Of a stretch of DNA of 34,825 nt, positions 1 through 34,825 are shown one piece after another. The stretch spans positions 1-34,825 of IMG/VR virus record IMGVR_UViG_3300022188_000030, one strand, 5' to 3'. The notes under the pieces are model-generated. The model saw only the letters and a list, made by a program, of their open reading frames with translations. It was not told where the DNA came from and searched no databases. Position 1 is the first letter of the stretch. The number at the start of each line of letters is the position of its first letter. The position numbers and the translations under genes were made by a program. This DNA comes from a virus.

Positions 1-27
1 CCCCTATGGAGCAAGTTGATTAAACCC

Positions 28-62
28 CCGCAATCATTGAAGTTCACAAAATGCGGTTTTTT
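28..62 (+). terminator. possible weak terminator of the preceding gene
   Basis: CCGCA at 28-32 is complementary to TGCGG at 52-56, which is followed at once by six T (57-62). The loop is long (19 nt) and the stem only 5 bp, so this is a weak call. It lies just after a TAA at 21-23 that could end an upstream gene cut by the window edge, and just before the SD site of the first complete gene. Confidence 0.25.
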
Positions 63-79
63 GCGAAAAGGAGAGAAGA

Positions 80-364
80 ATGGCAACCAAAGGCAAGGAA
101 GAAAGAAATCAGATAAGGGTCTTATGTGCAGATTGTGGGAGTTATTATTTTTGGGACGTACTGTTTAATTTTAAAAACTACAGTAGCGCCGTCAATCAGA
201 CCCCACGAGAAGCCAATAAGCGTTGCCCGAAATGCGGCGGCCAGGATGTGGCAGAGCACGCGCACCATTCCGGTGGGATGTTCAATTGTGAGATCAACTA
301 TAATTTAAGGCCTCCGAGGTACATGTCTGGCAAGGGGTCTCTTTTTGAACCGACACAAGTTTAG
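80..364 (+). CDS. small zinc-ribbon protein, unknown function
   Basis: This 94-residue protein has two CxxC knuckles: C16-A-D-C19 near the N-terminus and C49-P-K-C52-GG in the middle. A His-rich stretch (EHAHHSGG) and a further Cys70 follow. The paired knuckles about 30 residues apart are the signature of a zinc ribbon, so it probably binds one zinc ion and may contact nucleic acid or protein. The start is supported by AAGGAGAG about 8 nt upstream of the ATG. I do not recognise a named family. It is the first of five small Cys-rich proteins in this half of the window. It could be a regulator or a structural zinc protein; function is unknown. Confidence 0.7.
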   Translation: MATKGKEERNQIRVLCADCGSYYFWDVLFNFKNYSSAVNQTPREANKRCPKCGGQDVAEHAHHSGGMFNCEINYNLRPPRYMSGKGSLFEPTQV

Positions 365-479
365 TCAGCATAGAGCAATAGTGGGGGTTTTTGTTTGGAG
401 GTGATGGTTGTGGCTGGTTAGACCAACATCGGCGTGAACCCTACCATCAACCTGCGAGGCCAATGAGGCCTTGAAGCCT

Positions 480-743
480 ATGAAAAGTCTGCGAGACTAT
501 GAAGAGCATGCGAACAAAATTAACGAAAGTGGAGGCAAGATGGAACAGGGGAAACCAGTTAGCAAATACGGCCTTTGGATAGACCCGGAAGAAATTAAGA
601 AGCACTCAAAGATTGTGGTATGGGAACAGATGCTTACTGGGGATGGAACAATTGGTCCATGGACTCCGCTTCTTACAATTCCTCTTGATACGGAATTTTT
701 AAAAAAGATCACCCTAACTGGGACGTATATTTCTTTAGAGTAG
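480..743 (+). CDS. hypothetical protein, 87 residues
   Basis: A small soluble protein without recognisable domain. The ATG at 480 has GAGG 10 nt upstream. An in-frame TTG at 471 could extend it by three codons. A second in-frame ATG at 540 is preceded by GGAGG at close spacing, so a 67-residue form starting MEQGKPVSKYG is also possible and may be the real one. The stop lies only 6 nt before the first tRNA gene. Nothing in the sequence indicates a function; no helix-turn-helix is obvious, so I do not call it the small terminase subunit despite its place upstream of terminase. Confidence 0.5.
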   Translation: MKSLRDYEEHANKINESGGKMEQGKPVSKYGLWIDPEEIKKHSKIVVWEQMLTGDGTIGPWTPLLTIPLDTEFLKKITLTGTYISLE

Positions 744-749
744 GATCGT

Positions 750-824
750 CGCGGGTTGGCCAAGTGGTAAGGCGCCAGGCCCATAACCTGGAGATCGGGG
801 GTTCGAATCCCCCACCCGCCTCCA
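750..824 (+). tRNA. tRNA with CAT anticodon (Met or Ile2 type), atypical
   Basis: A full cloverleaf can be drawn. Acceptor strand 750-756 pairs with 814-820, the D stem is GCC/GGC (759-761/771-773), the anticodon stem CCAGG/CCTGG (775-779/787-791) carries loop CCCATAA, and the T arm is GGGGG-TTCGAAT-CCCCC. CCA is encoded (822-824). The anticodon is CAT at 782-784. Two oddities: the 1-72 pair is a C/C mismatch, a feature reminiscent of initiator tRNA, yet the anticodon stem lacks the three G-C pairs of initiators. Position 33 is C rather than the near-universal T. It could be elongator Met, lysidine-modified Ile2, or a decaying gene. Confidence 0.8.
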
Positions 825-827
825 TGG

Positions 828-903
828 GCCAGTGTAGCTCAGTTGGCAGAGCGGCTGTTTTGTAATCAGCTTGTCGGGGGTTCGATTCCTCCTGCTGGCC
901 CCA
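828..903 (+). tRNA. tRNA-Thr (TGT)
   Basis: A 76-nt cloverleaf. Acceptor strand GCCAGTG (828-834) pairs with TGCTGGC (893-899) with two wobble pairs. The D arm is GCTC-AGTTGGCA-GAGC. The anticodon stem GCTGT/TCAGC carries loop TTTGTAA, giving anticodon TGT (Thr, ACA codons). The T arm is GGGGG-TTCGATT-CCTCC. The discriminator is C and CCA is encoded at 901-903. It resembles bacterial tRNA-Thr(TGT) in the anticodon arm. It lies 3 nt after the CAT tRNA, so both are probably processed from one transcript. The 71-bp direct repeat begins at its last two bases. Confidence 0.9.
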
Positions 904-972
904 AAAATAGAGCAACAAATGATAATCGTAATTGATACCCGGGAGCAGCTACCGTATAGATTCAAAACGGAA
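902..972 (+). repeat. 71-bp direct repeat, copy 1
   Basis: Bases 902-972 are identical to 1424-1494 (constant offset 522; bases 901/1423 and 973/1495 differ). The repeat holds 17 nt of non-coding sequence starting at the 3' end of tRNA-Thr, followed by the first 18 codons of an ERCC4-type nuclease gene. Each copy is joined to different downstream sequence. Confidence 0.95.
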
Positions 973-1041
973 AGTGAGCCAGGGACATTGCAGACCTGCG
1001 ATTACAGCACCAGGGGCGCTGAGGACCTGGTTGCGGTTGAG
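919..1041 (+). pseudogene. truncated ERCC4-type nuclease, copy 1
   Basis: The ATG at 919 opens a frame reading MIIVIDTREQLPYRF, the first strand and D-x-R-E active-site motif of ERCC4/XPF-type nuclease domains. It continues to CDYS and LVAVE, the next conserved block of short phage members of this family. Family members then continue with an E-R-K motif and a long helical part. Here similarity stops after E at 1041 and the frame runs into unrelated sequence that joins in frame with the next gene. No SD precedes the ATG. It is therefore a 5' fragment of a nuclease, probably non-functional, and would make a chimera ending at 1347 if translated. An ATG at 871 lies inside the tRNA and is not used. 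Confidence 0.6.
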
Positions 1042-1092
1042 CCTGTTAACGAAGAAGGAAAAGGCTACGGCTTAAATAAAGGAAGGAACAAT

Positions 1093-1347
1093 ATGACAGA
1101 ACCATGGATATGCCCAAGATGCGGCACCGTTAATGCCCCTATTGCGTATCATTGCACCTGCCGATTAAAAGACGCTGAACAGCCGTCGTTAAAAGTACGG
1201 TGGGTTGAGGTGTACAGTGAAGACCGTGATACGCCAACGGCTATAATCCCAGGATATCCGGAATGTTGTCCATCGCATTTCAAACTTCAACAACTCGTAT
1301 GTAAAAAATGGGAAGATGTTAGAATCGCGGATTGTTCGGAGTTGTGA
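1093..1347 (+). CDS. small Cys-rich protein with RanBP2-like zinc finger
   Basis: This 84-residue protein starts at an ATG with GGAAGG 7 nt upstream. Residues 5-23 read W-x-C-P-x-C-x3-N-x6-C-x-C (W5, C7, C10, N14, C21, C23), close to the RanBP2-type zinc finger or half of a double zinc ribbon, with one residue fewer than usual between the last two Cys. Further Cys (ECCP, VCKK, DCSE) lie in the C-terminal half. The frame is open back to the nuclease fragment at 919, but the good SD favours an independent gene. Function unknown; nucleic-acid or protein binding would be a guess from the fold. Confidence 0.5.
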   Translation: MTEPWICPRCGTVNAPIAYHCTCRLKDAEQPSLKVRWVEVYSEDRDTPTAIIPGYPECCPSHFKLQQLVCKKWEDVRIADCSEL

Positions 1348-1371
1348 GAAAATTAACGGGAGAAGGCTGTC

Positions 1372-1422
1372 ATGGTGGAACAGAAAAAGCCCGGTGCCGA
1401 TCACGCCTATGGGTTGACGTAG
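1372..1422 (+). other. 16-codon open frame between repeat copies
   Basis: ATG at 1372 follows GGGAGAAGG and encodes a 16-residue peptide ending in TAG one base before repeat copy 2. It may be a remnant of a gene cut by the rearrangement rather than a real peptide. Confidence 0.2.
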
Positions 1423-1423
1423 A

Positions 1424-1494
1424 CAAAAATAGAGCAACAAATGATAATCGTAATTGATACCCGGGAGCAGCTACCGTATAGATTCAAAACGGAA
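1424..1494 (+). repeat. 71-bp direct repeat, copy 2
   Basis: Exact second copy of 902-972. Here the nuclease start leaves the repeat at base 1495 and runs into sequence that closes the frame after five more codons. Confidence 0.95.
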
Positions 1495-1512
1495 GCCGGT
1501 GTTCTTTGCTGA
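1441..1512 (+). pseudogene. truncated ERCC4-type nuclease, copy 2
   Basis: The same MIIVIDTREQLPYRFKTE start as at 919, but after 18 codons it meets AGVLC and a TGA at 1510-1512. The next frame over (about 1500-1570) reads FFAENRGAWWTIDGKPAIEV and then CA-stop, which looks like the C-terminal end of a different protein. This is a splice of two broken genes, not a working nuclease. Confidence 0.55.
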
Positions 1513-1599
1513 AAATCGGGGTGCATGGTGGACGATTGACGGAAAGCCTGCTATTGAAGTTTGCGCGTGAAATGAAAAATAGGGTTGAGGCTATTGGAG

Positions 1600-3462
1600 A
1601 TGACTAAGCAAGCGTATGACATTAAAAAATACCGCAATGGTGGAGAGGGGTTCATTCAATGGGTTGAAGAAAACGTGCGCTTTTCTATCGCACCACACGG
1701 CAGTGACGTAAAAGTTTGGTTGCCCGTGTCTGAATTCCCAGACAGTTATAAAGAGCTGTGGAAGCATCAACAGGAGCATTTAATTATTCCTGGGCTTGAA
1801 GTGGTTAACGGTGAGTTCAAGTATAGATTAATCATAATGATGTGGCCTCGCGGTGAAGGAAAATCAGTGCTTGCAAAGTTGATAACGCTTTGGAAATTTT
1901 TCTGCTTCCCGGAGTCAAGCTTGATCCTTGGCGCGAACAGCTTGGGCCAATCGAGATTCCACCATTTTGATGAGATGATTAAAACAATTTCGAATAGCCC
2001 AAGGCTTTTAATGCGAATTGGTGCAAACAACCTGAAGCAGAAACAAATAGAGCTTAGAGAAAAAAACGGAAAGGTTGTTTCTTTTATAAGGCCGGTGTCG
2101 TCATTTAGCGGAATTTACAGCGGGTGTTCAGGCTATGTATTCAACGAATTCCATCAGGCTTCTAATTTCAAATTCTTTACTGAAATTGACAGCTCAATGC
2201 GGGGGGTCAAGAATGGATTAGGGGTTATTGATACAACCGTTGCGCCGAAACATCATATCTTGTATCGACTATACCAAACCTGGTTGAAAGGCACTGACCC
2301 GTATTTGTTTTATTCATACCGGACCATCTCAGGCAAGGCCTCGGAGCTGTGGAATCCCGCGATAGATCAAAAATACCTGGATTCACAAAAAGAACGCCTC
2401 CCTTTTGGTGAATATGAAAGATTTTTTATCAATTCCTGGTCCGCCGGAGCCGAAAGAGTATTCACGGACGACATAATCGAGGCGAGCAACTTCATTGGGA
2501 TCGACAAGCAGGTGAACGTTCACCATGCGCTCATGGAAATCATTGAATCCAAGAACAAGCTGATCCGGCATGAGCAGAAGATTATTCGGCGCAACGCTGA
2601 CCCCGAGCTGGACGAAGTGAAGAACCCTGAGATTGTTTCGCAGCTTGAGTCACAGCACGCGGGACGTTTCGAGGAGATGGATCGTAGGTTATGGGCGGTA
2701 TCGGATGTGTATGAGTTGAGGGATAAGATGTCCGGGAAACCGGCGATGGCTACGGCTGACGACCTGAATAAGTTGAGCGAGGCGTATGATACTGACTGGG
2801 CGATCTTGGCGGGGATGGATAGGGCCGACCCCATGAAAACGCGAACGGCGGCTAAGACAATTGTGGTGGCGGTGGCCAAAGGACTAATGGGGAGCAGAAC
2901 AAACCCATTCCCAGTGGATGAAGCTGAAGCGCCACGGTATCTATATTGTCTGCTGCATCTTGCAAACATTGAAGACCATTCTGTTGAAGCGGTGCAGGAC
3001 ACTTTGATTGCTATCAAAACTGAGTTTGACGGGATTGACTCGTTCGGGACTGAAAGGTGGGGGGCGGTGGACCTTGTGAATTGGTGTGATGACAGTAAGA
3101 TTTCCGCCCATATCTATTACCCGACGTACTCACGGCAACGTACCATGTTCACGGAACTGTTTTTAGCATACAAGAACGGGCGGTTTAAAACGCCGCCTGT
3201 ATGGGTTAGGGGAAACAAAGAGGATGATATCCTGAAAGAAGAGGTTGGGGTGTTTGACCACAATCCGGCTGCTACCCAGGGGAAGTTCGGGAGCCCCGAG
3301 AAACGGGAGAAGTACGGCAGGCAGGACGATTGCATGTTTGCGCTCGGGAGTGCCATATACGGTGGGTTGAGTTTGGGGGTGGAAACGTTCAGGAAGCGGA
3401 AGGGCATGAAAAGCTTCGGGTTTTTTTATGGCGCCGGAGCATTAGAGGGGGATTACAGGTAG
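1600..3462 (+). CDS. terL: terminase large subunit (DNA-packaging ATPase-nuclease)
   Basis: This is the packaging motor that cuts concatemeric phage DNA and pumps it through the portal. The 620-residue length is usual for large terminases. The N-terminal ATPase has a Walker A motif WPRGEGKS (residues 82-89) and a Walker B-like strand GYVFNEF with catalytic Glu183; the usual Asp before it is Asn182. The C-terminal RNase H-like nuclease shows ILAGMDRAD (Asp407), an acidic strand AVDLVNWCDD (about 490-500) and DDCMFALG (about 574-581). ATG 1600 is preferred because GAGG lies 9 nt upstream; a TTG at 1585 would add five codons. It stands before the portal gene as in most siphophages. No small terminase subunit is recognisable upstream. 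Confidence 0.9.
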   Translation: MTKQAYDIKKYRNGGEGFIQWVEENVRFSIAPHGSDVKVWLPVSEFPDSYKELWKHQQEHLIIPGLEVVNGEFKYRLIIMMWPRGEGKSVLAKLITLWKFFCFPESSLILGANSLGQSRFHHFDEMIKTISNSPRLLMRIGANNLKQKQIELREKNGKVVSFIRPVSSFSGIYSGCSGYVFNEFHQASNFKFFTEIDSSMRGVKNGLGVIDTTVAPKHHILYRLYQTWLKGTDPYLFYSYRTISGKASELWNPAIDQKYLDSQKERLPFGEYERFFINSWSAGAERVFTDDIIEASNFIGIDKQVNVHHALMEIIESKNKLIRHEQKIIRRNADPELDEVKNPEIVSQLESQHAGRFEEMDRRLWAVSDVYELRDKMSGKPAMATADDLNKLSEAYDTDWAILAGMDRADPMKTRTAAKTIVVAVAKGLMGSRTNPFPVDEAEAPRYLYCLLHLANIEDHSVEAVQDTLIAIKTEFDGIDSFGTERWGAVDLVNWCDDSKISAHIYYPTYSRQRTMFTELFLAYKNGRFKTPPVWVRGNKEDDILKEEVGVFDHNPAATQGKFGSPEKREKYGRQDDCMFALGSAIYGGLSLGVETFRKRKGMKSFGFFYGAGALEGDYR

Positions 3463-3490
3463 TTCAATCGAGAAGTCGAAAGGAAAAATC

Positions 3491-3805
3491 ATGCAAGATT
3501 CTTGGGAAGAACGGATATGGAAAGAACAGGTATGTGCTCTAGCGACCTTCAACCTTGAAAAAGCGCGAGGGATTGTTCACACCTCGAAGTATGAGGAGCA
3601 CATGAGACGGATACAGTTGTACTATGACTCTAAATGGGAGGATGAGCTAGGCCGCACGAGCCAAACCACGCACGAAGCTGCCATAAGCCTTAAAAAGGCT
3701 ATTGGATACGATGTTTTCATATCTTGGGTGATGCGGAAAACGAGAAATATCATGGAAACGTTAACCGATTTTGCAAATAGATGGAGGGCATCATGCAGAA
3801 AGTAA
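3491..3805 (+). CDS. hypothetical protein between terminase and portal
   Basis: A 104-residue, charged, Trp-containing protein predicted to be largely helical. The ATG follows GAAAGGAAAAATC, an acceptable SD. It starts 28 nt after the terminase stop, so it is probably co-transcribed with it. I recognise no domain and no zinc or helix-turn-helix motif. Position suggests a packaging or early morphogenesis accessory, but that is only context. Confidence 0.55.
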   Translation: MQDSWEERIWKEQVCALATFNLEKARGIVHTSKYEEHMRRIQLYYDSKWEDELGRTSQTTHEAAISLKKAIGYDVFISWVMRKTRNIMETLTDFANRWRASCRK

Positions 3806-3858
3806 TAATTTCGACTGAAGAGGCAGCCAAAAGCGAGCTGAAAAAAACGCTTGAGTAA
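3793..3858 (+). CDS. possible 21-residue peptide
   Basis: ATG 3793 overlaps the end of the preceding gene and has TGGAGGG 5 nt upstream. It encodes a 21-residue Lys/Glu-rich helix-like peptide (MQKVIISTEEAAKSELKKTL...). The SD and gene-overlap style match neighbouring genes, but it is too short to judge coding potential by eye. Confidence 0.3.
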   Translation: MQKVIISTEEAAKSELKKTLE

Positions 3859-3885
3859 AGAACAGGGTGCCAAAAAGGCATTGGC

Positions 3886-3906
3886 GTAGCCGATCTTCTT
3901 GGCTAC
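3886..3906 (+). other. hairpin upstream of the Com-like gene promoter
   Basis: GTAGCC (3886-3891) and GGCTAC (3901-3906) form a perfect 6-bp stem around a 9-nt loop. A smaller stem TGCC-AAAAA-GGCA lies at 3868-3880. No T run follows directly, so it is not a standard intrinsic terminator. It may mark the end of the terminase transcript. Confidence 0.35.
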
Positions 3907-3930
3907 ACAATCAATGTTTAAAAAAAAAAC

Positions 3931-3959
3931 TTGACAACGCAATTAATACGTGTTAATTT
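3931..3959 (+). promoter_or_regulatory. sigma70-type promoter for the Com-like gene
   Basis: A perfect -35 TTGACA (3931-3936) is followed after 17 bp by TAATTT (3954-3959). This is a weak -10 (3 of 6), helped by an extended -10 TG at 3951-3952. An A10 tract lies just upstream (3921-3930), resembling an UP element. Transcription would begin around 3966, only a few bases before the ATG at 3968, so the message would be leaderless or nearly so. Confidence 0.5.
3941..3958. promoter_or_regulatory. candidate operator palindrome inside the promoter
   Basis: Bases 3941-3958 read AATTAATACGTGTTAATT, an 18-bp inverted repeat with one mismatched pair, covering the spacer and most of the -10. Its place would let a bound dimer block RNA polymerase. 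No repressor gene is present in the window. Confidence 0.35.
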
Positions 3960-3967
3960 GACTCAAC

Positions 3968-4144
3968 ATGGTCGCAAAAACGCAATCCTATGATGATTAT
4001 ATCAGGGAAAACGCCAGTAAAAAAAAGAGGATTCAGTGCGAAAGATGCGACGGGTTGCTTTTTTTCGCAACCGCCTCATTCGGAAAAGAAAAACACGGGA
4101 TAACTATAAAATGTAAGAAATGCGGGTATAGGAACAATCTATAG
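3968..4144 (+). CDS. Com-like zinc-ribbon protein
   Basis: A 58-residue basic protein with two CxxC knuckles, C24-E-R-C27 and C49-K-K-C52-G, separated by 21 residues and a DGLLFF-type strand. This pattern matches the Com family of small phage zinc proteins; Mu Com binds mRNA and activates translation of the DNA-modification gene mom. No mom-like gene is visible here, so the target is unknown. The gene sits alone between its own promoter (3931-3959) and a strong terminator (4198-4252), so it may be expressed independently of the late operon. No SD lies between the predicted transcription start and the ATG. A nucleic-acid-binding role is inferred from the family. Confidence 0.65.
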   Translation: MVAKTQSYDDYIRENASKKKRIQCERCDGLLFFATASFGKEKHGITIKCKKCGYRNNL

Positions 4145-4197
4145 GTAGTTTGAGCGCTTCAAGCGCCGCATAAAACCTTCCACTAAGCGAGCTTTTC

Positions 4198-4252
4198 AAA
4201 AGCCTGGATGAGAAACAGCCCCCTCCTTCTGTTTCTTGTTCAGGCTTTTTTT
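4198..4252 (+). terminator. strong intrinsic terminator just before portal
   Basis: AAAAGCCTG-GATG-AGAAACAG (4198-4218) pairs with CTGTTTCT-TGTT-CAGGCTTT (4229-4248); the central GATG/TGTT pairs through A-T and G-T, giving a stem of about 20 bp. The 10-nt loop is CCCCCTCCTT. A run of seven T (4246-4252) follows. It ends only 11 nt before the portal start codon. The loop sequence is complementary to a Shine-Dalgarno sequence. It would stop transcripts from the 3931 promoter. Confidence 0.65.
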
Positions 4253-4263
4253 ATGGGTAATAA

Positions 4264-5991
4264 ATGGCAACAACAGAACCAGGGATAATTAAGTTCGAAG
4301 ATATCCCAGACGAATACCTGAAGGCCATGATGAATGAGTTCCCAGGCGTGAGCATGAGCGCCCCGTGGCAGTATGACGTGAGTCCCGGAACCACCCGTGG
4401 AATGGATGCGGATGGATTTTCAGTAACCCCTTCTTCAGATAAAGATGATGATTCTCTTACAAGAGAAGTCCTACAAGAACAATGCTGGTTGAAATTTCAG
4501 CGAACCCCCCAGGTCAATACTGCCATCAGAGGTTTGGGCGGGCGCATGGCTGGCTATGGGTTTGAAACAAGCTCTGATATCCCAGAAATACAAGAGGCGA
4601 TTGAAGAGGTAGAACTTGACCATCGCAATCGTCTTTACAATTACTGGCCGAAGTACGTTGTGCGCTCTTTAATAGAGGGTGAGCTGAGACTTTGCGCCAC
4701 GGTCCATGATGACGGGTTCATTGAGATTGATTTCATCGACCCGGCTTGTATTAGATCAAGCGGTGGTGAAGATAGCGGGATAATTTATCACCCGAATAAG
4801 ACCACGATGCCATTGATTTACTGTATCAAGGATGATGATAAGCATATCGATGAGCAAATTCCTTCCATATTCATTGCTCGATATCCTGAGTTGCTGGCTG
4901 TTGCCAAGAAACAACGAGGGTATTCCGCTGAAGCACTAAAGGGTAGCCGAAGGGCCAAGTTCAAGAAGATAGGTGGCTTCAAGCGGTTTATCATCGAGTG
5001 GGACAAGTCTTATATCACAAAGCGGAACATCGGCCACGTCCGGACCATCCTTGAATGGCTGAATTACTGGGAAAATCTCAAGAAATACGAAATTGACCAC
5101 AAAAAATCAGCAGGGGCTTATGTGTACGCGTTCCAGTTCACGGATATCCGGTCATGGATTGAATGGTTGCGTATGTCCGATTCCGACAGGGCCAAAACCG
5201 GGATTGCTGCTGCGAAAACCCCTGGTGGGTCCCTGGTTCTGGGGCCAAATATGGAAGTCAAGGTGCTTAACCCGAACCTCCCGAACATATCTGACTCCGA
5301 TACGGATATTTTACAGCAGGTTACCGGCGGTTTGAATGAACCGGAAGACGTTTCAACGGGCCAGTCCAAGGGAACGTTCGCTTCAGTGAAGTCCAGCCGT
5401 GGCCCCATGAGTGACCGGATAAGTGATGAAGTTAATTATTTTGAAAAGTTCCTCCGACACGACTTTTGGAGCGGAGTATTCTTTTTGAAAAGTGCCGTAA
5501 GCGATTTCCCTGATACGTTTAAGATTGAAAAAGCAGTTTCATTTAAGGATCAGGAACCTGTATTTAAGAAAAAAGATGTGAAACCGGAAGAATTGATCGA
5601 GATTACGTTCCCGACCAGCGAGGTGGATGATGCTGAGTCCAGGGCCAGGGCATTCTTTGGGTCGAAACACGCTTCTATGCATGACACAGCAGGCGTTCCC
5701 CTAGAAACGCTCGTGAAAAAAATGGGCCTCGGGAATTTCAGGAAACTGAGGCTCCAGTACGAGACGGAAAAGAAGACATACCCAGAATTACCTCTGAATA
5801 TGGACGCTGAAAGCATGCAGGAAAAACTACAAGCTGAACCAGCACGGGATAAGCCAGGCGAACCGAAGAAAAATGGCTCAGGCGGAGGAACCCGAAATAA
5901 TCAAGGGCGCGGCGGCACGCCCACGGAAGACCAAGAAAAAGAAGGGAAAGGAAAAAAGGAGACCAAGCGTGGAAAAGATAGTGCTGCATAG
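4264..5991 (+). CDS. portal protein
   Basis: The portal forms the dodecameric ring at one capsid vertex through which terminase pumps DNA and to which the connector binds. The 575-residue protein follows terminase and precedes the protease. It has the usual portal layout: an N-terminal alpha/beta region, a central part with GGLNEPEDVSTGQSKGT (about residues 355-372) followed by a long helix-rich stretch ending near FLRHDFWSGVF, and a C-terminal tail (about 530-575) that is Gly/Lys-rich and probably disordered. No SD lies upstream of the ATG; the terminator T run is immediately before it. Its 3' end overlaps the protease gene by 23 nt. Assignment rests on order and overall similarity, not on a catalytic motif. 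Confidence 0.85.
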   Translation: MATTEPGIIKFEDIPDEYLKAMMNEFPGVSMSAPWQYDVSPGTTRGMDADGFSVTPSSDKDDDSLTREVLQEQCWLKFQRTPQVNTAIRGLGGRMAGYGFETSSDIPEIQEAIEEVELDHRNRLYNYWPKYVVRSLIEGELRLCATVHDDGFIEIDFIDPACIRSSGGEDSGIIYHPNKTTMPLIYCIKDDDKHIDEQIPSIFIARYPELLAVAKKQRGYSAEALKGSRRAKFKKIGGFKRFIIEWDKSYITKRNIGHVRTILEWLNYWENLKKYEIDHKKSAGAYVYAFQFTDIRSWIEWLRMSDSDRAKTGIAAAKTPGGSLVLGPNMEVKVLNPNLPNISDSDTDILQQVTGGLNEPEDVSTGQSKGTFASVKSSRGPMSDRISDEVNYFEKFLRHDFWSGVFFLKSAVSDFPDTFKIEKAVSFKDQEPVFKKKDVKPEELIEITFPTSEVDDAESRARAFFGSKHASMHDTAGVPLETLVKKMGLGNFRKLRLQYETEKKTYPELPLNMDAESMQEKLQAEPARDKPGEPKKNGSGGGTRNNQGRGGTPTEDQEKEGKGKKETKRGKDSAA

Positions 5992-7408
5992 GTTGGCGAA
6001 AGACGTTTTCAATACGCCATTAATGATCTTGCCTGACAAGTTGGATACAATCCTAAGCGTTATAGGCGACAGGATTGGCATGGAGTCCGTTCTCTCTGTG
6101 GGCGAAGCTGATTTGATGTCTATGGCTTCAGCTAATCGATCCGACGTGGAAAACTCCCCACGGATTTCTGTTATCCATGTTTACGGATCTCTCGTCAATA
6201 GGACTTATGGATTAAGCCCAGATTCCATGCTGCAAACCTATGACGACATCCGGAATGAGTTCAGGGCGGCCATGGATTCTGATTCCGAGGCGATCCTATT
6301 CGATATTAACAGCCCGGGCGGAACCGCTTCTGGGGTGTTCGACCTGGTCGACGAAATATACGAAGCCAGGTGCAGAGGTAGAAAGCGTATCTTCGCCATT
6401 GCTAATGAAGCTGCGTATTCCGCCGCTTATGCCATTGCCTCTAGCACAGGCAAGATATTCTTGTCTCGCACTGCGCACGTTGGTTCAATTGGAGTGATTG
6501 CAACGCATCAAGACAGGAGCGCTGCCAATGAAAAGGCGGGGATAAAGTATACCACAATTTTCAAGGGCGCAAGGAAAGCTGATTTAAGCCCTGATGCGCC
6601 ATTGTCTGATGAAGCCAAGGGCATGTTGGAAGCAGAGGTCGAAGACGTTTTCGATATTTTTGCTAAAACGACGGCGCGAAACCTTGGCATTCCTGTAGCT
6701 CAAGTCGTTGCTACTGATGCAGGGATCTTTATGGGTGACAAAGCGGTCCTCAAGGGGCTCGCGCATGAAGTCATAGCGGCCAACGATGTTCAAGCAAAAA
6801 TCTTGGCTGAACTAGATGCCAACCTGGATGAAAAGGAGGATCAAATGGACAAGAAAGCTGAAACGAAATTAGAGAAAAAGGAGGTGAAAATTATGAACGC
6901 ACAAGAATTGAAAAAAGCACATCCCGAACTCGTAGCCGAGATTGAAAGTTCGCTTGAGCAGAAGCTTACTGCGAAGTTTGACGGTGAAAAATCCGCGATG
7001 ACCGCTGAAAATGGGTCCCTTAAAGAATCCGTATTGAGGCTGGAAAAATCGGAAGCGATCCGGCAGGTGCGGGAAGTTAAATCCGAGGCCGCCGGTATTT
7101 GGACCAGTGTTCTAACCGGGAGCGACGTGCCCAAGAGGTTCCATGACAAGGTGAAAGCCCACGTATCGCATGAAAAGTTTATCCAGGACGGTCTTTTGGA
7201 TTGTACCGGGTTTACCGAAGCCGTCAAAGCCGAGGTGGAAGACTGGGAAACCCGTGGGGCTACATCGAAGGTCATGGGGACTGGGTTCTCTTCGAAAGAT
7301 GTTGAGGGTGAAGGGGCCGCGAAACTGAAAAAAGAAGAAGCGGACGACGAGGCGTTAGCCAATAGCCTGTTTGAAGCTTCAGGTGGAACAAGAGAGGAGG
7401 TGAAATAA
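5969..7408 (+). CDS. S49-family prohead protease fused to scaffold domain
   Basis: A 479-residue two-part protein like lambda gpC. Residues 65-280 are an SppA/ClpP-fold serine protease of family S49: DINSPGG oxyanion loop (112-118), nucleophile Ser151 in AAYSAAYAIASS, a SIGVIATHQD strand, and a lysine in FKGARKADL (Lys203) at the position of the catalytic base. From about 285 the sequence becomes charged and coiled-coil-like, ending DDEALANSLFEA, typical of a scaffold. GTG 5969 is chosen because AAGGAG lies 7 nt upstream; the ATG at 5873 would add 32 mainly basic residues inside the portal gene and has no SD. It matures the prohead by degrading scaffold. Confidence 0.85.
   Translation: MEKIVLHRLAKDVFNTPLMILPDKLDTILSVIGDRIGMESVLSVGEADLMSMASANRSDVENSPRISVIHVYGSLVNRTYGLSPDSMLQTYDDIRNEFRAAMDSDSEAILFDINSPGGTASGVFDLVDEIYEARCRGRKRIFAIANEAAYSAAYAIASSTGKIFLSRTAHVGSIGVIATHQDRSAANEKAGIKYTTIFKGARKADLSPDAPLSDEAKGMLEAEVEDVFDIFAKTTARNLGIPVAQVVATDAGIFMGDKAVLKGLAHEVIAANDVQAKILAELDANLDEKEDQMDKKAETKLEKKEVKIMNAQELKKAHPELVAEIESSLEQKLTAKFDGEKSAMTAENGSLKESVLRLEKSEAIRQVREVKSEAAGIWTSVLTGSDVPKRFHDKVKAHVSHEKFIQDGLLDCTGFTEAVKAEVEDWETRGATSKVMGTGFSSKDVEGEGAAKLKKEEADDEALANSLFEASGGTREEVK
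6893..7408 (+). CDS. nested in-frame scaffold protein (Nu3-like)
   Basis: Inside the protease gene, ATG 6893 is preceded by AAAGGAGGTGA, one of the strongest SD sites in the window, in the same reading frame. Translation from it gives a 171-residue charged protein (MNAQELKKAHPELVAEIESS...) with long predicted helices (Glu/Lys heptads about 5-70). A second in-frame ATG at 6845, with AAGGAGG 5 nt upstream, would give a 187-residue form. This mirrors lambda, where the scaffold Nu3 starts within gene C. The product would nucleate capsid assembly in excess over protease and then be degraded. Confidence 0.7.
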   Translation: MNAQELKKAHPELVAEIESSLEQKLTAKFDGEKSAMTAENGSLKESVLRLEKSEAIRQVREVKSEAAGIWTSVLTGSDVPKRFHDKVKAHVSHEKFIQDGLLDCTGFTEAVKAEVEDWETRGATSKVMGTGFSSKDVEGEGAAKLKKEEADDEALANSLFEASGGTREEVK

Positions 7409-7409
7409 T

Positions 7410-8096
7410 ATGCCATTAGGACAAACACCATACGTTTTTCGGGGTGGGCAGGAAGACTTGAAAAGGCTTTTCTACTCTGACCCTGACAAAGCATTCGCAA
7501 GAGCGATTACCATCCCGGCAGGTTACGGTACTGTAAAAGCCGGAGCTGTTATGGGAATCATCACGGAGAGTACGAATAGGGTTGGTCAGTATGTGCCTTA
7601 TACTGGTCTTGATGCTGCTGGCAACGTGGCGGCAGGGATCGACAACCTGTTCGGAGCTGCGTTTCTAACCGCGAATCCGACCACTGGGACCGAAGGGCAA
7701 GTGACGATGGAAGACAGTTACAAATTTGCCGTTGGGGATCACCTGGTAGCGGGTGACAGCGACCTTTCAAATACGGACCTTGGCGCGATTACCGCTATTG
7801 ACCGGACCACATACACCCATATTGCCGCCATTACGGTAACAAACGCGTTCGGTTCTGAGACCCTGGCAAAGGGCGCAGTCATCGCCATCCAGAGCGCTAC
7901 CGGGAGCCCGTATGTGGCTGCAAATGGTATTTTGAAAGCAGCAGTGGATACCGGAACAGGCGAAAACGCAAAGGGTGGGCAGGGAGTTATTATCATCAGT
8001 AACGCCATGCTGTATTCTGCAAGCCTGTATAATTGGAATGCGGACGTTGTTACTGATCTTGGTGGGTCTGACAGCTCACCGTATTACATCTTTTAA
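7410..8096 (+). CDS. capsid decoration protein
   Basis: This 228-residue protein lies between scaffold and major capsid gene, the place of lambda D, and has AGGAGGTGA upstream. The sequence is rich in beta strands, Gly, Ala and Thr, with PAGYGTVKAGAVMGI near the N-terminus. This resembles head-decoration proteins that bind capsid three-fold sites and stabilise the shell against DNA pressure. Residues 115-160 (VGDHLVAGDSDL through LAKGAVIAI) look like a second beta module, making it longer than lambda gpD (110 residues). No signal or membrane segment is present. Assignment rests mainly on synteny plus composition. Confidence 0.75.
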   Translation: MPLGQTPYVFRGGQEDLKRLFYSDPDKAFARAITIPAGYGTVKAGAVMGIITESTNRVGQYVPYTGLDAAGNVAAGIDNLFGAAFLTANPTTGTEGQVTMEDSYKFAVGDHLVAGDSDLSNTDLGAITAIDRTTYTHIAAITVTNAFGSETLAKGAVIAIQSATGSPYVAANGILKAAVDTGTGENAKGGQGVIIISNAMLYSASLYNWNADVVTDLGGSDSSPYYIF

Positions 8097-8119
8097 CAAT
8101 TGAAAGGAGGTGAAGTGAT

Positions 8120-9346
8120 ATGCCTATAGGAATCAATGACATTTCGGCACTTAGACTTACGGTGCTGAACAAGCTGGTTACGAAGTATTTGACGCCCCCG
8201 AATCTGATTCTCAGCAAGATGTTTAAAGCCTTGAATTATGAGTCGGACAACATTGAATGGGAGTCCCAGATTGGTAGCAGGGGGTTAACCCCGTTCGCTG
8301 CGGAAGATGCAGAGAGCCCGGATGCCGCAGTCCCTGGAATCGGTGAGAACTCGGCACACGCGGCGTTTTGGAAAGAGCGGACCTTTTTTGGCTCGTCTTT
8401 CTTGAACAACATTCGTGAACCCGGGACTGATCGAAAATATCAAAAGGCAGCCAGAACTCTTGGGAACCAAGTTCGAAATCTCAGCAACAGAAGTTATCGC
8501 AGAAAAGAGTGGATGCTGGCGCAAATGCTTTGCAATGACGGATTTACGTATAAGGATAAGAACGGGGTCTATATTTCCCTGGATTACGGAATCCCGGATG
8601 ATAACAAGGTTACTCTCGCCGCTGATTACAAGTGGGACGACGGGACTAAGCGGAATATCGCTGAAAATATTTTTGATGCGAAACTCCTTGTAAGTAATGC
8701 AAACGCAGGCGTTTTGTCTGATGCAATTTTTACGACAGAAATCCTTAAACTCATGATCTTTGATGATACCATCCAAACGCTATTGTCGAAGTCTAACTAT
8801 GGTCAGGGCGATTTGTTTGCAAACCCAACCAGCGTAATCGGTAGCTTGATTGGCATTGCCAACATGCATCTTTATGATGAGGCTTACCAGATCCGCGCAT
8901 GGCTGACATCAGCATTGGCATCCGGCGCAGGTCCGCATACGGTGTCTGTTGACACAACGGTCGATTTTGAAGTGGGCGGAACGCTTACTGTTCTGGATAC
9001 ATCTGCGAAAACGACTGAAACCTTAACCATTACGGCGGTAAACACCAACGCCGGGACTCTTACGGCGACAGGAACGCTTTCGTCTTCATATAAGGCGACT
9101 GATGACTACGTTTACATGACCAAGAAGTTCATCCCCACAGACAAGTTTACTATGTGGGCGAACAGCGTAGACGGAGAACCCATTGCGGAATTCATGAACG
9201 CACCGCATGAGTTGGCAAGAAAATGGGGCCAGCAGATTGATCGCTGGGAAAGAAAAGACCCGGACGGAATCTTTGTGCGAGTAGAAGACAAGGGCCTTCC
9301 CGTTCTTTATCATGAAGACGCTGTCTGTCAGCTAACTGTAACTTAG
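8120..9346 (+). CDS. major capsid protein (lambda gpE-like)
   Basis: The main shell protein, 408 residues, after AAAGGAGGTGA. The N-terminal part (DISALRLTVLNKLVTKY, LTPFAAEDAESPDA) and the C-terminal DKFTMWANSVDGEP ... HELARKWGQQIDRWERKDP match the layout of the lambda gpE branch of HK97-fold capsid proteins. Between about residues 273 and 335 a Thr/Val-rich stretch (HTVSVDTTVDFEVGG through DDYVYMTKKF) looks like an inserted beta-sandwich domain, probably exposed on the capsid surface, as insertion domains are in other phages. Upstream decoration and protease genes fit this class. Confidence 0.88.
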   Translation: MPIGINDISALRLTVLNKLVTKYLTPPNLILSKMFKALNYESDNIEWESQIGSRGLTPFAAEDAESPDAAVPGIGENSAHAAFWKERTFFGSSFLNNIREPGTDRKYQKAARTLGNQVRNLSNRSYRRKEWMLAQMLCNDGFTYKDKNGVYISLDYGIPDDNKVTLAADYKWDDGTKRNIAENIFDAKLLVSNANAGVLSDAIFTTEILKLMIFDDTIQTLLSKSNYGQGDLFANPTSVIGSLIGIANMHLYDEAYQIRAWLTSALASGAGPHTVSVDTTVDFEVGGTLTVLDTSAKTTETLTITAVNTNAGTLTATGTLSSSYKATDDYVYMTKKFIPTDKFTMWANSVDGEPIAEFMNAPHELARKWGQQIDRWERKDPDGIFVRVEDKGLPVLYHEDAVCQLTVT

Positions 9347-9358
9347 GGGGGTGATTTT

Positions 9359-9829
9359 ATGCAACAAGGACGTGGACCATTCCCAAGCCCTGCCTTTAAA
9401 AAGCAGCTTGCGGCCAATGATCCGTCCCCGATGATGGATACGATATCCGGTGAAGTGACCGCAAGCTCACCGGGGCGTATTCTTGGGGCGGTAAATGTCG
9501 CTGGGAAGGTATCTGATGTTTGGCTTTCCGTCGGTGCCAGCGGCAAGGACGACAGTGCTACGCTGTCCATGACCGTGGATGTCAAAATCAATGGGACTTC
9601 GTGCCTTACCACTCCGCCTGTCATTGCACATGTAAGCGGGGAGGCCAGCACGAATAAGACCACTAAGGTTTCTGGTGATACCGGCATAACTCAGCGTGTT
9701 TTGGACTCGGACAATAACGATGTGTCCCCGGGGGATGTTATTACTTATGACATGACCTTGACCAGGACCGCTTCGCCCACAACCGAGATGGATGCAGTTG
9801 CGGTTGTCGTGGAATTTGAACCCGCTTAA
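9359..9829 (+). CDS. beta-rich structural protein after the capsid gene
   Basis: A 156-residue protein starting after GGGGGGTGA. It is Thr/Ser/Val/Asp-rich with alternating hydrophobic strands (VSDVWLSVGASGKDDSATL, TMTVDVKINGT, AVAVVVEFEPA), typical of a single beta-sandwich. One Cys only; no signal peptide. Its place directly downstream of the major capsid gene suggests a second decoration or head-fibre protein exposed on the capsid. I cannot name the family with certainty. Confidence 0.55.
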   Translation: MQQGRGPFPSPAFKKQLAANDPSPMMDTISGEVTASSPGRILGAVNVAGKVSDVWLSVGASGKDDSATLSMTVDVKINGTSCLTTPPVIAHVSGEASTNKTTKVSGDTGITQRVLDSDNNDVSPGDVITYDMTLTRTASPTTEMDAVAVVVEFEPA

Positions 9830-9844
9830 CAATAGGAGCAATCG

Positions 9845-10228
9845 ATGAAAATCGAAATACTGAAGACGTTGAAAGGATCTACCACCTGGAGGAAGGGGAC
9901 TGTGTTCGACGACACTGTTTCCCCGATCCCGGGTGATATCCTTAGAGAGGTTGATAGCGGATCAAACGCTGTCAAAATGATCGCAACCGAGAAACCAATT
10001 GTTGCGGTTGAACCCGAAATTGAGATCAAAGAGACTGCGGAAGAGCCATGCTCACCAAACCAAGGATTGTCGGAGATGGTGGAAAGAACAATGGCAATGG
10101 CAAAACCACAAGAGAATACTTCACCAGCTCATCCAGAGAAGGAAGAGCCGTTTAAATGCACTAAATGCGATTGGACTGGAAAAACTGAAGCAGCCTTAAA
10201 ACGCCATAATACCATGAACCATAGGTGA
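9845..10228 (+). CDS. head-region protein with C-terminal C2H2 zinc finger
   Basis: This 127-residue protein has three parts. Residues 1-50 (MKIEILKTLKGSTTWRKG, VFDDTVSPIPGDILREV) form a small beta domain as seen in many short phage head-completion proteins. Residues 50-100 are acidic and Pro/Glu-rich, probably flexible. The last 25 residues are a classical C2H2 zinc finger: C105-x2-C108-x12-H121-x4-H126, with Trp110 and Leu118 as core residues. It follows AGGAG. A finger tethered by a linker suggests DNA or protein contact at the portal vertex, but that is inference. Confidence 0.65.
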   Translation: MKIEILKTLKGSTTWRKGTVFDDTVSPIPGDILREVDSGSNAVKMIATEKPIVAVEPEIEIKETAEEPCSPNQGLSEMVERTMAMAKPQENTSPAHPEKEEPFKCTKCDWTGKTEAALKRHNTMNHR

Positions 10229-10232
10229 TGCG

Positions 10233-10688
10233 ATGACCAGGGATGAGATGATCACCCAAATCCAAGCTGAAGTAAAAGGGCTTTCGTCTAGTCTCGCAAC
10301 CGCTGACTATGGGAACGCCATAGACTCGGCTGAACGTGATACCGGATGGAGTTTGCCACAAACGGTAGCCTTTAAGATAAAGTGGCTGATGGAACGATCC
10401 AAGCGCCATTTGTTTTTCTTTCTGCTGTCCGAATCTGCATCAAAGTTCAGATTTAAGGCCATATTCCTTCAGCATAAGTTCGAGCATTACCGGCTGATTA
10501 TAGCGGATATGGACAAACGATTTGCGGAGGCCCAGGAAGAGTTCGCATTCGAATTCGCAGACGTCTCAGCTTATGAGATGGCTGGCACGAAAATTGATGC
10601 TGGGTTTAGCTACGAGTCGCTAACGGGTAGGGATACAACCTACGACGAAAATAATAAAGTTTTGATTCACCCGAATGAGAATTCGTAA
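10233..10688 (+). CDS. probable head-tail connector protein
   Basis: A 151-residue, mainly helical protein with a conserved-looking aromatic core (AFKIKWLMERSKRHLFFFLL, KFEHYRLIIADMDKRF). It starts a few bases after the preceding stop and is followed by TAA-ATG coupling to the next gene. In lambda-like and HK97-like phages this position, downstream of the capsid and before tail completion genes, is occupied by the adaptor (gp6/gp15-like), a helical protein that docks on the portal. The sequence agrees with a helical bundle but no signature motif is present. Confidence 0.55.
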   Translation: MTRDEMITQIQAEVKGLSSSLATADYGNAIDSAERDTGWSLPQTVAFKIKWLMERSKRHLFFFLLSESASKFRFKAIFLQHKFEHYRLIIADMDKRFAEAQEEFAFEFADVSAYEMAGTKIDAGFSYESLTGRDTTYDENNKVLIHPNENS

Positions 10689-11315
10689 ATGAGCGTTGGC
10701 GTAGACATAAAAGAAGCCCTCGAAGAAGTGGGCGTGGCCTATACGATTTTACGCGACAGTGGGGATGTAGAAGGCGAATACGGGCTGCTTGAAGCATCAA
10801 GCCAGACAACCAAGCCGCTTACTTTAGAGCATTTCCGCAAAAGCATGATCCCTTACGACACTGAGTTAGCAACCGGGGATGTTGTCTCTTTTGACGTAAT
10901 CGATGAAACGTTTCTTGCAGCGAATATGATCCCTGAGTTGTTTGAAAATGCCGTCGCTCATTATGACGCTGTTTTTTATAAGTGCAACATCAATAGCGGT
11001 GAGTTAATGCGACCCAGCGGCGAAACGTGGGACGATCCTTTGGACCAATACCACAAGGAAACTGAGTGGGAAACGATCAAGACAGGCATAAACGCCATGC
11101 AGGTAGCGGCCCTTTACGGTAGTGGCTTGGAAGCGGAAGAAGAAATCGCTTTGCTGGGGTTGAATAAGAACGAAGTCTTGATTCAACATTCTATTGGTGC
11201 CCAGGTGCTTGATCGTTGGCAACCGACCTCTGGCGAATATTACCAGGTAAGTGTAATTGAAACGAGACGATACCCGAACATTGACGTTTTAATAATTGAG
11301 GAAGACCACAGATAA
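10689..11315 (+). CDS. probable head-completion or stopper protein
   Basis: A 208-residue acidic protein immediately coupled to the previous gene (TAAATG). The start MSVGVDIKEALEEVGVAYTILRDSG resembles phage head-closure proteins, followed by a beta-rich middle (YDTELATGDVVSFDVIDETFL). The end (VLDRWQPTSGEYYQVSVIETRRYPNIDVLIIEEDHR) has the form seen in stopper proteins that seal the connector. Closing the head-protein block before the sugar-modification cassette, it is likely the last connector component. Assignment is by order and overall look. Confidence 0.5.
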   Translation: MSVGVDIKEALEEVGVAYTILRDSGDVEGEYGLLEASSQTTKPLTLEHFRKSMIPYDTELATGDVVSFDVIDETFLAANMIPELFENAVAHYDAVFYKCNINSGELMRPSGETWDDPLDQYHKETEWETIKTGINAMQVAALYGSGLEAEEEIALLGLNKNEVLIQHSIGAQVLDRWQPTSGEYYQVSVIETRRYPNIDVLIIEEDHR

Positions 11316-11336
11316 ACAATCCTCACGGAGGAAGAA

Positions 11337-13376
11337 ATGAAGAAGCGAGTTTTATTCGTGGGTGAAAACCCAATCGGAACAACTGGAGTCTCAAACATGT
11401 TAGCCGCGATGCTCAAGCGACTGGATATGGATAGGTACATCCATGCATGTTTTGTGGCGGATAATGTGGACCCGACAAAGATTCTTTTCGATCCATTGCC
11501 TTATACAATGGTGAACGCTTCCATGGCTGATGACTATTGGGGAAACAGAAGGCTCGTTTCTCTAATTCAAAGCTCCGACTTTGATTACCTCTGCATGGTG
11601 GGAATCGACTTCTGGCGATACATGCCAGCTTGGAATTCGATAAGGCAGCTACGAGACGCAAAGAAGTTCAAGTGGATAGCCATATTCCCATACGACTTGT
11701 GGAAGGTCCAACCATCCTGGATAAAGTACCTGAACGCCTTGGACTATCCATGTGTTTATTCTCAATACGGCTACGAGGCGCTTAAGCACTACGCGCCGCA
11801 TGTTCGATATTATCGACCAGAATTGAATGGGTGGAAAACGTTTATCCCGATGAAGGATAAAATGGCTGCACGGAAAGAAGTGTTTCCGAATGTACCCGAC
11901 GGTAAGATTATTTTCGGGTTTATTGGAAAAAACCAAATCCGAAAGTCCCCTGAAATTCTTATCAAAGCGTTTTTCGAAGCCAAGAAAGAGAATCCGGATA
12001 TCGTCCTATACTTGCACACTGAAATGGATCACATCTATAACTTGACGCAAATCGCTCAGGACTGTGGTGCTAAAGATGGGGATCTGGTTTCAAAGCAACA
12101 GGGCGTATCTTACGACAGGGATAAAATGCCGACTGTCTACAACGCGCTGGACTGTGTAATCAATTGCAGTATGCAGGAAGGGCTTTCGTGGACGCCCCTT
12201 GAGGCCATGGCGTGTGGTGTGCCGGTGATTGCGTCCGACACTACGGCCCAAACGGAACTCATCGCTGGGGTAGGAGAGATTGTTCCCTGCAACAACCTCT
12301 CATTCGTCCCGATGACAGGCGAAAACGGCCCGGTCACGATTGAATCACGAGCGTGCGGGGTTCCCGAGGTCGCTGAGTCCATTCTGGAAATAGCTGGAAA
12401 CAAAAACCTGCGGGAAGCCATGAGTATAAAGGGATTGCAGCGGGCAAAAGAATGGTTTGATGGAACGGATGATATCAATGATCTGCTGGCTGTTGCGGGC
12501 AAAAGAATCAAGCCGACCAAGAAAATCCAGGCTGTTTTGTTCGCCCAGCACTCTTCTGCAGGCGATGTGCTTATGACGACCCAGTGTTTTAAGGGGATCA
12601 AGGAGCGCCATCCTGATATGCCATTGGTTTACATGACGCAGAAGGTTTTCGCAGGGGTTGTTTTCGGGAACCCGTACATTGATGAAATCATTGAATGGGA
12701 CGAGCGGCACCTAAAGGCATACGAGGTTGTCTATAACCCACACGGGGACCATATTCTCAAAGGAGGGTTCAATAACCTGGATGAGACCCTTCACAGTATG
12801 TACCCGTATTTCACGAACGTCAAAGCGGACGAGATGTTTATTGATCCAGTGAAACCGAAAATTCATCCAGTCCAATTATTATCCATTTCCATGGGGGCAA
12901 CAGTTGAAGAGTACATCGTCGTCCACACAACCGGTGGCAACAAGAAATATCGGTCCTACCCGCACATGGATATGGTTTTGAAAGATGTTGACCTACCCGT
13001 AATCCAACTCGGAGGTCCTGGCGATTTGAGATGTAAATCTGACCTGGATCTTTGTGGCAAACTAACCTGGCAAGAATCTGCCTGGGTGATGAAAAACGCC
13101 AAGGCCGCTGTTGTGGTTGACAGTTTCCTGTCTCATTTGGCTGGTGCTGTTGGAACAGATACTGTGGTCATTTACGGGCCAGCGCCCGCCCGCGTTGTGG
13201 CCCCTAAAGCCCAACATGGCTCTAAAATTGTAAATATTCAACCGGATATGTTGGCGGTATGTAAGAGCATGTCCCATTGTTGGGGTGCAAACCCTACATG
13301 CCAATCTCCTTGTATCAATAGCATTTCCCCGATGAAAATAAACAAAGAACTGCTAAGGCTATTGAATGAAAAATGA
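11337..13376 (+). CDS. bifunctional glycosyltransferase (GT4 + GT9)
   Basis: A 679-residue fusion of two GT-B enzymes, starting after CGGAGG. Residues 1-385 are a GT4-type retaining transferase: an N-terminal Gly loop (NPIGTTGVSNML), the second Rossmann start GFIGKNQIRKSPE (about 194-206), and the sugar-nucleotide binding E-x7-E motif EGLSWTPLEAMACG (about 281-294). Residues 400-679 are a GT9 (heptosyltransferase-like) domain: HSSAGDVLMTTQCFKG, then VVDSFLSHLAGAVGTDTVV and YGPAPARVVAP, the conserved GT9 C-terminal block. The C-terminus has a Cys cluster. It probably adds two sugars in succession to a phage or host acceptor. Its place inside the structural operon suggests expression with virion genes. 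Confidence 0.85.
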   Translation: MKKRVLFVGENPIGTTGVSNMLAAMLKRLDMDRYIHACFVADNVDPTKILFDPLPYTMVNASMADDYWGNRRLVSLIQSSDFDYLCMVGIDFWRYMPAWNSIRQLRDAKKFKWIAIFPYDLWKVQPSWIKYLNALDYPCVYSQYGYEALKHYAPHVRYYRPELNGWKTFIPMKDKMAARKEVFPNVPDGKIIFGFIGKNQIRKSPEILIKAFFEAKKENPDIVLYLHTEMDHIYNLTQIAQDCGAKDGDLVSKQQGVSYDRDKMPTVYNALDCVINCSMQEGLSWTPLEAMACGVPVIASDTTAQTELIAGVGEIVPCNNLSFVPMTGENGPVTIESRACGVPEVAESILEIAGNKNLREAMSIKGLQRAKEWFDGTDDINDLLAVAGKRIKPTKKIQAVLFAQHSSAGDVLMTTQCFKGIKERHPDMPLVYMTQKVFAGVVFGNPYIDEIIEWDERHLKAYEVVYNPHGDHILKGGFNNLDETLHSMYPYFTNVKADEMFIDPVKPKIHPVQLLSISMGATVEEYIVVHTTGGNKKYRSYPHMDMVLKDVDLPVIQLGGPGDLRCKSDLDLCGKLTWQESAWVMKNAKAAVVVDSFLSHLAGAVGTDTVVIYGPAPARVVAPKAQHGSKIVNIQPDMLAVCKSMSHCWGANPTCQSPCINSISPMKINKELLRLLNEK

Positions 13377-14217
13377 CTCGAAAAATATATTCTATGTCTA
13401 TGCTTATCTCGATCCCAGAAAGCCTGGATTGTACAAGTACGGTAGAATTGAATTCGAATATGAGCCGTTTTACATTGGAAAAGGTTCTGGTGCAAGGGAC
13501 ATGAAATTCCATGAACACACAACAAGGTTTGTCAGAAGTTTGATTGTTTGCTTGAAAAGAAAAGGATTACAGCCAGTAGTGTCAAGGGTGATTGATTCCA
13601 CTACAGAAAAAGAAGCGTTTGCAAAAGAAAAATTTTTAATAAAATCGATAGGCAGGAGAGACAAGAACGAAGGACCTTTGACAAACATGACAGCTGGGGG
13701 TGAAGGAAGCTCTGGTACAATTTGTTCGGATGAATTACGAGAGATAAGATCCAAAAACATGACTGGAGAAAAACATCACCAGTATTGGTTAGGTAAAACT
13801 TTCTCAAAAGATCATGTCAGAAAATTCAAGGAGTCAGTAAGAAAAACTATCAGTGCTCCTGGTTACATCGATCCTAGGATAGGCGTTAAGCTTTCGAAAG
13901 AACGCAGGCTTAAGATGTCTAAGAGCCGTACCGGGTTAAAGAGAACGTTAGCAACAAGGATGAAAATGTCGAAGGCCCAGGAAGGACGCAAGCCCTCTGT
14001 ATCCTGCATAGAACGTGGCATTGAATGCCGTGCGAAGCATTACCTTGTTGTATCTCCTGGGAAGGACACTCGCATTGTGTTTAATCTTACAAAATTTTGC
14101 AAAGCGAATGGGCTTTGCCCTAGTAACATGTTAGCTGTTGCCAGCGGTAAGTGTTCTAGCTCTAAGGGGTGGGTGTGCAGTAAATTGGTCGCAACGAATT
14201 TGGAGGGCTTGTTATGA
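13366..14217 (+). CDS. GIY-YIG homing endonuclease with NUMOD3 repeats
   Basis: A 283-residue free-standing homing endonuclease. The N-terminal nuclease domain has a variant GIY motif (YVYAYLD, residues 10-16) and FYIGKG (35-40), then a helix with GARDMKFHEH and a later Glu in KEKFLIKSIG. Residues about 135-210 hold NUMOD3-type DNA-binding repeats (HHQYWLGKTFSKDHVRKF, SKERRLKMSKSRTGLK, TRMKMSKAQEGRK). The last 60 residues (FNLTKFCKANGLCPSNMLAV) form a helical DNA-binding module seen in related phage endonucleases. Its start overlaps the glycosyltransferase stop by 11 nt. Such elements insert between genes and spread by cutting allele-free phages; the host genes remain intact. Confidence 0.88.
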   Translation: MKNDSKNIFYVYAYLDPRKPGLYKYGRIEFEYEPFYIGKGSGARDMKFHEHTTRFVRSLIVCLKRKGLQPVVSRVIDSTTEKEAFAKEKFLIKSIGRRDKNEGPLTNMTAGGEGSSGTICSDELREIRSKNMTGEKHHQYWLGKTFSKDHVRKFKESVRKTISAPGYIDPRIGVKLSKERRLKMSKSRTGLKRTLATRMKMSKAQEGRKPSVSCIERGIECRAKHYLVVSPGKDTRIVFNLTKFCKANGLCPSNMLAVASGKCSSSKGWVCSKLVATNLEGLL

Positions 14218-14289
14218 TGGACAAGACGATGGATGCTCTCGTAGCAATGTAGAAGTCAGAAATGGATGCGTTTATATCGAGGACGAACA

Positions 14290-15003
14290 ATGATTATTCT
14301 AATGCAATCACTAAATGAAGAAAAAATGGTAGATCCTGTCATTGGCGATTTCCATGATCTTGAGTGGGTATCCCGGATTATTGTGATCGATGGTGGGAGC
14401 CAGGACTTGACGGTTCATAAACTCAACCGGTGGTCAAAATGCGAGGTTTACAACCACTTCTATGACCGTGGATACCATGCGGCGCAAAGCATGCAGCGGA
14501 ACATATCCCTGACGTACATCCCAATGGACGAAATTTGTTTTATATTGGATTTTGATGAAAAGATGTCAGATTCCCTAAAAGATTTTCTAAAAGATGTAGA
14601 TGAAAATGGAATGCCAATGGACGCTGATGTAGTGTGTGTTTCTCGGGTGTCTTATGAATCAATGCGGTACGATGGTTCGCCATTTGCGCTATTGGACGAT
14701 AAAGGGTTTCCGGTTCCGTCGCACACGATAGGGGAGTATCCAGATTGGCAAGCACGATTAATTAGACGAACACCAGAAATGTTTTTCATAAACTCCCCGC
14801 ATCATGTTTTGATTGGCCCCAAAAAGCAGATCACGAAAGACGATACGGACATCATTCATTACCACGGGAAAGCAGACGAAAGGGACAGAGAAAATATCGA
14901 AATCCTCTGGGCAACCACCCAGTCAAGACGAAAAGAGCTCGGGTTGACGCCTGATGTTTTTGAATCAAGATTAAAGCCGGAATTCGCAAGGTACGGAAGA
15001 TGA
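14290..15003 (+). CDS. GT2-family glycosyltransferase
   Basis: A 237-residue inverting GT-A glycosyltransferase. It starts MIILMQSLNEEKMV, the usual first strand with SLNEE, then IIVIDGGSQDLT (the nucleotide-binding loop) and ILDFDEKM (about residues 84-91), whose D-F-D is the metal-binding D-x-D. The C-terminal part has DWQARLIRR, a common acceptor-side block of this family. ATG 14290 is preferred over 14266 because GAGG lies 8 nt upstream. The homing endonuclease separates it from the GT4-GT9 gene, and 70 nt of non-coding debris precede it. It probably extends the same glycan as its neighbour. Confidence 0.8.
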   Translation: MIILMQSLNEEKMVDPVIGDFHDLEWVSRIIVIDGGSQDLTVHKLNRWSKCEVYNHFYDRGYHAAQSMQRNISLTYIPMDEICFILDFDEKMSDSLKDFLKDVDENGMPMDADVVCVSRVSYESMRYDGSPFALLDDKGFPVPSHTIGEYPDWQARLIRRTPEMFFINSPHHVLIGPKKQITKDDTDIIHYHGKADERDRENIEILWATTQSRRKELGLTPDVFESRLKPEFARYGR

Positions 15004-15059
15004 AAACAGTAATCCGAATGCCTTATGAAAAAGTGCATGGTTGGTTGTGGGTGGATTAA
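15000..15059 (+). CDS. possible 19-residue peptide
   Basis: ATG 15000 overlaps the previous stop as ATGA and encodes a 19-residue peptide ending GWLWVD. The overlap style matches real genes here, but the length is too short to judge. It may be the remnant of a gene between the glycosyltransferase and the methyltransferase; no other frame of 15060-15105 is coding. Confidence 0.25.
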   Translation: MKTVIRMPYEKVHGWLWVD

Positions 15060-15105
15060 TGGTGCAAACGATGTTTGTTGGCACCCATTGAAGGGATAGT
15101 GAAAA

Positions 15106-16176
15106 ATGAATAAATTCGTATCAGACATATGCGAGCAGCTGCCAGGGCAGAAAATCAAGGATATCGTTTTTAACAGTGCGTTGAACCCGGCGCTTGATGG
15201 GCATGGGGACAGCGCTGAGATATTGAAGCACTTTTTGCTCAGAAAACCAGCAAAACACGTTCTTGAAATAGGCACCTATAATGGACTCGCGGCCGCTTTC
15301 ATGGCACAATTTGCCGAGAAAGTCACGACGATAGACATTGAAGACCATCCATTGAAGAAAAGCCTATGGCACACGATGGGGGTATCTGAAAAGATTGATG
15401 CTCACCTGGTTACTACAGAAAAAGAAAAAAAGGCGATTATCGATAGCGTTGATTTTGATGTTGCGTTTGTGGACGGTAATCATTTTGGCGAATACCCACA
15501 ATCTGATTTTGAAATGGTGAAGCACTGTGGGAGGGTAATTCTACATGACTACCACGCTGATTTCCCTGATGTTGTAAAATTTGTCGATAGCCTTGACCCG
15601 AATACCCGGGAGATCAATGGACTGTTCGCTTACCGGGAAGATTCTCTCTCACCGAAGGTCATGTTCCCGGAATTTGAGCTTAATTTAGATTATGTCAAAA
15701 AATATCTCGTCGGAGAAGGCCTTGACATGGGTTGTGGTTGTTGCCCCTTAATCAAGCCCAACTGTACCCATGTTGACCATTCTCCGCAACCAGGAGCGGT
15801 TGAGCTCGTTAAGAATGCGTTTGTGTATGCGGACGCTGTAAGCTTCAGGCCCACGCATAAAGTGGATTATGTATTTTCATCTCACATGGTTGAAGACTTG
15901 CCAACGGAAGACGAGATTGTGAAGTGCCTTCTTGGGTGGGCAACCACTTTAAGAAAAGGTGGCTTTATCGTTCTATTGCTACCGGATATGCAAGCGGGCA
16001 GGTATCCCACAGTGGAAGAAGGCGGTAATCCATCCCACTGCGTCAACGTTGGGGTACAATTTATCAATAGCATCGTCTCAAAGTTAAAAGGCCTGGAGCT
16101 GGTTCAGATGGATACCATCCCACACGAAGTGGGTTGCACTATTGACGTTGTGTTTAAAAAAAGGAATGCCAAGTGA
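15106..16176 (+). CDS. tandem two-domain SAM-dependent methyltransferase
   Basis: A 356-residue protein with two class I methyltransferase domains in a row. Domain 1 (about 1-185) has the SAM-binding motif HVLEIGTYNGLAA (about 51-63), acidic ribose contact TTIDIEDHP, then FVDGNHFGEYPQSD and RVILHDYH, typical of the Methyltransf_24 group often found with sugar transferases. Domain 2 (about 200-356) starts GLDMGCGCCPL (about 206-216), followed by VDYVFSSHMVEDL and KGGFIVLLLPD, the layout of small O-methyltransferases. Its place between glycosyltransferase genes suggests methylation of a sugar, but a protein substrate is not excluded. Both domains keep their glycine loops, so both could be active. 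Confidence 0.8.
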   Translation: MNKFVSDICEQLPGQKIKDIVFNSALNPALDGHGDSAEILKHFLLRKPAKHVLEIGTYNGLAAAFMAQFAEKVTTIDIEDHPLKKSLWHTMGVSEKIDAHLVTTEKEKKAIIDSVDFDVAFVDGNHFGEYPQSDFEMVKHCGRVILHDYHADFPDVVKFVDSLDPNTREINGLFAYREDSLSPKVMFPEFELNLDYVKKYLVGEGLDMGCGCCPLIKPNCTHVDHSPQPGAVELVKNAFVYADAVSFRPTHKVDYVFSSHMVEDLPTEDEIVKCLLGWATTLRKGGFIVLLLPDMQAGRYPTVEEGGNPSHCVNVGVQFINSIVSKLKGLELVQMDTIPHEVGCTIDVVFKKRNAK

Positions 16177-16550
16177 TTACGCTATTTGTCGTGCAAAGTT
16201 GCGCCGATGCGAAAGACCCCACTGAAACCATTGCTTCTTTCGGGTCCACGGCCTCTGAGGTCCACCAGGTTGCGAATTTAGGGGAAGTCAACAGGACGGA
16301 CAGGATAAACGGTTGGTACGCAGTCATGTACGATAACGAGCGTATCGATGAGCGATTACTGGAAGGGTTGAAAGTGTTTATCGAATGTTCAGATGCAGAT
16401 ACATTGGTATTGTTCAAGACAGGCGATAGGGTTTTCAAATCTCCGAGGATATTCAGGCGACATATTACGCTACAGAATAATTCGCTTATGCCGGAGCAGG
16501 ATGTCAAATTTGAGACCGTATTGAACGGGTGGATTCATGATATCCATTAA
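16173..16550 (+). CDS. small protein resembling a GT-A fragment
   Basis: A 125-residue protein starting at a GTG that overlaps the methyltransferase stop (GTGA). INGWYAVMYDNERIDERLLEGL followed by DADTLVLFK and PRIFRRHITL has the order of the metal-binding loop region and the RIFRR block of GT2 enzymes, but the N-terminal nucleotide-binding loop is poorly conserved and the protein is half the usual length. It could be a degenerate or accessory glycosyltransferase subunit. Its 3' end overlaps the tail completion gene by 14 nt. Function is inferred only from these weak similarities and its neighbours. Confidence 0.45.
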   Translation: MITLFVVQSCADAKDPTETIASFGSTASEVHQVANLGEVNRTDRINGWYAVMYDNERIDERLLEGLKVFIECSDADTLVLFKTGDRVFKSPRIFRRHITLQNNSLMPEQDVKFETVLNGWIHDIH

Positions 16551-17061
16551 AGTAAATCAGGCGGATGTAACACGTATCGTAACCGCATTAAAGCGGATCG
16601 AAACCACGGTGAAGGTTCAGGTCCCGGACACGATGCAGTTCAAGTGCGCTACGGATTATTACCAGCTTGTGATGGAAAATATCATGAAGCGTTCAAGCCC
16701 TAACCCTGCGTATTCAGAGAGATACGGCGGATGGAAAAAAAAGTACGGATGGCAAGGCTACCCGTCACCGTGGAAACTTCGCGTGGATCTTGTTAAAAGC
16801 CTCGGGTCATATCGGCTTGGGGACGGGTATCTCGGTGGGGTCCAACCTGGTGCCATGGATTCCGGAGGGAAATCGTGGCATGGGAAAGGGAAAGCCGGGC
16901 CAAAAGGCAATTCCAAATCCATCGAGATGTACGGCAGGGTAGGAGAATTTGGAAAGAAAAAAAGGCCCGTGTTTACACCAACCATGGAAGAATATGCAAA
17001 AGACGGCTGGCTGAAGCGCGGGGATGAAATGCTAAAACGAATCGAGGCGGACTGGCGATGA
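16537..17061 (+). CDS. tail completion/neck protein (HK97 gp10-like)
   Basis: A 174-residue basic protein. The start (MISIKVNQADVTRIVTALKRI) is a strand-helix typical of HK97 gp10-like neck proteins. The middle has a Gly/Lys-rich loop (SWHGKGKAGPKGNSKS). Near the end RPVFTPTMEEYAKDG matches the common pattern of a strand plus RP-F-P-x2 before the last helix in this family. It joins head to tail together with the terminator protein. It marks the return to virion assembly genes after the sugar cassette. Confidence 0.65.
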   Translation: MISIKVNQADVTRIVTALKRIETTVKVQVPDTMQFKCATDYYQLVMENIMKRSSPNPAYSERYGGWKKKYGWQGYPSPWKLRVDLVKSLGSYRLGDGYLGGVQPGAMDSGGKSWHGKGKAGPKGNSKSIEMYGRVGEFGKKKRPVFTPTMEEYAKDGWLKRGDEMLKRIEADWR

Positions 17062-17267
17062 GAATCCTAAATGTAGAGCCAAAAGATATTCATGTTACAT
17101 TTGATATGAGTATCAACGAAATTGATTTAGTTCTGGATGCATTAGGGGTCGCTGAACTCAACTTTGATGGTGACGAAAAACCGGAGCTCAAAAAGGCCGC
17201 AATCTTTTTAACGGACGTGTTTTTCAAGAACCTTTCCGCCGTTTCGGAAGAAGTGAAGGGGAAGTAA
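17058..17267 (+). CDS. small hypothetical protein, 69 residues
   Basis: The ATG overlaps the previous stop as ATGA. The protein is acidic, with a pattern MSINEIDLVLDALGVAELNFDGDEKPELKKAAIFL that suggests two or three helices. No known domain. Position within the tail completion block and tight coupling suggest an accessory of tail assembly; it could equally be a small regulator. Confidence 0.5.
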   Translation: MRILNVEPKDIHVTFDMSINEIDLVLDALGVAELNFDGDEKPELKKAAIFLTDVFFKNLSAVSEEVKGK

Positions 17268-17449
17268 TGGACCACTTAAGCATTATGGAAAAAGCAAAGT
17301 GGGTAGCTGATCGGATCTTCATGGAGCTTGAGCGGCTTGAAAAAGAAACCGGGGCCTATGTTGACGATGTCAAGGTCAGCAGAGTTGGGAAACGGATAAC
17401 CAGCGTTAATATAGATATTTACAGGAGCCTGGAAGATGGCACTCGCTGA
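17267..17449 (+). CDS. small hypothetical protein, 60 residues
   Basis: Starts by TAATG overlap with the previous gene after GAAGGGG. The first 30 residues form a probable amphipathic helix (MEKAKWVADRIFMELERLEKETG), followed by a short beta part (VSRVGKRITSVNIDIYR). Its 3' end overlaps the next gene by 14 nt and carries that gene's SD (AGGAG). No family recognised. Confidence 0.5.
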   Translation: MDHLSIMEKAKWVADRIFMELERLEKETGAYVDDVKVSRVGKRITSVNIDIYRSLEDGTR

Positions 17450-17909
17450 CACCGCAAAAGAATCGAACGTACGTGATTCCATAAAAAAATATTGGGTTGA
17501 CAGCCTCCATGCGGCAGAAGGGGTTCAGCTTACCTTCGACAAATATTTAAGTACGCCAAATGTTCAGGGGCATCAGGTTGACAAGTGGGTGTCCATCAAC
17601 TTTGGTGAAATGGCGCTAAGTTCGCTATCAACACATATCCTGGAAATCTATTGTTGTACCAGGAAAGACGGTGAGGGATTCAAGCTGGCCCAATTGAGAG
17701 ATAAGGTTTACAAACACCTGACCGACAATACAAAGACAGATGGCATGTCCCGGATACCGTTTTATAGAAGCAGGGCCTCCGGCTCATGGACGTTATTATC
17801 GGGTGGAATGATTGTTCAGGACGTAATGGAAAGTAGACAGCTCGAAGCGGAAGATGGCACGAAATTCAAAATATTAACTGTGACAATTAGATTCTCGTCG
17901 AAGGTGTAA
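17436..17909 (+). CDS. probable tail terminator protein
   Basis: A 157-residue alpha/beta protein preceded by AGGAG inside the upstream gene. It has an N-terminal helix (TAKESNVRDSIKKYWVDSL), strands around LTFDKYLSTPN and WVSINFGEM, a conserved LEIYCCTRKD strand with a helix (FKLAQLRDKVYKHL) and a final strand TVTIRFSSKV. This is the fold order of tail terminator proteins (lambda gpU and relatives), which cap the tube after it reaches the tape-measured length. Placement directly before the tail tube gene supports it. Confidence 0.6.
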   Translation: MALADTAKESNVRDSIKKYWVDSLHAAEGVQLTFDKYLSTPNVQGHQVDKWVSINFGEMALSSLSTHILEIYCCTRKDGEGFKLAQLRDKVYKHLTDNTKTDGMSRIPFYRSRASGSWTLLSGGMIVQDVMESRQLEAEDGTKFKILTVTIRFSSKV

Positions 17910-17911
17910 AC

Positions 17912-18118
17912 GTGGAAAGAAACTTTATTTTATGTGAAAAATGCGGTAAAAAGTTAATCGAGCGGCAACCTAACGGCCTATACCATTTTGTTTTTGGAAG
18001 GAACTTGAGCGACCCCGGGAACCCGCCTGTTGATCTGCTGATTCACGGGAATCTGCAAATCAAGTGCTTGCGTAGAACCTGTGGGCACGTTAATACTTTG
18101 AATTATTTTCCGTTTTAA
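17912..18118 (+). CDS. small zinc-ribbon protein (Com-like)
   Basis: A 68-residue protein with knuckles C8-E-K-C11-GKKL near the N-terminus and C52-x4-C57-GHVN near the C-terminus. Between them lies HFVFGRN and LLIHGNLQIKC. The layout is the same as the gene at 3968-4144 and Com-family proteins, with one CxxC replaced by C-x4-C. It begins with GTG; GAAGGTG a few bases upstream could be its SD. It sits between the tail terminator and tail tube genes, an unusual place for a regulator. Function unknown; nucleic-acid binding is an inference from the family. Confidence 0.6.
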   Translation: MERNFILCEKCGKKLIERQPNGLYHFVFGRNLSDPGNPPVDLLIHGNLQIKCLRRTCGHVNTLNYFPF

Positions 18119-18128
18119 CCCACCACAA

Positions 18129-18233
18129 TCGGCTTTGCCGAAGCTCATCAATCGATTTTCGAAATCTCCTCAATTAGCTTTAGCTAAAATGTCCGGCTAA
18201 TTTTTAAACTGTTCTTAATTGAGCTGAAAGGAG
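18129..18233 (+). promoter_or_regulatory. structured leader of the tail tube gene
   Basis: The 122-nt gap before the tail tube gene holds several mutually exclusive pairings. TCGGC-TTT-GCCGA is at 18129-18141 and TTAGCT-TT-AGCTAA at 18174-18187. AATTAGC (18172-18178) pairs with GCTAATT (18196-18202), ending in TTTTT. CTCAATTA (18169-18176) pairs with TAATTGAG (18216-18223), directly beside the SD AAAGGAG (18227-18233). The third could act as a weak terminator and the fourth could present or hide the SD. No ligand class is recognised. Confidence 0.35.
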
Positions 18234-18240
18234 TCTTTTC

Positions 18241-18825
18241 ATGAGCAGACAAGGTCCTGTAACCAAGGATACGTCAACAATCGCTATTGGCCTGATGCAA
18301 ATCAGGACAGGGGTTTCCGCGACTCATATCGCAGACCCAAACGCAGCATTAACCGCCAGTGATTCCATCGGAGCGCTGGCAAACACCAAATTTGTTGGGA
18401 ATACAGATTGGTACAAGCTCGAATCCGGATACCCACTGATCGAGGATTACACCGTTCCCATTCGTGAAGGCGCTGCCCTTGAGTGCGCTTTCAAAGAAAT
18501 TACACCCTATAACCTGGCCCTTGCTCAGGGGATTGATCCGGGGACAGATTATCCAGATGCACACTCCGGCGAGATTGCACTTGGTGGGCGTACTGCGCCG
18601 GATTACCTACGGGTTGAAGGTGTTTATACCTACCCGGATGGAACCAGCACCATGACGTTCATTTTTCCAAGGGCGCAGGTTTCAGCCAACACGGACATGG
18701 ATTTCACCGCTGAAGACAGCGCGGCTGTAACCGTAACATTCGAGAGCAAGAACGCTTCCAGTGACGTGTCAGGTGGGAACGCCATTTGGGATGACAAGCC
18801 CCTTGGAAGGATTCAGTGGGCGTAA
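18241..18825 (+). CDS. major tail tube protein
   Basis: A 194-residue protein that would polymerise as hexameric rings to form the tail tube. It starts after AAAGGAG. The pattern YKLESGYPLIEDYTVPIREGAA and FKEITPYNLALAQGID, then YLRVEGVYTYPDGTSTMTFIFPRAQV and FTAEDSAAVTVTFESKNA, is typical of siphophage tube proteins of the lambda gpV/SPP1 gp17.1 beta-sandwich fold: alternating strands, one internal helix. It precedes the frameshifted chaperone genes and tape measure, the invariant order. A strong hairpin follows its stop, as expected for a protein needed in hundreds of copies. Confidence 0.85.
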   Translation: MSRQGPVTKDTSTIAIGLMQIRTGVSATHIADPNAALTASDSIGALANTKFVGNTDWYKLESGYPLIEDYTVPIREGAALECAFKEITPYNLALAQGIDPGTDYPDAHSGEIALGGRTAPDYLRVEGVYTYPDGTSTMTFIFPRAQVSANTDMDFTAEDSAAVTVTFESKNASSDVSGGNAIWDDKPLGRIQWA

Positions 18826-18838
18826 ACCATTAAGCTAA

Positions 18839-18865
18839 TCGCACCCGGCGTTGGGCCGGGTGCGA
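18839..18865 (+). terminator. strong GC hairpin after the tail tube gene
   Basis: TCGCACCCGGC (18839-18849) and GCCGGGTGCGA (18855-18865) form a perfect 11-bp stem with a GTTGG loop, followed by AATTTAAGGAG. Only three T follow, so it is probably a partial terminator or an mRNA-stabilising end that raises tail tube expression over the chaperones. It ends a few bases before the SD of the next gene. Confidence 0.55.
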
Positions 18866-18882
18866 ATTTAAGGAGAACTGCT

Positions 18883-19350
18883 ATGCCGGAAATCACCGAA
18901 CAAGAGAAATTGAATCCGCAAATTACGGATGTCGAGATTGGCGTCCGTAATTTAAGGAAAATCACCGTCTACCCTCTGTCCATGGGAGATCAACTAAAAC
19001 TGACGGACTTGATTATCAAAGCAATCACGGATCAGGTTGACGAAGGTGGTACCTCTGATTTGTCCGTGGCGCTTATCGTCAAGGTGATCCATGAAAACAT
19101 TGGCAAGATTTTGACGATGGTGTCAGACGAGAAAGAAACGGTGCTGGATGAGTTGAGTAACTTGCAGGCCATCGAAATTGCAGACATTATATTCGACGTA
19201 AATTATGGCACTGTCGCAAAAAATTTCAATCGCCTCTCGAAGAAACTGATGGGACTGTTTCAATCGGAGAGGCCGTTACCACTGTCTGTGAACGATACGG
19301 ATACCGACTCGACGACTTCTACCGAAAGTCCTACAGAGACGGAGGTATAA
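18883..19350 (+). CDS. tail assembly chaperone, short form (gpG-like)
   Basis: A 155-residue acidic helical protein, after AAGGAG. VEIGVRNLRKITVYPLSMGDQLKLTDLIIKAI has the strand-turn-helix opening of gpG-like chaperones (tail assembly chaperone families), followed by helices to about residue 130 (IADIIFDVNYGTVAKNFNRLSKKLMGLF). The last 25 residues are Ser/Thr/Asp low complexity. This region is overlapped in the -1 frame by a conserved-looking extension, as in lambda G-GT. The protein keeps the tape measure soluble and recruits tail tube subunits. Confidence 0.75.
   Translation: MPEITEQEKLNPQITDVEIGVRNLRKITVYPLSMGDQLKLTDLIIKAITDQVDEGGTSDLSVALIVKVIHENIGKILTMVSDEKETVLDELSNLQAIEIADIIFDVNYGTVAKNFNRLSKKLMGLFQSERPLPLSVNDTDTDSTTSTESPTETEV
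19218..19224 (+). other. candidate -1 frameshift site
   Basis: GCA-AAA-AAT in the gpG frame contains the heptamer A AAA AAT (19218-19224), which allows both tRNAs to slip back one base (AAA AAA in the -1 frame). The -1 frame stays open from here to the stop at 19629-19631. Slippage further downstream, up to about 19260, cannot be excluded; A AAA AAT is a weaker slippery site than A AAA AAG. Confidence 0.4.
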
Positions 19351-19631
19351 CTTTTGGGCAGACGCTGGTTTTGTATGAGCACTCAGAGAAAAGGATGGTG
19401 GATCGGCTGAAGCTTGAGGCGGGGTTCCATGGGATTAAAATTGATGATGAGCCAAAGGGCGGTACGCCAAGCAAACCGCCTGGTAAGTGCATATCCGGCG
19501 ATCCGGATTCTTACAGCCACTTATCCATGGAAGAACGGAAGAGGATGACGGAAAGAATGATGGGCAAGCACAAGTTTTGGGATTCAGAAAAGAAGCCGTT
19601 TGGCGGGAATAAGCCGGTCGATAAGAGGTAA
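19224..19631 (+). CDS. tail assembly chaperone -1 frameshift extension (gpT-like)
   Basis: This -1 frame segment overlaps the end of the short chaperone and adds about 135 residues: SIGEAVTTVCERYGYRLDDF, then ITFGQTLVLYEHSEKRM and a Lys/Pro-rich end (KKPFGGNKPVDKR). RYG-x4-DD followed by a helix with FGQTLVLYEH is the pattern of the T part of GT chaperones, which binds the tape measure. The only start in frame after the overlap is a TTG at 19371 with no SD at proper spacing, so production by frameshifting is much more likely. The fused protein would be about 249 residues if the shift occurs at 19218-19224. Confidence 0.6.
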   Translation, partial: FQSPLEETDGTVSIGEAVTTVCERYGYRLDDFYRKSYRDGGITFGQTLVLYEHSEKRMVDRLKLEAGFHGIKIDDEPKGGTPSKPPGKCISGDPDSYSHLSMEERKRMTERMMGKHKFWDSEKKPFGGNKPVDKR

Positions 19632-19633
19632 TC

Positions 19634-22600
19634 ATGGCAAAGGAACTTAAATTAGGGGTTTTGTTTAAGGGAGATATTTCCCCTACGCTGACGGCGTCTG
19701 TAAAGCAGCTCAACACGCTATTGAAGAACCTTGAGGGGACACTTAACAACCTGGCTAAAGGGGCTGGTGTATCAAAAAGTGCCATGAAGGGGCTTGGGAG
19801 CGAAGTTTCTGAGTCCGCGAAGAAAATGGGCAACGCCACAAACGAGACCCAACAGTTTCAAAGTGCGTTGGCGACGCTGGGTTCAGGTAAAACTGGGATG
19901 GCATTAAAGGTTGTCGAAAGTCATCTCAAGAAAGTCGAAAAAGCAATTCAACAAACTGCTTTGCGAATGAACGATGTGTCATCAGGCAGCGGAGCCAAGT
20001 TCCTTAAAACGCTTAATTTTACCAAGTTGAGTTCAGGCCTCTTATCCGGTAAATTAAAAGTCGTCAACGGGGAATTAAAGACTGCAAAGATGACATCGAA
20101 AGGAGCTGCTGTAGGTATTGGGTCTCTGGACAAAAACCTGGGAAAAGCAAGCAAATCTGCACAGGCGCTCCAGAAACAAAAAGCCAAGCTTATTACTGAA
20201 TATTCACGACATATCCGCAAGTTATCGGAGCTATTGCCTAAGCTCGATAAGGAAGTAATGTCCGTTAACCAAGTCCGTAAGGCTATGAAAGCTTACATTA
20301 CAAAACAGAACGAAAGTGCAAAAGCGATAGCCAAACATTCAAAGGAAAAAGACAAGCTATTAAGACAATATCCACAGCTCGGGAGTGTTATAGCAAAAGT
20401 TAGCAAGCAAGTTCGAAACGGAAACCTTTCGTGGGAGAGCGCTGGGAAGCATTTACGCACTCTGGCCACCAACCAAAAAACCGCAACTTCTAGCTTAGCG
20501 GCACTCGGCACCCAGGCCAAAGAAACAGGTGGGGCAATGAAGCGTCTTACGGATGCTTTCAAAACCACTGTTGCTTATGGTGCCGCATCAGCAGCCATTT
20601 ATGCTGTTACATCCGCATTTAAGTCCGGGGTTCAAGCCATTATAGATTACGACCAGGGGTTAAAGAACCTCCAGGCCATTACCGGAGCAACGGATTTTGA
20701 AGTTGCGGCCATGGGCGAGACCATTAAGCAGGTTGCTCGGGACACAAAGTTCTCAACGTCTGAGGCTGCCGATGGGATGACCCTGTTAGGGCAAGCAGGC
20801 TTGAACGCTGGCGAGTCCATGACGGCTATGCGGGACACCGCGCTTCTGGCCACGGGCACACTGTCTGACATGAAGACATCCACAGACTTGGTAAGTACCA
20901 CTATCAGGGCCTTTGGGATGTCAGCTACGGAGTCTGGGCGTATCGTTGATGTCATGGCGAACGCCGTCAACAAGTCCAAATTAACCATTGATAAATTACG
21001 AACCGCGTTTAATTACGTGGCAGCCACATCCTCACAAGCCGGATTGTCCATTGAAGAAACAGCGGCGACCATGATGACGCTCGCGAACAATGGTCTTCGG
21101 GCTAGTACAATCGGCACGGGGTTTCGGCAAGTCCTTAGCAAAATGGTTAAGCCAAGTGCTAAATTGGCGGAATCCCTCGCCTCTGTTGGCCTTAAACTGG
21201 ACGATATAAATCCGGCCATGGTGGGGTGGCAAGGCACTTTAAAATCTTTATCCACCATCCTTTATGATACAGACACCAAAACAGTTAATATGTCAAAAGC
21301 CTTCAGCCTATTCGGGCTTCGTGGGGCACAAGCAGCGGCGGTTGTGGTCAAATCGTTCGTGTCTGGGAAATATCAGGACGCTTTAAATAGGGTCTACGAG
21401 ATAGGCACCGCTGAAGAAATGGCGGCAAAGCAGGCTGAGGGCCTGGCGGTTAAGCTCAAGAACCTTATTGACAGGGCAGGGAACGTGGCTGTGGCATTTG
21501 GGGAGGCTGGGGCAGCAAATGGTATTCGGGTGTTCCTGGACGCTGTCAGGGGCATGTTAGGGGCGCTGGAGACATTTGTTGGGACTGTTGCAGGACAAGT
21601 GATTGTTCAGCTTGGTGCCATTGCTGGGTCATTCAAGCTGGCAACTATGGCGGCAAAAGGATTCATGGCAGTGCTTGGCAAAGTCGCTATTGTTAAAATG
21701 GCTACCTCAACTTATGCAACTCTCACGACAACTCTAGGAAAAAGTGGACTTACCGGGGCGCTAACCACATCGGGGTACATGCTTGGAGCATTCCTGAAAA
21801 GGCTCAACCCTATTACAATAGCTCTCGGGGTAGTGGCGGCTGCGGTTCTCGCCTACAAAGCGGCATTAGCGAAATCAATAAAAGACGCTGAAACCCTCGC
21901 TGTCAAGAACATGCAGATTGTTGACTCGCTGGAAGCCTACAAGGGAGCGCTGGTTTCAACTGGCGAAAAGGCCATAAAGCTGAAAAACGAAACGGACCTT
22001 TCCAAAGGCGCAAATGATGCTTACCTCGCCACCCTGAAAAGGCTCATCAAGGCGCACCCTGAGCTAAAAGATAAGATCGAACTTACAATTGACGCTTTTG
22101 ATAAAAATAATAAAGTGCTGGATGAATTCGCAAGCGCCGCGCATATAGATAAATTAAAAGCATTGGGTGATCTGATAAACGAATACGGATATGCCGTAGA
22201 AAGATCGAAAGCATGGTCTGGGTTTCTGCAATTATTTGCTGATTCTTGGAAGATGATACGAGACGAAACAAAAAATGCAATAACAGCGGTTGACGGCTAT
22301 GAAAATGTAATAGTTAAGCTTGGCGATGAAATGAAATCCAGATTCCCAATAATGGGTTCGTTCATAAAGCTTATGGGGTGGGAGCTAAATAAGGTTACAG
22401 AGACGGTAAAAATATCCATTGGGTGGTGGAAAAGATTCTTTGTTGGCATATCAGAAGATTCAAAAAAAACAATAGCATTACAGCAAAAGCACAAAGACGC
22501 GGTAGACGCGGCAGCGGTGGCGTACTCAGCCATTGGCGAGAAAGCTAAGCTGAGCTATGGGGCAATCAAGCGTGAGCTTGAAGCTACTGGCAAGTACACG

Positions 22601-25600
22601 GACGCCATGATAGCTGCAGTTATCAAAGCCGTTGAAAAAGGGCGGGTGTCCATTTCGAAATACGCCCATGACGTTCGGTCGTCCCTGGATAAGATGAGTG
22701 CAGCCTGGAAGGCGTATTACGATAAACAAGATATAGATGGAAAAGTTGCAGTTAAACAAGCATGGGAACGGCTACAAAAACGATATAAAAATTACGTTGA
22801 TGAACTACAAAAAATGGTTGCTGCCAATGAGATTTCAAAACAAGAAATGGCAGAAGCGGCGCTATCATGGTGGAACAAAGAACTTGAGAACTACAAAGCA
22901 AATCAAGAAAAACAAACGGGGACGTTAAATAACGAACTTGAAAAACGAAAAACAGCCTATCAAAAGTTCACAGACAAAATCAAGTCCATTGAAGAAAAAC
23001 TCGCAGAGGATGTAAAACTGCTGCGTCAATCGGAAATGACGGATGAAGAAATCCAGTCAGAAAACATACTGGCAGCAAGACAAGCGTTAGCTGAAGCTAA
23101 AAAGGCGATATCGGAAGCAGAAACCGAAAAGGATTATGAGGAAGCCTTAGAGAGACTTGAAACTGCACGAGAATTATATCGTGGAATCGCTGATGCTGCA
23201 ATATCAGGAAATACACAAGTAAAACAAGCATCAAGGTCAACGACAGAAACCATTACGGCAGAATCAATAAAACAAGCGGACGCGCAAATAAGCAACGCCA
23301 ATAAGGCATACAATGCGATGATGGAAATAATGACTCGCACAACCGCTAATGGAGCAGAAGAAAACAAGCGTAGGTCCGATCTTGAAAATGCAGAAATCGC
23401 TTACATGGAAGAACAGCGAAACGAAGCTGCTCAAAGAGACATGCAGCGTGTCATTGATACCTATGGTGCGAATAGCAAGGAACTCGAAAATTATAAACGA
23501 TACTGGGTGAACGTCCATGGGGAAGCCGAAGCTGCGGTAATACTCGGGTTAGATGAAATAAAAACTAAAACATCTGAGACATTCCAAGATGGAAGTGCAA
23601 AAGCAAAAACAGCTTACGATAGCATGGAAACAGAAGCCGGGAGCGCTTTTGGTGAAATCGGGCGCCAACTCGCAAACCTAAAAGAAAAATTCAATGACCC
23701 GGCGAAATTAAAGACGGATATAGAAGACCCAACGGCTAAACTAAACAAAGTAAAGGAGGATGCATCTAAGACTAAAACAAAAGTTGAAGAGCCGATGAAT
23801 GTTAAAGTCGATTCAACAAGCGCCGACTCAGCCTATGACGGGTTATCTGAAAAAGAAAAAGAATTCAGGTCTAAACTCGATAAACAATACTTAATAGACA
23901 TCGAAAACAGAGAAGCGCTCAGTAAAATTGGGTTTACGAAGGAAGCCATTGATCAAATGAGTGACGCTCTCGTTGCAGCAATTGCACAAGGCAAGATAGG
24001 CATTGATATCAACACCGCCAATGCAAACGCAAAACTTAAAACCATGACGGACGATCTTGAAGCTGCAACCACAGAGATTACGCAACCGAAGATTTTCAAC
24101 ATGGACATACCAGAGGTTGCGTTAAACGACATAACTGAAATTAAAACTACGGCGGAAGCCGCAACCACTGCAATCAATGCAGAAAAAACGGTAACGGTCG
24201 CAACAGCAACCGCTAACACAGCACTCGATACAACCACGGGGAAAGCTGAAACCTTACAAACTACAGCGGAAAAAGAAATTACAGTCAAACTTGATGGGAC
24301 GCAACCGAACGAGGTTTTGGACGAAATCAAGAAAAAACTTGAATATCTCATCAGCAAAGATTGGAAGTCCAAACACGTAATCACCGTCATCGGGTTGGAG
24401 GCACTCAGAGAGGCATACAATCTACATAGAAGATTGGGTGGCATGAATACAACCTCTACACATACCGTGTCAGTAAAAGGGAAAGGGTCTACAACTAAGC
24501 CCATTAGCGAAAAGATCAAAGAAATTAAAGGTTGGATGGACGGCCTGAAAAAGAAGGTTGAGGGTACCAGCACTGAGATGTTGATTTCGTTTATGGGGGA
24601 GGGATCTTCCAAGTTACCGCTATCATCCAAGATAACAAATTTAAAAAAACAACTGGACACATTTAAGCAGGCTATCGAGTTAGCTGGGGGGACTATTGTA
24701 GTTGATTTTGGAGGAAAAGATGGAGATTCGGAAGAAGGTCTAACGTATGCCGTAGCTAAAGCGAAACAACAACTGGAGTCGTTAAAGCAAAGCACAGCCT
24801 CGGTTGGAGCATCGACAACTTCCGTAATTCAGGATGTTGAAAGTGAGATCGCATCATTGACTGTTGCTATAGAAAAAAACAAGGCTCTTGGGCTTGACAC
24901 GTCGGCAGCAGAAAAGAAGCTGAAAGCGCTACAAAAACAACTTGATACATTTAATGAAGCAAAGTCTTTAGGGATTACGACGTATAAGGGGCAGAAACTC
25001 GCCACCGGCGGCCAATTGAAAGGTTACGGAGGCGGCGATACCATCCCAGCCATGCTCGAAAAGGGTGAATTCGTTATCCGGAAAGAAGCTGTTGCGAAGT
25101 ATGGATCGGGGCTGTTTGAGGGTCTGAATGGGATGGTGCAGAAGTTTGCGTCTGGCGGGCGACTTACTTTACCTAAAATAGGCAGTAAGTTTACAGGTGT
25201 GCGCCCTACGGCTGAAACTAAATATTCCAAACTTCATAGCATGTTTGGGGACCCGGATGCCTTGCGGGATTATGTAATCAATAAGCATAGTAATTACCCT
25301 AATGATACGAAGTATTTTCAGTTTACGTTATTCGATCATGTGATTGAAAGAAATGCGGCAAAAATTCAAGAAGCAATAAGTAAGCATATCTTACCCTCAT
25401 TAGGGGAACCTAGCCTCCATGCACGTGGAACACCATCAGGCGTTTTCAAGAGCATGATTAGATTGGATCAAGTACTTGATGCGCTATCAAAATTGTCATC
25501 AGGCGGCCAATTAAAAGGTTACGGAGGCGGCGACACTGTCCCTGCAATGCTTGAAAAAGGCGAGTTCGTCATCAAGAAAGAAGCTGTTAAGAAGTATGGA

Positions 25601-25843
25601 TCGGGGCTGTTTGAGGGTCTGAATGGGATGGTAGCCGGAATGAAATTTGGCGGCGTTGTTCCAAAGATGCAAATGCCAAAATTTGCTCAAGGTGGACCCG
25701 TCGGCGGTTCAAACAATTTATCCGGCCAACTTCACACAATCAATCTCAATATAAACGATACTCCCCACCAGGTGTATGGGGACACGGACGCTGTAAACGG
25801 TCTCGTAAAAACACTTAGAAGGGCGCAACTGGTCACAGCCTAA
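19634..25843 (+). CDS. tail tape measure protein
   Basis: This 2069-residue protein is the ruler that fixes tail length and is ejected with the DNA. Residues 1-300 are basic and coiled-coil. About 330-560 is the conserved phage tail minor-protein core (DYDQGLKNLQAITGATDFEV, STSEAADGMTLLGQAGLNAG, RASTIGTGFRQVLSKM). Hydrophobic segments lie at about 310-325 and 725-741 (PITIALGVVAAAVLAY). Long coiled coils follow at about 1050-1280, then a Thr/Ala-rich stretch (about 1480-1570). The end carries two copies of GGGDT-x-PAMLEKGEFVI, a known motif of tape measure C-termini. No lysozyme or peptidase domain is recognised. It is far longer than lambda gpH (853 residues). Confidence 0.92.
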   Translation: MAKELKLGVLFKGDISPTLTASVKQLNTLLKNLEGTLNNLAKGAGVSKSAMKGLGSEVSESAKKMGNATNETQQFQSALATLGSGKTGMALKVVESHLKKVEKAIQQTALRMNDVSSGSGAKFLKTLNFTKLSSGLLSGKLKVVNGELKTAKMTSKGAAVGIGSLDKNLGKASKSAQALQKQKAKLITEYSRHIRKLSELLPKLDKEVMSVNQVRKAMKAYITKQNESAKAIAKHSKEKDKLLRQYPQLGSVIAKVSKQVRNGNLSWESAGKHLRTLATNQKTATSSLAALGTQAKETGGAMKRLTDAFKTTVAYGAASAAIYAVTSAFKSGVQAIIDYDQGLKNLQAITGATDFEVAAMGETIKQVARDTKFSTSEAADGMTLLGQAGLNAGESMTAMRDTALLATGTLSDMKTSTDLVSTTIRAFGMSATESGRIVDVMANAVNKSKLTIDKLRTAFNYVAATSSQAGLSIEETAATMMTLANNGLRASTIGTGFRQVLSKMVKPSAKLAESLASVGLKLDDINPAMVGWQGTLKSLSTILYDTDTKTVNMSKAFSLFGLRGAQAAAVVVKSFVSGKYQDALNRVYEIGTAEEMAAKQAEGLAVKLKNLIDRAGNVAVAFGEAGAANGIRVFLDAVRGMLGALETFVGTVAGQVIVQLGAIAGSFKLATMAAKGFMAVLGKVAIVKMATSTYATLTTTLGKSGLTGALTTSGYMLGAFLKRLNPITIALGVVAAAVLAYKAALAKSIKDAETLAVKNMQIVDSLEAYKGALVSTGEKAIKLKNETDLSKGANDAYLATLKRLIKAHPELKDKIELTIDAFDKNNKVLDEFASAAHIDKLKALGDLINEYGYAVERSKAWSGFLQLFADSWKMIRDETKNAITAVDGYENVIVKLGDEMKSRFPIMGSFIKLMGWELNKVTETVKISIGWWKRFFVGISEDSKKTIALQQKHKDAVDAAAVAYSAIGEKAKLSYGAIKRELEATGKYTDAMIAAVIKAVEKGRVSISKYAHDVRSSLDKMSAAWKAYYDKQDIDGKVAVKQAWERLQKRYKNYVDELQKMVAANEISKQEMAEAALSWWNKELENYKANQEKQTGTLNNELEKRKTAYQKFTDKIKSIEEKLAEDVKLLRQSEMTDEEIQSENILAARQALAEAKKAISEAETEKDYEEALERLETARELYRGIADAAISGNTQVKQASRSTTETITAESIKQADAQISNANKAYNAMMEIMTRTTANGAEENKRRSDLENAEIAYMEEQRNEAAQRDMQRVIDTYGANSKELENYKRYWVNVHGEAEAAVILGLDEIKTKTSETFQDGSAKAKTAYDSMETEAGSAFGEIGRQLANLKEKFNDPAKLKTDIEDPTAKLNKVKEDASKTKTKVEEPMNVKVDSTSADSAYDGLSEKEKEFRSKLDKQYLIDIENREALSKIGFTKEAIDQMSDALVAAIAQGKIGIDINTANANAKLKTMTDDLEAATTEITQPKIFNMDIPEVALNDITEIKTTAEAATTAINAEKTVTVATATANTALDTTTGKAETLQTTAEKEITVKLDGTQPNEVLDEIKKKLEYLISKDWKSKHVITVIGLEALREAYNLHRRLGGMNTTSTHTVSVKGKGSTTKPISEKIKEIKGWMDGLKKKVEGTSTEMLISFMGEGSSKLPLSSKITNLKKQLDTFKQAIELAGGTIVVDFGGKDGDSEEGLTYAVAKAKQQLESLKQSTASVGASTTSVIQDVESEIASLTVAIEKNKALGLDTSAAEKKLKALQKQLDTFNEAKSLGITTYKGQKLATGGQLKGYGGGDTIPAMLEKGEFVIRKEAVAKYGSGLFEGLNGMVQKFASGGRLTLPKIGSKFTGVRPTAETKYSKLHSMFGDPDALRDYVINKHSNYPNDTKYFQFTLFDHVIERNAAKIQEAISKHILPSLGEPSLHARGTPSGVFKSMIRLDQVLDALSKLSSGGQLKGYGGGDTVPAMLEKGEFVIKKEAVKKYGSGLFEGLNGMVAGMKFGGVVPKMQMPKFAQGGPVGGSNNLSGQLHTINLNINDTPHQVYGDTDAVNGLVKTLRRAQLVTA
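25007..25138 (+). repeat. tape-measure C-terminal repeat, unit 1
   Basis: This 132-bp unit (residues from about 1792) is repeated at 25502-25633, exactly 495 bp (165 codons) downstream. The last 43 bases (from GAAGTATGGATC at 25096) are identical in both; the front half differs mainly at third codon positions. Both encode GGQLKGYGGGDT-x-PAMLEKGEF. Confidence 0.9.
25502..25633 (+). repeat. tape-measure C-terminal repeat, unit 2
   Basis: Second copy of 25007-25138. Between the units lies about 120 residues of unrelated sequence (FTGVRPTAETKYSKLHSMFG through MIRLDQVLDALSKL). The identical 3' part next to a diverged 5' part suggests recent local gene conversion. Confidence 0.9.
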
Positions 25844-25855
25844 AAGGAGGCGGTC

Positions 25856-26821
25856 ATGTCAATCGCAGCAAGTGACATCAAATTTTACAAGGCGGTCAAC
25901 AATAATGACACGGCGGCTAACGGCGGCAGGATAGGCACCACGGAAATTGTTGACAACAGCCTTAACAACGGGTTCCCGAATGTTAGTTCAACAAAACGAG
26001 TGGAAGGACTTACCCGATACCGAAAAGAGTTTATACGGAATGAAAACACCGGGGACCTTGCCATGTATTCTGGGGAGGTCTGGATCGGCGTAAGATCTAC
26101 GTCAGACGATTACTACCAGCTAAAAGCCGGAACCGACATGGACGCCCAATCCGATGCGGAGGGGTATTCCGATTGGTGTGGGACGGGATTGTTGGCGAAC
26201 GCATACGGCAGCGGGGAATCATCCATTGAAGTCGAGTTCGATACGGCTTCCGGCATTTGGGATACTGCGCCCATCCATATAGATGACGGGGTCAACGAAT
26301 TGGATACTTCGGTTGTCGGAACGCCCTCGTGGGTTGGGAACACCGCAACAATCACGATATCCGGGGAATTGGGCCATAATTTCAGCGCCATCACAACGGT
26401 TGTCAGCACCATCGTCGATTTGGGAACCATCAAAACGGCGACTGATTCATGGGTGGAAACGAGTTCCGCTGGAACGTATGACGAAGGCACGTACCCGGTT
26501 ACGCGGTACAACGTGGGGACAGTTACGGATTTATGGACCTTGACGTTCAGCGACGCGACGAACTTTTCGGTTACGGGGACAAATACTGGATCGGTAGGGT
26601 CAGGGGATATCAACACTGACTTTCAACCGGCCAACGGGTCTTCCTATTATTTCAAGATTGACAAGGACGGATGGGGCGGGTCCTGGGCAAATGGGAATAC
26701 CGTGACGTTTACAACCACCCATGCAGGAAAAGGGCTTTGGGTAAAAGAGGTTGTTCCTGCAGGCATAGCGTCTTATTCAAATAACACGGTCACGCTTGAT
26801 TGGCGCGGAGAATCGGCTTAA
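25856..26821 (+). CDS. tail tip structural protein, beta-rich
   Basis: A 321-residue protein after AAAAGGAGG. DIKFYKAVNNNDTAANGGRI and GLTRYRKEFIRNENTG are the opening features of a structural protein family that follows the tape measure in many siphophages and Mu-like elements. The rest is Thr/Ser/Gly-rich with repeated strand patterns (NTATITISGELGHNFSA, DLWTLTFSDATNFSVTG, NGNTVTFTTTHAGKGLWVKEV), consistent with two Ig-like sandwiches. No enzymatic motif. It probably forms part of the baseplate or tail tip ring. Confidence 0.6.
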   Translation: MSIAASDIKFYKAVNNNDTAANGGRIGTTEIVDNSLNNGFPNVSSTKRVEGLTRYRKEFIRNENTGDLAMYSGEVWIGVRSTSDDYYQLKAGTDMDAQSDAEGYSDWCGTGLLANAYGSGESSIEVEFDTASGIWDTAPIHIDDGVNELDTSVVGTPSWVGNTATITISGELGHNFSAITTVVSTIVDLGTIKTATDSWVETSSAGTYDEGTYPVTRYNVGTVTDLWTLTFSDATNFSVTGTNTGSVGSGDINTDFQPANGSSYYFKIDKDGWGGSWANGNTVTFTTTHAGKGLWVKEVVPAGIASYSNNTVTLDWRGESA

Positions 26822-26833
26822 AGGAGGGATGTT

Positions 26834-27265
26834 ATGGCGGTCGTACTAAGTAACCATTTCAAATATCAAGCAATGAAGGGTGAGATCGATTGCGACACTG
26901 ACGTGTTCAAGACAATGCTGATGAAAGACACATTCACATTCGACGAGGACGCACATGCGGTCTACACGGATGTAAGTGGCGAAGAAATCGGAACCGGATA
27001 TGGATATACCGCCCGGGGGATCACGTTATTGTCCGGGGAACTGACTGAGGATGATGTGAATAATAGGGGCTCAATGATATGGGGGAACAAGCCAACGTGG
27101 ATAGCAGACGGGGGTAGCATTGGCCCAGTGGGATCAGCAGTCGTTTTTGATGAGACATCAGCCGATGACACGATTGTCGGGTGCATTGACTCTGGGGTAG
27201 ACGTTACCGCAACGGATGGGACATCAATCCAGGTTTCCGGTGAAATTGCGGTTTATTTGTCGTAA
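26834..27265 (+). CDS. tail-associated structural protein
   Basis: A 143-residue protein starting after AAGGAGGG. VLSNHFKYQAMKGEIDCDTDVFKTMLMKDTF matches a recurrent small phage structural protein (N-H/Y-x-K-Y-Q then D-x-FK-x-x-L-M). The C-terminal half is strand-rich (GSAVVFDETSADDTIVGCID, SIQVSGEIAVYLS). It is tightly packed between the previous tail tip gene and the LamG-like protein. Role beyond a structural tail component is unknown. Confidence 0.6.
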   Translation: MAVVLSNHFKYQAMKGEIDCDTDVFKTMLMKDTFTFDEDAHAVYTDVSGEEIGTGYGYTARGITLLSGELTEDDVNNRGSMIWGNKPTWIADGGSIGPVGSAVVFDETSADDTIVGCIDSGVDVTATDGTSIQVSGEIAVYLS

Positions 27266-27274
27266 AGGGACATT

Positions 27275-28780
27275 ATGGGTACGCTTTCAGGTTGGGGTAA
27301 AAGACTAACCTTCACCTTAGATAAAGACCAGATTGACGCGGCTCTTTCCGGGTTTCCCGTTCTGGTTTATCTGTCAGCGGCTTCCGGGATTGGCGATGTT
27401 GACGTTTCATGCTTTTTTGACGAGCTGGGGTCTAACGCCAATCGGAAGAAAGTGGCCTTTACATCCTCTGATGGCACAACAGAGTTGTATGCTGAAATTG
27501 AACGGTTTGATTACGCCTCTGAAAAAGCCTGGTATCACGTTAAAGTTCCATCTGTTTCCGCTACCGTTGATGAAATCATTTACATTTATTATGATTCTGA
27601 TCATGCTGACAATACATCATATATAGGAGATACAACCGATGCAGTAGCGCATAACACTTGGGATTCTAATTTTAAACTCGTAATGCACATGGCGCAAGAT
27701 CCTAATGGAGATGTTGCAGATGCCATAAAGGATTCAACGAGTAACGCTAATGACGGGACGCCCGGTGGCTCGATGACCACTGCTGATTTTGTGGATGGCA
27801 AGATTGGCAAAGGTATCGAGTTTGACGGGGTGGATGATAAAACTACAGTTCCCGCTAGTTCGGAATTGAATCCAGAGGAGGGTGATTTCACTGTAGAGGT
27901 TGTTTGTAAAATATCAGATGTTACGCAGTACAGAACGCTTGTAACAAATCGGGAAGATAACGCCGATGGAGAGGGTTTTATATTTGCCACGACCGTTACA
28001 GACGGTCAACCGTACATGCGGTTAGAAGACCATGGTGGAACCACATTTTATGCAATTGCCGGTGTTGATATCTCTGATGGAATTTATAGGCACTTGGCAG
28101 CGGTTAGAGATGTTGGGGAAGGTAAAGTTTCTTTATTTATCAATGGAGCTGTTAGCGGCACACCCGCTGAAGATACTACAACCCAAACAGTTAATAGTGC
28201 TGACGACTTGGTTATCGGGCAGAACGTACCGAGTGCTGCGTCCGCGTATGTTTGGCCTGACGTTATAGACGAAATTAGAATTTCAAAAACTGTCCGCGCG
28301 CCCGCATGGATAAAAGCCACACACCACAGTCTTTGGGATACGCTGGGTACGTTCGGGGCTGAAGAAAACATTGGTGGCGAAACAATAGTCGCCACCCCGT
28401 TCACAGGCATCTTCTCGTTAACCGGTGCCGTAAAAGGTGGGCAAAAAGTAACAGCCACCCCCTTCACGGGCACCTTCTCGTTAACCGGTGCCGTAAGGCA
28501 CATCCCAAGGGCGCAAATATTAGGCGCAATCAGTTTAATTAACAGCCTTAAAGTGGGCTCGACCCTGTCCCTGGTAAACAGCCTGAACGCCGTGTTCAGC
28601 GGGGATATAACCTTGGTCCATGATATCCTGTCAAAGATCGAAGGTAGCCAGACGCTCAGGAACGATATAGAAAACCTTGCCAAGTTCAATGATACACTGA
28701 GTTTAATCAACCACATCCTGGACGCTGATTCAGGGATCACGCAAGGGGATTATTACTTCTTGAAAAACCACGGGATATAG
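27275..28780 (+). CDS. tail protein with DUF2341 and LamG-like lectin domains
   Basis: A 501-residue probable host-binding or tail-tip protein. Residues about 15-115 match DUF2341: FPVLVYLS, DVSCFFDELG and IIYIYYDSDHADN. Residues about 140-365 are a LamG/concanavalin A-like jelly roll: GKIGKGIEFDGVDDKTTVPA, DFTVEVVCKIS, YRHLAAVRD, KVSLFINGAV and DEIRISKTVRAPAWIKA, its closing motif. Two copies of ATPFTG-x-FSLTGAV follow at about 373 and 394. The last 80 residues hold five near-15-residue repeats (TLSLVNSL, ITLVHDIL, TLSLINHIL). LamG domains usually bind glycans, so binding of host surface sugars is inferred. Confidence 0.75.
   Translation: MGTLSGWGKRLTFTLDKDQIDAALSGFPVLVYLSAASGIGDVDVSCFFDELGSNANRKKVAFTSSDGTTELYAEIERFDYASEKAWYHVKVPSVSATVDEIIYIYYDSDHADNTSYIGDTTDAVAHNTWDSNFKLVMHMAQDPNGDVADAIKDSTSNANDGTPGGSMTTADFVDGKIGKGIEFDGVDDKTTVPASSELNPEEGDFTVEVVCKISDVTQYRTLVTNREDNADGEGFIFATTVTDGQPYMRLEDHGGTTFYAIAGVDISDGIYRHLAAVRDVGEGKVSLFINGAVSGTPAEDTTTQTVNSADDLVIGQNVPSAASAYVWPDVIDEIRISKTVRAPAWIKATHHSLWDTLGTFGAEENIGGETIVATPFTGIFSLTGAVKGGQKVTATPFTGTFSLTGAVRHIPRAQILGAISLINSLKVGSTLSLVNSLNAVFSGDITLVHDILSKIEGSQTLRNDIENLAKFNDTLSLINHILDADSGITQGDYYFLKNHGI
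28391..28496 (+). repeat. 63-bp tandem repeat in the LamG-like gene
   Basis: GCCACCCCGTTCACAGGCAT (28391 on) is repeated 63 bp downstream as GCCACCCCCTTCACGGGCAC (28454 on). TTCTCGTTAACCGGTGCCGT is identical in both. It encodes ATPFTG-x-FSLTGAV twice. Few base differences indicate recent duplication or strong constraint. Confidence 0.85.
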
Positions 28781-28782
28781 AT

Positions 28783-30648
28783 ATGCCGACACCAATAAAC
28801 ATCATCATAGACAACAGAAGCGTAATTGACGACGTTATACAATGCGATATTGATCAGGCTGAAGGCCAGTATTGCAGTTCGGTTTCCCTGTCGCTGAAAA
28901 GTAAATCGTTCTGGGCGCTATGCGATCCCACCACGAACTTTGGGGCACTGCGAATAAAGGTGGTTATCGGCGTCACGACCTATCAGTTCTTGGTGGAAGA
29001 GCGAGACACGACCCCGAGTAGGGCAGGTGTAGCGTTTACCGTATGGGGTAGGTCAAAGCAGGCATTACTATCTAAGCCCTATTCCAAAACCATAAATGAC
29101 ACGGACGATACTTCCCACCCATGGCAGACCGGGAACACAACGGCTTCAGCTATTGTGGCTTATGTGGTGAGTAATTACTGCCCATATTCCGTGACGGTGA
29201 ATTGGAACGCGGGTGATTTCGCGGTTTATGCGGATTCGTTCAGCGTGTCCGGCCAATCGCCGGTGGATGTTATCTCTTCTCTGGCCGGGGTGATCGGGGC
29301 AGAGCTGGTGGCGGCAGCGGATGGGTCACTATCAGCTGAAGCGTATTCCGTCGATGAAGGGGCGTCGGTCCAGAGCTATAATGACCTGGACGATATTGTT
29401 CAGCTAAGCGAAAGTATTGACTACCCGTCCGGGTATAACGCTGTTACGGTTTATGGGTATGGGTCTAGCGGAACAAACGCGACCATTGCAGCCGAACGGT
29501 ATCTCACTGCGGCTGAAAAAGCTGATGGAGATTTTGATAGTAATATTTATCCTGGTAGAGACCATACAGTCCGTGTGTATTATTATCATAGCCAGGGGGA
29601 TATCCCAACCTTTTCATTTCCAGAAGGAAGCTGCCAGGGAGTGGGAAGCGGGACAGAATCTATTACTGAAGACGTAACGCTGATTTTCGGAAAAGGGAAT
29701 ACGTCAAAAACGAACACGAATGGGGAAACCGCTGTTACCGGGGATACGTCAATCCCGATTACAACTGTCAGTGTGACGTACAGCGTGAACTATCAGGATT
29801 ATTCCATTCGAGGGGGAGCCGTAGAAACATACAATGTGCTGTTTTATTTTGCGGATAAGTCCGCTTATGCGATTTATTCTTTTTCTGTTGTTGCCGCACC
29901 GGGTGGCGGAGGAGGCGGGGGAGGCGAAGAGCCTGCATATTGTGCCAGCGTGATGCTTGAAGAGGTTGGCCAAAGTGGGAGAACTTTTCACTTCAGAGCT
30001 TATGCAGGGGGCGCATCGCTTGGACGATTTGGGTCAAGTGATGGAACGATGCCTGATCTTGATGGTAGTGAAGATGCCGAGGAACTCACAGAATCAATTA
30101 CATTGTCAAATGGGTCAGGCAGTATATCGAAGCCATTTGCAAATCTTGTAGAATTAGTGTCTTCTGGAAGCGGTGCAGGGGGTCTTCGCTTTACGAGTGG
30201 AAGCAAAGCTGTCACTAATGCCCAATGGGAAGATATTCCGAGGGCACAAATTACAATTACGTATACCACGATATTCACTCCGTTCCGAATAACAGTCGGC
30301 AGTGCTTACAAAGAACCAACTTTTTCGGTTTGGCTGACCGCAGGCGGTTGTGACTCTGCTACGGTTTTGGATTTTTCACTCGATTTTAATAGCGGTGGCG
30401 GTGGTGGGACGTTGCCAACGAAAAGAGACATAACAATCAACATCACAGACTATGTGTCCGACGTTGACTTGGACGAAGCATCTGTTTCAATAGACGGAAG
30501 TTATAAAGGCACAACAGACGCGAGCGGTTTATTGAATGTTAGTAACGTAGCTGTCGGGGATCATACAATTAAAATAACGAAGTCCGGCTATCAGGACAGC
30601 GACCAGGACGATTTAGCCAATGATACTTTTACGGTGAGCGCATCATGA
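28783..30648 (+). CDS. tail hub-like N-terminal protein with added beta and PEGA-like modules
   Basis: A 621-residue protein. Residues 1-240 resemble the N-terminal half of siphophage tail hub or distal tail proteins: VSLSLKSKSFWALC, KVVIGVTTYQFLVEER, SPVDVISSLAGVIGAELVAAADGSL and DLDDIVQLSESIDYPSGYNAVTVYG. Two related Ser/Thr/Gly-rich beta modules follow (about 270-370 and 385-535), joined by poly-Gly linkers (GGGGGGGG and SGGGGG). Residues 545-621 form a PEGA/carboxypeptidase-regulatory-like domain (ASVSIDGSYKGTTDASGLL, VAVGDHTIKITKSGY). The usual hub C-terminal half is missing here but appears as the gene at 31897. The added modules look like surface-exposed adhesion parts. Confidence 0.65.
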   Translation: MPTPINIIIDNRSVIDDVIQCDIDQAEGQYCSSVSLSLKSKSFWALCDPTTNFGALRIKVVIGVTTYQFLVEERDTTPSRAGVAFTVWGRSKQALLSKPYSKTINDTDDTSHPWQTGNTTASAIVAYVVSNYCPYSVTVNWNAGDFAVYADSFSVSGQSPVDVISSLAGVIGAELVAAADGSLSAEAYSVDEGASVQSYNDLDDIVQLSESIDYPSGYNAVTVYGYGSSGTNATIAAERYLTAAEKADGDFDSNIYPGRDHTVRVYYYHSQGDIPTFSFPEGSCQGVGSGTESITEDVTLIFGKGNTSKTNTNGETAVTGDTSIPITTVSVTYSVNYQDYSIRGGAVETYNVLFYFADKSAYAIYSFSVVAAPGGGGGGGGEEPAYCASVMLEEVGQSGRTFHFRAYAGGASLGRFGSSDGTMPDLDGSEDAEELTESITLSNGSGSISKPFANLVELVSSGSGAGGLRFTSGSKAVTNAQWEDIPRAQITITYTTIFTPFRITVGSAYKEPTFSVWLTAGGCDSATVLDFSLDFNSGGGGGTLPTKRDITINITDYVSDVDLDEASVSIDGSYKGTTDASGLLNVSNVAVGDHTIKITKSGYQDSDQDDLANDTFTVSAS

Positions 30649-31418
30649 GTAGACAAATTTTTACATTTCCGCTGAAGCAAATGAAACCAGACGGATCGGG
30701 ACCGGTCGAGGATGGAACTTGCAAGAACACACCGCCGAGCTCGCCGCTGGACGCTATTTCAGTAAACGGGAATGTCGTAACGGCTAAGATTAAGAAGCCT
30801 GGGCAGGGAATACCTTATTGTTTTAAGTTGGGGGCTACTGGTGGCGAGGAAGGATGCTGGGAGCCTTTTAACAGTACTACGCTATGCGCGTCTGGGAATT
30901 CGTGGCACGTTCTGACATCAGAGCCAGCGAATCGGACTTGTCCAAGCATGCCAGTGATTGCAGGGACCCCATGGAAGGGGGACTATAGTGCATCAGTGAC
31001 TCTTGAGGACGGTGTGGTGCTGTTATCACAGGAGATGACGGCGGACCCATTAGGGGCTACGCTTGGGGTGTCCATAAAGTGTGAAACGACATTTTCTTAT
31101 GATGATTCGTATATGTTGTTATACGTAGACTCCATAGATGATTCTGGGCTGCAGCCATCAGATCCGCCACATCCCGCCGGTGACAGCATATATGCTTGGA
31201 TTGATTATGTAGGAGGTAGTTTTGAGATACTGTATTTTGCGGTTGCGGGTATAAACAACCAACAGTCTTACATGAGAAATATAGGTGTTCACCTGGGAGA
31301 AAATATAATTAAGTTGAATGGGATTCCGGAGCAAATAGAATTTGGTATTGCTCTGCGGGATGAGAGCAGCTATGGGTCACTTGGTATTGGATATATATGT
31401 TTTACAGATGTGCCATAG
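30645..31418 (+). CDS. Cys-containing tail protein, unknown, ends at an amber codon
   Basis: A 257-residue protein overlapping the previous stop (ATGA). The N-terminal 100 residues contain scattered Cys (DGTCKNTPP, YCFKLG, EGCWEP, TLCASG, RTCPSM). The C-terminal part is a probable beta-sandwich ending IPEQIEFGIALRDESSYGSLGIGYICF. The gene stops at TAG 31416-31418, but the same frame stays open and coding-like for another 69 codons, and the downstream region contains a diverged copy of the final domain. It is therefore probably the intact first part of a formerly longer protein. Function unknown; its place inside the hub gene set suggests a tail-tip adhesion module. Confidence 0.55.
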   Translation: MSRQIFTFPLKQMKPDGSGPVEDGTCKNTPPSSPLDAISVNGNVVTAKIKKPGQGIPYCFKLGATGGEEGCWEPFNSTTLCASGNSWHVLTSEPANRTCPSMPVIAGTPWKGDYSASVTLEDGVVLLSQEMTADPLGATLGVSIKCETTFSYDDSYMLLYVDSIDDSGLQPSDPPHPAGDSIYAWIDYVGGSFEILYFAVAGINNQQSYMRNIGVHLGENIIKLNGIPEQIEFGIALRDESSYGSLGIGYICFTDVP

Positions 31419-31880
31419 GCATGTGCCGAGAGCCTTATAGATACAGGGGCGTGGTCTGATTGGGTACGTGGGGGGTGTGCAACTATAGGTGCCACACTTC
31501 ATATGGATTTGGAGGTATCAACAGGGACGGGTACATGTTCATTCGGTGCTGATAGCTGTAATTTACCTGTTGGGACACTTAACATCTTGTGTAACGCTAG
31601 TGTGTGGTCGGAGTACTACTATGGATAATGGACTCGACAGGCAAGGGGATAGCCATAATACTGGCTGGAGGTATGACCCAGGAGATGTATGAGAGTACCT
31701 AGCTTAACATTTGATGTAGACTTCATAATGGCTTGGAATGACCCTGACACACCGTTTGCCATGAATCTACTAGAGACTGGGCTATCTGGGACGATAGAAT
31801 CTGTGGGATTTGAGATTGTATTGGGAACTGGTGCAGCACGAAGCGGAGAGCTGGATGTAGATTATCTATGTATCAATTAG
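31419..31880 (+). pseudogene. decayed second module of the preceding tail gene
   Basis: Directly after the amber codon the same frame reads ACAESLIDTGAWSDWVRGGC ... TLNILCNASVWSEYYYG and then TAA (31626-31628). Protein-like sequence continues in another frame (MDSTGKGIAIILAGGMTQEM, from 31628, to a TAG at 31700). It then returns to the first frame as LTFDVDFIMAWNDPDTPFAM ... TIESVGFEIVLGTGA ... LDVDYLCIN, stop 31878-31880. This last part resembles the end of the upstream protein (IPEQIEFGIALRDES ... LGIGYICF). One amber codon and two compensating indels thus explain the region. An ATG at 31689 gives only a 63-residue fragment with poor SD. Sequencing error in the source is an alternative. Confidence 0.55.
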
Positions 31881-31896
31881 GATAAGCGAGGTCTGT

Positions 31897-32232
31897 ATGA
31901 GCACCATAGTCAAAGCAATACGCGGCACCGGCGATCGAGAAGGCCCATCCATAAACGATGCGCTAATCGTAACCGAGAACGACGCAGCCAAGCGAGGCAA
32001 GCGGTGGTTGGACGATCCTTCCCAGGGGGCGTATTATCTGACCAAAAAGCGATCCTTGAAAGTCCCGCATAAAGGGCCGACAATCATTCCGGGAACGTGG
32101 ATAACGGTGTCGGACGGTAAACTTGGGCTGAACAACCAAAAGCTGAAAGTTAAGAGTTATACAATCTCAATCACGCCAAAGTCCGTTTGGGCCACGATTG
32201 AAGCAGAGCAATACGAGGAATTCTCGATATGA
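31897..32232 (+). CDS. tail hub C-terminal half as separate protein
   Basis: A 111-residue protein starting after GCGAGG. NDAAKRGKRWLDDPSQGAYY, then LKVPHKGPTIIPGTWITVSDGKLGLNNQKLKV and ISITPKSVWATIEAEQYEEF, form the usual C-terminal block of siphophage tail hub proteins: a helix, a P-x-I-x-PG-x-W-I strand, then a closing strand ending in EQYE. In related proteins this follows the N-terminal hub domain directly; here that domain is in the gene at 28783, 3.1 kb upstream and in the same reading frame. It may work as a separate subunit that reassembles with the N-terminal part. Confidence 0.6.
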   Translation: MSTIVKAIRGTGDREGPSINDALIVTENDAAKRGKRWLDDPSQGAYYLTKKRSLKVPHKGPTIIPGTWITVSDGKLGLNNQKLKVKSYTISITPKSVWATIEAEQYEEFSI

Positions 32233-32507
32233 TTTTAGACGAACTTACGAAAATGAATAACCGCTGGGCGCAAGATACCCAACCGCAGGTGGTAGAGGCC
32301 ACCGTGTCTGCATTAGGCGGGTCCGATACGTCTTACGCCATTCAATTCAAGAACGGCGGCACAGCGGCTAACGTCAGTGGCCCCAGCGGGTTGGCAGTCG
32401 GGAACGCTGTTGTTGTGGCCGGATATCCGGGAAAGACCAAAAAGCATGTGATCCTTCAAAGGGCTTCCGGTGGATCAGAGCAAACCATCACCGTAGTTCA
32501 GGTATAG
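32229..32507 (+). CDS. small tail tip protein with OB-like core
   Basis: A 92-residue protein overlapping the previous stop (ATGA). PQVVEATVSALGGSDTSYAIQFKNGGTAANVSGPSGLAVGNAVVVAGYPGKTKKHVILQRAS reads as a five-stranded barrel: V-x-A-x-V, then SYAIQF, ANVSGP, L-x-VGNAVVVAG and HVILQ. This resembles small beta-barrel domains of phage baseplate and spike adaptor proteins. Tight coupling with the hub C-terminal gene suggests they assemble together. Family uncertain. Confidence 0.55.
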   Translation: MILDELTKMNNRWAQDTQPQVVEATVSALGGSDTSYAIQFKNGGTAANVSGPSGLAVGNAVVVAGYPGKTKKHVILQRASGGSEQTITVVQV

Positions 32508-32516
32508 GGGATAATT

Positions 32517-32924
32517 ATGGGCACTATAATCGGGACCGTTACTCTTGACAAAGATATGATTTTTTCAGACGAATTCGCGTACAATATGGTTAATGCCGAG
32601 GCTGAACCGACACTTGGCGGGGGGATCGTTGTTCAAGAATTCATGGGGGTTGAAGCGGGCCGAACCATCACGCTTGTAAGCACTGAAACCCAGGGGCTGC
32701 AATTGAAATCCACCGTGGATGCCTTGAAAGCGCTGTCAGATTCAGGCGCCGGAAACACCTATACGCTCACAATCACATCCAATTCGCAAATATTCACACG
32801 GACCGTTCGGTTTAGAAATGAGCTTGACGGGGGGGCGGTTGCATTTGAGCCCATGCAGGTTAGGGGTGGGCTACATGGATCGGATATCTACTTTAAAGGC
32901 AGTATCTTTTTAATGGTTGTGTGA
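32517..32924 (+). CDS. tail structural protein
   Basis: A 135-residue protein in the tail tip block. VQEFMGVEAGRTITLVSTETQGLQLKSTVDALKALSDSGAGNTYTLTITSNSQIFTRTVRFRNE has the layout of phage tail proteins with a GR-x-ITL strand, a short helix (L-x2-L-x-AL) and a pair of strands ending in TVRFR. The last residues (GSDIYFKGSIFLMVV) form a closing strand. It ends the first tail-tip operon segment; a promoter and structured leader follow. Confidence 0.55.
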   Translation: MGTIIGTVTLDKDMIFSDEFAYNMVNAEAEPTLGGGIVVQEFMGVEAGRTITLVSTETQGLQLKSTVDALKALSDSGAGNTYTLTITSNSQIFTRTVRFRNELDGGAVAFEPMQVRGGLHGSDIYFKGSIFLMVV

Positions 32925-32930
32925 AAAAGC

Positions 32931-32960
32931 TTGACAGTAAAGCAAAAATATATATAGAAT
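32931..32960 (+). promoter_or_regulatory. sigma70-type promoter for host-recognition genes
   Basis: TTGACA (32931-32936) is a perfect -35. TAGAAT (32955-32960) matches the -10 consensus in five of six bases after an 18-bp spacer, within an AT-rich stretch (AAAAATATATATAGAAT). It lies in the 155-nt gap after a structural gene and could give extra or independent expression of the genes from 33080 on. Confidence 0.55.
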
Positions 32961-33010
32961 TTGAGCACACTTCAATCCTTCTCAAGGAAATCTTCACAAC
33001 AATTTAATAA

Positions 33011-33042
33011 AACGCCCTTTCTCCGGCGTTGGCTTTTGCCAA
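33011..33042 (+). promoter_or_regulatory. two abutting hairpins in the leader of the 33080 gene
   Basis: AACGCC (33011-33016) pairs with GGCGTT (33025-33030) around an 8-nt loop. TTGGC-TTTT-GCCAA (33029-33042) shares two bases with it, so the two compete or stack. No T tract follows. They lie between the promoter and the SD GAGGAGGG (33068-33075) and may stabilise the message or tune its translation. Confidence 0.35.
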
Positions 33043-33079
33043 TTGTGAAACACTATGAACTTTTTTTGAGGAGGGTATC

Positions 33080-33409
33080 ATGTCACGGGAATCAGATTAT
33101 CTCGCCAGATTAAACTCGATAGCCACACATGAATTGAAGATAACAGCAGTAGACGTCTTCGGTTCATCCGATTTATTCACATCACAATTAACCGAGGGAT
33201 ATACCAGGAAGGGTCTTTGCGCTTATAATAATAGCGACTCTGCTTCCGGCGAATGCGTCTGGGGTCCCACCGGCGTGACTGCTGAAACTGGGATGCCAAT
33301 TCCAAAAGGGGCGCTTTTCGACATTCCTTGCTCTGTAGATATCCCAATCTATTTCTGCAATACCATATCCGGCGAAACCGGCAACCTAAGAGTCATCGAG
33401 ATCGCATAA
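33080..33409 (+). CDS. small beta-rich virion protein, unknown
   Basis: A 109-residue protein with very strong SD GAGGAGGG. MSRESDYLARLNSIATHELKITAVDVFGSSDLFTSQL then GLCAYNNSDSASGECVWGPTGVTAETGMPIPKGALFDIPCSVDIPIYFCNTISGETGNLRVIEIA. This is the pattern of small phage beta-sandwich proteins with K-x-L-C-x-YN, MPIPKGALF and a closing LRVIE strand. Cys pairs might form disulfides. It begins the segment transcribed from the 32931 promoter and probably belongs to the tail fibre or decoration set. Confidence 0.5.
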   Translation: MSRESDYLARLNSIATHELKITAVDVFGSSDLFTSQLTEGYTRKGLCAYNNSDSASGECVWGPTGVTAETGMPIPKGALFDIPCSVDIPIYFCNTISGETGNLRVIEIA

Positions 33410-33422
33410 AGGGGGTGACGAC

Positions 33423-33791
33423 ATGCCTATTTTCAGACGATGGATGGAAGGGATGAAACAAGTCGGCCCGGTGTCGGGTGGAACGGGCTCGTGGGGCGAG
33501 TATTCTGCAACAATCACGGGCGGCGTTATTACCGTAACTGATCCGGGGATTTACTGCCTTACGCCACAAGGTGCTGCCGCTGACGATCTGGTTACAGTCA
33601 ATGGCGGAAACTCAGGGGATGAAATTATCCTATACGCCGTGGATAGCACGAATACAATAACGGTTAAGCACGGAACTGGAAACATTCAAATCGGATACGA
33701 TTTCAATCTTGAACATAAATATGATCAGCTCAGGCTTACCAAAAGGTCTGACGGAAACTGGGTAGGAGGTGGTTTAAATGACAATTCGTAG
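33423..33791 (+). CDS. tail fibre-associated beta protein
   Basis: A 122-residue protein after AAAGGGGGTGA. Residues 25-120 carry a beta repeat common in phage fibres: VITVTDPGIYCLTPQG, DLVTVNGGNSGDEIILYAVDSTNTITVKHGTGNIQI, then YDQLRLTKRSDGNWVGGG. The same fold is seen in the next gene (G-x-GQQIAIVIVN ... GTGNQDIYL ... ECDGTHWYQTGGG). Its 3' end overlaps the next gene by 14 nt and carries that gene's SD (TAGGAGGTGG). Likely a short fibre or its assembly partner. Confidence 0.55.
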   Translation: MPIFRRWMEGMKQVGPVSGGTGSWGEYSATITGGVITVTDPGIYCLTPQGAAADDLVTVNGGNSGDEIILYAVDSTNTITVKHGTGNIQIGYDFNLEHKYDQLRLTKRSDGNWVGGGLNDNS

Positions 33792-34825
33792 ATATATTTT
33801 AGCGGCAATGCTGGCAGTAAGTTTTGCGGTAGCACCTTGTTTTGCGGGAGATGGCGACCCAGTACGCGAAGGGAAAGCAGCTACAATTATTCTTCGCACC
33901 ACAACCCTATCCACAACCGGCCCAACAGATGATTTAGACGTATCCAACGTTAATGTAATTAAGGTCGATACCACATCTAACAATGTAACCATAGGTGGCT
34001 TTACTGGCGGTGTTGACGGACAGCAAATCGCTATTGTAATTGTTAACGCAACTAACAACACGACCTTGGAAAACGTTGAGGGAACCGGGAACCAGGATAT
34101 TTATCTTGAATCGGCCGTGGATGAGACTAAAACCGCAACTTTTGGCGGGTGGATTTTAGAATGTGATGGGACACACTGGTATCAAACTGGTGGCGGTGGG
34201 GCTGGATTTGACCCTACGACTGTTGATTCTGTCGCTTGGTCAGACGGAGCGAATGCTTCGAATGTATGGACATTCGATGTGAGTGGAACTGACGTTACTA
34301 TAACTTATGGCAGCGCTAGTGTGACGGTTGTGGGCGATCATGCTGCGACCTCTTATACCGCTACTCCTACCCCTGCCCCTGGGATTACCTTAATCGATTC
34401 TGACGATCCACAAAGTAAGGTTGCTGTAAAGATTTATGGAAATTTGTCTGACGTGACTGCGGATGCTCAAATTGGGGATGTCTATTTTCAAAGCATGGGA
34501 GGTGCCGGAACCCCTGGGACTCTTGAAACTTTCATGTGGTATGATGGGAGTGTCCAGTCTTTAATATTATTATACGGTTCTTTTCATATGCCTGAAATCA
34601 CAACCCCAACCGATATCCCTGATTATGGAGCGCTGTATTGGAAATCTGACGATAAATTATATGGACAAGATGGCGCAGGGGTGGAGCATTTAGTCACACT
34701 CGGCGCTTCAGATTACGGAGAAATGGGAGCCGAATACGGATCTTCCGCAACGGAAATTATCAATGCGGCTGATGAATGGCACGCCATGCACCATGCAAAC
34801 ATCAACGGACTTCCGCCACATTTAA
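33778..34825 (+). CDS. secreted tail fibre-like protein, incomplete at window end
   Basis: The frame opens at ATG 33778 (SD TAGGAGGTGG) and is still open at the last base, so at least 349 residues. It begins with a clear Sec signal peptide: MTIRRYILAAMLAVSFAVAP then CFA-GDG, with Arg4-Arg5, a hydrophobic core and an A-x-A-like cleavage site (C-F-A). Residues about 55-140 hold the same beta module as the preceding gene (GTGNQDIYLES, ECDGTHWYQTGGG). After a Thr/Pro linker (TATPTPAPG, about 196-204) come further beta domains. The end (YGEMGAEYGSSATEIINAADEWHAMHHANI) resembles the trimerising C-terminal domain of phage fibres. A cytoplasmically assembled tail protein should not need a signal peptide. 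Confidence 0.7.
   Translation, partial: MTIRRYILAAMLAVSFAVAPCFAGDGDPVREGKAATIILRTTTLSTTGPTDDLDVSNVNVIKVDTTSNNVTIGGFTGGVDGQQIAIVIVNATNNTTLENVEGTGNQDIYLESAVDETKTATFGGWILECDGTHWYQTGGGGAGFDPTTVDSVAWSDGANASNVWTFDVSGTDVTITYGSASVTVVGDHAATSYTATPTPAPGITLIDSDDPQSKVAVKIYGNLSDVTADAQIGDVYFQSMGGAGTPGTLETFMWYDGSVQSLILLYGSFHMPEITTPTDIPDYGALYWKSDDKLYGQDGAGVEHLVTLGASDYGEMGAEYGSSATEIINAADEWHAMHHANINGLPPHL

Follow-up and report, generated by a model that had tools for sequence, protein, structure and literature searches.

A putative virion-glycosylation locus with a conserved frame and an exchanged middle between the head and tail genes of a phage group

The DNA analysed here (the window) is an entire IMG/VR record of 34,825 bp. 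Five accessory ORFs lie on its + strand between putative connector and tail genes, inside a run of same-strand genes that extends from upstream of the capsid gene to past the tape measure gene. These five genes (the cassette) and the other features dealt with below are as follows.

8903-9118, + strand: Ser/Thr-rich insert of the major capsid protein (residues 262 to 333), candidate acceptor by composition
9359-9829, + strand: beta-sandwich protein encoded after the capsid gene, possible head decoration protein (AlphaFold2 model)
10689-11315, + strand: putative head-tail connector protein, 208 amino acids, left boundary; precedes GT4-9 in every cassette-bearing relative
11337-13376, + strand: GT4-GT9 fusion glycosyltransferase (GT4-9), 679 amino acids, first cassette gene (Pfam, PHROGs)
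13366-14217, + strand: free-standing GIY-YIG/NUMOD3 homing endonuclease (PHROG 314, 2.5e-12)
14266-15003, + strand: GT2 glycosyltransferase, 245 amino acids, usually the second conserved cassette gene (PF13704, E value 2.4e-4)
15106-16176, + strand: double SAM methyltransferase, 356 amino acids (PF01596/PF13578 and PF08241)
16173-16550, + strand: orf125, predicted miniature GT-A protein, 125 amino acids, last cassette gene (AlphaFold2 model)
16537-17061, + strand: putative tail-completion protein, right boundary, overlapping orf125 by 14 bp (role assigned from position)
27275-28780: large lectin-like protein among the tail genes (Laminin_G_3)
L064:4936-6291, 7067-7756 and 9250-9894, in a sister phage: Ser/Thr-tailed capsid, connector, and tail-tube genes, given as an example

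From the connector gene through GT4-9, the endonuclease, GT2, the methyltransferase, and orf125 to the tail gene, the successive spacings are 21, -11, 48, 102, -4, and -14 bp. The upstream flank holds the genes for the capsid protein (Phage_cap_E) and the putative connector, and the downstream flank those for putative tail proteins, the tail tube, and the tape measure. All five ORFs were thus found where the original prediction had placed them, on the + strand with head genes on one side and tail genes on the other. The connector protein matched no Pfam or PHROG family, and its role is assigned from its position. A scan for promoters and terminators gave nothing beyond chance level. Two adjacent tRNA genes, Met-CAT and Thr-TGT, lie upstream of the head genes (positions 750 to 903); the Thr tRNA is curious given the Thr-rich virion proteins in this phage group. 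In the collection of isolated phages the capsid protein had a single match, at 25% identity, and the tail tube none, so the window represents a phage group without close isolates there. The GT2, methyltransferase, and orf125 proteins of the window had no match among the isolated phages.

Both halves of the predicted GT4-GT9 fusion were matched in Pfam (GT4, PF00534, E value 2.6e-15; GT9, PF01075, E value 2.6e-8). Residues E281, D410, D595, and H600 were invariant in 16 relatives, and of the active-site motifs, E289 of the GT4 half was nearly invariant and DSFxSHLAG of the GT9 half was conserved. The dN/dS ratio of 0.07 to 0.08 indicates strong purifying selection. Profile matches of this protein included heptosyltransferase structures and that of the chlorovirus protein B736L. 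The call of a GT2 enzyme also held, since the Pfam match, itself sub-threshold, is joined by a DFDE motif invariant in 12 relatives. The endonuclease and glycosyltransferase assignments were backed by PHROGs. The 356-residue protein turned out to carry two methyltransferase domains by Pfam, as had been proposed; the second of them is a separate gene in relatives, and L007:7405-7950 encodes that domain alone.

The last ORF, described originally as a glycosyltransferase-like fragment, had no Pfam match, yet its AlphaFold2 model, built from a 15-member alignment (pLDDT 93.3), showed a small GT-A arrangement. The best PDB match was the S-glycosyltransferase ThuS (Z 12.6, rmsd 2.4, 121 of 125 residues aligned) and the second solved match the S-glycosyltransferase SunS (Z 11.5), the two alignments spanning 121 to 122 of the 125 residues; nucleotidyltransferases of related fold gave a Z of 10. 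Relative to the GT-A region that was matched, the protein lacks about 45 residues, and the place of its DXD motif is degenerate, reading mostly Y-D-[DN]-E, with E56 alone invariant as read from the alignment. On this model we predict with high confidence that orf125 has a miniature GT-A fold; it may be a very small enzyme, or else a partner without catalytic activity of its own.

Using the GT4-9, capsid, and tail-tube proteins as queries, we collected about 70 loci belonging to this phage group. In every locus carrying it, the GT4-9 gene lies directly after the connector gene or one small ORF away. Fourteen blocks from the viral collection were complete between connector and tail gene, ranging from 5.2 to 16.4 kb, and that of the window is the smallest of these glycosyltransferase-bearing versions (a still shorter block occurs in L097). 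In all 14, GT4-9 comes first, a GT2-type gene next, and orf125 at the end, after which the homologue of the tail-completion gene comes in nearly all cassettes. A small ORF separates GT4-9 from the GT2-type gene in four cassettes, the endonuclease holding this spot in the window; the GT2 slot is filled by a divergent GT2 in G009 and G025, one extra ORF follows orf125 in G016, and orf125 of G009 was picked up by tblastn plus profile. Besides the complete cassettes, orf125 is present in L097 and L098 and in some sister phages devoid of GT4-9. In L097 it directly follows GT4-9, and this pairing without the other cassette genes suggests a joint role of the two.

When 84,980 genomes of bacteria and archaea were scanned with two conserved peptides, which distant homologues could escape, GT4-9 turned up twice (L097 and L098), both times in phage stretches of metagenome-assembled bins. 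Neither in these genomes, within the reach of the peptide patterns, nor in the viral collection was GT4-9 found outside phage contigs of the group or away from the connector site. Matches above the cut-off to the GT4 and GT2 families were confined to the cassette block in the longer contigs that bear it. The block stands beside structural genes in every relative seen, as anticipated; a block at unrelated positions tied to envelope loci, which would have spoken against the original prediction, was not encountered within the limits of the peptide search.

The homing endonuclease had been counted as a member of the block. Its domains and its sporadic presence at the site are those of a GIY-YIG homing endonuclease, with the NUMOD3 match just at the Pfam cut-off, the GIY-YIG Pfam score below it, and PHROG 314 matched at 2.5e-12. 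Among complete cassettes only the window has the gene between GT4-9 and GT2, L007 retains an approximately 75-bp remnant of its 5' end, and homologues lie at other places in L021, L028, L055, and G012. Judging from this distribution, the endonuclease is a mobile passenger outside the glycan function. We also considered L007 as the empty site of the endonuclease, which the degraded remnant rules out. Further interruptions were observed in the group: about 1 kb of extra sequence, such as an intron, intein, or endonuclease gene would add, interrupts the homologue of the window gene at 1585-3462 (L022:1658-4510); an HNH-like ORF of 270 amino acids is inserted directly 3' of the capsid gene in L008 (5152-5964) and likewise in L013; and in G015 (L085:1408-4872) an insertion of two large genes separates the decoration-like gene from the connector gene, one of the two being 41% identical to the last ORF of the window (33778 onward).

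We then determined how the cassette genes diverge relative to the capsid protein. GT4-9, GT2, and orf125 diverged in step with it (Mantel rho of 0.73, 0.60, and 0.70, respectively), as did the flanking genes; for every gene the correlation with the tail tube was weaker. The content of the middle of the cassette did not track the capsid (mean Jaccard index of 0.09, rho of -0.14), and phage pairs with 80 to 88% identical capsid proteins had from none to 56% of their middle genes in common. The double methyltransferase is the sole tailoring gene in the cassette of the window, whereas relatives have up to about 20 other middle genes, encoding GT4, GT2, and GT8 enzymes, nucleotide-sugar epimerases, DegT aminotransferase with GNAT, polysaccharide pyruvyltransferase, carbamoyltransferase, LicD-like proteins, cytidylyltransferase (CTP-transferase), many methyltransferases, and B12-type radical SAM proteins. 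The methyltransferases are present or absent together with the sugar-tailoring genes, a pattern that points to sugars as their more likely substrates; methylation of proteins, the targets first proposed, is not supported. Hydrophobic segments of the membrane-protein type are almost absent from the cassette proteins, a few of which reach borderline hydropathy. No multi-pass membrane protein was found in the cassettes by hydropathy, nor, in the representatives scanned, a Pfam match to the flippase or the polyprenyl-linked membrane glucosyltransferase expected of a gtr-like O-antigen-modifying locus; one cassette (G010) encodes a DUF2061 membrane protein.

An exposed insert of the capsid protein had been guessed as a target of the cassette, and this guess gained support. 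The Ser plus Thr content of the insert is 27 to 35% in all 19 cassette-bearing phages vs 16 to 25% in all 13 cassette-lacking ones, while the rest of the capsid protein differs little in this respect between the two sets. The insert is thus a candidate acceptor; it is found in all clades, which excludes it as a structure specific to cassette phages, and its composition alone differs. Since the cassette-bearing L097 and L098 group with the sister clade in the capsid tree, on long branches, the tree requires at least two changes of cassette state, so the link with insert composition is not purely the history of one clade. The correlation rests on about two changes in the tree, that is, on few independent events. 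The protein encoded at 9359-9829 (AlphaFold2 pLDDT 84) gave jelly-roll-like matches, including the cement protein of phage KHP40 (Z 6.4), none of them decisive. It is present in cassette-bearing genomes where the region is covered and missing in L097. We rejected it as an obligate acceptor: its perfect co-occurrence with the cassette in a first set lies within a single clade of the capsid tree, and L097 has GT4-9 and orf125 without it, so it now counts as a candidate only.

GT4-9 was absent from the six sister genomes read in detail. The tail gene of L064 begins directly after the connector gene, making this an empty site; L055 and L058 keep orf125 with no glycosyltransferase gene beside it; and in L051 (5084-7273) the site is occupied by a 729-amino-acid protein that contains a Ser/Thr stretch and may be a surface protein, with orf125 coming next. 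The capsid, connector, and tail-tube proteins of the sister clade bear C-terminal tails that are rich in Ser/Thr or consist almost only of them (L051, L053, L055, L058, L064, and L065). These mucin-like tails are about 10 to more than 60 residues long, several of them ending in AP. A composition window scan detected them in the sister clade and in none of the virion genes of cassette-bearing loci, and a literature search for Ser/Thr-only tails on phage virion proteins found nothing. The two long sister contigs have glycosyltransferase clusters away from the cassette site, in G027 beside putative lysis genes. A more distant clade showed neither Ser/Thr tails nor a GT4/GT2 match in contigs of up to 49 kb, which, like those of the sister clade, may be incomplete. 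We discarded the idea that such tails mark glycosylated phage proteins in general: in phage Che8, capsid and tail proteins reported to be glycosylated have no Ser/Thr-rich ends, so Ser/Thr composition is a weak acceptor marker.

Taken together, these results make it fairly probable, in our judgement, that the cassette is a virion-glycosylation locus with a conserved core and swapped, hypervariable tailoring genes. The original idea that a late-operon block modifies the virion is supported in the main, by its position beside structural genes, less the methylation of proteins and the membership of the endonuclease; late-gene position is no proof of the substrate. As to enzyme activity, acceptor, glycan structure, and benefit, we infer the following. 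GT4-9 and GT2, perhaps with orf125, would work in the cytoplasm during head and tail assembly and use nucleotide sugars to put a conserved core glycan on an exposed virion protein, the capsid insert being the leading candidate and the 9359-9829 protein the second. The middle genes would make special sugars or cap the glycan, and their exchange between phages would give each lineage a different coat. The sister clade presents a virion link by another route, with Ser/Thr tails, a glycosyltransferase cluster elsewhere (in the two long contigs), and no GT4-9 at the site.

O-antigen-modifying phages alter the surface polysaccharide of their host, and the cassette enzymes could remodel that of their own host, either in lysogeny or at a late stage of infection, so that superinfection is blocked or adsorption altered. 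LicD, pyruvyltransferase, DegT, and epimerase do make the middle of the cassettes resemble loci for O-antigen and capsule, the heptosyltransferases of LPS core synthesis belong to GT9, and there is the DUF2061 protein of G010. We nevertheless regard such a function as unlikely, given the cassettes' lack of a flippase- or polymerase-like membrane protein, their very few hydrophobic segments, the fixed place that they keep among the virion genes throughout the group, and the sister clade, which bears Ser/Thr tails on virion proteins instead. Less likely again is that the sugar goes to a tail or receptor-binding protein rather than to the head, tuning adsorption, which would still be virion glycosylation. 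The cassette adjoins tail genes too, the Ser/Thr tails of the sister clade are also found on the tail tube, and the lectin-like protein lies among the tail genes; the composition signal, however, sits in the capsid insert, and the candidate tail-fibre genes are more than 10 kb from the cassette. Glycosylation of phage DNA as protection from restriction is very improbable: some glycosyltransferases encoded by viruses are known to hypermodify DNA (Pyle et al. 2024, as cited in PMC12619734), but the thymidylate-synthase family (PF00303), looked for as a pyrimidine hydroxymethylase or similar partner enzyme, was absent from nine contigs of up to 82 kb, possibly incomplete, the tailoring repertoire is typical of surface polysaccharides, and the genes sit among virion genes.

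Within the favoured reading, virion glycosylation, we advance more tentatively, and with more doubt than belief, that a single phage family has changed between two means of coating its virions with sugar. One would be the core encoded in the operon (the GT4-9 fusion plus the miniature GT-A protein) with serotype-like, swapped tailoring genes acting on the capsid insert, and the other mucin-like tails on capsid, connector, and tail tube served by a distant glycosyltransferase cluster.

Bacterial O-antigen and capsule loci have conserved ends and a horizontally exchanged middle of sugar-tailoring enzymes. The phage cassette likewise has fixed ends and an exchanged tailoring middle, but no flippase or polymerase was found in it and it lies among virion genes. 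Among unrelated isolates, phiPsal1 and Mae-JY09 have GT4 genes between capsid and neck/adaptor genes, that of phiPsal1 accompanied by a methyltransferase and GT2, and S-CBS4 has a GT4 gene between portal and capsid. These three differ from the window's group in that identity is 24 to 29% over the GT4 half only, no GT9 half was found, the cassettes are small, and their function is putative. To our knowledge, phage virion glycosylation has been shown so far in a few mycobacteriophages only; what is new here is the core-plus-swap cassette. In Che8, Corndog, and Myrna, phage glycosyltransferases modify the capsid and tail tube, as summarised in PMC12363180 and PMC12619734 (Freeman et al. 2023). 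The Che8 glycosyltransferase locus is also a short operon, but it lies at the far end of the genome, its proteins have no detectable similarity to those of the cassette, and the part of the Che8 genome examined showed no swapped tailoring block. A place beside virion genes, which all complete cassettes have at the same connector/tail site, is usual for virion-glycosylation loci but not required, the Che8 genes being distant. In the capsid glycosylation of chloroviruses (PBCV-1 Vp54, A111/114R), virus-encoded multidomain glycosyltransferases assemble a conserved glycan core whose decorations differ from virus to virus (PMC7826918). The solved-structure matches of GT4-9 include B736L; the differences are a eukaryotic virus, an N-linked glycan, other glycosyltransferase domains, and no operon in common.

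If the proposed function is true, phage particles can carry lineage-specific, fast-changing sugar coats across a whole uncultured family, and the question arises which force selects for the change of coat: grazers, host defences, or adhesion to surfaces. The cassettes would also form a natural series in which the presence of particular sugar-tailoring genes could be matched to glycan structure. Should the two-way switch hold as well, phage glycan "serotypes" would be a rapidly evolving surface like bacterial O-antigens.
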